From positions 1-45,432 of IMG/VR virus record IMGVR_UViG_3300024999_000173: a DNA stretch of 45,432 bases; one strand, 5' to 3'. Source of the DNA: a virus. A model generated the notes under the pieces. It made no database searches. It was given only the letters and a program-made list of their open reading frames with translations, and was not told where the DNA came from. Positions 1-45,432 of this stretch are shown here, piece after piece. Numbering within the stretch: position 1 is the first letter of the stretch; every line of letters starts with the position of its first letter. A program made the translations under genes and the position numbers.

Positions 1-15
1 TTTTCCGTTTTGGGG
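1..15. other. Fold-back artefact at contig start
   Basis: These 15 bases are the exact reverse complement of bases 56-70 (TTTTCCGTTTTGGGG against CCCCAAAACGGAAAA). In the second copy of this region, at the right end of the window, the base before the shared block is different and continues the open tail-fibre frame. The 15 bases are therefore most simply an assembly or amplification fold-back, not phage sequence. Confidence 0.75.
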
Positions 16-141
16 CATATTGTGCATGTACCTGTTGCCGGCTCACCACAACCAGCCCCAAAACGGAAAACCCACACACCCCCAGTTGCACCAATATTAG
101 CGGCTATAGTTAATATATGCTCTCCAGCGGATGGAATGGTT
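16..141. repeat. Terminal direct repeat, left copy (circular overlap)
   Basis: These 126 bp are identical to 45307-45432. The tail-fibre gene reads from 716 down to 16 and continues at 45306 with no frame change (701 + 586 = 1287 nt, exactly 429 codons). The repeat is therefore the overlap produced when a circular or circularly permuted genome is assembled linearly, and one copy should be removed. Confidence 0.9.
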
Positions 142-716
142 GTATCCATCGCCAAGGCCCCGTCAACGTAAAACGTCATTGTGCCTGATGGCATTATCGA
201 AGGGATGAATATATGTTTCAATCGCAACCCACCATCAGTTATCGCCCGCACCCGCAGGGAATAGCTAGTATTGGCCAAGACCGTAAGATTTTGTGATATA
301 ATATATCTCGCCGCAACAGTAGTGGTTGTTATGCTGCCATTCGTATTTACCGTCATGGTTCCAGGTGTTCCTATGGTGGTAACTGGCCAATTTGTCGGAC
401 CTGTTCCTGGCGTCCCACTCACAGCCCCCTCAAGCTTGGAGTTCTGCAACAGGTTGCTATACGCAGGCTGCACCATCACCCCCCGCAGCGGATGATTGAC
501 AGGCCACGGGACCATGTTGCCTGAAGCGTCGGGCTGGAGGCCCGCTGCTGAGGTTTGGATTCGGGGGCCGACGGGGCAGGTGGATGGGGTCTTGGCGTTC
601 CAGAGGGATAAAAGTTCCGGAAATTCAGGAATCGCGGGAAGTAAAATAGGGTTATTCCGCTTTTTATCCCGGAGATCCCACAACAGCCATGCCATGTATT
701 TATAGGATTTTTTCAT
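16..716 (-). CDS. Tail fibre/spike-like protein, N-terminal part (continues at 45306)
   Basis: This is the first 233 codons of a 428-residue protein that the window cuts in two; the rest is at 44721-45306. The ATG at 716-714 overlaps the endolysin stop as ATGA, so the genes are translationally coupled. Residues 1-80 are a polar leader with a conserved-looking WLLWDLRDKK start. From about residue 95 there is a beta-rich region resembling carbohydrate-binding modules (NLLQNSKLEG, then repeated ITDGG/TMTFYVDG strands, ending WVFRFGAGCG). No catalytic motif was recognised. Virion receptor-binding or spike function is inferred from this build and from its place after the lysis genes in the late operon. 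I checked the frame base by base and it is open throughout. Confidence 0.75.
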
Positions 717-1285
717 ACTCTCCTAAACCAGCCCCGGAACCCCTCGTGCAAAGGGTTATTTTTATAATGAATATACTGCTCACCATTCATACAATTTAAA
801 AGGATGGATTCGTTTAATTCGTCACTTCCCGGCCTCGACACGATACATCGACCAAGAGTCTTGATAGTGATGCTTCCCAACTGGCCGTCAACTTTAATGT
901 CGGGGTAAGTTTTGCCGTGCTGGTTTAACATGTTAAGGGCAATCTGTAAAAATTCCACGGCTCTGGTAACGCCCATATTTACTGACGTATCAAACAATTC
1001 CTTGGCTACCGGCAGAGAAACAAGAGCAACTTCGTCACCTTGGAATCGATCCCAAAAGTTTATTCTGTAAAATTTCTTGACGTGCGGTAAAAGTTCTTTC
1101 TGAACGGCCAGCGGGACTTTGCCATCTTTTTTATATCTGTCAATTATCGGCCACCCCATCCAGGATTTCCAATATACTCTGGAAATACCCGCGTAAGTTT
1201 CTTTACCGGGGTCGCCCTTCACGTTTGAAAGGTTTCTACCTTCCATGCGTTCAGTTTCTTCAAAGGATATTTCAAAAGGGTCCAT
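713..1285 (-). CDS. Endolysin, glycoside hydrolase 108-like muramidase
   Basis: This 190-residue protein would cleave the glycan backbone of peptidoglycan at lysis. The N-terminus carries the GH108 pattern, a Glu in ETERMEG followed by a DPGKETYAGIS segment at about residues 10-35 that corresponds to the family's EGG...DPGG.T.GIS signature. The C-terminal part (about residues 110-190, DIKVDGQLGSIT) looks like the peptidoglycan-binding domain often fused in this family. No signal peptide or membrane segment is visible, so export probably needs the membrane protein encoded just upstream. The start overlaps the preceding gene's stop. The length is normal for phage members. Confidence 0.85.
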   Translation of the reverse strand: MDPFEISFEETERMEGRNLSNVKGDPGKETYAGISRVYWKSWMGWPIIDRYKKDGKVPLAVQKELLPHVKKFYRINFWDRFQGDEVALVSLPVAKELFDTSVNMGVTRAVEFLQIALNMLNQHGKTYPDIKVDGQLGSITIKTLGRCIVSRPGSDELNESILLNCMNGEQYIHYKNNPLHEGFRGWFRRV

Positions 1286-1722
1286 TATTTTCTACCAAGT
1301 TTTTTACTTTCTTCAGCCATATCCCTTTCTTTTAATTGCAAGTATGTAAGTGTAGAGATGTTGGCATTCATGTCGGTAATTGATCTCAAAAGTGCTTCGT
1401 ATCTTTCTTCTGTTCGTGCTTGGCCAGTGGCCAGCGCACTAACTTGGTCAGATATTTTTTTCACATCGGCTGCAGCCGTCCCGATACTGGCTGCATATTG
1501 TGCCTTCATATCATCTCTAACTTCTCTAGTGTAAATGTATGCCCCGCCAATTGATAGTGTTACTAAGATAGACCAACCAACAATCCGATTTTGCCAAGTA
1601 AGCATCTTGGGAATGTTGTCGGTCAATTCCTGCATATTTTTCCGTCGTTCTACTTCAACCCCATGCAACGCGCACTGCCCATCTTCACCAAAGGTACATT
1701 TTCCTGTTTCATGGGCAGTCAC
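1285..1722 (-). CDS. Single-pass membrane coiled-coil protein, possible holin or lysis accessory
   Basis: This 145-residue protein has an N-terminal cytoplasmic-type segment with a Cys pair (CTFGEDGQC, residues 9-17). One strong membrane helix follows at about residues 46-64, then a long alpha-helical, coiled-coil-prone tail (about 70-140) rich in Ala, Glu and Lys. It lies directly before the endolysin with touching stop and start, the usual place of a holin. A single helix with a long tail is also compatible with an inner-membrane spanin or a signal-anchor accessory protein. The family was not recognised, so the lysis role rests on position and topology. Confidence 0.6.
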   Translation of the reverse strand: MTAHETGKCTFGEDGQCALHGVEVERRKNMQELTDNIPKMLTWQNRIVGWSILVTLSIGGAYIYTREVRDDMKAQYAASIGTAAADVKKISDQVSALATGQARTEERYEALLRSITDMNANISTLTYLQLKERDMAEESKKLGRK

Positions 1723-1749
1723 TGTTCATCACTCCTATTATAAAATATA

Positions 1750-2145
1750 CTACGCTTCGTACACTTTTCGATTAAATTTCTTTGATCCCTTTTTAAGCAT
1801 GTGGAATCTTATAACCATGGTTAACTGCCTGCCGACAAATGGCCAGATACCTTTCCTAATCACCGTGTCATGGTAAAACTGATCTGCTTTGGGCTGCTCA
1901 TCGTGCGGCAATCGCCCACTATTTATTAAATCACAAAGAATATCATGACCACAGGATGCTTCAATTGTCTGATCGATATCTGGAAATGGTCCACTATTTC
2001 CGTCCCAGGGATAACCTTGATAAATCTCCAGTTTGCCGGATGGGTATAAATGGAAAAATTTATCTGATATGTCGTAACCGTAAACTGTTGTCTGTACAGA
2101 AAAATTCTCGGCTACAACGTATTCGTATCCTTTCCAGTATTTCAC
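1750..2145 (-). CDS. DUF1353-like protein
   Basis: This 131-residue soluble protein has a central GYPWDGNSGPFPDID segment followed by ASCGHDILCDLI, the pattern of the DUF1353 family that is common beside phage lysis genes and has no established function. It starts with GTG at 2145-2143, overlapping the stop of the 29-codon zinc-ribbon gene (GTGA), which fixes the start. The C-terminus is basic (KKGSKKFNRK). It lies between the exported protein and the lysis membrane protein. Confidence 0.7.
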   Translation of the reverse strand: MKYWKGYEYVVAENFSVQTTVYGYDISDKFFHLYPSGKLEIYQGYPWDGNSGPFPDIDQTIEASCGHDILCDLINSGRLPHDEQPKADQFYHDTVIRKGIWPFVGRQLTMVIRFHMLKKGSKKFNRKVYEA

Positions 2146-2231
2146 AGATCACCGGCATCTTCATTGGGGTAGTTACATATCGGACATCTCGGTCCTTTGT
2201 ATTTATGGCCGCATTCTTTGCAAATTACCAT
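2142..2231 (-). CDS. 29-residue zinc-ribbon microprotein
   Basis: ATG at 2231-2229 overlaps the stop of the upstream exported-protein gene, and its TGA overlaps the GTG start of the DUF1353 gene. Both ends are therefore coupled to neighbours. The product begins MVICKECGHKYK and continues GPRCPICNYP, giving two CxxC knuckles at residues 4-7 and 15-18. This is a complete rubredoxin-like zinc knuckle with almost nothing else. The function is unknown. The double overlap and four well-placed cysteines are the evidence that it is real. Confidence 0.65.
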   Translation of the reverse strand: MVICKECGHKYKGPRCPICNYPNEDAGDL

Positions 2232-3019
2232 TGCATCAGTACCTCTTTACTGTTATTTCCGTATGGGGCATGAAGATAAATTCCACCGTGTGCCGTGCCC
2301 CGATCTGCGTCGCCAGTTCCGTTGGGCAGCCCATTACCCGGCTTATATAAAAACCCATCTTTCTCAGCGCGGGAATCTCTGTTGCAGGTGTCCTCTCTAT
2401 CCCGGCAATTCTTGTTCGGGTCTTTGACCACGAAAGTCAGTCCGTCCGAAAAGGTGAATTTTACCGGACCTGAGCCAAGGGAGTCGCCTCTTTTATTAAT
2501 TCGCCACGCCCATCTTCCGCCGTTCCTTTGCCCGTATGCCTTATATGTCACAGAGTTCTTGTACGTTCCTGGGGTTGCTGGTCCTGTCGTCTCGCCAGAT
2601 GTCCCACTGTTGGCCACATAGGTGACACCGTCCGACATTTTAATCACGAACACCAGCGGTCGCGTATATTGGTCGCCGGATTTAATCAGCAGAAAAACGG
2701 GTGCACCTTTATGTGGGACCCCTTTCCTCGCTACTTCGCCATTTACCGATACCGAGACAACCGACCCGTCCTGCAGTGTCCTGAACAAAATCCCCGCAGA
2801 ACCGTTCCCCTGATCCGTCGATCTTTCGAAGGTGATCGGGTGAGGAAAAACTTTTATCCCTGTTGACGGCACAACTGGATCGGGTACAGGTATCGTTGTC
2901 CCGCCCGGAAAATACTGGGCACAAAGTGCATTGCACTCGTTGAGGGACTGTGGGATACTTATCGCCCCTGCAGGTACCGCCCATAACAGGATAAGGGCCA
3001 GGACAAGGCGGAACATCAA
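2225..3019 (-). CDS. Exported protein of unknown function
   Basis: This 264-residue protein has a clear signal peptide (MMFRLVLALILLWAVPAGA) and a likely cleavage after AGA. The mature part is beta-rich and polar. It has a strand motif GTYKNSVTYKAYGQRNGGRWAWRIN near residue 160-180 and a Cys pair (NCRDREDTC) near 210. The start overlaps the stop of the lipoprotein gene. Export of a late protein from a lysis-proximal gene suggests envelope modification or superinfection exclusion, but no family was recognised. Confidence 0.7.
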   Translation of the reverse strand: MMFRLVLALILLWAVPAGAISIPQSLNECNALCAQYFPGGTTIPVPDPVVPSTGIKVFPHPITFERSTDQGNGSAGILFRTLQDGSVVSVSVNGEVARKGVPHKGAPVFLLIKSGDQYTRPLVFVIKMSDGVTYVANSGTSGETTGPATPGTYKNSVTYKAYGQRNGGRWAWRINKRGDSLGSGPVKFTFSDGLTFVVKDPNKNCRDREDTCNRDSRAEKDGFLYKPGNGLPNGTGDADRGTAHGGIYLHAPYGNNSKEVLMQW

Positions 3020-3441
3020 TCTACCTCCTCAACTGTTCCCTGTGGCGGGATAACATCTTCAAGCCCCTCCGGTTCAGCAATTTCTTCAGCAGGAAGTGTA
3101 GGATCCAGGAAAACTGGAACCGCTGGCACGGGCTTAACCTCTTCCTTGACCTGGGTCGTGGTGGTAGAGGTCGTAGTTTTCTGCGACAGATCCGGCATAA
3201 GTTTACCAACGGCATCCCGGATTCCGCCAAGTGCCGCCAAACCACCATCAGTTGCAGCAGAACCCGAAGCATCTTGAGTGGGGGTCGTAGCGGTGGTTAA
3301 ACCTTGTGCGTCAGTGCGCATGGTGCCCTTGGAACTACCATTGGTGGTCTGGTTAAATGCGACATCTGTCGGGCTGTAGTTTACCGAACAGCCGACTAAC
3401 AATAGCCCCAGTGTAAGTCCTGCGATCAAAGTTTTTATCAT
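3016..3441 (-). CDS. Predicted lipoprotein (possible outer-membrane spanin or exclusion protein)
   Basis: The N-terminus is a lipoprotein signal peptide with lipobox LLVGC, so Cys18 would be acylated. The mature 124 residues are low complexity: Thr/Ser/Gly-rich, then Pro/Glu-rich (VKEEVKPVPAVPV), ending in an acidic tail. It is immediately upstream of another exported protein in the lysis-proximal part of the late operon. An o-spanin role fits the position, but the protein is larger than most and no i-spanin partner is obvious. The leader contains ACAACCACCAGAGGG before the ATG, a variant of the recurring leader motif. Confidence 0.65.
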   Translation of the reverse strand: MIKTLIAGLTLGLLLVGCSVNYSPTDVAFNQTTNGSSKGTMRTDAQGLTTATTPTQDASGSAATDGGLAALGGIRDAVGKLMPDLSQKTTTSTTTTQVKEEVKPVPAVPVFLDPTLPAEEIAEPEGLEDVIPPQGTVEEVD

Positions 3442-3468
3442 TTTGTCCCTCTGGTGGTTGTGCGATAA

Positions 3469-3753
3469 CTACTTTTGATTTTTGGCCCTTTTAATTGCAT
3501 CGGCCAGCTTTACCCCGCTGGCTACCAAATTACAAATGAAAAGGGAATGAGATTCCATGATTTTGGCCGTTTCGGCGGTCAATTTTGCCTCAGCAGCAAT
3601 CTCCGCCAGTTTTGCTTTCTCCTGGGCTGCTTTCTCAGCGTCAAGTTTCTCCTGGGCTGCTTTCTCAGCGTCAAGTTTCTCCTGGGCTGCTTTCTCAGCG
3701 TCAAGTTTCTCCTGGGCTGCTTTCTCAGCCTTTTCTTTTGCTGTATCTGCCAT
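3469..3753 (-). CDS. Coiled-coil protein with decapeptide repeats
   Basis: This 94-residue protein starts MADTAKEKAEKAAQ, followed by perfect repeats of EKLDAEKAAQ, then an Ala/Lys/Glu helix and a non-repetitive C-terminal domain (about residues 62-94, SLFICNLVASGVKLADAIKRAK). The charge pattern predicts one long helix. It lies between the decoration-like protein and the lipoprotein, with a strong AAGGAGG ribosome-binding site. The role is unknown; a virion-associated or scaffold-like helical protein is possible. Confidence 0.7.
   Translation of the reverse strand: MADTAKEKAEKAAQEKLDAEKAAQEKLDAEKAAQEKLDAEKAAQEKAKLAEIAAEAKLTAETAKIMESHSLFICNLVASGVKLADAIKRAKNQK
3616..3729. repeat. 30-bp tandem repeat inside a gene
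   Basis: There are three consecutive identical 30-bp units (3631-3660, 3661-3690, 3691-3720) flanked by partial copies on both sides. Each encodes the decapeptide EKLDAEKAAQ. Nucleotide identity, including third positions, indicates recent expansion by slippage or unequal recombination. Confidence 0.95.
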
Positions 3754-3859
3754 TATTATTCCTCCTTAAAACCTTGCCACCCGGACCCCGACCAGTGGCC
3801 GAGGAGTTCCCCTGGTTTAGAATCCGGGGGCAAAGAAATCAGTGTATACTTTTAAATAA

Positions 3860-4426
3860 TTAGAACGCGTTCCCTAAGGCAATTCGTCGCCAGTTGGCAG
3901 CCTGATTACCGGTCAACACACAATAATAAAGATAGGTGTCATCGATGTAACAATCACCAGCCTCGCCCATGGTACCATCCACCCCCGCTGCAACTGCACC
4001 CAAAGTGGTTGCGTCAAAAATATTGCTGGCATGAGTGAGGGTTTCCGTAGTGACAATGGCATCGCCAGCTATACCGGGAACCCTGGCAGTAAGAGCAAGA
4101 TCATCGCCAACGAAAGCAGCTGCACAATCCACCGTTGGGTGCAAAGTGTTAAGGGTATCGGTACCTTTCAACGCCTTCACAATGTTGAGTTTGGTAGCCG
4201 CTTCACTGGCCCCCATATCGATTTCACCGGCTGCAGCTGCCGTACCGTTGGCCTTGAACGTGTAGACTACCGAACCGATGGTCATGGTGTCTTCCGCCGT
4301 GACCGGTTCTGCAATAGTAAGTTTTCCAGCCGCTTTAACAGCACAAACTGGGGTACCGGTCGTGGGCAACTTTTTATTGAAGCTGGCCACCCCCGTTTTT
4401 CCCCTTCTCAATCCAATAGCATTCAT
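3860..4426 (-). CDS. Head decoration/fibre-like structural protein
   Basis: This 188-residue protein has a central domain (about residues 33-152) of the type MTIGSVVYTFKA...GASEAATKLNIVKAL...HPTVDCAAAFVGDDLALTARVPGIAGDAI. This is a beta-sandwich repeat widely seen in phage head-decoration and virion surface proteins. It follows the major capsid gene directly, the usual place for a decoration protein. The C-terminal part (TYLYYCVLTGNQAANWRRIALG) ends in aromatics. The exact role is inferred. Confidence 0.65.
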   Translation of the reverse strand: MNAIGLRRGKTGVASFNKKLPTTGTPVCAVKAAGKLTIAEPVTAEDTMTIGSVVYTFKANGTAAAAGEIDMGASEAATKLNIVKALKGTDTLNTLHPTVDCAAAFVGDDLALTARVPGIAGDAIVTTETLTHASNIFDATTLGAVAAGVDGTMGEAGDCYIDDTYLYYCVLTGNQAANWRRIALGNAF

Positions 4427-4470
4427 CTCGTACCTCCGTAGTTAACGGTTAATGTTATACTTCGAAGGAA

Positions 4471-5481
4471 TTAGCCGTTGGTCTGGATGAAAACCATGCC
4501 AACATTCTTACGAGCCATGACCCGATTCCAGTTAGCTGCGAGAGCCAATTCTGCTAGGGTGGCAGACTGACCGGCAACATTGGCCGACAAGAAGGCAAAC
4601 CCGTGCGGATGGATGATATCAGCCCGACGAGAATGGATGATATCCTGTCCGCCACCGTAACCGGCGTTGGCAACCCGCTCAAGCTCGGACGGCAGAAGAA
4701 CGTTACCCTTACCATATTCGATTGCGCCACGGGCAAAGAGAATGGTGGTGTAGGTGATGCGATTGGCACCAGCAACAGCAGGCATACCATCATCGACGAT
4801 AACCACGTAACCCAGGTAAGTGGGGATATTAATCTCGCCACGGGCGTTGGGGATATAGTCGATCAAATTCTGCTTCTGCAGATTGGTATAAACGACCGAA
4901 TGCATGGAAATAGCAGCGAGGGAATCCTTTGCGTCGCCCATGGTCTGCGCACCATCGATAATCACGTCAGCGGAAATCATGTCAGCAGCAAGAATCGGCA
5001 GGGCCGCGTCGGTAGCAACGTCTTTCAGCATGTCGCTGGCATCATTGGCAACGTTATCGGCCAACAGACCCATGGCAGACTGAATGACTCGTTTCTGCAT
5101 CTGGGTTGCCCACCAACCACCAATTTTATTAGTAATGGCAGCAAGAGGGTCAATCAGAGCCAGTTCACGGGCCAGATCCATGGTGGACCAGGATTTGTGA
5201 AGATCAGCCCGACGATAGATCATCTTGGCTCCGCCGATATTGGCAGGGGTGGCCAGATGGGTAGGATCGTCGTCGATATAATCCGGTTCACCAGTAGTGG
5301 CCAGGGGGCTGAAGAACGGGAGTTCTCCAATATTGCCGCCGACAGAGGCCATATTACTAATTACGGGATTTTCAGCCATAACCCCGGACTGAATAAATAG
5401 ATTCTTTTCGGTTGCGGCCTCGTCAGTGGCGGCATCAAAAACCAACGGTACATAGACGTTTGCAAGCTGCGTAGTTGCCAT
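4471..5481 (-). CDS. Major capsid protein
   Basis: This 336-residue protein follows the scaffold gene and has a strong AAGGAG ribosome-binding site. The sequence pattern (MATTQLANVYVPLVF start, GELPFFSPL, DLARELALIDPLAAITNKIGGWWATQMQKR, a Val-rich YVVIVDDGMP strand near residue 230) matches the HK97-fold capsid group annotated as Gp13-like coat proteins. It has no N-terminal delta domain, which agrees with a separate scaffold gene. It would form the icosahedral shell. Confidence 0.85.
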   Translation of the reverse strand: MATTQLANVYVPLVFDAATDEAATEKNLFIQSGVMAENPVISNMASVGGNIGELPFFSPLATTGEPDYIDDDPTHLATPANIGGAKMIYRRADLHKSWSTMDLARELALIDPLAAITNKIGGWWATQMQKRVIQSAMGLLADNVANDASDMLKDVATDAALPILAADMISADVIIDGAQTMGDAKDSLAAISMHSVVYTNLQKQNLIDYIPNARGEINIPTYLGYVVIVDDGMPAVAGANRITYTTILFARGAIEYGKGNVLLPSELERVANAGYGGGQDIIHSRRADIIHPHGFAFLSANVAGQSATLAELALAANWNRVMARKNVGMVFIQTNG

Positions 5482-5547
5482 TTTATTTTACTCCTTGTGA
5501 TTGTTGTTTAGAGATAGCCCTAGGCAACCGTCATAAACGGCTTTCTC

Positions 5548-6210
5548 TCATCGATACTGTCGTTTCAACCTGTTATAAAGCTCGATGTTTGTTTTGGCAA
5601 GCCTTGCCTGCTCAGTAAGATTGTAGTCCGGGGATTTCTTGTCGAAGTATTTAGCCTCCGAGTTCATACCATCCCCGCCCCCACCGTTGGCTCCGCCACC
5701 AGAATTACCGGAAACCACGAAATGTTTTCCAACTTCTGACGCGGCCCATTCCTTAACGAAATCAGTTACTTTTTTGTCCCCGACCATGGCCTTACCAGTG
5801 TCGTCTACTGCAATATTGGGTAAAATGTTGTTGATGGCAATATCAAACAATGGGGCCGGAATACTGATGCCACTGGAAGTAATAGCAGAAACCACAGCAT
5901 TTTTCTTATTCATGGCGAGAATGGTTTCCTTGGCAGCAGAAAGATCAGAAACGAGTTTGCCGGTTTCTTTGTCTTTTTCGGCCTTCAGAGTATCATAGAG
6001 TTTTTTATACTCGCCTTTTTCCTCGTCACCTTTTTTCTTGATATCTTCTAATTCGGTCTTGGCGGCAAGAAGACTATCGATGTCGATGTCTTTAACCTTG
6101 TCAGCCACTTCGCTCAGCTTCTTTATTTTGCCGAGAAGCTCCGAATTTTTGGATTTCAGTCCTTCAGTAGCAGCGTCCACTGCAGCTTTAATTTCTTCCT
6201 CGGTAGCCAT
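5548..6210 (-). CDS. Capsid scaffold protein
   Basis: This 220-residue protein has an N-terminal two-thirds that is a highly charged coiled coil (about residues 1-105, KSKNSELLGKIKKLSEVADKV type). A globular segment follows (110-160), then a Gly-rich linker (SGGGANGGGGDG) and a basic C-terminus (YNRLKRQYR). This build and the position between portal and capsid genes are typical of scaffolds that organise procapsid assembly. No protease motif was seen. The leader carries ACCACCACACAGGAG. Confidence 0.8.
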   Translation of the reverse strand: MATEEEIKAAVDAATEGLKSKNSELLGKIKKLSEVADKVKDIDIDSLLAAKTELEDIKKKGDEEKGEYKKLYDTLKAEKDKETGKLVSDLSAAKETILAMNKKNAVVSAITSSGISIPAPLFDIAINNILPNIAVDDTGKAMVGDKKVTDFVKEWAASEVGKHFVVSGNSGGGANGGGGDGMNSEAKYFDKKSPDYNLTEQARLAKTNIELYNRLKRQYR

Positions 6211-6231
6211 AATTTTCTCCTGTGTGGTGGT

Positions 6232-7704
6232 TTAGGCGTTGCGTCGATCTATTTTTAATTTTGATTCGGGGTCCGGGGGTTCAGGGAGATCATCGTCTTC
6301 TTCCTCTTTACCCTCAGCCTTGGCCAGGGATTCAGTCTTCTTTACTTCATCCTCCAGCCGTTTCTTTTGCTCAGCAGAAATGGCGGCGAGTTCATCCTCA
6401 ATTTTTCTGTCGCCGTCCACAACATCGCCACTTTTCAGAGTATTGAAAAGGGTTTCGTAGGAAATTGATCCCTTGATCCAGGCCGTGACGTACGACAACA
6501 TATCTGATCCAGTAAGGACGGACGGCATAAAGTCAGAGTTGATATTGAGAGTGACTGATGCCGGATCTTCTTTCTTCCACCAGGAAATCACCCGCACTGC
6601 CTCTGTAATTTCTCTCGACAAAACCCTGGTGATCCCCGCCAGCGACGAGGTTTCTGCGTTGGAACGGATGGCAGCAGCAAGGGCGGATTCATCATTGGAT
6701 GATTTTTCCGGGGCCAAAATTCGACTGGCCAGGATCACGATCATCTCAATAACTGATTCAATGGCTTTGGCAATCTGCGTAAGACCTGCACCGGTAAACT
6801 CCAGCATACCACACTGGCAATTTTCATCAAGGAACCACAAGGTGGTCGGTCCGATGGATTTCGGAGCACCCGGATCATCCTTACTCATGCCGGAAACCCA
6901 GGGAGTCGGCAGGGCGACATAGTGTAAGCCGTGCTTATAATCGGCATCCAGTTGGTAGTGGTGAATATTTTGGTCGGCCACTGATAGCAAGGGTGGGTAC
7001 TTCACCTTGATGCCGCCGTGAATATAGAACGGAATAAAAGTCAACTCTTTGCCGTCACGTAGGGGAAAAATATCTGCTTCAATCTGTTCGCTATCTTTAT
7101 TGAATAGCCGCTGCCGGTATTTCCCGCCAAACAGATCCAGGACCCGGTATTGATATTCTTCGTCGGTGCTGAACTCGTCGTCGCCAATTACCTGTATTTT
7201 TTCACACAGGACCACCATCGACAGGACTTCAACATTGTTTACCAGCGAGGTTCGCCAGTTAATGATGTCGTTTACGCCGTAGAACAGTAAACGCGGAAAG
7301 ATGTTATTATTGATCTCATCGGCAACTGTCAGTGTTTCCTTAACCAGTGGCATGTCCACCAGGGTGCCACAGCGACCATAAGTGAGAAAGTGCTCAAGCA
7401 AATTGCCCACGTAAGTGTTGATGTCGTTACCTTTACCGTCGATATTAATCGATTCAAATCCGCCCACTTCCACTTTCTTGCGCATTACCATACCGCAGAA
7501 TGCTTCGATGGTGCGTTTGGTAAAGGTTACGAACGATCCCCGATTTTTATAGGCAGTGTAGGCATCATCTGTCATGCCAATAAGGCGCGGCAGATAAGTT
7601 TCTCCGTAGGCGTGGATAACTTTCTCGCAAGAACAGGCATGGGTCATTTTTTCCCATTCGCTGATCATTGCGGTGTAGTCAATATGGGCGTTATCTACAG
7701 ACAT
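6232..7704 (-). CDS. Portal protein (DUF4055-like)
   Basis: This 490-residue protein has an N-terminus (WEKMTHACSCEKVIHAYGETYLP followed by DDAYTAYKNRGSFVTFTKRTIEAFCGMVMRKK) that matches the DUF4055 portal pattern. It would form the dodecameric ring through which DNA is packaged. The C-terminal 60 residues are a charged helix (EQKKRLEDEVKKTESLAKAEGKEEEDDD). The gene overlaps the 60-residue zinc-protein gene by 10 bp. The order terminase, portal, scaffold, capsid is standard. Confidence 0.85.
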   Translation of the reverse strand: MSVDNAHIDYTAMISEWEKMTHACSCEKVIHAYGETYLPRLIGMTDDAYTAYKNRGSFVTFTKRTIEAFCGMVMRKKVEVGGFESINIDGKGNDINTYVGNLLEHFLTYGRCGTLVDMPLVKETLTVADEINNNIFPRLLFYGVNDIINWRTSLVNNVEVLSMVVLCEKIQVIGDDEFSTDEEYQYRVLDLFGGKYRQRLFNKDSEQIEADIFPLRDGKELTFIPFYIHGGIKVKYPPLLSVADQNIHHYQLDADYKHGLHYVALPTPWVSGMSKDDPGAPKSIGPTTLWFLDENCQCGMLEFTGAGLTQIAKAIESVIEMIVILASRILAPEKSSNDESALAAAIRSNAETSSLAGITRVLSREITEAVRVISWWKKEDPASVTLNINSDFMPSVLTGSDMLSYVTAWIKGSISYETLFNTLKSGDVVDGDRKIEDELAAISAEQKKRLEDEVKKTESLAKAEGKEEEDDDLPEPPDPESKLKIDRRNA

Positions 7705-7877
7705 TTTGTGGCCTCAAGATAACATATGCTACATAGGGGAACGGACTTGCATTCGGTGCATTTTTCCAACGGTTGGTGTTTGAACAACCGATCCAAGCAT
7801 GTATATAACTGTTTGCCTTGTTCCATGGTCATTTTTACCGATTCGCCGTTAATGGGTACATGAAAACACTTCGTCAT
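7695..7877 (-). CDS. 60-residue Cys-rich protein between terminase and portal
   Basis: The ATG at 7877 lies just after the large-terminase stop (7879). A longer upstream extension of the frame would sit entirely inside the terminase gene and is not needed. The product begins MTKCFHVPINGE, has a short helical middle, and ends in a Cys cluster (CTECKSVPLCSICYLEATKC) that could bind zinc. The family was not recognised. Its place in the packaging module suggests a structural or packaging accessory. Confidence 0.6.
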   Translation of the reverse strand: MTKCFHVPINGESVKMTMEQGKQLYTCLDRLFKHQPLEKCTECKSVPLCSICYLEATKCL

Positions 7878-7878
7878 T

Positions 7879-9135
7879 TCATATGCCCTCCAGTTCAACT
7901 GCTCCGGGCCTGCCGCCACGTATCGGAAAACGATATGCGATGGGATAGGTACCTGCATCAGCAATGTCGTCCAATTTTCCATCTTTAATGGGCAGGTTAT
8001 CCGGGCCATACGTTTGGTGCTCCAGGGCCTCGGTCAGCAGGGGGCTTTTCTTGGTATTTATAAAGACCCTTCGAAAACCGTTGCCGTTACAGAATGCAGC
8101 ATTGGTGGCGGTGACGCGATCTTTAATGGACGGATTTTTACTGTTCCTTTTCACCAGGAACCCCGCCACTTTCAATAAATTGATATCCGATTTGGTTGCG
8201 TCCACGGATTTCTTTGCATTACCAGTAGCGTCCGGATAAGCAACAATGGGGTGATTTGGAAAGGTCGTCCGTACCCTTGCTATCGATTCCGGGGTGTCGG
8301 CAGATCCGTGAAATTCCCCGATGGAGTGTAAAGTAGTTTCGCCATTTATCCGCCGCTCCACATAAGGCACCGCACAACCCCTACCAGTATTGAAATCAAA
8401 TCCCACGTGCAGTGTTTCGCCGGCAACAGGCTGCACGTCAGTGTTGTTTAATACTCTATCAAAATCCTTCCATACTTCATTAGCGGCAATGTTTACGAAT
8501 TCGCCCAACAGGTAGGCTTTAATCATGGATTGTGGGTATTTCGCAACCATCGCTGAGATATAGTCAGCAGGAAGGTTGCGTTGGTTTGAATGCGTACTCA
8601 TCCGAATAAGCTCTGAATCCTGTATCGGGGCTTTTTCGAAATTGTTGTACATATATTTAAAACCTTCCGGAGATGATATACAATATATCTGATTGCGTTT
8701 ATTGGTTACTTTCTGGCGTATTCGGGCCAGGAATTTATCCACCACTATTTCTGCCTGGGCCTCTGGAATTACGTCAAGTTCATCCAAGAAGGCATCCAGG
8801 ATCGAGAAACCAATGATCGTTTCCGGTTTGGTCATGGACCGGAAGAAGATTTTACCGTACCCCGGCACTGATAGCAGAGAATCGGTCTTATTGAGGCTGT
8901 ACCTCATGTTTGCCCCTATCAGGAGTTCCTCCAGCAGGGGGTAAATAATGTCTCTAATAAGCCCGTAAGTCGGTGCCGAGTATGCCAGATTGCACCCTTT
9001 ATACTTGAAGTAGGTGTCCAGCATCTTCAGAGCTATTGTGAATGTCTTTCCAGACCCAAGACCGGCAGCACAACCAATAAACTTGGCCTGTGATGTATAT
9101 ACTTTGGACTGTGGCCTGGACAGTATTACGTTCAC
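7879..9135 (-). CDS. terL: Terminase large subunit
   Basis: This 418-residue DNA-packaging motor has an ATPase half with Walker A GLGSGKT (residues 25-31), Walker B AFLDE (115-119) and a coupling motif CISSPEG (about 152-158). The nuclease half shows the acidic residues expected of an RNase H-like fold: GFDFN (about 248), YPDATG (about 303) and KLDDIADAGTY near the C-terminus. It starts 4 bp inside the small-subunit gene. The assembly closing as a circle fits either headful packaging or cohesive ends; no cos site was identified. Confidence 0.92.
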   Translation of the reverse strand: MNVILSRPQSKVYTSQAKFIGCAAGLGSGKTFTIALKMLDTYFKYKGCNLAYSAPTYGLIRDIIYPLLEELLIGANMRYSLNKTDSLLSVPGYGKIFFRSMTKPETIIGFSILDAFLDELDVIPEAQAEIVVDKFLARIRQKVTNKRNQIYCISSPEGFKYMYNNFEKAPIQDSELIRMSTHSNQRNLPADYISAMVAKYPQSMIKAYLLGEFVNIAANEVWKDFDRVLNNTDVQPVAGETLHVGFDFNTGRGCAVPYVERRINGETTLHSIGEFHGSADTPESIARVRTTFPNHPIVAYPDATGNAKKSVDATKSDINLLKVAGFLVKRNSKNPSIKDRVTATNAAFCNGNGFRRVFINTKKSPLLTEALEHQTYGPDNLPIKDGKLDDIADAGTYPIAYRFPIRGGRPGAVELEGI

Positions 9136-9608
9136 CCGGACACTTCCTCAGGTTCCGGAGTGGTGTCGATAAAAACGTTAATGGGGTTTGCAACCACTAC
9201 TGGTTCCATGGTACTGAGGCCGTAGAGCGGCAGCTCCAATTTGGTAAGCCGTTCACGCACCTTGGAAAACTTGTCAAGACAATCAACAATGGCCCCGATC
9301 GACATTTCTCTATATTCGGAATGGAACCGAGTCAAAGAGCATTCCAGCATGGAATGAAGTCGACGTATAGCGGCTTTGTTGGATTCTTCTATGAATTTTT
9401 CGTCAGCAGGGGCTGCGTTGGGGAGGGCATCAACCTGTGCGGCGAGATTTTTTGCAGCAATGGGGGAGGTTTCCCAACCCCTATCGGAGGCGAGTCGATA
9501 TAGTTCGCTAGAGGACATGCCGTGGAATTGCAGGGCTAGATCCAGCTCTTCCTGCGTTTCGGCATTCCGGTAAACGAGTTCTAATTCTTTGAGATCGATG
9601 TTGGCCAC
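9132..9608 (-). CDS. terS: Terminase small subunit
   Basis: This 158-residue protein is the first gene of the late operon, directly before terL with a 4-bp overlap. The N-terminus (residues 1-50, DLKELELVYRNAETQEELDLALQFHGM) looks like a helix-turn-helix region. The central part is a long helical stretch (60-130) of the type used for oligomerisation. It would recognise the packaging start site. The assignment rests on position, size and helical build. Confidence 0.75.
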   Translation of the reverse strand: MANIDLKELELVYRNAETQEELDLALQFHGMSSSELYRLASDRGWETSPIAAKNLAAQVDALPNAAPADEKFIEESNKAAIRRLHSMLECSLTRFHSEYREMSIGAIVDCLDKFSKVRERLTKLELPLYGLSTMEPVVVANPINVFIDTTPEPEEVSG

Positions 9609-9644
9609 GGGGAAAATTCGGAGTTAGGGTTCAGTTTTTCTTTC

Positions 9645-9674
9645 ATTATATCACATAGCGGCAGGGCTTGTCAA
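9645..9674 (-). promoter_or_regulatory. Late-operon promoter (P-late)
   Basis: On the minus strand, TTGACA (9674-9669) is followed by an 18-bp spacer and TATAAT (9650-9645), running into GAAAGAAA. It is 36 bp upstream of terS. The -10 and downstream bases are identical to the two plus-strand promoters at 12432 and 20268. Confidence 0.85.
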
Positions 9675-9885
9675 GTTCGTTCCGTAAAATGTAAAAAGAG
9701 GGGGCGGCGGGGGGTTGTTAGGCATTGAAGGAAAGTTTTTGGGACAGGGAAAATGATTAAAGGATGCAGTATAATAGATATAAGAAGATAAACAGAATAT
9801 TTGGGATATGGAGTCCGGAGCCGAGGACCCCCTGCCCTGGATATATACTACTGGGTGGTACCCCCCATGGGTATTGCACTGTGGT

Positions 9886-9906
9886 ACTGTATAAAGGTTA
9901 TACAGT
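9886..9906. promoter_or_regulatory. Palindromic operator/iteron 1
   Basis: A perfect inverted repeat has 9-bp arms, ACTGTATAA and TTATACAGT, around AGG. The core TATAAAGG(T/C)TATACAGTG recurs at 9912 and, less perfectly, at 10010. Confidence 0.75.
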
Positions 9907-9909
9907 GGG

Positions 9910-9929
9910 TGTATAAAGGCTATACAGTG
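9910..9929. promoter_or_regulatory. Palindromic operator/iteron 2
   Basis: TGTATA and TATACA arms flank AAGGC, 22 bp (two helical turns) from the first site. It is followed by ACAGTGCGACACTGTGG, in which ACAGTG and CACTGT half-sites face each other. Confidence 0.7.
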
Positions 9930-10007
9930 CGACACTGTGGTAACAAACACAGAGCCAGCCAGGGACGCGGGCTGTAGAGCTACACCATCAGATACCACGC
10001 TGTGGTG

Positions 10008-10030
10008 CATAAAGGCTATACAGTGCGACA
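10008..10030. promoter_or_regulatory. Operator/iteron 3, imperfect
   Basis: CATAAAGGCTATACAGTGCGAC repeats most of site 2 about 98 bp further on, again preceded by a CTGTGGT half-site. The left arm is degenerate. Confidence 0.6.
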
Positions 10031-10234
10031 ACGTGACATGGCGTCGCTACGGTGTAGTACACAACGGGTGGTAGTGCCGGGACCGAATACCCCTAGCGGA
10101 GATACCTATGCGGAAGATTCCGGTGGCACGGGGCTTGCAATTCTAATGGTAAGAGAGGTTCAGATCGTCCCGGAGAGAGGCCGGATACGGAGCATCGGTG
10201 CACATAATCATTGTAATTTAAATAGGAGTCCGCC

Positions 10235-10384
10235 ATGCAGAACACCAGGACACGCAAACCAGCACGAGAGATCCGGGTTTTAGACTCGTTCGATCCCGAT
10301 CGCGAAATCGCTCAGGCCATTCGGGAAATTGAGAGACGCACTCGCTCTCGTAGGTCCTCAGGCCGTCGTAAAACAGAATATTGA
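10235..10384 (+). CDS. 49-residue Arg-rich protein, first early gene
   Basis: The ATG at 10235 has AGGAG 7 bp upstream. The product starts MQNTRTRKPAREIRV and ends RRTRSRRSSGRRKTEY, so it is strongly basic with an acidic middle (DSFDPDREIAQAI). A short Arg-rich tail suggests nucleic-acid binding. As the first gene after the divergent control region it could be a regulator or host-takeover peptide. The family was not recognised. Confidence 0.6.
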   Translation: MQNTRTRKPAREIRVLDSFDPDREIAQAIREIERRTRSRRSSGRRKTEY

Positions 10385-10460
10385 CAAGCCACACAGGACG
10401 TGGTTTAATGGGAGAAAGATAGGGGCAACAAGCCCACCAGCCACCACTAGGAGAATCGCC

Positions 10461-11093
10461 ATGAAGAAAGCATACCGGAACACCGAAGGAAACGTCTGGG
10501 TTGTAGAGATCGTTGCAGCAGCTAAAGGTTGGACGACCATTCAGTTTGACGACGGAACCCAGAAGAAGGTCAGGCCCTCGACCCTGGAAGAGATCGCTGT
10601 TGAGGAACCCGTAGCCGAGATCGAGGAAACCGAGCCTGCGGCAGAACTTGAGCCGATCGAGTTGACCTGCCCGGAATGCGAACACATCTTCCTGCTGAAA
10701 CGCCCGAAGCTCTCGGTCCAGTGCCCCAAATGCGGAGCCTGGATTCAGGTCCGGATTAAAGCGGATCTCACGCACTACGTACGAGGTTTGGGGGTCACTC
10801 CTTCCGGCCACGACACCTTGGATATTGGCGACGAGACGGCGGACATCTTCCGGGGTTTGACGGCAGGTGATGCCATCCATGTTGCGGCAGGACGGCTGAT
10901 CCGGATCGGTCAGGCCAATATGACCAGGGGATTTCGGAAAGCGTACAACGGTCACACAGGTGGAGCCTGGAATCTGGAGGCCATGGTCAGCTACCTGCAG
11001 GATCGCTACGGATCCCGGAATAACGGCATGGTTCGGATGAATTGCGGGAATCTGGTCCGGGCAGCAGCACGAAGGGCAGCAGAGCAGATCTAG
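10461..11093 (+). CDS. Zinc-ribbon protein of unknown function
   Basis: The start was set at the ATG at 10461, which has AGGAG upstream. An in-frame upstream start at 10329 would overlap the 49-residue gene and lacks a ribosome site. The 210 residues comprise an N-terminal small beta domain (residues 1-40, NTEGNVWVVEIVAAAKGWTTIQFDDG), an acidic linker and a zinc ribbon (CPECEHIF then CPKCG, about 70-96). A helical C-terminal domain (about 105-210, GRLIRIGQANMTRGFRKAYNGHTGGAWN) follows. Early position and the ribbon suggest DNA or RNA binding. Confidence 0.75.
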   Translation: MKKAYRNTEGNVWVVEIVAAAKGWTTIQFDDGTQKKVRPSTLEEIAVEEPVAEIEETEPAAELEPIELTCPECEHIFLLKRPKLSVQCPKCGAWIQVRIKADLTHYVRGLGVTPSGHDTLDIGDETADIFRGLTAGDAIHVAAGRLIRIGQANMTRGFRKAYNGHTGGAWNLEAMVSYLQDRYGSRNNGMVRMNCGNLVRAAARRAAEQI

Positions 11094-11174
11094 ATGGCGG
11101 ATTCGGGGACCTGGGAAACCGGGTCCCCTGATCTGGCATTTGGGCCAGCAAACAACCACCACAGGAGAAACACT

Positions 11175-11261
11175 ATGAAATACTTCTTACTAACAGCAGT
11201 GGGTTTCCCAGTAGTTTTTTTCCTATACGAGATTATTAAACTCGCTCAAACCCTTAACTAA
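11175..11261 (+). CDS. 28-residue membrane peptide
   Basis: ATG at 11175 follows a strong leader, AACCACCACAGGAG. The peptide MKYFLLTAVGFPVVFFLYEI is one hydrophobic helix, ending KLAQTLN. Small membrane peptides near the start of early operons often target host envelope functions; here that is only inference. Confidence 0.55.
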   Translation: MKYFLLTAVGFPVVFFLYEIIKLAQTLN

Positions 11262-11273
11262 AGGTATTTAGCC

Positions 11274-11819
11274 ATGGAAAAGCTTACTAAACGCGAATGC
11301 TACCTGTTCTCGGACCCAGGCCGTATTTACGACCTTATCGGTTGGGATGCCGCCACTAAACAATACCGGCTGCAGGACGACGACGGCAGGGTCGTTAATG
11401 TTTCGCAAAATAAGTTTGTGCCCGTGTCCCTGGCAGGAGAGGATTTAGTCCTGGCCTCTGATACGGGAGAAATAGTGCCGGCGAACGAAGCCATGGAACG
11501 GGGTCTGGCGATAGCCCTTCCTGAGCCTTCCGTTGGCCCTTCCTTGCACTCTCCAGCGACCACGGCCAATAAGCCGCGTAGACCCTCGAAAACGAAGGAC
11601 AAAAGCGCGGAGGCCACGGGAGCGGCAGCGGAGGCCCGATCGAGGGTCCGGGAGCTTTTGACCGGAAAAAGCCGGAACGAAATGGCAGAGGCGGCAGCAG
11701 GGGTACTGGGTGTTTCAGCCGAGGACCTAATAGCAAAATACGCACACCTAGACAACGGCAGATTCCGCATGGTCCTGGGAAACAGAATGGTGGGCGTATT
11801 TAAACTTTCAATCTCATAA
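11274..11819 (+). CDS. Early protein of unknown function
   Basis: This 181-residue protein has an N-terminal domain (about residues 1-75) with strand-rich motifs IYDLIGWDAATKQYRLQDDDGRVVNVSQNKFVPV, resembling small SH3-like folds. A low-complexity Pro/Ala/Lys linker spans about 80-118. A helical C-terminal domain (120-181, RNEMAEAAAGVLGVSAEDLIAKYAHLDNGRFRM) reads like a small DNA-binding helical bundle. No family was recognised. The gene-free repeat region follows. Confidence 0.65.
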   Translation: MEKLTKRECYLFSDPGRIYDLIGWDAATKQYRLQDDDGRVVNVSQNKFVPVSLAGEDLVLASDTGEIVPANEAMERGLAIALPEPSVGPSLHSPATTANKPRRPSKTKDKSAEATGAAAEARSRVRELLTGKSRNEMAEAAAGVLGVSAEDLIAKYAHLDNGRFRMVLGNRMVGVFKLSIS

Positions 11820-11892
11820 CAGACAACGCCTGACAAGTGCAGTAACAATTTTACTTCTAATATAAGTACATCACCGCTCTAAGGCTGTTAGG

Positions 11893-11965
11893 GCCTAACA
11901 ACCAGCGAATCGGCGGTTGTTAGGCACAGGCCGACAGGCCCCGAAGAACGGGCCACGACGAGGGT
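11893..11965. repeat. Two-hairpin element, copy A
   Basis: Hairpin 1 has perfect 11-bp arms, GCCTAACAACC (11893-11903) and GGTTGTTAGGC (11915-11925), with an 11-nt loop. Hairpin 2 pairs GGCCC (11937-11941) with GGGCC (11950-11954). The element ends in CGAGGGT. Copy B at 12058 keeps the order and spacing. Confidence 0.75.
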
Positions 11966-12057
11966 AACTGAATATTGAGATGACGAGCGTAGTGCCCTGT
12001 CACCGTAGTAATTGAAAGTTGAAATACGACAACAGATAATCGCAAAGTGACAAGCTT

Positions 12058-12126
12058 CTAACAACCGGGTGAAGCGTTGTTAGGCACCTGCCACAGAGGC
12101 CGCGTACGACGGGCCTTGGCGAGGGT
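12058..12126. repeat. Two-hairpin element, copy B
   Basis: CTAACAAC (12058-12065) pairs with GTTGTTAG (12076-12083). AGGCC (12097-12101) pairs with GGCCT (12112-12116), and CGAGGGT closes the element as in copy A. The second stem differs from copy A in sequence but still pairs, a compensatory-type change. Confidence 0.75.
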
Positions 12127-12431
12127 CGGTAGAAGAGCAGAGCCGCTTTTTTAAGGTCCGGAGAGCGCTTGTCTGTCACTCGTGACTCTTTAGTGAAGGT
12201 AAAATGACAAAATGACAGACAGACCGCTTTCTAAAACTTATGAAGACTAACAGATTAACAAAGGCCCCCTACCCCTTTACATACAGCTCCACTGCTGTTA
12301 GGCATCCTCCTTCACAGGTGCTCCATCGTGTCAGGCGTTGTCGCCTGGCGGTACTCGATCGTTAGGCACACCTGACAAGGCGCAGCGGCCCTCTATTCCA
12401 CCCTGGTCCCTGCCGCCCGTAAAATAGGTAC

Positions 12432-12461
12432 TTGACACGACCCGTGTCGTCATGGTATAAT
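12432..12461 (+). promoter_or_regulatory. Early promoter P2 with operator
   Basis: TTGACA (12432-12437), 18-bp spacer, TATAAT (12456-12461), then GAAAGAAAGG. A perfect palindrome GACACG-ACC-CGTGTC (12434-12448) overlaps the -35 and spacer, an ideal repressor site. It serves the gene at 12515 and those after it. Confidence 0.88.
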
Positions 12462-12514
12462 GAAAGAAAGGTCAGAGGCGATCACCGCCCCTGCCGCATC
12501 CCCAGGAGAACCAA

Positions 12515-12976
12515 ATGGAGAAGATTAATTTAGATAACGGAAAGTATATAGTAATAATCCATGATAACTACACCATGGAAGCATTACGCTATGGAGAACC
12601 TTGGCGGAATTTAACCGGGGACAATTTAATTTATTATATGTTCCAGCGCATTATTGACTTAGAAGAAAGAATTAAACACAGCAAAGGGAAACAAGTAATA
12701 AACAGAGCAAACCTGCTGCGAATCATTCGGCGCGAAGCCCCGGCCTTCGAAATCCGTTTCACCGGCTACTGGGCCGATGCCCGTAAATCCCCCAAATTCA
12801 TCGATGGCAAGTCTATGAGGTTCCGCATAGCCCCTGACGCCCAGCCCTGCGACCTTTTAAAATATGCCGCCTATCTTGGAGCTAAGGTCTATGGCCTCAC
12901 CGGGGCAAATTTTGCCGTCACTGTAAATCAAAGCCCATACTGCGGGAAAACCTACTATATCGAGTTCACACTCTAA
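12515..12976 (+). CDS. Conserved phage early protein, function unknown
   Basis: This 153-residue protein follows P2 and a CAGGAG site. The N-terminal part (NGKYIVIIHDNYTMEALRYGEPWRNLTGDNLIYYM) resembles small proteins found in many phage early regions that have no assigned function. The second half (about residues 70-153) is strand-rich with Cys near 108 and 144. The first 180 bp are AT-rich while the second half is GC-rich, suggesting a mosaic. A UUCG-loop hairpin follows the stop. Confidence 0.65.
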   Translation: MEKINLDNGKYIVIIHDNYTMEALRYGEPWRNLTGDNLIYYMFQRIIDLEERIKHSKGKQVINRANLLRIIRREAPAFEIRFTGYWADARKSPKFIDGKSMRFRIAPDAQPCDLLKYAAYLGAKVYGLTGANFAVTVNQSPYCGKTYYIEFTL

Positions 12977-12986
12977 ACCCTTAACC

Positions 12987-13004
12987 GGGGGGCTTCGGCC
13001 TCCC
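12987..13004 (+). terminator. UUCG-loop hairpin after the 153-residue gene
   Basis: A stem of GGGGGGC with GCCTCCC (one G-U pair) is closed by a UUCG tetraloop 10 bp after the stop. There is no T tract, so it may be an attenuator, an RNA-stability hairpin or a weak terminator. A similar hairpin with the same AACCGGGGG lead follows purZ. Confidence 0.5.
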
Positions 13005-13019
13005 TGCTGGAGGACCGCT

Positions 13020-13211
13020 ATAGTTATTTTAAATTTAGGAAAGAGTAAGACAGCTAAAGGAACCGAAGAAATTCTGCCAACTGTCCGGCATCACGAGGCC
13101 CTGATCTTTTATCGGTTTACTACCGAATCCGGCCATATTTACACCGCGTTAAAGCATTCGGTGGATTCCTGCCGGGACGACGTGGCCAAGCAAATAAAGA
13201 GGAAAAAATGA
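13020..13211 (+). CDS. 63-codon frame lacking a canonical start
   Basis: The frame is open from an upstream stop and encodes a protein-like sequence (LNLGKSKTAKGTEEILPTVRHH, then EALIFYRFTTESGHIYTALKH, ending VAKQIKRKK). Its TGA overlaps the ATG of the next small gene. GGAGG stands at 13009-13013 at normal spacing, but the codon at the expected place (13020) is ATA and no ATG, GTG or TTG precedes the conserved-looking part. It may be a rare-start gene, a base error in an ATG, or a decaying gene. Confidence 0.45.
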   Translation: MVILNLGKSKTAKGTEEILPTVRHHEALIFYRFTTESGHIYTALKHSVDSCRDDVAKQIKRKK

Positions 13212-13324
13212 AACTGATTCTTAAAATAATCCTGGCGGTTTTAATTTTGATCCTTTTCGGTGTCGCAGGAGAAATGGACTATCAGGATTATGCCGCCCAT
13301 CACCAGCCAACCACCCAATATTAA
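13208..13324 (+). CDS. 38-residue single-pass membrane protein
   Basis: The ATG overlaps the preceding stop (ATGA). The product starts MKLILKIILAVLILILFGVA, a signal-anchor helix, followed by a short polar, His-rich tail (MDYQDYAAHHQPTTQY). The function is unknown. Confidence 0.55.
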   Translation: MKLILKIILAVLILILFGVAGEMDYQDYAAHHQPTTQY

Positions 13325-13335
13325 GGAGAATAACT

Positions 13336-13737
13336 ATGAACGCACAAGAATTAATCGAAAGGCAACGCAACCAAGTCGTCTATGCCGCCAAAGAATTGAT
13401 AAAGGTCCGGGAAGTAGTTAAAGCATTTCCGGAAGGATATAGCCGATTTGCTTTTATGGGAAATGGCACAATTTTCCTGAAGGATATCCGTGGATTTAAG
13501 GAGTTATTGGTCCTGCTGGCAGAAATTGACCACCTGGGGCCGGAGTTGAGTAACTACTACCTGGAGAACAACGATGCCATTCGGTTAAATTTCATCCTCG
13601 GCAAGGATTTAGAGATTAACATCTGCTGTCACGGCGATATTGAAAAAGTCCTGGAATGCTTCACCAACGGCGACTGTAAGCTGGTGATTATGAAGCCGGA
13701 GCCAAGTCCCGTTGCAACCCTGCAGTGTATGAGGTAA
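13336..13737 (+). CDS. Early protein of unknown function
   Basis: This 133-residue protein follows an AAGGAG ribosome site. It has an N-terminal helix (AQELIERQRNQVVYAAKELIKV) and then an alternating beta/alpha region (SRFAFMGNGTIFLKDIRGFKELLVLLAEID). The pattern is of a small globular protein with conserved-looking hydrophobic spacing but no known motif. The last codons nearly touch the next gene. Confidence 0.65.
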   Translation: MNAQELIERQRNQVVYAAKELIKVREVVKAFPEGYSRFAFMGNGTIFLKDIRGFKELLVLLAEIDHLGPELSNYYLENNDAIRLNFILGKDLEINICCHGDIEKVLECFTNGDCKLVIMKPEPSPVATLQCMR

Positions 13738-13742
13738 TAATT

Positions 13743-14066
13743 ATGAAGATCCTTACAAAAGAAGAACTGGCCATGGTCCAATGGATCGATAACGCCAGCT
13801 ACTACGAATTATTAAGATATTGGCGGTTCTTGCCGATCGGACACCCCCTGCTGCAGGGTGAGATAGGCAGATATTTCATCGATTCGTTCTTCCACAAAAA
13901 GAAGAAATGTTCTGATCCCGTAATGGTAAGCAAGATGGTTGGTTGGGCCGATGTAAAGGTCGTGGACAAGGTTTGGATGTTGCCGGAAACCACCCCCCTG
14001 CCGCACCCATCAGAAGAGCTTACCAAGGCCCTGGATCAGATAAAAAACAAACTAGGAGGAAAATAA
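13743..14066 (+). CDS. Conserved small phage protein (YYELLRYWRF type)
   Basis: The ATG at 13743 has GAGG just upstream within the previous stop region. An in-frame ATG at 13725 would lie inside that gene. The 107-residue product begins MKILTKEELAMVQWIDNAS and continues YYELLRYWRFLPIGHPLLQG, a pattern common in small early proteins of many tailed phages with no known function. Its stop overlaps the ATG of the Cys-repeat gene (TAATG). Confidence 0.7.
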   Translation: MKILTKEELAMVQWIDNASYYELLRYWRFLPIGHPLLQGEIGRYFIDSFFHKKKKCSDPVMVSKMVGWADVKVVDKVWMLPETTPLPHPSEELTKALDQIKNKLGGK

Positions 14067-14590
14067 TGGAAAAGATTGACGACAGATGGGTCGACGAAAA
14101 AGGCAATTCCTGGAACTGCGATTATTATTCCAAAGGTATGGCAGAACAGAACAGCAAATCATTAATTGGTTGTAGTGGTTGTAGTGATTGTAGTGATTGT
14201 AGTTATTGTAGTGGTTGTCGTGATTGTAGTGATTGTAGTGATTGTAGTTATTGTAGTGGTTGTCGTGGTTGTCGTGGTTGTCGTGGTTGTCGTGATTGTA
14301 GTGATTGTAGTGATTGTAGTGATTGTCGTGATTGTAGTGATTGTCGTGGTTGTCGTGGTTGTAGTGATTTTAAAAGAAACCCACAAAGGATCGTTTCGCC
14401 CCGGATGGGTTCACGAAACGAACAGACTATAGTTTATTGGGACTGTGACATTTTCCTGGTCCAGTGTGGGTGTTTTAGTGGAACTCTTTTACAGTTTGAA
14501 AACACAGTAGTTGATCGCTATGGGGCCAATGAACACGGGAACAGGTACTTGGATTTTATTAATCTAGTCTGGACAATGATGGAAGTGTAA
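14066..14590 (+). CDS. Cys-triplet repeat protein
   Basis: This 174-residue protein starts at 14066 after AGGAGGAAAATA. Residues 36-101 consist of 22 uninterrupted triplets, each beginning with Cys (CSD, CSG, CSY, CRD, CRG). A Cys every third residue suggests a narrow beta-solenoid or a metal-binding or disulfide-locked rod. The flanks are ordinary: an N-terminal WVDEKGNSWNCDYYSKG segment and a C-terminal globular domain (about residues 102-174) with NEQTIVYWDCDIFLVQCGCF. The function is unknown. A GC-rich hairpin starts immediately after the stop. Confidence 0.8.
   Translation: MEKIDDRWVDEKGNSWNCDYYSKGMAEQNSKSLIGCSGCSDCSDCSYCSGCRDCSDCSDCSYCSGCRGCRGCRGCRDCSDCSDCSDCRDCSDCRGCRGCSDFKRNPQRIVSPRMGSRNEQTIVYWDCDIFLVQCGCFSGTLLQFENTVVDRYGANEHGNRYLDFINLVWTMMEV
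14171..14368 (+). repeat. 22 x 9-bp coding repeat
   Basis: The unit is TGT (A/C)GT (G/T)(A/G)T, 22 copies without interruption. Only three positions of nine vary, so the variation is confined to what gives Ser/Arg at position 2 and Asp/Gly/Tyr at position 3. Confidence 0.95.
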
Positions 14591-14613
14591 GGCCCGTGTT
14601 CCACGCACGGGCC
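14591..14613 (+). terminator. GC-rich hairpin after the Cys-repeat gene
   Basis: A perfect 8-bp stem, GGCCCGTG and CACGGGCC, encloses a 7-nt loop, directly after the stop codon. Only TT follows, so termination would be weak. TTGACA follows at 14614 with a poor -10 (TAACTG) 18 bp on, a possible weak promoter. Confidence 0.55.
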
Positions 14614-14665
14614 TTGACAAAACGTTCAAGGTGTGGTTAACTGAAGGGACGCGTGAGGCGCGACG

Positions 14666-14782
14666 ATGAACAACCTAAGACTAGACATAATGACAGCGAT
14701 CTTTTTCGGGGCGATCTTTAAGGCGATCTCCCATACTGCTAAGATCATCTTCATAATCCTCTACTCAGTGTTCAAACGATGA
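14666..14782 (+). CDS. 38-residue membrane protein
   Basis: ATG at 14666 follows GAGGCG, and its TGA overlaps the next ATG. The sequence MNNLRLDIMTAIFFGAIFKA and the following IIFIILYSVFKR give one or two short hydrophobic helices with a basic C-terminus. The function is unknown. Confidence 0.5.
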   Translation: MNNLRLDIMTAIFFGAIFKAISHTAKIIFIILYSVFKR

Positions 14783-15081
14783 AAGAACAGGAGATAGTAG
14801 ACGGCATCCGCCATAGCATCCCCACGGCATTTGGCAAGGCGTACCTCTTCGTATCGACCCGGGACATTTTTATGACTGTCCCGGAAGAGAATTTCCCGAA
14901 ACACGCTGAGTTACGGGGTACCATGGAGGCACTCTGCCGCATTGCCAGTAAAGGGATGAAAGAAGGTCTGCCGCTCCAGGAGGTCGCAGATCAGATGAAA
15001 AAAGCTGATATGGGCCGCAGCTCCACGTTGAAGCACATGGCCGACAGCATCGACAAATTTATCGAGGGGGGACAGAAATGA
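14779..15081 (+). CDS. Early protein of unknown function
   Basis: This 100-residue, mostly helical protein is coupled to its neighbours on both sides by ATGA overlaps. The C-terminal half (GMKEGLPLQEVADQMKKADMG) looks like a small helical bundle, reminiscent of TSCPD or ribonucleotide-reductase-linked small proteins, but the resemblance is weak and I do not assign it. Confidence 0.6.
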   Translation: MKEQEIVDGIRHSIPTAFGKAYLFVSTRDIFMTVPEENFPKHAELRGTMEALCRIASKGMKEGLPLQEVADQMKKADMGRSSTLKHMADSIDKFIEGGQK

Positions 15082-15344
15082 AAACTATGCCCGATGGACT
15101 GCGAAATTTGGGCGCAGTCATGAGTAACATCAATAGGAAGATTCTGCCGGATGCCGAGGAAGAAATTCGATCCGGCTGGTACTCTGGCCGATATCCCGCT
15201 AAGCATTTCTTCGGTAAGATTTGGTTTGACGGACAGCACCTGCAGTGTCAGATTATGCAAGCCGGTAGACACCTTGACACCATCCAGGCCGACTCTCTAC
15301 AGGAGATCATGGACCTTGCAAGCGAAAAATACGGGGAGGAATAG
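15078..15344 (+). CDS. Early protein of unknown function
   Basis: This 88-residue protein starts in the stop of the previous gene. A strand-rich middle (KIWFDGQHLQCQIMQAGRHLDTIQADS) follows an N-terminal segment with Arg and Tyr clusters. No motif was recognised. Confidence 0.6.
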   Translation: MKTMPDGLRNLGAVMSNINRKILPDAEEEIRSGWYSGRYPAKHFFGKIWFDGQHLQCQIMQAGRHLDTIQADSLQEIMDLASEKYGEE

Positions 15345-15345
15345 C

Positions 15346-15537
15346 GTGGAAAATTGGTATTTTACCTTTGGCTTCGGCCAGCAGTTCCCCAACGGCTACG
15401 TCAAAATTTCTGCCGCATCCTATGGTGAGGCCAGGGAAGAAATGGTTAGGCAATACGGGGACAAGTGGGCTTTTCAGTATTCCGAGGAAAAGTTCTTACC
15501 GCAACTTGAAAGATGGCCATTATGGGAGGTTAAGTGA
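15346..15537 (+). CDS. Conserved small phage protein (ENWYFTFG type)
   Basis: The start is GTG at 15346 after GGGGAGG; the frame upstream overlaps the previous gene and is not needed. The 63 residues (MENWYFTFGFGQQFPNGYVK, later AREEMVRQYGDKWAFQYSEE) match a small protein type seen in many phage and bacterial genomes. Its fold is compact and its function unassigned. Confidence 0.75.
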   Translation: MENWYFTFGFGQQFPNGYVKISAASYGEAREEMVRQYGDKWAFQYSEEKFLPQLERWPLWEVK

Positions 15538-15716
15538 TGCAGGGCAAACACCTATTTACTGCCGTTAGTGAGAGTGGCTGGAGAACTGCAATATCAGTTA
15601 CCACCAGTGGAAGGATAGAGATGAACGAAGGAAGTGGTAGAGTCGTATCTCTATCAATCAAGGACGTGAGAAAGATTGTCAGGGAGTATAATAAAGCAAT
15701 GAAGGAGGCCAGGTAA
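15537..15716 (+). CDS. 59-residue protein of unknown function
   Basis: The ATG at 15537 overlaps the previous stop (TGATG); a GTG one codon earlier is possible. The product is beta-rich then helical (RIEMNEGSGRVVSLSIKDVR, basic C-terminus). No family was recognised. Confidence 0.55.
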   Translation: MQGKHLFTAVSESGWRTAISVTTSGRIEMNEGSGRVVSLSIKDVRKIVREYNKAMKEAR

Positions 15717-16100
15717 ATGGCCGCCTATCCCCGGATCATGGTCAAGGAATGTAAATGGTGCGGTACGAAGGCGGAAGTAACTGTGCCGACCCCTGGTAAA
15801 AAGGACAGCTACTATTACTGTAGCCACCAGTGCTGGATCAATTGTAAGATTGCGTGGCAGCGGGGAGCGTCTAAGTTTGTTGGTCCTTTGATTGGTAAAG
15901 TGGACGTAACCCCAGGACAACCAAAAAAGAGGGTACGTAGTTATCCCAAGTCTACCGGCACTGTGCCGGAGAGCTTTGCCGAGTTTAAAAAGCGAATGCA
16001 GGTGAATAAAGAAGTCAATCCAGTAGTCGAGGCCGAGTATTGGCGGATTCTACGAAAACAGAGGGGGATCGAGGATGGCGACCATTTACTGTTGTTGTGA
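15717..16100 (+). CDS. Zinc-binding protein with CxxC motifs
   Basis: This 127-residue protein has an N-terminal CKWCGTKAE and YYYCSHQCWINC (about residues 12-43), forming a treble-clef-like zinc site of the kind found in phage HNH-associated or ribosomal L24e-like fingers. The remainder is basic and helical (VPESFAEFKKRMQVN, EAEYWRILRKQRG). The start follows the previous stop directly. Nuclease residues are not evident. Confidence 0.65.
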   Translation: MAAYPRIMVKECKWCGTKAEVTVPTPGKKDSYYYCSHQCWINCKIAWQRGASKFVGPLIGKVDVTPGQPKKRVRSYPKSTGTVPESFAEFKKRMQVNKEVNPVVEAEYWRILRKQRGIEDGDHLLLL

Positions 16101-16245
16101 TCAGGCCAAGTCATTCTGCGAATTATCCTGCAGCCGTTGGCCCGGAAAAAATAAACCTGATCGTATCTGCAATGTCGTTTGGCGGAAGGACCCAGTACCG
16201 GTATTTGTGCAGCTACTGGCCGACTACCTAAAAGATTTCAAATAA
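16075..16245 (+). CDS. 56-residue Cys-rich protein
   Basis: The ATG at 16075 follows GGGGGATCGAGG and overlaps the end of the preceding gene in another frame. The product begins MATIYCCCDQAKSFCELSCS and ends FVQLLADYLKDFK. Six Cys lie in the first 32 residues, so metal binding is likely. A competing frame in the same DNA (from 16040) lacks a ribosome site. Confidence 0.6.
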   Translation: MATIYCCCDQAKSFCELSCSRWPGKNKPDRICNVVWRKDPVPVFVQLLADYLKDFK

Positions 16246-16257
16246 AGGAGATAAACC

Positions 16258-16446
16258 ATGACCAAGCAAGAAGCAATGGAAAAAGGGGCTAAGTATTACT
16301 GTATGGGTTGCAATATGGCTTATATTTATATACCCAAATACTGGGATGATCAAGCCAGTTGTGAAGGAGCATATCGGACTCAGTGTCGGCACTGCGATTG
16401 CGACTTAATATGCCACATATCTGATGATTCTTTGGTTAAAATTTAA
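16258..16446 (+). CDS. 62-residue zinc-knuckle protein
   Basis: The start follows AAGGAGATAAACC. CMGC near residue 15 and CRHCDCDLIC near 43-52 give a likely two-knuckle zinc site. No other domain is present. The function is unknown. Confidence 0.65.
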   Translation: MTKQEAMEKGAKYYCMGCNMAYIYIPKYWDDQASCEGAYRTQCRHCDCDLICHISDDSLVKI

Positions 16447-16456
16447 AGGTGTCAAA

Positions 16457-16771
16457 ATGGAAGTATTAAATTATAAAGGGTCCAGGATCAGGACCATCTT
16501 TAAAGGCGACAAGATCTATATGTCAGCCGGGGATATGGCCAAGGCAATTGACATGTCGAACGGTAGAATTACCAGGTTATACCTGGCCGAGGGGGAAATG
16601 ACAACTATTGAGCTACCGACTCCTGGAGGGATACAGCCGGTACGTATGATTGAAACCATGGGTATTGTAAAGGTACTGGGCAGGAGTAAAAAACCTGAGT
16701 CAAGCCAGTTCCTACAGTGGTTCTTTGATATTATCATCAACCGGAGGGAAGAGGCATGCTCAATAAGATAA
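16457..16771 (+). CDS. BRO-N domain protein (antirepressor-like)
   Basis: The start was placed at the ATG at 16457 rather than upstream in-frame codons that overlap the zinc-knuckle gene. The 104 residues form a BRO-N domain: a short beta start (FKGDKIYMSAGDMAKAIDMS), then RITRLYLAEGEMTTIELPTPGG, then a helical end (FLQWFFDIIINRREEA). BRO-N domains bind DNA and occur in phage antirepressors. There is no C-terminal KilA or Ant domain. It sits right before the primase. Confidence 0.75.
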   Translation: MEVLNYKGSRIRTIFKGDKIYMSAGDMAKAIDMSNGRITRLYLAEGEMTTIELPTPGGIQPVRMIETMGIVKVLGRSKKPESSQFLQWFFDIIINRREEACSIR

Positions 16772-18288
16772 AGAAGCTGTTCAGAGTGGATAAACCGGGT
16801 CGCCACGCCCTGCTGGATGGCGGGTTTCCAAAATGGTTAAATACAGAACCAGATTGGCAAGCCCACCTGGATGGCAAGATGGCCCTGTGCATTACCCCCC
16901 TGGGTTTTGATAACACGTGTTATTTTGGTGCCCTAGATATTGATGCCAAGGGCGATGCTCCACCCATCAATCATGAAAGATTACAGCACTTTATCAAGGA
17001 ACACTCTCTGCCGCTCAACCTGTTTTACTCCCAATCTGGCAAAGGGGCGCATGCCTACATTTTTTCCCCTTATCCGGTATCTGCAACCGATATGAGGGCC
17101 ACTCTCCGGCTATTTTCCGTTCTGATTTCCCACCTCATAAGCCCTGCCAACGGGATAGAGATTTTTCCCAAACAAGACGTATTAGAAGCCGGGGGTGACG
17201 GCAACTGTATCAGGCCCCCCTGGTTTGGTGACAGATGCCAGCCCCTTTTTATGGGCGAACCAATCGTCCGTCAGTTGGTTTCCCTGCCGCAGTGCCTTTC
17301 CGTCCTGCCGGAAGAAGGAGACAGAAACAATTTTGTTTATCACATGACCAATTTCCTGGTTTTATGTGAAGTTAACAACGTTAAAGGGTTGATGTACATC
17401 CTCAACGAGAATTTAGATTTTCCGTTAACCGAGGTTGAAGTAGATAGAACAGTGGCTTCTGCCCATCGACAACGAGGAAGAAAAGGGGCAGGGTTTGGTT
17501 TGGGTTGTTTTCACTGCCCGGATACCAGGAAGGACAAATGCAAATTCTCGTCTCAATTAAGGGTGAAAGAAACCTACGACGCAGTATCCATTGAAATTGT
17601 CCATTATATTGCAGAGGATCCGAAGATCCGGGTAACAGTCGATAGTAAATCATTGGTATTTTCAGTCGATGATGTGTTCAATAACCACAAGGTCAGGCTG
17701 GACTTTATTATGAAGCACCGGATCACAGACGTACCGATGATGAAAAAGAGCGAGTGGACCCAGATGGTACACACTATGCTGGAGGAAGCAGAACATGTTG
17801 ATATTGTGACGCACCGTGATAAAGGCCATTTCATCATACAGCAACTTAAAAAGTGGTCCAAGGATTTTAAGCCAGGGGTGTCTTACCTCTATTCTGGAAC
17901 ACCTGTCTTTATTTCAGATGATGAAGTAATGATGTTTTCCCATGACGTTTATAACCGGTTTGTTATTACTGGCATCCAGGGCATCACACGGGACGATGTT
18001 AATATAACCCTGGAATCGATCGGCAAGTTGACGATCGTCAACGGATCTCCTGCCATCAAGATCCCCGTAAACCTTCTTGGAGTAAGTACCCCTGGTCTGG
18101 AAATCCCTCTCATTAATGATATGGACCCGACCGAGGTAATTGTAGACAACAATAGCGAGGGCAGGGTTGTTTTCAAAGATAAAAATGGGGCCAGGATCGA
18201 GTTAACCAACACCTTTATTAAAGAGCACCCGGATATCCAAAGGAAGATCCTAGAAAAGACGCAGACAGGCATACATGTAAATTTCTGA
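16756..18288 (+). CDS. Archaeo-eukaryotic-type primase (TOTE-like)
   Basis: This 510-residue protein would make primers for phage DNA synthesis. The N-terminal half carries the catalytic signature of AEP primases: hydrophobic-DID (D61, D63), SGKGAH (residues 94-99, the nucleotide-binding SxH), and GIEIFPKQ...GDGNCIRPPWF (about 135-160), the pattern of the TOTE/PrimPol-type primase. A Cys cluster near 250-265 (CFHCPDTRKDKC) could bind zinc, as in primase C-terminal regions. No helicase domain is fused. The start overlaps the BRO-N gene by 16 bp and has GGAGGG. Confidence 0.85.
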   Translation: MLNKIKKLFRVDKPGRHALLDGGFPKWLNTEPDWQAHLDGKMALCITPLGFDNTCYFGALDIDAKGDAPPINHERLQHFIKEHSLPLNLFYSQSGKGAHAYIFSPYPVSATDMRATLRLFSVLISHLISPANGIEIFPKQDVLEAGGDGNCIRPPWFGDRCQPLFMGEPIVRQLVSLPQCLSVLPEEGDRNNFVYHMTNFLVLCEVNNVKGLMYILNENLDFPLTEVEVDRTVASAHRQRGRKGAGFGLGCFHCPDTRKDKCKFSSQLRVKETYDAVSIEIVHYIAEDPKIRVTVDSKSLVFSVDDVFNNHKVRLDFIMKHRITDVPMMKKSEWTQMVHTMLEEAEHVDIVTHRDKGHFIIQQLKKWSKDFKPGVSYLYSGTPVFISDDEVMMFSHDVYNRFVITGIQGITRDDVNITLESIGKLTIVNGSPAIKIPVNLLGVSTPGLEIPLINDMDPTEVIVDNNSEGRVVFKDKNGARIELTNTFIKEHPDIQRKILEKTQTGIHVNF

Positions 18289-18536
18289 TGAAGATAAAAC
18301 CGACGAGAATCAATAAGCGAGATTTAATCAAGACCAGGGATATTCCGTCTGGGACCAGCACCTGCGCCATGGTAAGTTATATGGGCAGAACGATCCTGGT
18401 GCCGGTGGAGTATCTGGAAAATGGCCAGTATCGGTTGGAATTTATACGGCAGTGTGGCATCCCCCTGCCGCCAACCCGGATACCGCAAAAACTGGAGGAA
18501 TATTTTATTCCCAACCTTTCGGTGGTGATTGAATGA
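18288..18536 (+). CDS. Small basic protein of unknown function
   Basis: This 82-residue protein has a start that overlaps the primase stop by one base. It has a basic N-terminus (KIKPTRINKRDLIKTRDI) and a strand-rich middle (MGRTILVPVEYLENGQYRLE). Its position between primase and helicase suggests a replication accessory. No family was recognised. Confidence 0.6.
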   Translation: MKIKPTRINKRDLIKTRDIPSGTSTCAMVSYMGRTILVPVEYLENGQYRLEFIRQCGIPLPPTRIPQKLEEYFIPNLSVVIE

Positions 18537-18703
18537 CGGATAAATGTAACCATATCACGGAAATTTGGTCTATTTACGATGGCGGGATATTATTAGTAAA
18601 GGAAGGGGGATCAACTGAAGATATGGATTACGACGGGTATATTTGTAAATTTTGCCCCGAGTGCGGAGCCAAATTGAAGAAAGAAGACGAGGGGGATAAA
18701 TGA
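18533..18703 (+). CDS. 56-residue zinc-ribbon protein
   Basis: ATG and TGA both overlap the neighbouring genes by 4 bp. An N-terminal CNH and a C-terminal CKFCPECG (about residues 38-45) give a zinc ribbon; the middle is acidic. The function is unknown. Confidence 0.6.
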   Translation: MTDKCNHITEIWSIYDGGILLVKEGGSTEDMDYDGYICKFCPECGAKLKKEDEGDK

Positions 18704-20250
18704 TAGTTGATTACGAGAAGGACAGATTCTTCATTTATTGTAAGTTTGCCAGTAACCACCTATTAGAGGAACTGGACAAACGGTGGAACAATAAAAGAAG
18801 GTGCTGGCTGGTTTATGATTCTGGTATTAATCGGCAGATCATTCGCAGTAAGCTGGTATCCAGAGCCGAAGTCACCCCTGTTGCCGCCAAGAACCTGGAG
18901 GAAATTGTTCAGACCTTTGAAGAAGTCCCCATGTTGCAGAAAACAGAGCCTCTCCCTTTCCAAATTCCTGCCACTAAGAAGCTCTTATCTTTGCCGCATT
19001 GTGCTTTATTTGCCCCGGTCGGCAGCGGCAAGACCAAGATCGCTATTGACGTTGCCCACTCTCTATGGTATGCCGGAAAGGTCAATAAAGTCCTGATCAT
19101 CGGGCTGGTGTCCATTATTGAGAACTGGAAAATGGAGATCGAGAAACATTGGCTTGGAGAGATTCCCTGGGATAAGATTGCCATTACCGGTGTCGAGTCA
19201 TATAGTCAGGGCAGCCTATATTCAAAGATCCTGGCCTGGGTAGATAAACAAACGGTCATGATCGTAGATGAATCTAGTAAAATAAAAAATTATAAGGCGA
19301 TCCGCACCGAGAAAATAACCAATATCGGCAGGGCGGCAGGGTATCGCTACGCCATGACAGGTTCCCCTCTGCTGAACAGTGAACTGGATCTCTATGCCCA
19401 GTTTAATTTCCTTAATCCGGAGATTATTGGTATTTCCACCCATATTGGTTTCAAAAACCGCTACTGCGTGTCCGGGGGCTTTCAAAACAAGAAAGTTATC
19501 GGGTACAAACGGCAAGATGAACTTATCTCTAATCTGGCCCCCTATTCTTTTGTTATCGATAAAAAAGAGGCTATGCCCCATCTACCATCACAGACCTTCA
19601 CCCCAAGAAAGGGATCAGTTACCACAGAACAGAAACGGCTGATCGAACGGATAAAGAAGGAGATGATTTCTGAATCCAAGAGTAAAGGGGATAAGGTTAT
19701 ACAGAATATTCTCACCAAGATGTTGCGGATTTCTCAGATAGCAGGGGGTTTTACCGAAGACAGGCTGCCGATCGACGGGCCGAATCCCAAGCTAAATATG
19801 ATCCACGATATCCTGGACGACAGCCCGGATGAACAAGTCGTTTATTTCGTACGATTTATCCCGGAATTAAAGATGCTGGGTGAGAAGCTGGGCGACTGTC
19901 AAGTTATCCACGGAGCAGTTAAACCGGTTGAAAGGCAGCAGATCGTAAACAGCTTCCAGGCCGGGAATTTTAGGAACATGGTCTGTCAGTATCAGTCCGG
20001 GGCTATGGGTTTAAATATGGATGCGGCACGACTGTGTGTCTTTTATTCATTTGATTTTTCCCTGGAAATGTGGATACAGTCCGTGGGCCGGATCGCCAGG
20101 ACCACCCAAACACGGCCCATGGTCTATTTTCCTCTCCTGCTGGAGGGTAGTCTTGATAACTTTACCTATAGAGTCCTGCAGGGCAAGGAAGAAATGGAGC
20201 AGGCAGTTAAACGGGCACTGGCCAGTGGCAGCGTCGAGGATCTCTTCTAG
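18700..20250 (+). CDS. SNF2-like superfamily 2 helicase
   Basis: This 516-residue protein is an ATP-dependent DNA translocase. Visible motifs are Walker A APVGSGKT (residues 105-112), Walker B VDESSK (D190, E191), TGSPLLNS (about 228, motif III), and QSVGRIART (460-468, motif VI). The N-terminal 90 residues form a small domain that starts YEKDRFFIYCKFASNHLL, as in phage SNF2-type helicases. No DnaB-type ring helicase is visible in the genome, so this or the UvrD-like protein is the best candidate for the replicative or repair helicase. It is followed by promoter P3. Confidence 0.9.
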   Translation: MIVDYEKDRFFIYCKFASNHLLEELDKRWNNKRRCWLVYDSGINRQIIRSKLVSRAEVTPVAAKNLEEIVQTFEEVPMLQKTEPLPFQIPATKKLLSLPHCALFAPVGSGKTKIAIDVAHSLWYAGKVNKVLIIGLVSIIENWKMEIEKHWLGEIPWDKIAITGVESYSQGSLYSKILAWVDKQTVMIVDESSKIKNYKAIRTEKITNIGRAAGYRYAMTGSPLLNSELDLYAQFNFLNPEIIGISTHIGFKNRYCVSGGFQNKKVIGYKRQDELISNLAPYSFVIDKKEAMPHLPSQTFTPRKGSVTTEQKRLIERIKKEMISESKSKGDKVIQNILTKMLRISQIAGGFTEDRLPIDGPNPKLNMIHDILDDSPDEQVVYFVRFIPELKMLGEKLGDCQVIHGAVKPVERQQIVNSFQAGNFRNMVCQYQSGAMGLNMDAARLCVFYSFDFSLEMWIQSVGRIARTTQTRPMVYFPLLLEGSLDNFTYRVLQGKEEMEQAVKRALASGSVEDLF

Positions 20251-20267
20251 AATTTTACGTGCGGACC

Positions 20268-20297
20268 TTGACGGTATACCCCTCGCCATGGTATAAT
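20268..20297 (+). promoter_or_regulatory. Early promoter P3
   Basis: TTGACG (20268-20273), 18-bp spacer, TATAAT (20292-20297), then GAAAGAAAGG, identical downstream of -10 to P2. The spacer begins with the palindrome GGTATACC (20273-20280). It lies 70 bp before the next start, in the only sizeable gap of the replication module. Confidence 0.85.
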
Positions 20298-20366
20298 GAA
20301 AGAAAGGGGAGAGAGGGCAGGAGGTGCTCTCATCCCAACATCAGTCAATCACCACAGGAGGTTATT

Positions 20367-20810
20367 ATGACAGAGCACACGGAAGTTGAACAGGAAGTAG
20401 TTGAGACAGCAGAAACGGAAGCGATCCCGAAGGTCAAGAAAGAGAAGCCCCCGACCAAGGCGGAATTGGCCAAGAAAGAGGCTGACGCGGTAAGTTTCAC
20501 CCAGGAAGTTTATTACGAGGCCGAGGGACCCTGGCCGCTGTTGTCTCGTGCCGCAGCAATTCTGCTCGGATTCTCCAGGTATTACACCGGGGTCCGCTGC
20601 ATTAATGATCATGACGCACCGCGCAAGACCAAATCTTCGGCTTGTCTGGTCTGTTCACACGAAAAACTGCGCGAGCGGCATAAACGTCGTTTGAAAGAAG
20701 ATGTTGACTACAAGGCCAAATTCGCACAGAAGGCCAAGGATCGCCGTCTTGCAAAAAAGGCCGCACGTCCCGTTACTGTTGCGCCGGAGGCCGAAACCCC
20801 GGCAGAATGA
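20367..20810 (+). CDS. Zinc-finger-like protein (YYTG...C..H...C..C type)
   Basis: The start is at 20367 after CACCACAGGAGG; in-frame codons upstream lie in the promoter. The 147 residues comprise an acidic and Lys-rich N-terminus (1-45) and a central helix. The segment RYYTGVRCINDHDAPRKTKS followed by ACLVCSHEKLRER resembles the phage zinc domain usually written YYTGKPCKRGH...C..C, although the Cys/His spacing here is altered. The C-terminus is strongly basic. DNA binding is likely. Confidence 0.65.
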   Translation: MTEHTEVEQEVVETAETEAIPKVKKEKPPTKAELAKKEADAVSFTQEVYYEAEGPWPLLSRAAAILLGFSRYYTGVRCINDHDAPRKTKSSACLVCSHEKLRERHKRRLKEDVDYKAKFAQKAKDRRLAKKAARPVTVAPEAETPAE

Positions 20811-20848
20811 TCGGGTCCCCCCAGACCTAACCGTGCCAGCCGGTGAAA

Positions 20849-20864
20849 TAATAGCTGGCTATTA
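20849..20864. promoter_or_regulatory. 16-bp palindrome between early genes
   Basis: TAATAGC and GCTATTA flank TG, 22 bp before the next start. It may be an operator or an RNA hairpin affecting translation. No T tract follows. Confidence 0.45.
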
Positions 20865-20885
20865 GAACCTACGAGGAGAAGAACA

Positions 20886-21329
20886 ATGGAACTGGAAGAA
20901 AAGAACAAGCTGATTAACCTGTACAAAGAGCAGACGATCCCAGAGCTTATCAAGGAAATGGTAAGTGTAAAGGACGAGCTTGAAATCGCTAAGGCCGCAA
21001 AAACCAAGTTGGAGGAAATCCACGATATCCTACGGTTGCTGGTCCTGCCTGAAAAGATGGACGACGAGGACGTGTCCACTCTCACCGTTCCCGGTGTCGG
21101 CAGGGCTTCTATTCAGTCCGACATCTATTTCAGCATTCCTGCTGACCAGCGCGAACCCTGCTATGAGTGGCTCCGTGAAAATGGTCACGGTGACATTATC
21201 CAGGAAACCGTCAACTCGTCCACTGGTAAATCATGGGCAAAGGAGATGATGAAGTTAGGCAAGCCCATCCCTGAGGGCATGTTCAAAGTAACCCCGTTCA
21301 GTCGGGTCCAGGTAACAAGAGTCAAATAA
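20886..21329 (+). CDS. Conserved phage replication-module protein
   Basis: This 147-residue protein has an N-terminal coiled coil (about residues 1-48, LIKEMVSVKDELEIAKAAKTK) followed by a compact domain (60-147). The compact domain contains GRASIQSDIYFSIPADQ, YEWLRENGHGDIIQETVNS and a C-terminal PEGMFKVTPFSRVQVTRV. Proteins with this build are common in phage replication modules next to ssDNA-binding-type genes, without a firm function. A single-strand binding or recombination accessory role is an inference from position. Confidence 0.65.
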   Translation: MELEEKNKLINLYKEQTIPELIKEMVSVKDELEIAKAAKTKLEEIHDILRLLVLPEKMDDEDVSTLTVPGVGRASIQSDIYFSIPADQREPCYEWLRENGHGDIIQETVNSSTGKSWAKEMMKLGKPIPEGMFKVTPFSRVQVTRVK

Positions 21330-21366
21330 ACCACCACGAGAACCTAAGAATCTAAGGAGTAAGACC

Positions 21367-22119
21367 ATGGCAAAGAAGAACGAAGAATCAACGGAATTAG
21401 TAGCCACGACTGGAGTGCTGTCCTTTGAAATGCCCGAATGGATGAAAGGCATGGAGCAGGACGACCGGGGCAATGAGGGCATTACCAAGGAAGACCTCGT
21501 AATCCCCCGCTTGTCCATCATTCAGGCCATCAGTCCGGAACTTGATGAAAATGACCCCGCCTACATTGAAGGGGCCAAGGCTGGTATGCTGTTCAATACT
21601 CTGACCCGGAAGCTTTATACTGAGATCCTGGTTGTACCGATCATGTACGAGAAAGTCTACCTCATTTGGCGTGACCGCAAAAAAGGCGGCGGATTCGGCG
21701 GCCAGTATACTACTGAAAATGAAGCTGGCGCGGCTATCGGGGAAATGGAAGATCCCGACAGCTGGGAAGCTACCGATACCCCGACCCATTTGTGCCTTGC
21801 CGTGTCGGATGGTAAGCCATTTGAAATCGCTATCCCCATGCCGAAGTCCAAGGCCAAGATCAGTCGGCAGCTCAATTCAACCATTCGTTTGTTCGGTGGC
21901 CCTCGGTTCAGTAGGGTTTACCGCGTTACTGGTGTTGATGACAAGAATAACGCTGGTGAAAAATTCAAAAACTTCCGGATCGACTTCGCCGGATTCCCAT
22001 CCAAAGAGCTTTTCGATGTCGCTGAGAAGCTGTTCACCGATCTGTCGTCCGGTAACATCAAGTATAAGGTCGACGATAATTATGAAGAGGCAGAACCAAC
22101 CAAAAAGACTCCGTTTTGA
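21367..22119 (+). CDS. Probable DNA-metabolism protein, recombination accessory type
   Basis: This 250-residue protein contains EDLVIPRLSIIQAISPELDEN, IEGAKAGMLFNTLTRKLYTE and ILVVPIMYEKVYLIWRDR. This is the pattern of a phage protein repeatedly found beside polymerase and helicase genes and sometimes annotated as ssDNA-binding. The C-terminus is acidic before a final TKKTPF. The leader contains AACCACCAC. The gene has canonical signals and the following helicase starts inside its stop. The function is not established by sequence. Confidence 0.65.
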   Translation: MAKKNEESTELVATTGVLSFEMPEWMKGMEQDDRGNEGITKEDLVIPRLSIIQAISPELDENDPAYIEGAKAGMLFNTLTRKLYTEILVVPIMYEKVYLIWRDRKKGGGFGGQYTTENEAGAAIGEMEDPDSWEATDTPTHLCLAVSDGKPFEIAIPMPKSKAKISRQLNSTIRLFGGPRFSRVYRVTGVDDKNNAGEKFKNFRIDFAGFPSKELFDVAEKLFTDLSSGNIKYKVDDNYEEAEPTKKTPF

Positions 22120-23186
22120 AGGTTGATATTGTCATAGGGTGTCCGGGGGCAGGGAAGAGTACCTTTTTAGCGAAGGTTGCAAACACTCTCCCCCCGGACA
22201 ATACTCTTATCTTGTCTTACTCCAGATCAGCATCAACGAGTATAGCCATGAAAGCGGGAAGAGGGTATAAAGCCTCAACTATACATTCTCTCTGTTTCCA
22301 TGATATGGGTATTATCCCGCAGCAGATCCTGCAGGGACGGCAGATAGATGAATTCTGTAAGATGATCGGGGTGCAGCCCCCTAATTCCGGGTATGAGCGC
22401 TATGAACCATCCATGCACCAATTTGAGGTCTATAGTTGGGCCAGGACCACCGGTACAGATCCCTTGGAAGCTTTTTTCCGGTTCTCTGATCTGGTAGAGT
22501 TTACCTTTAACGAATACGTCTTTTTCGTAAAATCTCTGCTACGATACAAAGAGACTTTTGGAGTTTATGAATTTCATGATCTCCTGGACAACTTTAACCC
22601 GATTGAGGCCCCCGATAATTTATTAATTGACGAGGCCCAAGATAATAGTTATTCGCTTACCATGGCCCTGCAGAAATTGGTGATGGCAGGGGTAAAAAAG
22701 ATGTGGATAGTGGGTGATCCGAATCAGGCCATCTATACTTATTCCGGGGCCGACCCTAAATGGATGTACCATTTTGATGGCAAAGAAGTTTTCCTGGATC
22801 AGTCTTACCGCTGCCCGGTATCAGTCGTTAGTAAGGCCAAAACCCTTTTTACAGAGGCCAAGTTTAACCCTATCGACGAGCCGGGGGAAGTGATCAGGGA
22901 AATCGACGTTCCTGCCAACTCGGACATGATCCTGGTCAGGACTAACTATATTGGTTATAAACTGATGAAACAGACTGGTATCGATAAAAAGAAAATACTG
23001 ACCATTCATAAGGCCAAGGGGCTGCAGGGGGATCACGTGGTTATTTATAACGCTACCACTAGACGTGTGAGATCCTCCACAGAACTTGATCCGATCGCTG
23101 AAAAAAGATTAATGTACACGGCAATCACCAGGGCAAGAAAGAAGTTAACAATAATAGACGGGGGGAATCCAAATGAGTGGCTCTAA
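22116..23186 (+). CDS. UvrD/Rep-like superfamily 1 helicase
   Basis: This 356-residue protein starts with TTG at 22116, which overlaps the preceding stop (TTGA) and leaves a full Walker A at residues 8-16 (GCPGAGKST). DEAQDN (D172, E173) is motif II. GDPNQAIYTYSG is the Q-rich motif III, QSYRCP motif IV, TIHKAKGLQGDHVV motif V and YTAITRARKKL motif VI. It is half the size of UvrD: most of the 1B/2B domain insertions are missing, as in small phage members. A role in replication restart or recombination fits the neighbours. Confidence 0.9.
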   Translation: MKVDIVIGCPGAGKSTFLAKVANTLPPDNTLILSYSRSASTSIAMKAGRGYKASTIHSLCFHDMGIIPQQILQGRQIDEFCKMIGVQPPNSGYERYEPSMHQFEVYSWARTTGTDPLEAFFRFSDLVEFTFNEYVFFVKSLLRYKETFGVYEFHDLLDNFNPIEAPDNLLIDEAQDNSYSLTMALQKLVMAGVKKMWIVGDPNQAIYTYSGADPKWMYHFDGKEVFLDQSYRCPVSVVSKAKTLFTEAKFNPIDEPGEVIREIDVPANSDMILVRTNYIGYKLMKQTGIDKKKILTIHKAKGLQGDHVVIYNATTRRVRSSTELDPIAEKRLMYTAITRARKKLTIIDGGNPNEWL

Positions 23187-23502
23187 CCAAACAGTAATTA
23201 AGTGCAAGGGAAACGTAAATCTTGAAGTAGGGCAAGATCAATTAACAATCTGTGGCCAACCGCTGGAAATATATATTGAAGTGGCCAGAGAACGGATTAG
23301 GCAAGAAACAAAATGGGGGCAGCAGAATCATCAGCCGATAATATGGTCAAATATCCTTGGTGAAGAATTTGGGGAAGTTTACAAGGCGATAAACGAGGCC
23401 ATATTTAATGGTTCTTCGTGGCTTGACTATCGAGAGGAATTGGTACAGGTAGCGGCAGTGGCCATCGCTGCGGTGGAATCACTCGACAGAAACACCAAAT
23501 GA
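23173..23502 (+). CDS. MazG-like NTP pyrophosphohydrolase
   Basis: This 109-residue protein would hydrolyse (d)NTPs to monophosphate and pyrophosphate. The all-alpha MazG pattern is visible: ARERIRQETKWGQQNH (about residues 38-53), the Mg-binding EExxE at GEEFGEV (64, 65, 68), and YREELVQVAAVA (86-97), in which the usual Asp of ExxD is Gln. In Z-DNA phages a MazG-type enzyme (MazZ) makes dGMP for PurZ. This gene sits directly before the polymerase with a 4-bp overlap and is one of two MazZ candidates. Residues 1-30 are an extra beta-like lead. Confidence 0.78.
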   Translation: MSGSNQTVIKCKGNVNLEVGQDQLTICGQPLEIYIEVARERIRQETKWGQQNHQPIIWSNILGEEFGEVYKAINEAIFNGSSWLDYREELVQVAAVAIAAVESLDRNTK

Positions 23503-25268
23503 CTAGGGAACTATTTTTTGATACTGAGGGCACCGGTCTTAATATGATCAGTGGTGCCGACAGGGCAACAGACATTTCATATGCCATGGGTGATGGCCCT
23601 GTAAAATACGTAGACCTTCGCGCTGATTCCCCGGAAGAATTTATTAAGATGGTAGATGATGCGGAAGTAATTGTGGCCCACGGCACCAAATTCGACGCGC
23701 ATAGTCTGCGTACTATCGGCATTGACATCTCAAATAAGAACCTGGATTGTACCCTGGTCCGGGCACAGTTGATTGACGAGCACAAGCTGACTTATGATCT
23801 GGACTCTCTCACCGGCATGAAGGTCAACATTATTGATGATCTGGCTGCCATGTTCGGTGGCAGGGCTACCAAGAACGTCCAAATGCCGAATCTACACAAG
23901 GCACCCAGGGATTTTAAGGAAAAGTATGCCGTTGGTGATGTCCTGGCTATGCGGTCACTATACCGACAGCAGGAGGGTAAATTACCCCCGGTCCACGCCC
24001 TGGAAAAAGAGGTCCTTAATATCCTGATCAAGATGGAACAGAAGGGAATCCGGGTAGACGGCGATCGGCTGGACAAGGCAAAAAGAGATGTACAACGGTT
24101 AATCGATCGGACCCAAAAAGAACTGAACGAAATGGCGGGGAAAGAGGTCAATGTTAACTCTACTCCCCAAATGCGCGATTTACTTATAGCCACGGAGGTG
24201 CAAGATGGACGAGTGGTGCCGAAAACTAAAGCTGGCAAATGCGTACTTATTGATGGCACTCTTGCTGATAAAACTAAAACGGGTGGAGTTTCTCTTAATG
24301 CTGAAACGCTGGAGGAAATGTCGCACCCGATTGCCGAAGCCATTCTTAAAGTAAGAAAGTATCGTAAGATCCATGACACCTTCATTGTGTCGCAGCTGAT
24401 GGGCCATCAGACCAGGGGAAGAGTACACCCCAATTTTAATCAAACACGGGTTGTGACGGGCCGGTTGTCCTGTAATAATCCCAACCTTCAGGCCGTACCG
24501 AAAAGGGACCCGGAGATGAAGGCCATCCTTCGTCCTCTTTTTTTGCCGGACGATGGCGCACAGCTTTTAAAATGCGACTATGACCAATCAGACGTTCGGG
24601 GATTTGCCCACTACATTTATTCGGTGACCAACGACAAGAATCACCCGATTCTGCAGGCTTACCAGAAGGACCCGGATACTGATTTTCATACTTTCGTATC
24701 AGAGTTATTGGGGATTCGCAGGAATCCCGGACCAGGGGGAGGGGCAAACGCCAAACAGATTAACCTAGCCATGATTTTTAATATGGGCATGGGGAAGCTA
24801 GCCAAACAAATGGGACTGCCGTATGAGGAGGAAATCGGCAGGAATAAGAAAGTTTACTTGAAGCCGGGGCAGGAAGCTATTGACGTTTTCAACATGTACC
24901 ACAGCAAAATCCCCGGTGCAGCAGACATGGCACAGATGGCATCGTCTATTGCTGCCAGCCGGGGTTATGTGACATCGATCTGTGGAAGGCACCTACGATT
25001 TCCGGATAAACGGTTCACCTACAAGGCCAGTGGCTATCTTTACCAGAGCTTTACTGCCGATCTGATAAAAAAGGCCATGGTAGAAACGGCCAAGATAGTT
25101 GTGCCACAGCTTTCAGTACATGATGAATTGTTATTCAGCATTTACGACAAGGAAACGGCTTTCGCCATTCAGAAAGTTATGCAGGAAGTATTTGCGAACC
25201 TGACGGTAATTCCGATCAGGACAAAGCCAGAAGTTGGTCGTTCATGGGGGGAGGTTAATTTTATATGA
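23499..25268 (+). CDS. dpoZ: Family A DNA polymerase with 3'-5' exonuclease (DpoZ candidate)
   Basis: This 589-residue polymerase has no 5'-3' exonuclease domain. The proofreading domain shows DTE (D8, E10), HGTKFDAH (D66) and YAVGD (about 145-149). Polymerase motif A is DYDQSDVR (360-367, versus the usual DYSQIELR), motif B KQINLAMIFNMGMG (from K419) and motif C VHDE (H541-E543). Catalytic D360 and D542 are present. Polymerases that co-occur with PurZ (DpoZ) prefer dZTP over dATP; whether this one does cannot be read from the motifs, and the assignment rests on the linked purZ and datZ. It has ATGA overlaps at both ends. Confidence 0.9.
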   Translation: MTRELFFDTEGTGLNMISGADRATDISYAMGDGPVKYVDLRADSPEEFIKMVDDAEVIVAHGTKFDAHSLRTIGIDISNKNLDCTLVRAQLIDEHKLTYDLDSLTGMKVNIIDDLAAMFGGRATKNVQMPNLHKAPRDFKEKYAVGDVLAMRSLYRQQEGKLPPVHALEKEVLNILIKMEQKGIRVDGDRLDKAKRDVQRLIDRTQKELNEMAGKEVNVNSTPQMRDLLIATEVQDGRVVPKTKAGKCVLIDGTLADKTKTGGVSLNAETLEEMSHPIAEAILKVRKYRKIHDTFIVSQLMGHQTRGRVHPNFNQTRVVTGRLSCNNPNLQAVPKRDPEMKAILRPLFLPDDGAQLLKCDYDQSDVRGFAHYIYSVTNDKNHPILQAYQKDPDTDFHTFVSELLGIRRNPGPGGGANAKQINLAMIFNMGMGKLAKQMGLPYEEEIGRNKKVYLKPGQEAIDVFNMYHSKIPGAADMAQMASSIAASRGYVTSICGRHLRFPDKRFTYKASGYLYQSFTADLIKKAMVETAKIVVPQLSVHDELLFSIYDKETAFAIQKVMQEVFANLTVIPIRTKPEVGRSWGEVNFI

Positions 25269-25402
25269 CATGTAATAATTGCGGGGGGACGATGGTTGGA
25301 GATGGAGTAACAGAACCCATCCGATGTGAAAACGTGGAACTTGGCGATTGGGAGTATAGAGAACCCGATTGTAATCCGATTGATTGCGAGGACGAGAAAT
25401 GA
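25265..25402 (+). CDS. 45-residue Cys-containing acidic protein
   Basis: The start overlaps the polymerase stop and the stop overlaps the SSB start. It begins MTCNNCGGTMVGDG, giving one CxxC, with three further single Cys and a very acidic C-terminus (IDCEDEK). It may bind zinc. The function is unknown. Confidence 0.55.
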   Translation: MTCNNCGGTMVGDGVTEPIRCENVELGDWEYREPDCNPIDCEDEK

Positions 25403-25806
25403 TCAACGAGGTAAGATTAATAGGCAATGTGGGGCAGGACCCCAGGATCAACAAAAACAGCAAAGGAACCATGGCCACTTTTTCTGTTGCCACTACTGAG
25501 AAATGGAAGGATAAGCGGACCGGTGATTGGCAGGAAAAGACGGAGTGGCACAAATGCGTTGCCTTCGGCTATCCGGCAGACTATGTTGACCAGTACCTGG
25601 AAAAGGGTGCTCTGGTTTATGTCGAGGGGTCAATGCAGTATGGTAAGTATGAACGGGACGGCGTTGAGATCCCTACTGCCGAGGTCAAAGCACAAAAAGT
25701 AAAAATTTTAAAGAAACAGGGGGATCGAGACAATCAGGCCAGGGACGGGAACAAGTCTACGGACAACGGGTACATGGGCAGCACAGGTTCTGACGTACCA
25801 TTTTAA
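25399..25806 (+). CDS. ssb: Single-stranded DNA-binding protein
   Basis: The start is at 25399 (MINEVRLIGNVGQDP), in the stop of the previous small gene; an in-frame upstream codon is unnecessary. The 135 residues form an OB-fold SSB: VRLIGNVGQDP, TMATFSVATTEKW, EWHKCVAFGYPADYVDQYLEKGALVYVEG. A disordered tail follows, ending in the acidic DVPF tip that recruits partner proteins in bacterial SSBs. It would protect the template during replication. The length is slightly below bacterial SSB. Confidence 0.95.
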   Translation: MINEVRLIGNVGQDPRINKNSKGTMATFSVATTEKWKDKRTGDWQEKTEWHKCVAFGYPADYVDQYLEKGALVYVEGSMQYGKYERDGVEIPTAEVKAQKVKILKKQGDRDNQARDGNKSTDNGYMGSTGSDVPF

Positions 25807-25815
25807 GGAGACATT

Positions 25816-26148
25816 ATGAAATGTTGCACTCTTGAGTGTTACTCTGTGGCAATGGCCAAATCAACAGACACCGACAGGGAGTTCTGTATTGAATGCGCCA
25901 TCAAGATTGCCAAGCACTTTGGCCCGGATAAGATAGTGACTTTGCCGGGAATGAGGTTTCCCTGGGATTACGGGGTAGACGGCCACTGCCCCCATTGCGG
26001 TATAAGTTACAACCGGTACCTGATCAATGTTACTGGTGATTGCCCCGCATGTAAAGCCCCACTGCCGGAGTATAAACGGCCAACCTTGGAAATGAAACCG
26101 TGGGACGACGACAGAAAAATAGAGTATCGGGAAGGCCCACACGACTAA
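25816..26148 (+). CDS. Zinc-ribbon protein
   Basis: This 110-residue protein has N-terminal single Cys residues (KCCTLECYSV, FCIECAIKIAKHFG) and then a classical ribbon CPHCGISYNRYLINVTGDCPAC (about residues 57-78). An AAGGAG site precedes the start. It is placed between SSB and purZ. The function is unknown; two zinc sites are likely. Confidence 0.65.
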   Translation: MKCCTLECYSVAMAKSTDTDREFCIECAIKIAKHFGPDKIVTLPGMRFPWDYGVDGHCPHCGISYNRYLINVTGDCPACKAPLPEYKRPTLEMKPWDDDRKIEYREGPHD

Positions 26149-26160
26149 TTGGGGGCACCA

Positions 26161-26355
26161 ATGGATAAAGAGTATTTCTGGGCAAGGTATAGGTCAGGTG
26201 ATTGGCGGATAGCAGAAAAGAGGTTCTTGAATAGGTGGTTTGTTTGTGGGGTTGGTCACATAAAAAACCACGTTATTTTTGAAGGGTACCGTAGCCCCAA
26301 ATCACCGGACGATATTGTTGAAATCGGGGAAAAGGTAATTTGCCCCTATAAATAA
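26161..26355 (+). CDS. 64-residue protein of unknown function
   Basis: The ATG at 26161 was chosen over an in-frame TTG at 26149. It is Trp/Arg-rich at the N-terminus (MDKEYFWARYRSGDWRIAEKR) and has a short strand region. No family was recognised. A leader of AAACCACCACA follows its stop and precedes purZ. Confidence 0.55.
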   Translation: MDKEYFWARYRSGDWRIAEKRFLNRWFVCGVGHIKNHVIFEGYRSPKSPDDIVEIGEKVICPYK

Positions 26356-26384
26356 AAACCACCACACATTAGAGGAGATTTGCG

Positions 26385-27401
26385 ATGAATGTACATGTTG
26401 TTTACGGCGGTCAGTTCGGCAGTGAGTCAAAACGGTTGTTTACCGAGTATTACTGCAAGAATTGGCAGCCAGGGGCCATCATTACCAATGCTATGCCCAA
26501 CAGCGGCGGATTTGATAGTGTAGGCGACAAATGGTCCACCCTGCCGATCGGCTACCCAGCTACCTTGATGATTTCCCCTGGATCAGTGATTAATCTCGAT
26601 AATCTCAAGAAAGAGATTAAGCAGCTACCGAAAGGGGCCAAGGTAGTCATTCACGAAAATGCAGCAGTGATCGACGATAGTCACTTCACAAGTGAAAAGG
26701 ACTATGTTCGGGTTGGTTCTACCATGACCGGGGGAGCAGCTGCTGCAAAACAGAAAATGGACCGGGACCCAAGTGCACGAATCCTGGCCAGGGATTATTT
26801 TGAAGACACCCTGAACAATGCCGCCTGGATACGGGAATTGCACAAACACGATAAGGTCCTAGCGGTCTGTGCACAGGGTCACAGTCTGTCGCTCAATTTC
26901 GGTTTCTGGCCATACACTACCAGCAGGAATACCAGTCCTGCTCAAGTCATTGCCGATGCCGGAATTTCTCCGATGGCAGTTAAACGGATTATTGGCTGTT
27001 TTCGGACCTTCCCAATTCGGGTATCCAACCGATTCGATGAAATGGGAGAAATGGTGGGTTGGTCCGGTCCCTGTTATTCTGACCAGGAGGAATTGTCCTG
27101 GGAAGATATCGGGGTTCCGCAGGAGTTTACCAGTGTCAGCAAAAAGGTTCGTAGAGTATTTACATTTTCACATCAGCAATTGGTCGAATCAGTCCTGCTC
27201 AATGGCACCACCGATGTCTTTCTCGGTTTTATCAATTATTTGCCGGTCTACATGCAGGATGATTTTTTCCGGGCTGTGCGGGACACCTGCCTAAATAACG
27301 GGGCCAATTTATCGTGGATCGGTTGCGGTAAGACCACTGACGACATCTTTTCCCGCATTAGTGATAAAGGATATGGTTTTGACATTTCCTGGATAAAGTA
27401 A
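26385..27401 (+). CDS. purZ: 2-amino-dAMP (dZMP) precursor synthetase PurZ, adenylosuccinate-synthetase family
   Basis: This 338-residue protein is predicted to join Asp to dGMP using ATP or dATP, giving N6-succino-2-amino-dAMP, which host PurB converts to dZMP. PurA-family marks are the P-loop GGQFGSESK (residues 8-16), GSTMTGGAAAAKQKMDRD (111-128), AQGHSLSLNFG (163-173), WPYTTSRNTSPAQVI and RTFPIRVSN. The catalytic Asp of PurA (GDEGKGK) is Ser13, the replacement described for PurZ, which makes room for the 2-amino group. The NNAGHT loop is NSGGFD (39-44), so the usual active-site His is not in place, which is odd. It is shorter than bacterial PurA (about 430). It has a strong ribosome site and a hairpin terminator. 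Confidence 0.9.
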   Translation: MNVHVVYGGQFGSESKRLFTEYYCKNWQPGAIITNAMPNSGGFDSVGDKWSTLPIGYPATLMISPGSVINLDNLKKEIKQLPKGAKVVIHENAAVIDDSHFTSEKDYVRVGSTMTGGAAAAKQKMDRDPSARILARDYFEDTLNNAAWIRELHKHDKVLAVCAQGHSLSLNFGFWPYTTSRNTSPAQVIADAGISPMAVKRIIGCFRTFPIRVSNRFDEMGEMVGWSGPCYSDQEELSWEDIGVPQEFTSVSKKVRRVFTFSHQQLVESVLLNGTTDVFLGFINYLPVYMQDDFFRAVRDTCLNNGANLSWIGCGKTTDDIFSRISDKGYGFDISWIK

Positions 27402-27410
27402 CCTTAACCG

Positions 27411-27428
27411 GGGGCTTCAGCCCCTTTT
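27411..27428 (+). terminator. Terminator after purZ
   Basis: GGGGC and GCCCC flank TTCA and are followed by TTTT, 10 bp past the stop. This is a short rho-independent terminator, probably partial since more genes follow without a new clear promoter. Confidence 0.65.
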
Positions 27429-27441
27429 AAAGGAGGAATAT

Positions 27442-27861
27442 ATGGACCAGAAGTTTGGGCCAAAAATTCCATTTACCCTTGAAATAAATCCGGGGGGGAT
27501 GGAAGGGTTAAAAAAGGCCCTGGAACGGAAGAACAGGAAATGGGACGACGGCAAGTTAAAATACCACCTGATCCTGCCGCAGTTCCTGGAGTTGATGGCA
27601 GAAATTCTTACACGAGGTGAAATCAATCACCCAAAAGAACCAAACGGTACCCCCTCCTGGCAGTTGGTAGAAAAAGAGGCGTATGAGGATGCTCTATTTC
27701 GCCATTTTCAGGCATACCGCAGGGGGGAGATCATTGACCCGGACCCCAAGATGCCGACCGATCACATGGGCAACATTGCCGTAAACGCCATGTTCTTGTG
27801 GTGGTTTAATCGGCAGCGGGAAGGGTATCTGGGGGAAACTGACACAGTTAACGAGGACTAA
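27442..27861 (+). CDS. DUF5664-type dATP/dGTP diphosphohydrolase-like protein (MazZ candidate)
   Basis: This 139-residue protein contains RKWDDGKLKYHLILPQFLELMAEIL (from residue 32), EKEAYEDALFRHFQAYRRGE and DHMGNIAVNAMFLWWF. This is the helix pattern of the phage DUF5664 family, whose members are linked to dATP/dGTP pyrophosphohydrolases in Z-DNA phages. It would act on dGTP to feed dGMP to PurZ, or on dATP. It lies directly after purZ. With the MazG-like gene at 23173 it makes two possible sources of MazZ activity; sequence alone does not say which is active. Confidence 0.78.
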   Translation: MDQKFGPKIPFTLEINPGGMEGLKKALERKNRKWDDGKLKYHLILPQFLELMAEILTRGEINHPKEPNGTPSWQLVEKEAYEDALFRHFQAYRRGEIIDPDPKMPTDHMGNIAVNAMFLWWFNRQREGYLGETDTVNED

Positions 27862-27862
27862 T

Positions 27863-28063
27863 ATGCTACCAAAAATTCCGTCTTCCCTGGACGAGGCCAT
27901 GAAGACCACTTATGCGGGACCATGGCACATACGATATAACCCAAATAAGTGCGCTTGTCCTGTTTATGATTGCGGGGCAGGGCGGTATCTTCAGTGCCAA
28001 AACCCCAACGGGTACGGGGTTGATGGGATTTTTTGTAAAGGCCACAAGGAGCCAAAATCATGA
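27863..28063 (+). CDS. 66-residue Cys-rich protein
   Basis: The start follows GAGGACTAAT. Cys residues at CACPVYDCGAGRYLQC and FCKGH suggest a zinc or disulfide knot. WHIRYNPNKCACPVYDC gives a possible treble-clef. It lies between the two putative Z-pathway hydrolases and overlaps the second by 4 bp. The function is unknown. Confidence 0.6.
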   Translation: MLPKIPSSLDEAMKTTYAGPWHIRYNPNKCACPVYDCGAGRYLQCQNPNGYGVDGIFCKGHKEPKS

Positions 28064-28545
28064 CAGAAATAAGAGATCATTTTCCAGCACCGTTTGGAAA
28101 GCACCCGGAATTAAGGGCAGGAATCGTTCCCCGGTGGGCAATTATTAAAACATCAAAAACTCAATCCGTTGCAGAGCATTCCTACAACGTGGCAATGATA
28201 ACCCGGATCATTTTGACTGGCTTTATTTTGACCCCGCTGGATGACAATGATATTATCCTGATGGCCCTGGACCATGATTGGAAATCTGAGGTCTACACCG
28301 GAGATATCCCTAATCCTGCCAAAGTGCGTAACCCCAATGCAGAGGTCCTGTCGATCGAAGAAGCAATCATAAAGCTGGCAGACTGTATCGAGGGTTACGC
28401 TTTTATTAACAGGAATTGCAGCGACTCCACATCGGTAAAAATGTGGGTGATGGGCGATCTAGAAGTACAGATTAATGCCCTATGTAATTTTCTGGAAATA
28501 AACGGCAGGGACATCTGGCCTACAATCTCAGGGATGGTATTATAA
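28060..28545 (+). CDS. datZ: HD-domain dATP triphosphohydrolase DatZ
   Basis: This 161-residue protein is predicted to convert dATP to deoxyadenosine and triphosphate, clearing dATP so that only dZTP is available. The YfbR-like HD fold is clear: RWAII (25-29), SVAEHS (H40), DHDWKSEVYTGDIPNP (H72, D73, E77) and KLADCIEGY (D108), which together give the metal ligands H, HD, D. Cellular YfbR relatives act on dNMPs; linkage to purZ and the phage setting favour DatZ. It has ATGA coupling upstream. Confidence 0.85.
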   Translation: MTEIRDHFPAPFGKHPELRAGIVPRWAIIKTSKTQSVAEHSYNVAMITRIILTGFILTPLDDNDIILMALDHDWKSEVYTGDIPNPAKVRNPNAEVLSIEEAIIKLADCIEGYAFINRNCSDSTSVKMWVMGDLEVQINALCNFLEINGRDIWPTISGMVL

Positions 28546-29127
28546 ATGAAAAAGATTTTATTTGTTGATACGGAAACAACCGGCCTAGACCCTAAGATTA
28601 ACGGCATCCATCAGATCGCTGCTCAGATCGTTGTTGATGGCAAAATGGAAATGGAGTTTGATTTTAAATTCCGTCCACTCGACACCGAAAAGATCGAACC
28701 GGAGGCCCTGGCAGTGTCTGGTTTAACGGTAGAAGAAGTCATGGCCCGACCTTTATCGAGCAAGGACGTTTATAAAAAGATCGACTCGATTCTCTGCCAG
28801 TTTGTAAACAAGTATGATAAGCACGATAAAATGGTGATATCGGGCTATAATTGCAATTTCGACGCTCAATTTCTCAGCGAATGGTACAAGAAGCACAATA
28901 ACAAGTATTTCTTTGGCCTGTGCCATGGTGGAGCATACTTGGACGGCTTGACTATGGCCCTGCTACTGGAAATAAAAAAGGGAGAAAAGGTATTTTTCCC
29001 GGATCGGAAATTGGGTACGGTGGCAAAACACCTGGGTGTTCAATTGGATGATGCCCACGATGCCTTGGCCGACATTATCGCTACCAGGGACGTAATACGG
29101 TCCTTATGGAGGGAATTGGGGCTATGA
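28546..29127 (+). CDS. DnaQ-like 3'-5' exonuclease
   Basis: This 193-residue DEDDh exonuclease shows DTETTGL (D8, E10), GYNCNFDAQFL (second Asp), and HLGVQLDDAHDALADI (HD..A.AD, the His-containing third motif). It is a free-standing proofreading-type nuclease. The polymerase already has its own DEDDy domain, so this is a second one; it may act in recombination, mismatch removal or host DNA breakdown. It directly follows datZ. Confidence 0.88.
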   Translation: MKKILFVDTETTGLDPKINGIHQIAAQIVVDGKMEMEFDFKFRPLDTEKIEPEALAVSGLTVEEVMARPLSSKDVYKKIDSILCQFVNKYDKHDKMVISGYNCNFDAQFLSEWYKKHNNKYFFGLCHGGAYLDGLTMALLLEIKKGEKVFFPDRKLGTVAKHLGVQLDDAHDALADIIATRDVIRSLWRELGL

Positions 29128-29531
29128 GCGAAAAGACACTGTGGAAATGGTTAAACAAAAAGATGGCCCATGACCCAAATTGGAGAAGTGCCAGATTGGA
29201 AAAATGTTTAGAAAAAGGAATCCCGGATGCGGTGGTGCGGTTTACTGATTCAAATTCACGGACGATGCTTATTACTTTTATGGAATTAAAGGATTGGTCA
29301 GAATCCCCAAAGCACCCTTTATCAGTAGAACAGAAAAATTTCATTCAAACATTCGGCGGGGCAGTGTTGATTAGAGCACAAGATAAATTGTGCATGTTAG
29401 GCAAGAATCACAATCTTGTGCCACTGATGTCTGCTGATGTTGGGTACGCACTTAGTCACGGGATAGTTACCCCCATTTCAGATTTTACCCCGGCATGGCT
29501 AAATGCGGCCCTTACACATTGTGAACTGTGA
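29124..29531 (+). CDS. PD-(D/E)XK nuclease, VRR-NUC-like
   Basis: The start is at 29124, in the stop of the exonuclease gene (ATGA) with GGAGGG upstream; an in-frame ATG at 29106 would be inside that gene. Of 135 residues, RLEKCLEKGIPD (E26, D35) and MELKDW (E54, K56) form the catalytic core, followed by EQKNFIQTFGGAVLIRA, as in VRR-NUC/Holliday-junction-resolvase-like nucleases. It is the last early gene and its end overlaps the convergent late operon by 20 bp. Junction resolution before packaging is plausible. Confidence 0.8.
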   Translation: MSEKTLWKWLNKKMAHDPNWRSARLEKCLEKGIPDAVVRFTDSNSRTMLITFMELKDWSESPKHPLSVEQKNFIQTFGGAVLIRAQDKLCMLGKNHNLVPLMSADVGYALSHGIVTPISDFTPAWLNAALTHCEL

Positions 29532-29694
29532 TATCTGGTTTACTGGTTTTGGTGACTATTACCCCTGACACCATGACCACATAATCTCCCCGCGAAAAAG
29601 GTTTATCGGTAAAGGATATGGACTCCCGGCCTACCATATCCTTTATCTTTACCTTTCCTTCGCCAAGTATTTCTGTTATCTCCACTATTTTCAT
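29512..29694 (-). CDS. 60-residue protein, last late gene
   Basis: The start overlaps the previous stop (ATGA). It is all beta (MKIVEITEILGEGKVKIKDM, then a GDYVVMVSGVIV strand), like a small OB or SH3 barrel. It overlaps the last early gene tail to tail. A tail-tip or virion role is inferred from the operon only. Confidence 0.6.
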   Translation of the reverse strand: MKIVEITEILGEGKVKIKDMVGRESISFTDKPFSRGDYVVMVSGVIVTKTSKPDITVHNV

Positions 29695-29996
29695 GCCAAG
29701 GGTACCTCCACTTCGATTGTGGTGACGGTGGACAGGGCTTTCTTGGCCACTGTTACCGAAACATCGTAAGACATCACCATGCCATAAAAAGTGGCAGGAC
29801 CATAAACGATCTTGGCAATGTGTCCCGGCTGTATATAGTCACTATTTAGCATTTCCATAGTTAGTATAATCACATCCTGGCCATTTTCGTTGATTTCTTG
29901 CCGCCCAATCTCAAGCAAGGACGTTGGTAATTTTAAAAATGTTATAATATCGGGTCCCGGTTTATCGGCAGGGGCGCGTTGTGCAATAATAGCCAT
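29691..29996 (-). CDS. Tail-tip-region protein of unknown function
   Basis: This 101-residue protein has strand-rich segments VIILTMEMLNSDYIQPGHIAKIV and TFYGMVMSYDVSVTVA near the middle and C-terminus, resembling small baseplate or hub plug proteins. It is coupled to the 60-residue gene that follows. No family was recognised. Confidence 0.6.
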   Translation of the reverse strand: MAIIAQRAPADKPGPDIITFLKLPTSLLEIGRQEINENGQDVIILTMEMLNSDYIQPGHIAKIVYGPATFYGMVMSYDVSVTVAKKALSTVTTIEVEVPLA

Positions 29997-29999
29997 GTT

Positions 30000-30533
30000 T
30001 TACACCAGTGAAATATAAAAGACCACCCCAATTGGGTAGCTTTCGTCTTCTTCTAGTTCCATTTTAGGGACCGATAGCCGATAGATCTTTACCGCGTATT
30101 CGGTGTCAATCGAAGCCATGAATGGGGCCTTATCTGCGTCACCAGTAAGAGAAACTCTACCAATCGGATCGGCAGCGGGAGTTACTGACCCTCCCCTGCC
30201 CAGGTATTCGATGGTGTATTTACTTGGCACCACGTCAAATTCATATTTATCGAGATCTTCGGCCTCTCTCCCGGCAAACAATGTGGTGTCAAGTTTGCTG
30301 CGGCTCTCGGACCCGATGTATTGCACAGATCCATCTGTCGACACAACTTCGTCAATAATCACATTGGTTGAGTGATTGACCGCAATAAATACTTGATCGC
30401 CAGGGCCAAAGGATGATTTCAGGTCCCCTACTTCATCAACATTTAAAATATCGTCGATATCTATGTTGAATAGATAGTCGCCCTTGATCGATCCCGCACT
30501 ATACTTAACAAGAATGGTTCCTTCAAGTCCCAT
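30000..30533 (-). CDS. Tail-tip-region protein of unknown function
   Basis: This 177-residue protein is mostly beta: GTILVKYSAGSIKGDYLFN, FGPGDQVFIAVNHST, and a C-terminal YPIGVVFYISLV. It follows the chimeric tail protein with a 1-bp gap. It is probably a tail-tip component by position. No motif was recognised. Confidence 0.6.
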   Translation of the reverse strand: MGLEGTILVKYSAGSIKGDYLFNIDIDDILNVDEVGDLKSSFGPGDQVFIAVNHSTNVIIDEVVSTDGSVQYIGSESRSKLDTTLFAGREAEDLDKYEFDVVPSKYTIEYLGRGGSVTPAADPIGRVSLTGDADKAPFMASIDTEYAVKIYRLSVPKMELEEDESYPIGVVFYISLV

Positions 30534-30534
30534 A

Positions 30535-32763
30535 TTAACTCACCAGGATGAATTGAACGGTTTCCGGGTCAATATCCTTAGCCACCCATAACCAGTGTTT
30601 TGTTTTATATTTTATGGTAACGATACTGTTGCCGCTGGCCACGGAAACCGACCCATCTTCATTGAAAGACACGGCCCCCAAGTTTACCCTGGTACTGTAG
30701 TCGTAAGAAAGAATGCCGTAGCAAGGTTCAGCCAGATTTCCGATGCCATTCTTGATTTCAATCTCTTCCGTGAGTTCCTCTTCCACGATCCCGGCAGGAA
30801 TAATGATGGCGTTGGTTAGCTCAGAAGTAGATAAAGTGACCAGTTTATCTGCCCAGGGAACGATGCTGGCTGTTATGTTGTAAGTTTGGTCGTTTATTTC
30901 CTTAGCAGACAGCCGGTAGCCCCCGCTGTTGGCCTTGTTAGATATAAAATATTTGTTGTAACCGCTGCGTTTTTCCGTGGTAGAATTAAACCCGGACGTG
31001 GCACTAAGTACGTTTATTTCAATATCCGGCACCACAGTGTTATAAAGATTAGTATTAACTGGCCGCATGGGGAGAGCTTTAATTACCCCAGACGGGTATG
31101 TCTGCACTATGCCCCCAAACTCGTTCACAATAGCTTTGATCCCGGACAAGGGAGAATTGCCAGAAATCTGTACGTCGTTTGAGGTTACAGATTCATTGGC
31201 AGGAATTTCCCAAGTGATATTTTTACCCTTGATGGCGGCAATAGAATTAACCACTTCACTGCAGAGGCCACTTACCAGATTATTATCTTTAATTTCTGCC
31301 GCATGGGGAAAATCCAGGATTACTGAGCCAGATCTCCCGGCCACGGCATATCTCCAGGTTCCCGCTACTTCATTTTTGGATTTTTCAACCACAATCAAGT
31401 GGTATGTGTCGTCTTTAATTTGTATCTCAATCGGGTCGTATACCCCGATATTTTCCCATGCTGTTTCATCGTTTACAGTTATCTCGCAAGACAAACAGTA
31501 TTCCAACAGAGAGTGTTGTACTTTGAAACCCGAACACTGAATTTCTGCCCCGGATATTTTTACCAAGAACGATGAAGATTCACCCGATCGATCACTCAGA
31601 ACAGAATATTGCTGACGCAGGGCGGCAGTAAGACTATTTAAATCCTTGATAGCATACCCCTGGGTAAGGGATGCCAGGATACTTTCCCCCAGGATAGGGT
31701 ATTTTTGAACCAGAGAAGAAGTTAAGAAGTCAAATACCTTATATGATTGTTTTAAATAAGACGAAACTAGGGGACTGTCGCCATATTTCTGTAATAAGGC
31801 TTTCTTTAACTCCGCCGAAGATCCATAATATTGAGTTAAATATCGCAGCACTACCGGCACATCGCCGTAATGCTGGGCAAGGACGGCGAGTAGTTGCATG
31901 CCGTAGACCTGGATCAGGACGGCGAGTTGGCGGTTGGTGATGTGGTAGGTCTGGTCGAGGATGGAGCGGATCAGATCGCCGATAAGGCTGTAGGGCTGGG
32001 TTAGGTGGGCGAATAACTCGGATGTGTCAGGGATGGTCGGCGCGGCGGATTTGTATGGATGGTCGGCAGCGAGGCTGCCGACCATGCCCCATTTCCACGC
32101 CAGATATCCCTCAATCAGCTGCCTCGTATCTGTACCAACAACACCTGCAACAACAACAATCTCAGCAATTGATCCGTTGAGCCAGTCAGCGAAAGCTCCA
32201 AAGTTTACCCCCAGTGCCATACCAGAGGTCATGCTCTGAAGTCCGGCCGCACCATTAACAATTGAGCCGTTTACCCCTACACTGGATGAATTACCGTTAA
32301 ATATGCCGAGAAATATCTGAAATGATGTTGATGCGCTGGCAGTATGGGCCAACCAAGCATCGGCAAATATCGATGGTTTGTTCACCTGGTTGCCGCGCAA
32401 TGCCAGCAAATTACGATAGGTGTCATTCTCAACCCATCCATCATATACATACTGTCGTGATCCGGTCGTCCCTGTATTGGTATTGGTTTTTGCGACAGTG
32501 ATTATTGAAACAGGTTGTGGCAATGATATTGTGGGGTTATAAAGATAATCGGCAGTTCCGTCGAACGTAATGATATCCAATCCATTCAGGCCTCCCGACG
32601 TTAATGCTGGCTGATTTGCTGCCGTACCCTGTGAGAAATTTGCAGTAGCACCAGATTTGTTCGCCCACTGGCTGACAGTAGAACCATTGAGCGTGATTGT
32701 ACTGGCGTCGCTGGCATCCAGCCAGAGGGCAGTGGTGATTTGGGCAGGGGTCCACAGGGCCAT
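30535..32763 (-). CDS. Chimeric tail-tip protein: LamG-like domain, LxQxY repeats, hub-like C-terminus
   Basis: This 742-residue protein has three parts. Residues 1-240 form a concanavalin/LamG-type beta-sandwich (start LWTPAQITTALWLDASDAS, then SQWANKSG and ITFDGTADYL), likely glycan binding. Residues about 250-385 hold ten short helices each ending L-x-Q-x-Y (LTQPY, LDQTY, LIQVY, LAQHY, LTQYY, LLQKY, LKQSY, LVQKY, LTQGY, LRQQY). Residues about 395-742 resemble tail-hub proteins (SFLVKISGAEIQCSG, NDETAWENIGVYDPIEI, ISGNSPLSGIKAIVNEFGG). The codon style at 31830-32110 is GC-richer at third positions than the flanks, suggesting an acquired segment. Host recognition at the tail tip is inferred. 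Confidence 0.75.
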   Translation of the reverse strand: MALWTPAQITTALWLDASDASTITLNGSTVSQWANKSGATANFSQGTAANQPALTSGGLNGLDIITFDGTADYLYNPTISLPQPVSIITVAKTNTNTGTTGSRQYVYDGWVENDTYRNLLALRGNQVNKPSIFADAWLAHTASASTSFQIFLGIFNGNSSSVGVNGSIVNGAAGLQSMTSGMALGVNFGAFADWLNGSIAEIVVVAGVVGTDTRQLIEGYLAWKWGMVGSLAADHPYKSAAPTIPDTSELFAHLTQPYSLIGDLIRSILDQTYHITNRQLAVLIQVYGMQLLAVLAQHYGDVPVVLRYLTQYYGSSAELKKALLQKYGDSPLVSSYLKQSYKVFDFLTSSLVQKYPILGESILASLTQGYAIKDLNSLTAALRQQYSVLSDRSGESSSFLVKISGAEIQCSGFKVQHSLLEYCLSCEITVNDETAWENIGVYDPIEIQIKDDTYHLIVVEKSKNEVAGTWRYAVAGRSGSVILDFPHAAEIKDNNLVSGLCSEVVNSIAAIKGKNITWEIPANESVTSNDVQISGNSPLSGIKAIVNEFGGIVQTYPSGVIKALPMRPVNTNLYNTVVPDIEINVLSATSGFNSTTEKRSGYNKYFISNKANSGGYRLSAKEINDQTYNITASIVPWADKLVTLSTSELTNAIIIPAGIVEEELTEEIEIKNGIGNLAEPCYGILSYDYSTRVNLGAVSFNEDGSVSVASGNSIVTIKYKTKHWLWVAKDIDPETVQFILVS

Positions 32764-33119
32764 TAAAGATCCCCTCGCACGATATACTCAGTATGTCCGC
32801 ACATTCCATCACGCCACGGCTGGTCGGTGGCCGGTCGATTTTGGCACTGGATAGCATGCGTAGCAGTAGTTGTCATGTCGCCTCGATCGAGGGGTACAAT
32901 GACCGCCAGTTTGCCACATACTGAGCATTTGATTATGTTGTCTGGTCGCCGCTGTTGTGTCGGGGAAATTCTCGGTTCTTCTGTGAACCGACCACTACTA
33001 ATAAGCGCAACATCAATCTTTGCGATGACATCCAACAATGACGCGCCGGAATCTAGCTCAGACTGGAGTAATGATTTGGTGTTTTGCAAATCTCTTACTG
33101 AAAACACGTTAGAATTCAT
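32763..33119 (-). CDS. Zinc-binding tail-region protein
   Basis: The start was set at 33119 (MNSNVFSVRDL), which overlaps the preceding stop by one base; an ATG at 33131 is also possible. The 118 residues comprise an N-terminal helix, then CSVCGKLAVIVPLDRGD and CQNRPATDQPWRDGMCGH, a four-Cys zinc site. Its stop touches the start of the chimeric gene. The function is unknown. Confidence 0.65.
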   Translation of the reverse strand: MNSNVFSVRDLQNTKSLLQSELDSGASLLDVIAKIDVALISSGRFTEEPRISPTQQRRPDNIIKCSVCGKLAVIVPLDRGDMTTTATHAIQCQNRPATDQPWRDGMCGHTEYIVRGDL

Positions 33120-34909
33120 CAGCATACCCATTTTTCCAATCTGGTATAATTAATTATAAACCATGCGCCCCAAAAACTATTTTCGGAATTGATGGTGGAA
33201 TGGAAACCAACTTTTCGGGTGTAATAAACATCAAAACCACCTACCGAGCACTCTCCACATTCCATGCACAGCGGCGGGTAATCAAAACATTGTCCGGCTA
33301 TCTGATCCTGTGGCGGCGGTGCTGAACGTATTTCCTCACATCGAGCTATCGCCGCCGCCCGCGTTGAAAAAATACCATAATATCCATCACCCAAGCCTGA
33401 TTGCTGGGTGATTCTGTACTGGCCGGAAATTCCGATATCAGTATGATTCGCTACCGAGCCCCATGCGCCGGTACCAACAAAAACATCTGGACAACCAAAA
33501 CTACCGATCCCTCCAGTTTTTATAAAAACTTGTTGCCATACGCCATTTGTTGAGCGAACACCGCCGTTGACAACACTACAACCATCAGTGACCTCGATCG
33601 GGGCAAAGCCGCAGGCATCCCCTGTAAATACTCTAATGTATGGAACATCTGTAATAGCATCCCGAAGACTTTGGCCATCAAACGAAAATCCGTTACCTCT
33701 TACTGACCAATAATATGGAGTAACACCACCAATTACGGCTACAGTACCAGAGGTATTGTCGGCCAAAACCTCAACTGAATTCTCGCGATCCCAGACAATT
33801 GGCGTAGCATCCTCGCAGCAGTTCTGCGGACGAATTATTGTTTCTTCATATCGAGTTCCACAACCTGCCGGAGTAATGGGGCCAAGGCCAATAAACTCAA
33901 TAGGCCCCGCCCAATCAGCAGTTAATCTTGCCCTGGTTACTTCATCGAGATCTTTTCCGCCTTCAATACGCGAAGTTCGTACCTTGCAGCCATCATGCTG
34001 GCCATCCACACAGCATTTTTCGCGATAAAACCAAGGCTCCGTAACGGGGGAACCGGCAGGGGCCAGTGGAAAATAATCAATACAGCCATATTCCTGTACC
34101 GGATCTGGTGGTGGCTCTGGTTCTGGGTCGTCGTCTGGTATTCCGGTTTTACTTTGTTCCCACCCGCATACTTCGGCCAGGGTAGTTTCGTCTTCGTCAA
34201 CTGGCGGAGTGGTATCACACGAATAGACTTGGTAGTGGTAAAAGGCCAGGGCCACGGCATCCTGTGTCTTTCCCAGATCAGAACCAACGTAATTGGGGAC
34301 ACCAGGAATCTCAACAGTAACCAAATCTTCAACTGTATGAAATTCGGCACGAATGGTACCGGTACATTTTCCGTCCCAAAATAAAGTGTTGCCCTTAACC
34401 CGAATAATGGGGGGGTTAATTGCCCCGGTCTTATTAATTACTGACCCCATCCAGGAACAAGATAAACTAGAACGAACTGGTAATGTTAAGGTTACGGACG
34501 AGGAATCCTTCACATCAACAGTGATCACAATACTTTTTTCGTTAACCACTGTCTCTAAGATCTTGCCAGCGCTTAAACGCAAAACATAGGGTAAATCAGG
34601 GTGACTGCGTACTATTCGCAAATCAACTTGGTAAGTTCCGGTCAATCTGCGTTCACAGGCAGACAGATCAGCGTCAGTTTTTTCCAGTACTTCCCCCATG
34701 TCGGCAGGGGGTTCTTCCTTTGGCTCTTTCCCGGTTACGATGGGATCTTTGCAAGGGGTCAAGTCAAACAATTCATCGATGATTTCTGCCACCTCTCCTG
34801 CTGTCAAAGGCTCATCTTTTACTTGTTCGATAATCAGCCAATAGCCGTCTTCCGGGGCTAGGTTTTCTGATGCGGTGCAGGTGACTATTATATTCTGGGC
34901 AATGGTCAT
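33119..34909 (-). CDS. Tail protein, paralogue 3 of a tandem family
   Basis: This 596-residue protein shares its N-terminal 200 residues' plan with the next two genes upstream: a beta start (IIVTCTASE), a SHPDLPY motif, and PPIIRVKGNTLFWDGKCTGTIRAEFHT. After a Pro/Asp/Glu-rich linker (about 265-280, DDDPEPEPPPDPV) comes a Cys- and Gly-rich C-terminal half (CCVDGQHDGC, CPDVFVGTGAWGSV, CMECGECS). The C-terminal half looks like a receptor-binding or adhesive extension. It has 4-bp overlaps with both neighbours. Confidence 0.7.
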   Translation of the reverse strand: MTIAQNIIVTCTASENLAPEDGYWLIIEQVKDEPLTAGEVAEIIDELFDLTPCKDPIVTGKEPKEEPPADMGEVLEKTDADLSACERRLTGTYQVDLRIVRSHPDLPYVLRLSAGKILETVVNEKSIVITVDVKDSSSVTLTLPVRSSLSCSWMGSVINKTGAINPPIIRVKGNTLFWDGKCTGTIRAEFHTVEDLVTVEIPGVPNYVGSDLGKTQDAVALAFYHYQVYSCDTTPPVDEDETTLAEVCGWEQSKTGIPDDDPEPEPPPDPVQEYGCIDYFPLAPAGSPVTEPWFYREKCCVDGQHDGCKVRTSRIEGGKDLDEVTRARLTADWAGPIEFIGLGPITPAGCGTRYEETIIRPQNCCEDATPIVWDRENSVEVLADNTSGTVAVIGGVTPYYWSVRGNGFSFDGQSLRDAITDVPYIRVFTGDACGFAPIEVTDGCSVVNGGVRSTNGVWQQVFIKTGGIGSFGCPDVFVGTGAWGSVANHTDIGISGQYRITQQSGLGDGYYGIFSTRAAAIARCEEIRSAPPPQDQIAGQCFDYPPLCMECGECSVGGFDVYYTRKVGFHSTINSENSFWGAWFIINYTRLEKWVC

Positions 34910-35895
34910 ACGATTCCAAATCCCCCCATCGGGGCAGCCACTACTTTTTGCCCGCTGATGTCAACACAATATTTCATGGGGTCAGCCCCGTCCCAAATGG
35001 CTATAATAGTATTTTCTTTGCAAGTAGAGTAATAAACTTTTCTCAGTGATATGTCTTTACACAGCAGAACAATGGTGCCATACATATCTGGGCACATGGC
35101 CAAGGCATCTTTTACACATTGGGGGATGTCCAATCGTAGTTGATCAGTGTCTGTGCTGCCATCAGGTTCCAGCCAGGATGCAGTAACGGTGTTTTCCAGA
35201 TTCTCGATCTTATATCCGTTTAACCGAGTAGTCTTTTTTGGCACATAGACCATGATGCCGTCTGACTTGTATTCTTCTTTTTCCTGTTCCTGCAGGGCCT
35301 TTGATTCTTCTTCGGTTAATTCCTCTATAGTTAACGGTTTACTGAGGATCATTTCAGAAACGTAGTACCCGCCCACTGCCGTACCCTTTACTCGCAATCC
35401 ACCAAACACTGTCGAAGAAAATTTGAGATAGTTACCAAAAATAGTGATTTCTGGAGTAGGGATCTCGTCCCCGTACCTATTATAGCAGGGAGTTTCCCAC
35501 GCCACTGTGGTATCTTCCATATAATAGGTTAAATCTATCTTATCTGCGTTATTGACGAAAAGTGAAAATTCTTTGTCTTTGCGGATTCGGGTTTTCGGGC
35601 CAATGGTGCCGATAGCGGGAGACAGGCCGTAGACAAGATCCGGGCTACTTGGCCACGCGTAAAAGCCCAACCACACATAAATATCACTTCCCGCAAAACC
35701 AATCGGGCATCCTGGCGGACGCAGGGTTTGTGCCGATTTGCCGGTAACGGCGGCAGTCCACATCTTATAAATGTCTCGTGCACTGGCATAGTAAGAAAGA
35801 CGTGATGGCACAACCTGTTCCAGTCGCACCCAAACGTCGTTTACAGGGGGGTCCTGGTTGGATATCGTGACTGTGATTGACTCGTTCGCCATCAA
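34906..35895 (-). CDS. Tail protein, paralogue 2 of a tandem family
   Basis: This 329-residue protein has a beta start (ITVTISNQD), SSPDLVY (about residue 80-90), and PEITIFGNYLKFSSTVFGGLRVKG. A helical insert (EELTEEESKALQEQEKEEY, about 195-215) and a C-terminal domain with several Cys (CPDMYGTIVLLCKD, YYSTC) follow. It corresponds in order and motifs to its neighbours on both sides. It has ATGA coupling. A tail-tip location is inferred. Confidence 0.7.
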   Translation of the reverse strand: MMANESITVTISNQDPPVNDVWVRLEQVVPSRLSYYASARDIYKMWTAAVTGKSAQTLRPPGCPIGFAGSDIYVWLGFYAWPSSPDLVYGLSPAIGTIGPKTRIRKDKEFSLFVNNADKIDLTYYMEDTTVAWETPCYNRYGDEIPTPEITIFGNYLKFSSTVFGGLRVKGTAVGGYYVSEMILSKPLTIEELTEEESKALQEQEKEEYKSDGIMVYVPKKTTRLNGYKIENLENTVTASWLEPDGSTDTDQLRLDIPQCVKDALAMCPDMYGTIVLLCKDISLRKVYYSTCKENTIIAIWDGADPMKYCVDISGQKVVAAPMGGFGIV

Positions 35896-36632
35896 ATTGC
35901 CTCTAAACCAGTACAGTAATCAATATCAACGTATTCATCTTCCGGGTCCACATGGTCAGGGGGCTGGTAACTGTCAGGAATATCTAAATGGCCGTCAATA
36001 TCATAATTACATTCGCCGTTTTCAGTTCCGTCCGGGTGTTTTATTTCTATTACTTTGTTGCCGCCGTTCCATATTGCGTAGACGTGGGACTGGATTTTAT
36101 TTTCTATTGCGCCGGGGCGGGGTTCCATTGATAAAGAGTATTTATGAACACATACTTTATAAAATACTGCCAGGGTTCCGTATACCCGCTGCGAAAGAAT
36201 AATCTTTTTATTATCAATCCGTATGCTAGGTTGGTTCAATGCTTCCCCATCACGTGACCAAGCACCCCCGACCCAGGAAAAATTAGTAATAGATAATGCC
36301 GGGTATCTGGTTTCAAGCTCTGATTTTAAATCGCACTGAATAACTTCACGAAAATCTAATTCAAATATCTGGCGCGGCCCTAACTCACCCCAGGAACAAT
36401 CGGCAAAATACTGAAGATCCGGCCTACTGGGATAAGCATAAATGGTACGTGGCGCAAGGGTCGGGCATTTTGGCTCAGGTGGCTTGCCCTGAAACATTAA
36501 ATGGTTGATAAACTGGTACAACGCAAACTTAGTAATATACCCGGTATAGGGGTCCCATGGCTCCTGTTCAAGTAGAACGAAATCACGGGTATCCCTATAG
36601 TTGGATATATTAATAATGAGACTGTTGTTCAT
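35892..36632 (-). CDS. Tail protein, paralogue 1 of a tandem family
   Basis: This 246-residue protein has a beta start (LIINISNYRD), SRPDLQY (about 69-75), SFSWVGG-type Trp segment, and PSIRIDNKKIILSQRVYGTLAVFYKV (about 155-180), followed by an acidic Asp/Pro-rich C-terminus. It is the simplest member and so the likely core of the family. No named family was recognised. Confidence 0.7.
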   Translation of the reverse strand: MNNSLIINISNYRDTRDFVLLEQEPWDPYTGYITKFALYQFINHLMFQGKPPEPKCPTLAPRTIYAYPSRPDLQYFADCSWGELGPRQIFELDFREVIQCDLKSELETRYPALSITNFSWVGGAWSRDGEALNQPSIRIDNKKIILSQRVYGTLAVFYKVCVHKYSLSMEPRPGAIENKIQSHVYAIWNGGNKVIEIKHPDGTENGECNYDIDGHLDIPDSYQPPDHVDPEDEYVDIDYCTGLEAI

Positions 36633-37624
36633 TATGCCTCGCCGGTGAACACCAGATTAACGTAATTGCCACTGTACGAAGTAGCCCCGGCAGGAACAGT
36701 TCGTACTTCGAAAATTGGGATGGCGGCAGGATGGGTCTGGAACACGATAGTGTTTCCCGTAGCCCAAGTCCCGCCAAACCCGTCAAATTCCAGGGTAAAA
36801 TAAGGAAGACTGAAATTAGGGTTATTTGGGGCAAAGTCTGTAGTTATATCGCCAGAACCTACTGACCCAACAGTGTCGCCCACCACACTAAACGTGGTTG
36901 CGTTTAACATAGTCAGGGTCCAGGTCTGCTCGATAGTGGACTTGTTGTTCATGATCAGGGGAAAACCGCCCTCATCAAAGGTACCGGCAGCGGACGTTTC
37001 GACCCAGTTATCAACCACACATTTTAGGTCTTCTGACGATGGCTTATAGATCGAAGCCACCTTGCTTCCTGCTGCATAAACGTTGGATAGGGCAGAATCC
37101 ATGGTGATAGTGACCCTGTTATCAACAACAGAGGGAGTGCCCGAAATCACCCTGGTTTCTTCATTGCCGGTAACAGACGAGGGGGTTGCTTTATCTGATA
37201 CCCGTATGGTTAACGCGTCCCGGAAAATGGTGGCCAGAGCAGCTGTTTCAACGTCAACCACCAAAGTAGTGCCGGATTGAGAAACGAGGACACCGGCCCC
37301 AAATTTGTCCTCAGAACCGGCAAGATCGCCCTGGGTATTTCTCTGGGTGCCAACTACAAAGTGCTGTCGATCAGCAGCGGGGGTGACGGCCTCAAGGAAA
37401 ATACCGGGAAAGTATAAAATGTCGCTATTGTTGGCGTTTAACTTTGCAAATACTTTACGGTATTTGGTAGACCCTGCATCACGTTCTGCCTTGGGTACGT
37501 TGGGCCAAACATTTTGAACCACATTGGTGGTTATCGGGAGATGTGAAATTCTCCCGCCGTTGGCACTGGTGTCGTTAATGGTAGCGGGGTAAAAAAACTG
37601 CAGATCGGCATCAGTAATGGCCAT
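36632..37624 (-). CDS. Tail protein, beta-rich, possible distal-tail component
   Basis: This 330-residue protein has a start (MAITDADLQFFYPATINDTS followed by NGGRISHLP and NVWPNVPKAERDAG) that is typical of a phage tail protein found after the tape measure in many siphoviruses. The central part is Thr/Val-rich beta structure and the end is a Gly-rich SYSGNYVNLVFTGEA. It lies between the small tail protein and the three paralogues. The function is structural by context. Confidence 0.7.
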   Translation of the reverse strand: MAITDADLQFFYPATINDTSANGGRISHLPITTNVVQNVWPNVPKAERDAGSTKYRKVFAKLNANNSDILYFPGIFLEAVTPAADRQHFVVGTQRNTQGDLAGSEDKFGAGVLVSQSGTTLVVDVETAALATIFRDALTIRVSDKATPSSVTGNEETRVISGTPSVVDNRVTITMDSALSNVYAAGSKVASIYKPSSEDLKCVVDNWVETSAAGTFDEGGFPLIMNNKSTIEQTWTLTMLNATTFSVVGDTVGSVGSGDITTDFAPNNPNFSLPYFTLEFDGFGGTWATGNTIVFQTHPAAIPIFEVRTVPAGATSYSGNYVNLVFTGEA

Positions 37625-37625
37625 A

Positions 37626-38003
37626 TCAAACCTCCAATAGGGTTATTTGCCCGATAAACTTTTTTGTGTCACTTTCCAATTCAAACTGGTGCAAGGGGGA
37701 TAAACTCTTGGTATCTATTACGTAGACATCGTATAATGTCCCCCGGTAATTTAAAATAAGCGGAATACCAGTGCTCTGCATGGACTTTATCTGATCAATG
37801 GTGGATTTGCACCACATTCCCTGGAGTGCCCCATCTTTATTTTGGCTGCCGAGGGTAAAGGACCTGCCGCCTTGCAAGGGCAAAACTTTAATCGACGATC
37901 CGCCATCGAGCGATATTTTCTGATCATAGAGCAGATTATCGGCAGTCTCCAACCCCGCCAAATACATGTTGTCGTTAATGACCACTCCTCCAAGGGTTAT
38001 CAT
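37626..38003 (-). CDS. Small tail protein after the tape measure
   Basis: This 125-residue protein starts in the tape-measure stop (ATGA). All-beta pattern: VVINDNMYLAGLE, GRSFTLGSQ, GIPLILNYRGTLYDVYVID, GQITLLEV. The size and position suit a distal-tail or hub-adaptor protein. The family name is uncertain. Confidence 0.65.
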   Translation of the reverse strand: MITLGGVVINDNMYLAGLETADNLLYDQKISLDGGSSIKVLPLQGGRSFTLGSQNKDGALQGMWCKSTIDQIKSMQSTGIPLILNYRGTLYDVYVIDTKSLSPLHQFELESDTKKFIGQITLLEV

Positions 38004-40549
38004 CGTGAGCCGTACCTCTCTTTTTCTGCCATAGCTTGCAAGAACCTGTCAACATCAGATTTCGATCCATGTAAACTGATCGGTTCGCCGCCATTTATGG
38101 TAAGGGATAAATTTACCTGGTCCCCGCGCTGTTTTAACTGATTATTGGGAATTATCGTCCCATTATTGGCAGGAACAAATAGCTCAGGGCCGCGTTCACC
38201 AACTATGTAAGGTTTGCCTCCGCCAACCCCGCCACCGATAGCTTTGCCGGGAATACTGACATTTCCACTGGCTTGATTTAAACTATCGGCATCCCCCATC
38301 AAATCTTTGATTTTTTTCTGCAGCGCGTCAAGCTTTCCGGATATTTCCCCGGCTACATGGGCAAAGGTATCGCCAACCTGGACCCAAGTAGCGCTGAGTT
38401 GCCCTGTGGTGTCATTTAGGCCCTGGGACTGTTCTGCCAGATCGGCAAGCTTTTTCTTGTATTCTTCAACTTGGGCCTCTAAGGATTTTTGTTTGGCCTC
38501 AAGTTCTTGTTTATGCCGTTTTTCCAATTCCAGGATCTTACCGCCAACTTCGGCAGTCTCCTTGGCCTTGGTATTGATCATGTCTTGCTTGGCTAAAATT
38601 TCGCTTTTTTCCTCGCCTTCACCCTGGTAAATCGCCAATAGTTTCTGATATTCCTGTAAATATTGGGAGATATCCATGGACTTGCCGCCACGGGATATCC
38701 GATCGTAGTATTCGTAAGTTTGCCGTGCTCTTTCAACATCTTCAGCAGAGACTGCAATAGTTTTGGAAAGGCCATCGGCAGGAAGAGAACGGATAAGATC
38801 CGCAGCCCGTTGTAACGTAGCCAATTGCGCATCCCAATCTCCTGCTTTTGCTGCTTCTTCTGCTTTTGCCTTATATTCATCGATTTGAGCAATTATGTCA
38901 GAATAAGCATCCTCACCGGTCATACCTTCACGGAAAATGCCCCGGATCTCGTCAGCAAGATTTCTCTCTTTTTCGAGAATGGCCGCATTTTCTTTTTCCA
39001 ATTCCTCCGATACTTTGGTGTAATCATTGATGATGCCATCAATGGCAATAGAAAAACTATCTGCCACATCGCCAATGGTCTGACTTACCTTAGCAAATTC
39101 ATTGGTGGGGTCAACCTTAAGTAAACGAGCTAAGCTCTGCTCTGCCTTACTGGTATCAACATCAAGTTTCGGTTTATTACCGGACAATTTTTCCTCGATC
39201 TGTTTCTTTAATTTATCTATCTCGGCCTGGACCTTGGTTTCGTCAAATTCAATTCCGAATTTCTGCATAAAATTAGGATCATCTAGATTGGAAAACATAT
39301 CCTTGATTTTTTTGGCCTGATCCCACATGCCCACAGGGTTATCCGGCAGAATGTCTGGTTTATTCTGGTCAAGCTGCCTTTGCAATTTGGTTATTTCAAC
39401 TAATTCCGACCGCACCAAAGCATACTTGGACATATCAAAAGAGTCAGTATCAAGAACCCCCTGGCCCCAATCGGTGAAAGAGGTATCTCCTTTCATCAGA
39501 TCGTAGCCGGAGATCACGTTATTAATGATCTCGACCAACCCGCCAAGAGCAGTTCCGGCCATGCTGGCGTATTCCCCAATCTCAACAAAAAACTGGTACA
39601 CCATTTCCGGGTTCTCGGCAATCTCTTTCATCGAATCAGCAATCTTTTTGGATACTTCATCGATCAAGGCCATGCCTTCTGCGCTGTTCCTGAACTGGTT
39701 CATGGAATCAGCAACAGAGTTTATCATATTGGAAATACTTTTGAAAGAACCATTACCATCACCAATATCTTTCAACAGGAGAAGCCATTCATTCCGCACG
39801 TGGACTATTGCGCCCTGAAATGATTGCATGCGTTTTTCTGCCGCACCAGAGTGTAATTTTTCCAAACCCTCGACCAGGGCAGGAATACCCAGATCACTGG
39901 TAAGTTGGCCTTTGGCAATCTTCTTGGTCATGGCCAAGATCGTCATATCAAGTTCAGAGGCCATGGCACGAATGGCAGTGGGGACTTGCTCAGCAAACTG
40001 CCTGCGCAATTCCTCCATTGAAATTACACCTTTACCAGCCATCTGCTGCATGGCGATAGTGATCAATTTCAACTGCTCATCGGTACCGCCAAAGGCGGCA
40101 ACAGAATCTACCAGGGTTTCCAGGACCCGTTCGGTGTCCTGGATTCCGGCTGTTCGTAATTTAACAAAAGAATCAGTAAGAACGGAAATACTGTAAGGTG
40201 CTTTTTGCGCCAGTCCAACGATGTATTCAAATGCTTTAACACCACTTTCAGCAGTGCCGGTGGCGTTCTCCAACATAATGATGGTCTGCTCAATGGTGGA
40301 GTTCACTCCGGTAAAAGCATCAGCTATTGCCACGGCACCGGTAGCAAGGGAAGAAACTAGGGACGACATTTGGCTGCCGACCTGTGATAAACCAGAATAG
40401 GTGAGCCATTTATTGGTAACTGGTACAGCCAAATTACTGAATTGCTTCTGTAATTTGGCTGCCTGGGCAGAGGTACTCGCAAAATGCCGATTAATATTGG
40501 GGAGAACAGTGGTGGCATTAGATACTACGTTAAGAGCTAGAGTTGCCAT
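38000..40549 (-). CDS. Tape-measure protein
   Basis: This 849-residue protein sets tail length and is ejected ahead of DNA. The N-terminal third has the conserved tape-measure domain (TYSGLSQVGSQMSSLVSSL, EQTIIMLENATGTAES, FEYIVGLAQKAPYS, QQMAGKGVISMEELRRQFAEQVP). The middle (about 400-720) is a long charged coiled coil (LDQNKPDILP, KEEL-type segments). Near the C-terminus a GERGPELFVPANNGTIIPNN motif is typical of tape measures. At about 0.15 nm per residue the tail would be near 125 nm. It overlaps the chaperone extension frame by 20 bp. Confidence 0.93.
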   Translation of the reverse strand: MATLALNVVSNATTVLPNINRHFASTSAQAAKLQKQFSNLAVPVTNKWLTYSGLSQVGSQMSSLVSSLATGAVAIADAFTGVNSTIEQTIIMLENATGTAESGVKAFEYIVGLAQKAPYSISVLTDSFVKLRTAGIQDTERVLETLVDSVAAFGGTDEQLKLITIAMQQMAGKGVISMEELRRQFAEQVPTAIRAMASELDMTILAMTKKIAKGQLTSDLGIPALVEGLEKLHSGAAEKRMQSFQGAIVHVRNEWLLLLKDIGDGNGSFKSISNMINSVADSMNQFRNSAEGMALIDEVSKKIADSMKEIAENPEMVYQFFVEIGEYASMAGTALGGLVEIINNVISGYDLMKGDTSFTDWGQGVLDTDSFDMSKYALVRSELVEITKLQRQLDQNKPDILPDNPVGMWDQAKKIKDMFSNLDDPNFMQKFGIEFDETKVQAEIDKLKKQIEEKLSGNKPKLDVDTSKAEQSLARLLKVDPTNEFAKVSQTIGDVADSFSIAIDGIINDYTKVSEELEKENAAILEKERNLADEIRGIFREGMTGEDAYSDIIAQIDEYKAKAEEAAKAGDWDAQLATLQRAADLIRSLPADGLSKTIAVSAEDVERARQTYEYYDRISRGGKSMDISQYLQEYQKLLAIYQGEGEEKSEILAKQDMINTKAKETAEVGGKILELEKRHKQELEAKQKSLEAQVEEYKKKLADLAEQSQGLNDTTGQLSATWVQVGDTFAHVAGEISGKLDALQKKIKDLMGDADSLNQASGNVSIPGKAIGGGVGGGKPYIVGERGPELFVPANNGTIIPNNQLKQRGDQVNLSLTINGGEPISLHGSKSDVDRFLQAMAEKERYGSR

Positions 40550-41269
40550 TCGAATTTTTCTCCCGCAGAAATTTCAACACTTTACAATAAAAACGTCTTA
40601 CAGACAAAGAAAGTTCCAGTTTATCGGCCCTGTCTACCTCAAAATAGGTGTCCATGGCGTGATTTATGGCGATATCATTTAGTGCAATCGGACCATCAAA
40701 ACCCACTATTGCCTGATCCTGGCAAGTTAAATAAAGTTCAATAACTGGTATATTAAACTTATGGGTCATTGGCCGACACGTGGAGCAGGGGGCATTTGCC
40801 TGCCCATCATATAGCTCTATGCACAATTCACAGTTAGCATAGGCAAACCACCGTGCCAGCTGTATCAGTTTTTTGAGGCTACCCCCATTTCATCGACAAT
40901 CTCATCGCGCAAACCGGTATGGCACTGCTCAACCCACTCTAGAAACCGCATATCTTTGCCGTCGATATTGATGGAGTACAGGGCTGCTCGGTCAACATCT
41001 TTGGGGAATTTTAATTCTTCCCCTTTTTCATCGAAGAAATTTCCCCAACCGGTCAAACATTTCCTGGCCACTAGATTTGCCCGTTTATAGGGGTTTATGG
41101 TGACTTTTACATTGCCAGTGGCATCGTAGGCCATATCAGACGATTTGGATTCGATGTTGGCCAATTCCTCGATCGACAGGGCCTTAATGTTGATAAATCC
41201 GCCATCTTCATCGTTGGGAACATCAACCTTTTTGTTTTTGTTAACACTCAATCTCATAACTTTCTCCAT
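40530..41269 (-). CDS. Tail-assembly chaperone, -1 frameshift fusion product (G-T type)
   Basis: If ribosomes slip -1 on A AAA AAC (40874-40868), the 134-residue chaperone is extended by 112 residues to 246 (740 nt plus one re-read base gives 247 codons, an exact fit). The extension begins LIQLARWFAYANCELC and contains two CxxC-like pairs (CELC, CSTC). The same arrangement (lambda gpG/gpGT) makes the short and long chaperones that coat the tape measure. The extension frame has only a TTG for an independent start, with no ribosome site, which favours frameshifting. Confidence 0.85.
40865..41269 (-). CDS. Tail-assembly chaperone, unshifted product (G type)
   Basis: This 134-residue protein lies between tail tube and tape measure, the fixed position of the chaperone in siphoviruses. 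It has a basic N-terminus (MRLSVNKNKKVDVP), a helical middle (IKALSIEELANIESKS) and ends MGVASKN right after the slippery heptamer. It would be made in excess over the frameshifted form. Its ribosome site (ATGGAGAAAG region) lies at the foot of an 11-bp hairpin. Confidence 0.85.
   Translation of the reverse strand: MEKVMRLSVNKNKKVDVPNDEDGGFINIKALSIEELANIESKSSDMAYDATGNVKVTINPYKRANLVARKCLTGWGNFFDEKGEELKFPKDVDRAALYSINIDGKDMRFLEWVEQCHTGLRDEIVDEMGVASKN
40868..40874 (-). promoter_or_regulatory. -1 ribosomal slippery site
   Basis: On the minus strand the codons TCA AAA AAC TGA place the heptamer A AAA AAC in the exact X XXY YYZ phase, with the 0-frame stop immediately next. The -1 frame is then open into the chaperone extension. 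Confidence 0.88.
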
Positions 41270-41270
41270 T

Positions 41271-41314
41271 TGTGGTGGTTGAGAATCCCCCCTCGCCCTT
41301 TGCCAACCACCACA
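41271..41314 (-). promoter_or_regulatory. Hairpin over the chaperone leader
   Basis: Perfect 11-bp arms (TGTGGTGGTTG at 41271-41281, CAACCACCACA at 41304-41314) enclose 22 nt. On the mRNA the distal arm ends 4-5 nt before the chaperone's GGAG. It may control chaperone translation or mRNA processing. One arm is the AACCACCACA leader motif used elsewhere. Confidence 0.6.
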
Positions 41315-41348
41315 GGAGGCAATCCGGGTCCGGGGGGAAAGTTAAAAC

Positions 41349-42113
41349 TTAACAAGAAGTCGCGTCAGTGTAACCAAGAACCACCAACGGGGTGGCTCCG
41401 TGAACGGCAGTGGTGGCTCCGCCAGAGAAATCAGCGACCAGGGACGCTTCATCGCCAACGTCTTCCGCAAGGACGATGGCCCCGGCTGCAACAGATTCCG
41501 CCTTAAAGTACATGGGGGCAGTTTTGCCGGGGATATTGTCGATGATTAAGGTGTCCCCAACTTCAAATCCTTTGGTAACAAAATCTGCCGAAGCAGAAGT
41601 AAGGGTGCGGGTAGCAGCGACATAATCAACATCTGCCCCCACCTTATGGGCAATGAACAAAACGAAAGCTCCGCCAGGCATATAATTCAGGGACCCGGTA
41701 AAAATGCCGTTGGGGCTGTCTACTTTGGGATCGCTCATCGACCCAACATAGAGGCCAGCAGCAGCATCACTGATGAGATCCGGGGCAGAGAAATCACAGC
41801 CCTGTTTCACGTACAGCCGGATATCAGCAATCTTGGTACTGTTAATGGCGGCATCCCGGAACTCTTCCAGAGATTTGTCGCCGGGGATGAAGTTATAGTT
41901 AATCTGAGTTTCCTCATAAGTACCGCCAGACGGCACGACCAGGGCAATGCGCCGACCCATCTCGGATATCTTCTGGGTTTCCATAGTAAAACCGAGACAG
42001 AGACCCATCCCCTGCAATCCGCGTACCAATCTTTCTTCAGTGGTGGCGGGGTGCAAAATAACGGCTGCATTCTGACCGGCGACGAAATTTACGGGGCTTA
42101 CTTTAAGTGCCAT
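41349..42113 (-). CDS. Major tail tube protein
   Basis: This 254-residue protein has a GGAGG ribosome site. The build fits a tube subunit: N-terminal strands (LKVSPVNFVAGQNAAVILHP), central IPGDKSLEEFRDAAINSTKIADIRLYV, and a C-terminal extra domain (about 165-254, ATRTLTSASADFVTKGFEVGDTLIIDNIPGK) of the kind found on the outside of tails. It lies between the tail terminator and chaperone genes, as expected. High abundance is implied. Confidence 0.82.
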   Translation of the reverse strand: MALKVSPVNFVAGQNAAVILHPATTEERLVRGLQGMGLCLGFTMETQKISEMGRRIALVVPSGGTYEETQINYNFIPGDKSLEEFRDAAINSTKIADIRLYVKQGCDFSAPDLISDAAAGLYVGSMSDPKVDSPNGIFTGSLNYMPGGAFVLFIAHKVGADVDYVAATRTLTSASADFVTKGFEVGDTLIIDNIPGKTAPMYFKAESVAAGAIVLAEDVGDEASLVADFSGGATTAVHGATPLVVLGYTDATSC

Positions 42114-42125
42114 TGAACTACCTCC

Positions 42126-42533
42126 TTAACAGGCATTTGTGTCGCTTCCGCCGTACAAATATTGGTACGGGAAAACAATATTATGCCGATACAAATCGGC
42201 ACCTTCTAACTTACCAACTGAACTAAATTCCGGTTCAGAAAACATCACCCCAGGGATGGCCTCACTGACCAACAGGGTAGACAATCTTGATGCTATTTGT
42301 TTTGCCTTATTTGTGCCCTTACCATACTCGGTGTCGATATCAATGACCATGTTGCCATTGACTATCCGTAAATTTGATCCCATTTCTATTGGTTCGGAAG
42401 AGGAGTCAATTTCCGAGATCATTATTCTCTCGCCAACCGGAGGAACAGTATTTTCAAACACTATGGTGACAGTGGTGAAATTATCGTGTAAATATTTTTC
42501 GATAGTGGCCCGGAAAACTGTATAATCTATCAT
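42126..42533 (-). CDS. Tail terminator protein
   Basis: This 135-residue protein has the tail-terminator pattern: N-terminal helix (YTVFRATIEKYLHDNFT), then beta strands (TIVFENTVPPVGERIMISEID, GNMVIDIDTEYGKGTNKAKQIASRL) and EFSSVGKLEGADLYRHNIVFPY. It caps the tail tube and joins it to the head. It overlaps the gp10-like gene by 4 bp. Confidence 0.82.
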   Translation of the reverse strand: MIDYTVFRATIEKYLHDNFTTVTIVFENTVPPVGERIMISEIDSSSEPIEMGSNLRIVNGNMVIDIDTEYGKGTNKAKQIASRLSTLLVSEAIPGVMFSEPEFSSVGKLEGADLYRHNIVFPYQYLYGGSDTNAC

Positions 42534-42928
42534 TTTATGGCCCTTATTCGCCTATTTAATTCTTTTTCAAACCGTATCCTGGCCTTGAGCAATGCCCTGC
42601 TTGGTGATCTGTTTCCGGGACCTTCGCCATTTTCAACGTAAGGGGCATAAGGGACATTATTATAAAGATAGACTCGTTTATCCTTGGTGATTCGAAAATT
42701 AAAATCCGGTACTGAAGGCTTAGTACGTTTTCCGGGTCTAGGAACATATGACGATCTTCTGTTGGTCGATAATTTCCAAGAATGTTGCAAAAGACCAGTA
42801 TCAACCGGGGTATTATTCACAGCTTCTTTCCACGCCTCTTTTCCTGCACCAGTTACAGCAGCACTGGCCTTTGCGCCAAATGCCTTTAATTCACGGTCAA
42901 TTTGCTGTGCGAAACTTACACCGGCCAT
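42530..42928 (-). CDS. HK97 gp10-like tail completion protein
   Basis: This 132-residue protein carries the family signature of a helical N-terminus, NNTPVDTGLLQHSWKLSTN (residues 38-56) and NNVPYAPYVENGEG (about 90-103), followed by a basic helical C-terminus. It functions at the head-tail joint or in tail completion. Its start overlaps the previous stop. Confidence 0.9.
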   Translation of the reverse strand: MAGVSFAQQIDRELKAFGAKASAAVTGAGKEAWKEAVNNTPVDTGLLQHSWKLSTNRRSSYVPRPGKRTKPSVPDFNFRITKDKRVYLYNNVPYAPYVENGEGPGNRSPSRALLKARIRFEKELNRRIRAIK

Positions 42929-43290
42929 TAGATTACTTTCTCCGTGCCCAAGGAATACCGGGATTTGTACTGGTCGTAACGGACCCCTTTTACCCGAAAC
43001 TGGTCGCCATCGGGATTAACCACCATATCGTTTTCTTCGGGGACCGTGCCATCTTCCAAGTCTAATCCAGATACTGAAAAGACCACACTGCCTTTGTACA
43101 TTTCCTTTTCAAACTGATTTTTAATATCTTCCTGGGTCATGTCGACTGAAAAATCTTCATATACTACAGTGACTGCACCAGTCGTAGGGTTATATTCTTC
43201 CGATACGAATTTTTTAAAGGTATGGGTTCCTGCGGTAAATTTTCTTATCAACCGCTGCGCCAATAAAGGAAATTTTTCCCCCAGTAACAT
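42928..43290 (-). CDS. Head-tail connector/stopper protein
   Basis: This 120-residue protein is beta-rich after an N-terminal helix. It includes YNPTTGAVTVVYEDFSVDMT and KGSVVFSVSGLDLEDGTVPEENDMVVNPDGDQFRVKGVR, the pattern of stopper proteins that hold DNA in the head. It lies between the connector and the gp10-like gene. Confidence 0.75.
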   Translation of the reverse strand: MLLGEKFPLLAQRLIRKFTAGTHTFKKFVSEEYNPTTGAVTVVYEDFSVDMTQEDIKNQFEKEMYKGSVVFSVSGLDLEDGTVPEENDMVVNPDGDQFRVKGVRYDQYKSRYSLGTEKVI

Positions 43291-43292
43291 AA

Positions 43293-43721
43293 TTAGACCC
43301 TTATAAGAGTAACTTCACCAAGTTTACGGGTGCATAGTGATTCCATCAATACATCTGGATATCCGAAAGATCGTCTCGTGGAATATGTTGGCGTTGCCCC
43401 GGAATATTCAAATTCTTCCTCCAGGGACCCAACTTTGCTGCGTTCCCGCTTAATTTTGCCCCTGTCGTCGGCAGAAGTAACATCGCCAAAAAGAGTGTTG
43501 GCCATGTCAGCCATGGCGTAATAGGCCACTGCCTCCTTGATGTCGTCAGCAATATCAGCAGAAATGGCCCAATCCACATCAACACAAGTCCATTGCGTTT
43601 GCACGTAGACTGATGCCTTGGCTATATGTGATGTTTTCAGGGCATTGCTCAGGGCGATCCAATCAGCAAACTGGACAAGGATAACGTCTGCTTCTGTAGG
43701 GGTAATAATGGCTTTGTTCAT
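43293..43721 (-). CDS. Head-tail adaptor protein (DnaT-like/gp6-like)
   Basis: This 142-residue helical protein contains DVILVQFADWIALSNALKTSH, IADDIKEAVAYYAMADMANTLF, and RKLGEVTLIRV at the end. The size, helical content and first place in the connector module match adaptor proteins that bind the portal. Members of this group are often annotated DnaT-like ssDNA-binding proteins by homology. AAGG precedes the start, within an AT-rich gap. Confidence 0.75.
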   Translation of the reverse strand: MNKAIITPTEADVILVQFADWIALSNALKTSHIAKASVYVQTQWTCVDVDWAISADIADDIKEAVAYYAMADMANTLFGDVTSADDRGKIKRERSKVGSLEEEFEYSGATPTYSTRRSFGYPDVLMESLCTRKLGEVTLIRV

Positions 43722-43767
43722 GTTAAACCTTATTTGGGCGTAATTTTAATAATATATAATTTTAATT

Positions 43768-43851
43768 TCACATCGGCCCGGCAATCAGCCACAGCACCGC
43801 CGCCAGTTCGACAGTGAGGATGACGAGCAGGGTGTTGATTAGGTGGTTCAT
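43768..43851 (-). CDS. 27-residue membrane peptide
   Basis: The ATG overlaps the stop of the 63-residue gene (ATGA). The peptide MNHLINTLLVILTVELAAVL is one hydrophobic helix ending WLIAGPM. The AT-rich tract follows directly. Its role is unknown; a holin-like or tail-gene-linked peptide is possible. Confidence 0.5.
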   Translation of the reverse strand: MNHLINTLLVILTVELAAVLWLIAGPM

Positions 43852-44039
43852 TCTTCTACCAATTCCTTGACGTTGTGCCACTTGACAAAGAACGTCTTAC
43901 CGCAATTATCATAATTCAGGTCAACCCCGCGCATTGATATCATCGTGACACGGCCGGTATATATGCTGCCGTCTTTCTCGATCCTGACGGTACTGTAAAG
44001 CCTGAGTTTTCTCTGATTTTCCTGTTTACAGAAGTTCAT
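43848..44039 (-). CDS. 63-residue protein of unknown function
   Basis: The ATG at 44039 overlaps the preceding stop; an in-frame ATG at 44057 would lie inside that gene. It is beta-rich (KLRLYSTVRIEKDGSIYTGR, GVDLNYDNCGKTFFVKWHN), like a small SH3/Sm-type barrel. The function is unknown. Confidence 0.6.
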   Translation of the reverse strand: MNFCKQENQRKLRLYSTVRIEKDGSIYTGRVTMISMRGVDLNYDNCGKTFFVKWHNVKELVEE

Positions 44040-44554
44040 CCTTTCTCCTCGCTGCATTTCCAGATATTCGGAATCTCAACCCCATCCACCACAGTCGGCT
44101 GCCAGATATTCGGCCGGTCACGGATGCACAGGTCAAATCTCCTGCCGAGCCATTCAGGAAGCAGACGGATCAGATCGCGGTCCACGATGTCTCGGTTGTA
44201 AGGAAAACCATTTGGATATTTGGCAACGATAGCCTGCTGCTGTGAGTCTAGCTTGGCAAGATCGGTTGCGGAAACGGCAATCCTTTTAATCATATTACCA
44301 ACAACAGTATCCGTTTTCAAACTGTCTGCCATCGCCACATCGAAATCAAGCCGTTCCTGGAATCTTCCAGATGGGTCGTCAGGCAGATCGTTATCCCAAA
44401 GGATTATGAATGTCATGCCCTTCAGGACACCTTTGGAGTTGATGAACGTTCCGCAAGGGAAAGCATTCAGCCACCTGGCACCATAGAGACGTGTCGGCTC
44501 GGCAGGATTGACGACAAAGTAGCCGGAGAAAATGTTACCTCTATCGAGTTTCAT
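44036..44554 (-). CDS. Fibre-linked protein of unknown function
   Basis: This 172-residue protein has an N-terminal beta region (GNIFSGYFVVNPAEPTRLYGARWLNAFPCG) and a helical middle with a conserved-looking AVSATDLAKLDSQQQAIVAKYPNG. It is the third gene after the fibre and is coupled on both sides. A fibre chaperone or tail-associated role is possible. No family was recognised. Confidence 0.6.
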   Translation of the reverse strand: MKLDRGNIFSGYFVVNPAEPTRLYGARWLNAFPCGTFINSKGVLKGMTFIILWDNDLPDDPSGRFQERLDFDVAMADSLKTDTVVGNMIKRIAVSATDLAKLDSQQQAIVAKYPNGFPYNRDIVDRDLIRLLPEWLGRRFDLCIRDRPNIWQPTVVDGVEIPNIWKCSEEKG

Positions 44555-44724
44555 TCCGCCACCTCGTCATCAATCGCCTTCAGCACCTCGGCGAGTTTCT
44601 GCTTCCCGAACTCTTCACCAGTGGAAGTCTCCCACCAGCCTTCGCTATCGTCTTCGGTGGAGGCTATCCCAGCGAGAATGATCTTGATCTTATTTTTCAA
44701 TCTGTCTGCTTCTTGTCTGGTCAT
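44551..44724 (-). CDS. 57-residue acidic protein after the fibre
   Basis: The ATG at 44724 overlaps the fibre stop, and the TGA overlaps the next ATG. It starts MTRQEADRLKNKIKIILAGI and contains STEDDSEGWWETSTGEEFG, helical at both ends. Small helical proteins after fibre genes are sometimes fibre-assembly chaperones; this is inference. Confidence 0.6.
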   Translation of the reverse strand: MTRQEADRLKNKIKIILAGIASTEDDSEGWWETSTGEEFGKQKLAEVLKAIDDEVAE

Positions 44725-45432
44725 ATCGCGTACCCCCGCACTTTCAGCACTTCGGCATCACTCGCGGATTTTCCCCAGAATTGTGTTTGCTGTACCCCGA
44801 ATGGTATCACACTGTTCAGCCCAACACGTTCGTGCGTCAAGGGATTTTGCGAGCCGTCATAGGCAACCGCTGTTCCCCATGTGATCGCGGTGAAGACATT
44901 CTTGGCGTAACCAATCCGCTGAGTTGTGCCGGCAGCGTTGGTCTGTTTCGCGATCAGGAGTTCGTCGGTCCGTACCCATCCGCCCGTAACCGTGACCTCT
45001 GCAACCGTAGTACCATCGCTTGATTTCAGTTTGCCTCCTGCATCAGCGAAGATCAGCCCCGAGACTACATCACTGGCACTGAGGATATTCGCTGGGGCCG
45101 TGACCTGTGCGCTGGATACCCCCATTTCTACCAATGCAGCAGCAGTGAACGCACCCCCCGACAGTGCAGCGGTCATAGCTGCATTCAGCGGTATCGCCAG
45201 CCCGTTGCCGCCACTGGTGGCTGCTGTGGAGGTTACTGAGGTGGTTGCGCCTGCGCCAGATGCTGCGTAGGGCATTTGGTAGGGAGAGGCTACGAGTTGT
45301 GGTTCCCATATTGTGCATGTACCTGTTGCCGGCTCACCACAACCAGCCCCAAAACGGAAAACCCACACACCCCCAGTTGCACCAATATTAGCGGCTATAG
45401 TTAATATATGCTCTCCAGCGGATGGAATGGTT
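44721..45432 (-). CDS. Tail fibre/spike-like protein, C-terminal part
   Basis: This completes the 428-residue protein begun at 716 (45307-45432 duplicates 16-141). The C-terminal 190 residues are low-complexity Thr/Ala/Ser then a globular end with GVSSAQVTAPANILSASDVVSG, KLKSSDGTTVAEVTVTGGWV and VRGYAI at the C-terminus. This resembles the C-terminal domain of phage head- or tail-spike fibres. Codons here are GC-rich at third positions compared with the N-terminal part, suggesting domain exchange. No glycanase or deacetylase residues were recognised. Confidence 0.75.
   Translation of the reverse strand, partial: TIPSAGEHILTIAANIGATGGVWVFRFGAGCGEPATGTCTIWEPQLVASPYQMPYAASGAGATTSVTSTAATSGGNGLAIPLNAAMTAALSGGAFTAAALVEMGVSSAQVTAPANILSASDVVSGLIFADAGGKLKSSDGTTVAEVTVTGGWVRTDELLIAKQTNAAGTTQRIGYAKNVFTAITWGTAVAYDGSQNPLTHERVGLNSVIPFGVQQTQFWGKSASDAEVLKVRGYAI
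45307..45432. repeat. Terminal direct repeat, right copy
   Basis: Identical to bases 16-141; it marks the closure of the circular assembly. The true genome is 16-45306. Confidence 0.9.

Follow-up and report, generated by a model that had tools for sequence, protein, structure and literature searches.

The window analysed in the present study, a stretch of 45,432 bases, is an entire IMG/VR virus record, and its tape measure, portal, major capsid and large terminase genes are those of a tailed phage. No nucleotide-level relatives of this virus were found among named phages. Its replication operon lies on the + strand from a helicase gene (22116) to a VRR-NUC-like gene (29531), and the interval 23499-28545 within it is a dZ-DNA module that encodes DpoZ, SSB, PurZ, a standalone DUF5664 protein and DatZ (Table 1). 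An earlier note on this DNA had named six genes here (these five and a MazG-like gene), and all of them proved to be real + strand open reading frames at or very near the positions it had assigned to them. The synthetase belongs to a branch of PurZ sequences from six independent contigs, namely this virus, L018, L019, L021, L188 and L103. Another contig, 3300025012_000275, matches this virus without a difference over 11,121 bases and was treated as the same virus. L018 was also met with in Desulfobulbus sp. Tol-SR (contig L102), and L103 is a contig of a Gammaproteobacteria MAG.

Table 1. Genes of the replication operon and altered motifs of PurZ, with positions in the window
Feature	Position	Strand	Evidence or remark
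SF1 (UvrD/Dda-like) helicase, upstream neighbour in the operon	22116..23186	+	phrog_1967, E 3e-50
MazG-like protein, 109 aa	23173..23502	+	phrog_2831, E 1e-21
DpoZ, phiVC8-like 2-aminoadenine-selective family A DNA polymerase with 3'-5' exonuclease	23499..25268	+	PF00476, NF038380
SSB (single-strand DNA-binding protein)	25384..25806	+	PF00436, E 9e-27
Small Cys-rich (zinc-ribbon-like) protein between SSB and PurZ	25816..26148	+	weak PF18073
PurZ (2-amino-deoxyadenylosuccinate synthetase), variant branch	26385..27401	+	PF00709; phrog_1211, E 3e-50; NF038379
PurZ P-loop, codons 12-18, GSESKRL	26418..26438	+	Ser13 and Lys16 kept; Gly15 to Ser, Gly17 to Arg
PurZ codons 38-44, PNSGGFD	26496..26516	+	replaces PNAGHT; active-site His (S-2L H52) and Thr (T53) gone
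PurZ codons 161-166	26865..26882	+	Val161 where Glu is invariant elsewhere; His166 new and present throughout the branch
Standalone DUF5664 (dATP/dGTP diphosphohydrolase N-terminal type), in the mazZ slot	27442..27861	+	PF18909, E 6e-22
66-aa Cys-rich ORF between DUF5664 and DatZ	27863..28063	+	conserved in L018 and L019
DatZ-like HD dATP triphosphohydrolase	28060..28545	+	YfbR-like PF12917; phrog_7076 'dATP triphosphohydrolase', E 7e-21
DnaQ-like 3'-5' exonuclease, downstream neighbour	28546..29127	+	PF00929, E 2e-15
VRR-NUC-like nuclease, module end	29106..29531	+	weak PF08774

The order helicase, DpoZ, SSB, PurZ, dNTP pyrophosphohydrolase and DatZ is shared with Acinetobacter phage SH-Ab 15497 (MG674163), a known Z phage with characterised DpoZ and nucleotide enzymes (PMC8599892, PMC12884076). 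Because this order recurs in SH-Ab 15497 and in related IMG/VR contigs, and module genes adjoin most PurZ loci (DatZ, DpoZ and a MazZ/DUF5664 gene in most of those examined), a chance assembly of these genes is excluded. The helicase occupies the equivalent position in SH-Ab 15497, L019 and L103, and the position of the small Cys-rich protein is conserved in L018, L019 and L103. Downstream, counterparts of the DnaQ-like exonuclease were found in L018, L019, L021, L103 and L188, and those of the VRR-NUC-like nuclease in L018, L019, L103 and L188. In addition, the product of 21367-22119 matches Pam3_Gp34 (PF23977, E 1e-63), with this upstream gene also conserved in L019 and L103. A primase-like protein encoded at 16756-18288 matches the AEP-TOTE primase domain (PF22548, E 1e-16), and it is a possible source of primers for the Z polymerase.

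The polymerase reached 544.8 bits against the DpoZ model NF038380, above the curated cut-off of 500, which four relatives also pass. Its best match in the PDB was 7pbk, the DpoZ of phiVC8 (E 4.5e-86), and it is 40% identical to the DpoZ of SH-Ab 15497. It was scored for the determinants given in PMC8599892. The exonuclease residues D8/E10/D66 and the helix-E2 pair K125 and M129 are retained, together with F427 (the Tyr to Phe steric gate), L423 and G512, which correspond in the latter two cases to L455 and G548 of phiVC8. The helix-O insertion (insertion 2) is present at residues 410-416, and the palm insertion 1 (G349-G353 in phiVC8) is deleted.

The HD protein agrees with cyanophage S-2L DatZ at all catalytic and adenine-selecting residues. 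R25, W26, I28, Q35, A38, H40 and H72 correspond to R19, W20, I22, Q29, A32, H34 and H66 of the S-2L enzyme, and D73, G81, P86, K88, K105 and D108 to its D67, G74, P79, K81, K116 and D119. Thus, this virus keeps all the residues with which S-2L DatZ is described to bind metal, phosphates and deoxyribose and to exclude a 2-amino group (PMC8065100). The two proteins differ by a one-residue insertion in HD-WK-SE and by the deletion of about 20 residues before K105 in this virus. In L103, the DatZ (6177-6632) carries FHELDE, in which HE replaces the HD pair of the metal site.

The closest sequence matches of the synthetase were phage PurZ proteins, with the S-2L PurZ in the PDB scoring 154 bits and PurA structures scoring far lower than PurZ structures. 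The phylogeny that the earlier note had proposed as a check puts it among the phage PurZ sequences, its branch supported at 100/100, and leaves E. coli PurA and a PurZ0 outside. The AF2 model (pLDDT 92) superimposes on phiVC8 and S-2L PurZ with TM scores of 0.85-0.86, and the likeness to these two enzymes extends from the fold to the Ser replacing Asp13 and to the dGMP pocket. The best NCBIfam model was PurZ NF038379, at 209 bits, below its curated cut-off of 300. Branch members score 188-220 bits, compared with 421 for SH-Ab 15497, 397 for phiVC8 and 350 for S-2L, and the PurZ of Ochrobactrum phage OH likewise lies under the cut-off (241 bits). Since the curated score and the P-loop/His motif both failed, we regard the protein as a variant that probably works like PurZ and not as a standard member.

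The earlier note had characterised this synthetase by an Asp-to-Ser change. The Ser is present at the position of E. coli Asp13, and it is kept by all branch members, but that description understates the divergence, as the active-site His, the P-loop Gly and a Glu have also been lost. Asp13 and His41 of E. coli PurA have an established catalytic role. All six branch members carry GSE(S/A/G)KR in the P-loop, where the others have GSTGKG or GSEGKG, and all six have PNSGG[FY] in place of PNAGH; the PurZ of SH-Ab 15497, 34% identical to that of this virus, retains GSTGKG and NAGHT. At the site of a Glu (S-2L E187) that is invariant elsewhere, V, I or F was found in 6/6. Among 208 PurA/PurZ-like sequences, six have the Arg without the His, 202 the His without the Arg, and none is mixed. 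This covariation is a single event in one branch, that is, a shared change and not a repeated co-evolution. The His166 that is constant in the branch occurs at this position in only 3/92 elsewhere among phages.

For the two sides of the active site, dGMP and donor contacts were mapped on S-2L PurZ, using the contact list from PMC8342488. The dGMP contacts are either retained or replaced conservatively; at 15/15 dGMP-contact positions, the residues of this virus also occur in other phage PurZ, the uncommon one being A50 to S (4/92). Of the five donor-triphosphate contacts in S-2L, the branch retains S23 and G51 and has lost H52 and T53, and only one member still has G25. Relative to S-2L and phiVC8 PurZ, the branch thus has G25, H52 and T53 changed or deleted, with G27 to R and E187 to V/I/F besides. 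At N305, the S-2L contact to the donor adenine, three of the aligned branch members have Gly and two have Asn. Judged from the alignment, the acceptor (dGMP) side is conserved and the donor-triphosphate side rebuilt. The dN/dS of PurZ between close branch members is 0.11-0.12, a level of purifying selection that argues against decay and for a working protein. Neither an assembly error nor decay was accepted as the source of the lost His, given that six separate contigs share the loss and that the close ones have this ratio. Nevertheless, the branch PurZ cannot be assumed to act exactly like characterised PurZ. We think that Arg17 and/or His166 may take over the task of the lost His, or that the donor differs. 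The most far-reaching reading is that the enzyme makes the Z precursor through a catalytic arrangement that differs from those of all known PurA and PurZ, perhaps with another phosphate donor, the P-loop Arg and/or the relocated His replacing the His; we put it forward tentatively, at somewhat less than even odds.

The earlier note had inferred that this is a 2-aminoadenine virus, and our results agree with it: DpoZ lies over its cut-off, the DatZ residues are intact, PurZ is nested among phage PurZ and the gene order follows that of Z phages. On this genomic evidence, we consider Z-DNA in this virus likely, with a probability of about 0.87. Palindrome counts were also compared. A-containing 6-base palindromes occur at 0.85 of expectation in this virus, at 0.88-0.92 in three Z phages and at 0.60-0.79 in six non-Z controls. 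The ratio is nearer to that of the Z phages and agrees weakly with Z-DNA, and with the resistance to restriction at A-containing sites that the earlier note had expected, the controls being few. G+C-only 6-base palindromes are strongly avoided in this virus (9 seen against 57 expected), and A-containing ones mildly.

In PurZ phages, the gene between purZ and datZ is usually a DUF550 (MazZ-1, sometimes fused to DUF5664) or a MazZ-2 gene (PMC8342488, PMC12884076). Neither a DUF550 nor a MazZ-2 match was found in this virus. The slot is filled by the standalone DUF5664 here and in L018 and L019, and by a MazG-type gene in L021, L188 and L103, which also fall in this PurZ branch. The strongest argument that DUF5664 here has the job of MazZ is this in-place swap. 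The Pfam match reaches 78 bits against a gathering score of 27, and the AF2 model is all-helical (pLDDT 80), with no significant match in the PDB. Standalone DUF5664 was also found in the other PurZ contigs L034, L035, L038, L041, L072, L075 and L089. SH-Ab 15497, in contrast, has a DUF5664-DUF550 fusion. A standalone DUF5664 in a Z phage has its likeness in Arthrobacter phage Wayne (PurZ0 type), where the protein converts dATP, dGTP and dUTP to monophosphates (PMC12884076), but Wayne uses PurZ0, DutZ and DmtZ, whereas this virus has PurZ and DatZ. The DUF5664 of this virus has NH where relatives have KY. By pairwise similarity, its nearest named relative is that of Limnohabitans phage DC31 and not the Z-phage fusions, which hints at a separate acquisition; DC31 is absent from the PurZ matches listed.

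The assignment of the MazG-like gene at 23173 as MazZ, which the earlier note implies, is probably incorrect. If its product were the dGTPase, DUF5664 would have another role, and for this reading speak the MazG-type EExxE motif and the place of the gene in the operon, where it overlaps the helicase and DpoZ genes. It lies, however, outside the purZ-datZ slot, which is held by DUF5664, and it was found in no other PurZ locus scanned, including L018, L019, L021 and L103. Furthermore, this family has EExxE...ExxQ rather than ExxD; the homologue GAP32_129 of Cronobacter phage GAP32 shares GEEFGEV...REELVQVAAVA with it and also has ExxQ. A MazZ role for the 23173 protein is therefore unlikely, and it is probably accessory. 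The standalone DUF5664, which holds the mazZ slot, is the better candidate for dGMP supply.

Other readings concern the outcome of the pathway as a whole. The altered PurZ and the standalone DUF5664 might supply less dZTP, so that a weak pathway would leave a mixture of A and Z in virion DNA. Conserved catalytic residues are indeed missing from PurZ, DUF5664 alone is a slow dGTPase in Wayne (kcat 0.053 per s; PMC12884076), and DpoZ on its own does not fully keep out A (PMC8599892). Such partial substitution nevertheless seems quite improbable to us, given that DatZ looks fully equipped for dATP removal and the entire module is under purifying selection. The same losses in PurZ (the His of the active site, the Gly of the P-loop and the Glu, each constant throughout the remaining homologues) could mean that the enzyme is inactive or has a new role, in a genome with ordinary A. 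Against this stand the retention of the variant by six separate contigs under the low dN/dS noted above, the intact dGMP pocket, and the DpoZ, DatZ and MazZ-type genes kept alongside it in branch members with readable flanks, and we give this reading very little weight. Membership in the PurA superfamily (PF00709) is what would suggest an ordinary PurA, with IMP as its substrate and a role in raising the adenine supply of the host. The Ser in place of Asp13, the low scores of PurA structures, the position of PurA outside in the tree and a dATP-destroying gene nearby make this the least credible of the readings, and we hardly credit it at all.

Full replacement of A is the reading that we prefer. 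From the gene content, synteny, conservation, selection and fold described above, we infer that the virus would build its DNA with 2-aminoadenine (Z) instead of A. In this scheme, the standalone DUF5664 would convert dGTP to dGMP and dATP to dAMP, and PurZ would join aspartate and dGMP to 2-amino-deoxyadenylosuccinate, which the host lyase (PurB) and kinases would carry on to dZTP. dATP would be destroyed by DatZ, and DpoZ would prefer dZTP over dATP. The branch PurZ is predicted still to yield the PurZ product, the Arg and/or the new His replacing the lost His or accommodating a different donor. Several points count against this account. PurZ lies under its cut-off and is without the His kept by the 202 others, and its activity is not guaranteed; DpoZ is without insertion 1, the DUF5664 of Wayne acts slowly on dGTP, and the DUF5664 here has NH for KY. 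With these points included, we hold the account as a whole to be very probable.

Ser13 PurA/PurZ-like genes were also seen in cellular contexts. In L109:3025-7279 (Pseudomonas sp. TH43), L108, L118, L142 and L150, the bacterial protein has an N-terminal AAA_18 kinase-like fusion. DUF7002 follows such fused genes in 48/74 loci, often with a second AAA kinase, and an M78/IrrE peptidase lies upstream in 30/74. The fused protein had no PADLOC match; these loci are possibly a defence or nucleotide-handling system. A second context, in L164:2955-7718 (Mariprofundus erugo), L174 and L130, combines RNase_H_2, a kinase-like protein, the PurZ-like gene and a dCTP-deaminase-like gene, with a deoxynucleoside kinase in L164 and L174.

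The Z-DNA pathway has been described before. Two things look new: a PurZ branch that has a rebuilt donor-phosphate side and appears to be undescribed in the searchable literature, and the exchange of DUF5664 and MazG-type genes within that branch. Very few natural DNAs depart from the A-T-G-C alphabet; Z-DNA is one of them, and PurZ catalyses the step that commits to it. A PurZ that nature has kept under selection without the otherwise constant active-site His would reveal how much of the site can be dispensed with. The branch enzyme could differ in donor preference, which would be useful for making Z-DNA. It is suggested by the swap between close relatives that the dGMP supply is interchangeable, and this extends the convergence described in PMC12884076.

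Follow-up and report, generated by a model that had tools for sequence, protein, structure and literature searches.

This locus encodes a homologue of PurZ (2-aminoadenylosuccinate synthase), a phage protein expected to contribute to synthesis of the alternative DNA base 2-aminoadenine (Z). Its catalytic loop lacks the usual His, and it raises the question of whether such a protein can still join dGMP and aspartate. It lies in a stretch of viral DNA of 45,432 nucleotides (IMG/VR record IMGVR_UViG_3300024999_000173), which is called the window here. We give about an even chance to the reading that the protein is a member of a divergent clade of PurZ, with a rebuilt phosphoryl-donor site, in which the joining of dGMP and aspartate has been retained. 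Among all the other PurZ, PurZ0, and PurA-like sequences examined, the donor half of the active site is practically invariant. Its loss in a constrained clade whose substrate half is kept offers a natural experiment on the roles of the His and the P-loop glycines.

The PurZ homologue and its fold

The open reading frame encodes a protein of 338 amino acids with Ser13 and is immediately preceded by a ribosome-binding-like sequence, GAGGAG. The protein matches the Pfam family Adenylsucc_synt (PF00709) at 62 bits and PHROG 1211, "2-aminooxy adenylosuccinate synthetase". With the curated NCBI model for PurZ (NF038379), it scores 209 bits over 271 residues, which is under the cut-off of 300 bits. 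The best solved relatives found by phmmer are the PurZ proteins of S-2L (7odx, 5e-44) and phiVC8, both of which keep PNAGHT. An AlphaFold2 model (60 window and viral-contig sequences; pLDDT 91, pTM 0.90) has the adenylosuccinate synthetase fold and matches solved PurZ over 318–327 residues. In VIA-align comparisons, the Z scores of the model were 41.9 against 7odx and 41.1 against 6tnh, with other folds scoring far lower.

The catalytic residues Asp13 and His41 of PurA are represented by Ser13 and Gly42 in the window protein. The Ser at the PurA Asp site, as in PurZ, is seen in both the translation and the alignment. The reading frame and the motifs GGQFGSESK, NSGGFD (residues 39–44), and AQGHSL with His166 are as described in the initial annotation. 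In place of the donor-site motifs GKG and NAGHT, the protein has SKR and NSGG--. Since it misses both the curated cut-off and these motifs, we assign it to a divergent PurZ clade and do not call it a confirmed PurZ enzyme. By descent and, as judged from its sequence, by its substrate site, the window protein is a PurZ relative. The features of the locus are listed in Table 1.

Table 1. Features of the purZ locus, in window coordinates
Feature	Position	Strand	Basis or remark
DNA polymerase A with 3'-5' exonuclease acids	23499..25268	+	nearest to Acinetobacter Z-phage DpoZ
Single-strand DNA-binding protein	25384..25806	+	PF00436
Cys-rich (zinc-ribbon-like) protein; lies upstream of purZ, conserved across the clade	25816..26148	+	no family match
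PurZ homologue, 338 aa	26385..27401	+	PF00709 62 bits; PDB 7odx 5e-44; AF2 pLDDT 91
P-loop GGQFGSESKRL; Ser13 as in PurZ; Gly15 to Ser, Gly17 to Arg	26406..26438	+	alignment
Loop PNSGGFDS; Gly42 in the His52 column (S-2L numbering), next Thr-Tyr deleted	26496..26519	+	alignments
V161-C162-A163-Q164-G165-H166; Gln164 (Q190 of S-2L) kept; His166 for the usual Tyr/Phe	26865..26882	+	alignment
Aspartate-loop motif TSVSKKVRR (others TTVT)	27129..27155	+	two Thr to Ser, rest kept
GFIN; adenine-contact Asn305 (S-2L) to Gly281; Phe and Asn kept	27225..27236	+	alignment
Lys316 at the S-2L adenine-contact Pro336	27330..27332	+	alignment
DUF5664 dATP/dGTP diphosphohydrolase-like protein, unfused to DUF550	27442..27861	+	PF18909 5.8e-22, alignment
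Cys-containing protein, 66 aa, conserved in the clade	27863..28063	+	no family match
DatZ-like HD dATPase	28060..28545	+	metal ligands and R19/W20/I22/K81/K116 equivalents intact
RNase T/DEDD exonuclease	28546..29127	+	PF00929

Loss of the catalytic-loop His

Alignment of the loop with S-2L and phiVC8 PurZ by phmmer and MAFFT pairs N39, S40, G41, and G42 with N49, A50, G51, and H52 of S-2L. In the MAFFT alignment (PNSGG--FDS versus PNAGHTYI), the Thr-Tyr next after the His is deleted and Phe43 lies beyond this two-residue gap; the phmmer alignment to S-2L alternatively sets F43 opposite T53. Thus, the His is missing from its aligned place, as first proposed, but the register differs slightly from the earlier one, with Gly42 in the His column and a shortened loop. 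Asn39, a dGMP contact, is retained.

We compared 258 other PurZ, PurZ0, and PurA-like sequences, which are not all independent because some contigs occur in both of the sets used. The first set contained 98 sequences from phage records and viral contigs. GKG was part of one pattern used to collect it, which biased the scan, and the search was therefore repeated with patterns taken solely from the C-terminal half. In this second set, the GKG glycines and the His occur in all 136 sequences that include an N-terminus. Overall, the His is present in 255/255 of the other homologues that cover the site, and none of them has Gly or Phe at this point of the loop. A general absence of the His among PurZ proteins is thereby ruled out, and its loss in the window protein is indeed unusual.

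His166 had been put forward as a possible substitute. Most PurZ have Tyr or Phe in the corresponding column; 5/258 others have His. Since these five are ordinary PurZ with the standard His, His166 does not appear to be a specific replacement, and the case for it is weak.

Changes at the donor site and conservation of the substrate pocket

The losses go beyond the His noted in the initial annotation. The P-loop positions Gly25 and Gly27 (S-2L numbering), each Gly in 254/255 others, are Ser and Arg at residues 15 and 17 of the window protein. Glu187 (S-2L numbering) is found in 258/258 others and is Val in the window and Val or Ile in its clade. The adenine contacts Asn and Pro are changed as well, whereas K16, G41, F282, N284, and G315 are retained. 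In the aspartate loop, whose role is described in PMC8342488, the two Thr-to-Ser changes are conservative and the basic Lys/Arg residues remain.

The dGMP pocket of solved PurZ is kept whole, including the Val that excludes the 2'-OH. With the ligand-contact columns published for S-2L PurZ (PMC8342488), family-rare residues occupy 0/15 separate dGMP-pocket columns versus 5/9 donor-contact columns (Fisher p=0.003), against a baseline in this protein that is already 24% (81/338). The five donor-contact columns deviate in all three members of the clade. Two comparably divergent homologues (L014 and L020) deviate at 10–16 conserved columns, yet they keep the His. E. coli PurA mutants at the corresponding His and P-loop are severely impaired.

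A constrained clade

The clade rests on three distinct sequences. One further contig (L002) shows complete identity with the window across 11,121 bases. Two relatives (L023 and L024) are 72–73% identical to the window protein and have every donor-site change in common with it. L023 is contig JROS01000092.1, which is assigned to Desulfobulbus sp. Tol-SR. Another contig (L103) carries a related polymerase and ends before purZ. Specific scans found no further members, and a search of phage records with this subgroup gave no megablast match and best tblastn matches of <60% identity. In a quick tree with PurZ0 as the outgroup, the three sequences form one clade with a support of 100 and a long stem, whose place among PurZ is not resolved by this tree.

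The dN/dS ratio within the clade is 0.11–0.12. Since dS is near saturation in comparisons with the window, the value for L023 and L024 (dN 0.079, dS 0.728, dN/dS 0.11) is the reliable one. The identical second contig and the two relatives with the same changes rule out a sequencing error or chance, and the dN/dS ratio and intact frames rule out a decaying gene. Changes that are common to the relatives together with a dN/dS of about 0.11 indicate a constrained clade. At the level of sequence, this partly supports the earlier proposal of a divergent subgroup of PurZ whose mechanism may have changed: the clade is distinct, and its rebuilt donor site is conserved.

These data also bear on a conservative alternative, in which the protein is an ordinary ATP/dATP-dependent PurZ that tolerates the loop changes with its mechanism really unchanged. 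The predicted fold is nearly identical to that of PurZ, K16 and the other residues listed above are kept, and all superfamily members known to us use a nucleoside triphosphate (NTP). However, 0/255 others tolerate the changes, even though equally divergent proteins are among them, and the clade has conserved the changes despite a dS of about 0.7–1.6. We regard an unchanged mechanism as rather improbable.

Gene neighborhood

The gene order of helicase, PolA, SSB, PurZ, DUF5664, DatZ, and exonuclease is that of Z-phages such as SH-Ab 15497. The window also contains head, portal, terminase, and tape-measure genes of a long-tailed phage. By the DpoZ criteria of PMC8599892, its PolA has Phe at the Tyr-to-Phe459 site and the helix-O insertion, and lacks insertion 1 of phiVC8 DpoZ. 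This insertion pattern by itself does not identify a Z-phage, as two of the three insertions also occur in a phage that has no Z genes (PMC8599892). In the neighboring DatZ, the residue roles follow PMC8065100, in which Trp and Ile select dATP. The genomes have one PurZ each, with no second PurZ found. MazZ/DUF550 (PF04447) gave no match, as did the control search; DUF5664 is present instead.

Some other genes of the window are recorded here as observations. Two small Cys-rich proteins lie around purZ and are possible partners. The protein encoded at 13943–14590 contains about 20 C-x-x repeats in tandem (CSDCSDCSYCSGC...) and matches PHROGs of unknown function. An archaeo-eukaryotic primase domain of the TOTE conflict-system type is encoded at 16756–18288, in the phage replication module.

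The neighborhood is relevant to the possibility that synthase function has been lost and that the protein is a dGMP-binding pseudoenzyme or regulator with another role, while the phage uses A-DNA or obtains Z otherwise. Four near-invariant donor-phosphate/P-loop positions and the invariant Glu have changed together while the dGMP pocket is kept, which counts against an active PurZ. However, this reading fits badly with the intact DatZ next door, since an active-looking DatZ would leave a phage that made no Z short of dATP. The aspartate-loop Lys/Arg and Gln164 are also retained. As for another way of making Z, no NDT-family match (PF05014; dmtZ) was found in the window or its relatives, and thus nothing that would suggest the DmtZ route; a divergent NDT could escape such a search, and the records may be fragments. 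Loss of synthase function is unlikely in our view.

The phosphoryl donor

The most economical reading is a working PurZ whose donor site has been rebuilt: both the pathway partners and the substrate half of the site have been retained, and selection acts on the gene. The window would then belong to a lineage of siphophages that carry a Z-DNA-type gene cluster, and this protein would serve as their PurZ and most likely makes 2-amino-deoxyadenylosuccinate from dGMP and aspartate. The neighboring dGTP hydrolase would supply the substrate, and DatZ would remove dATP. The donor site appears to have been rebuilt through the loss of the His and the next Thr, the replacement of P-loop glycines by Ser and Arg, and the altered adenine contacts. 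Charge may now be provided by residues such as K16, R17, and K316. The donor is probably still an NTP such as ATP or dATP, bound differently. The retention of Phe282, Asn284, and Gly315 in the adenine pocket argues against a wholesale change of donor, and the conservation of Phe282 and Asn284 favors a purine still in the site.

A more radical possibility is that a small inorganic donor, such as pyrophosphate (PPi) or polyphosphate, replaces ATP, as in the PPi-dependent phosphofructokinases. A sulfate reducer, which makes PPi during sulfate activation, is only a possible host, and the argument is one of analogy only. Phosphofructokinases that depend on PPi emerged as Lys or Asp replaced glycines in the nucleotide loop (PMC12203962). 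The P-loop changes of Gly to Arg and Gly to Ser, together with the lost adenine contacts, parallel these signatures, but a lone Lys is not diagnostic of PPi use (PMC12203962). The adjoining DUF5664-type hydrolase, an activity described in PMC12884076, would release PPi. Against this, the stacking Phe282 and Asn284 are still conserved. A priori, ATP or dATP in a different binding mode is the likelier donor, and it seems improbable that this PurZ activates dGMP with a non-ATP donor and without the catalytic-loop His. We know of no enzyme with the adenylosuccinate synthetase fold that is not NTP-driven. If this reading were true, the protein would be the first. The clade could thus reveal a different energy source for Z-DNA synthesis and could guide assays toward producing 2-aminoadenine DNA.

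Comparison with known systems

PurA belongs to the same superfamily and has the same fold, with the Asp13 and His that the window protein lacks. Two long PurA-like phage proteins (472 aa, L008:7788–9206; 413 aa, L007:7761–9002) also have Ser at the Asp13 site (GSSGK); both have large insertions, keep the His, and adjoin a nucleotide-kinase-like gene. PurZ0 (7vf6; Microbacterium phage Cicada, L020) begins its P-loop with GGQ(F/Y)GSE like the window protein but keeps the His and GSEAKG, and the DmtZ-type NDT gene is not found in the window phage.

Acinetobacter phage SH-Ab 15497 and Salmonella phage PMBT28 have the gene order from helicase to DatZ as in the window, as well as the nearest polymerases. 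However, their DUF5664 is fused to DUF550, and their PurZ proteins, at about 36% identity, have normal NAGHT and GKG motifs. The solved PurZ proteins of cyanophage S-2L (7odx) and vibriophage phiVC8 (6fko, 6fm1, 6tnh) resemble the window protein in the fold, the Ser at the Asp13 site, the basic residues of the aspartate loop, and the dGMP pocket, including the Val241 and Arg146 equivalents. Linkage to DatZ is also common to these phages, and phiVC8 has a DpoZ-like polymerase. The window protein differs from both in the absence of the catalytic-loop His and Thr, the P-loop (GSESKR versus GSTGKG), the replacement of Glu187 by Val/Ile in the clade, of Asn305 by Gly, and of Pro336 by Lys, and short deletions at several points between residues 42 and 61.
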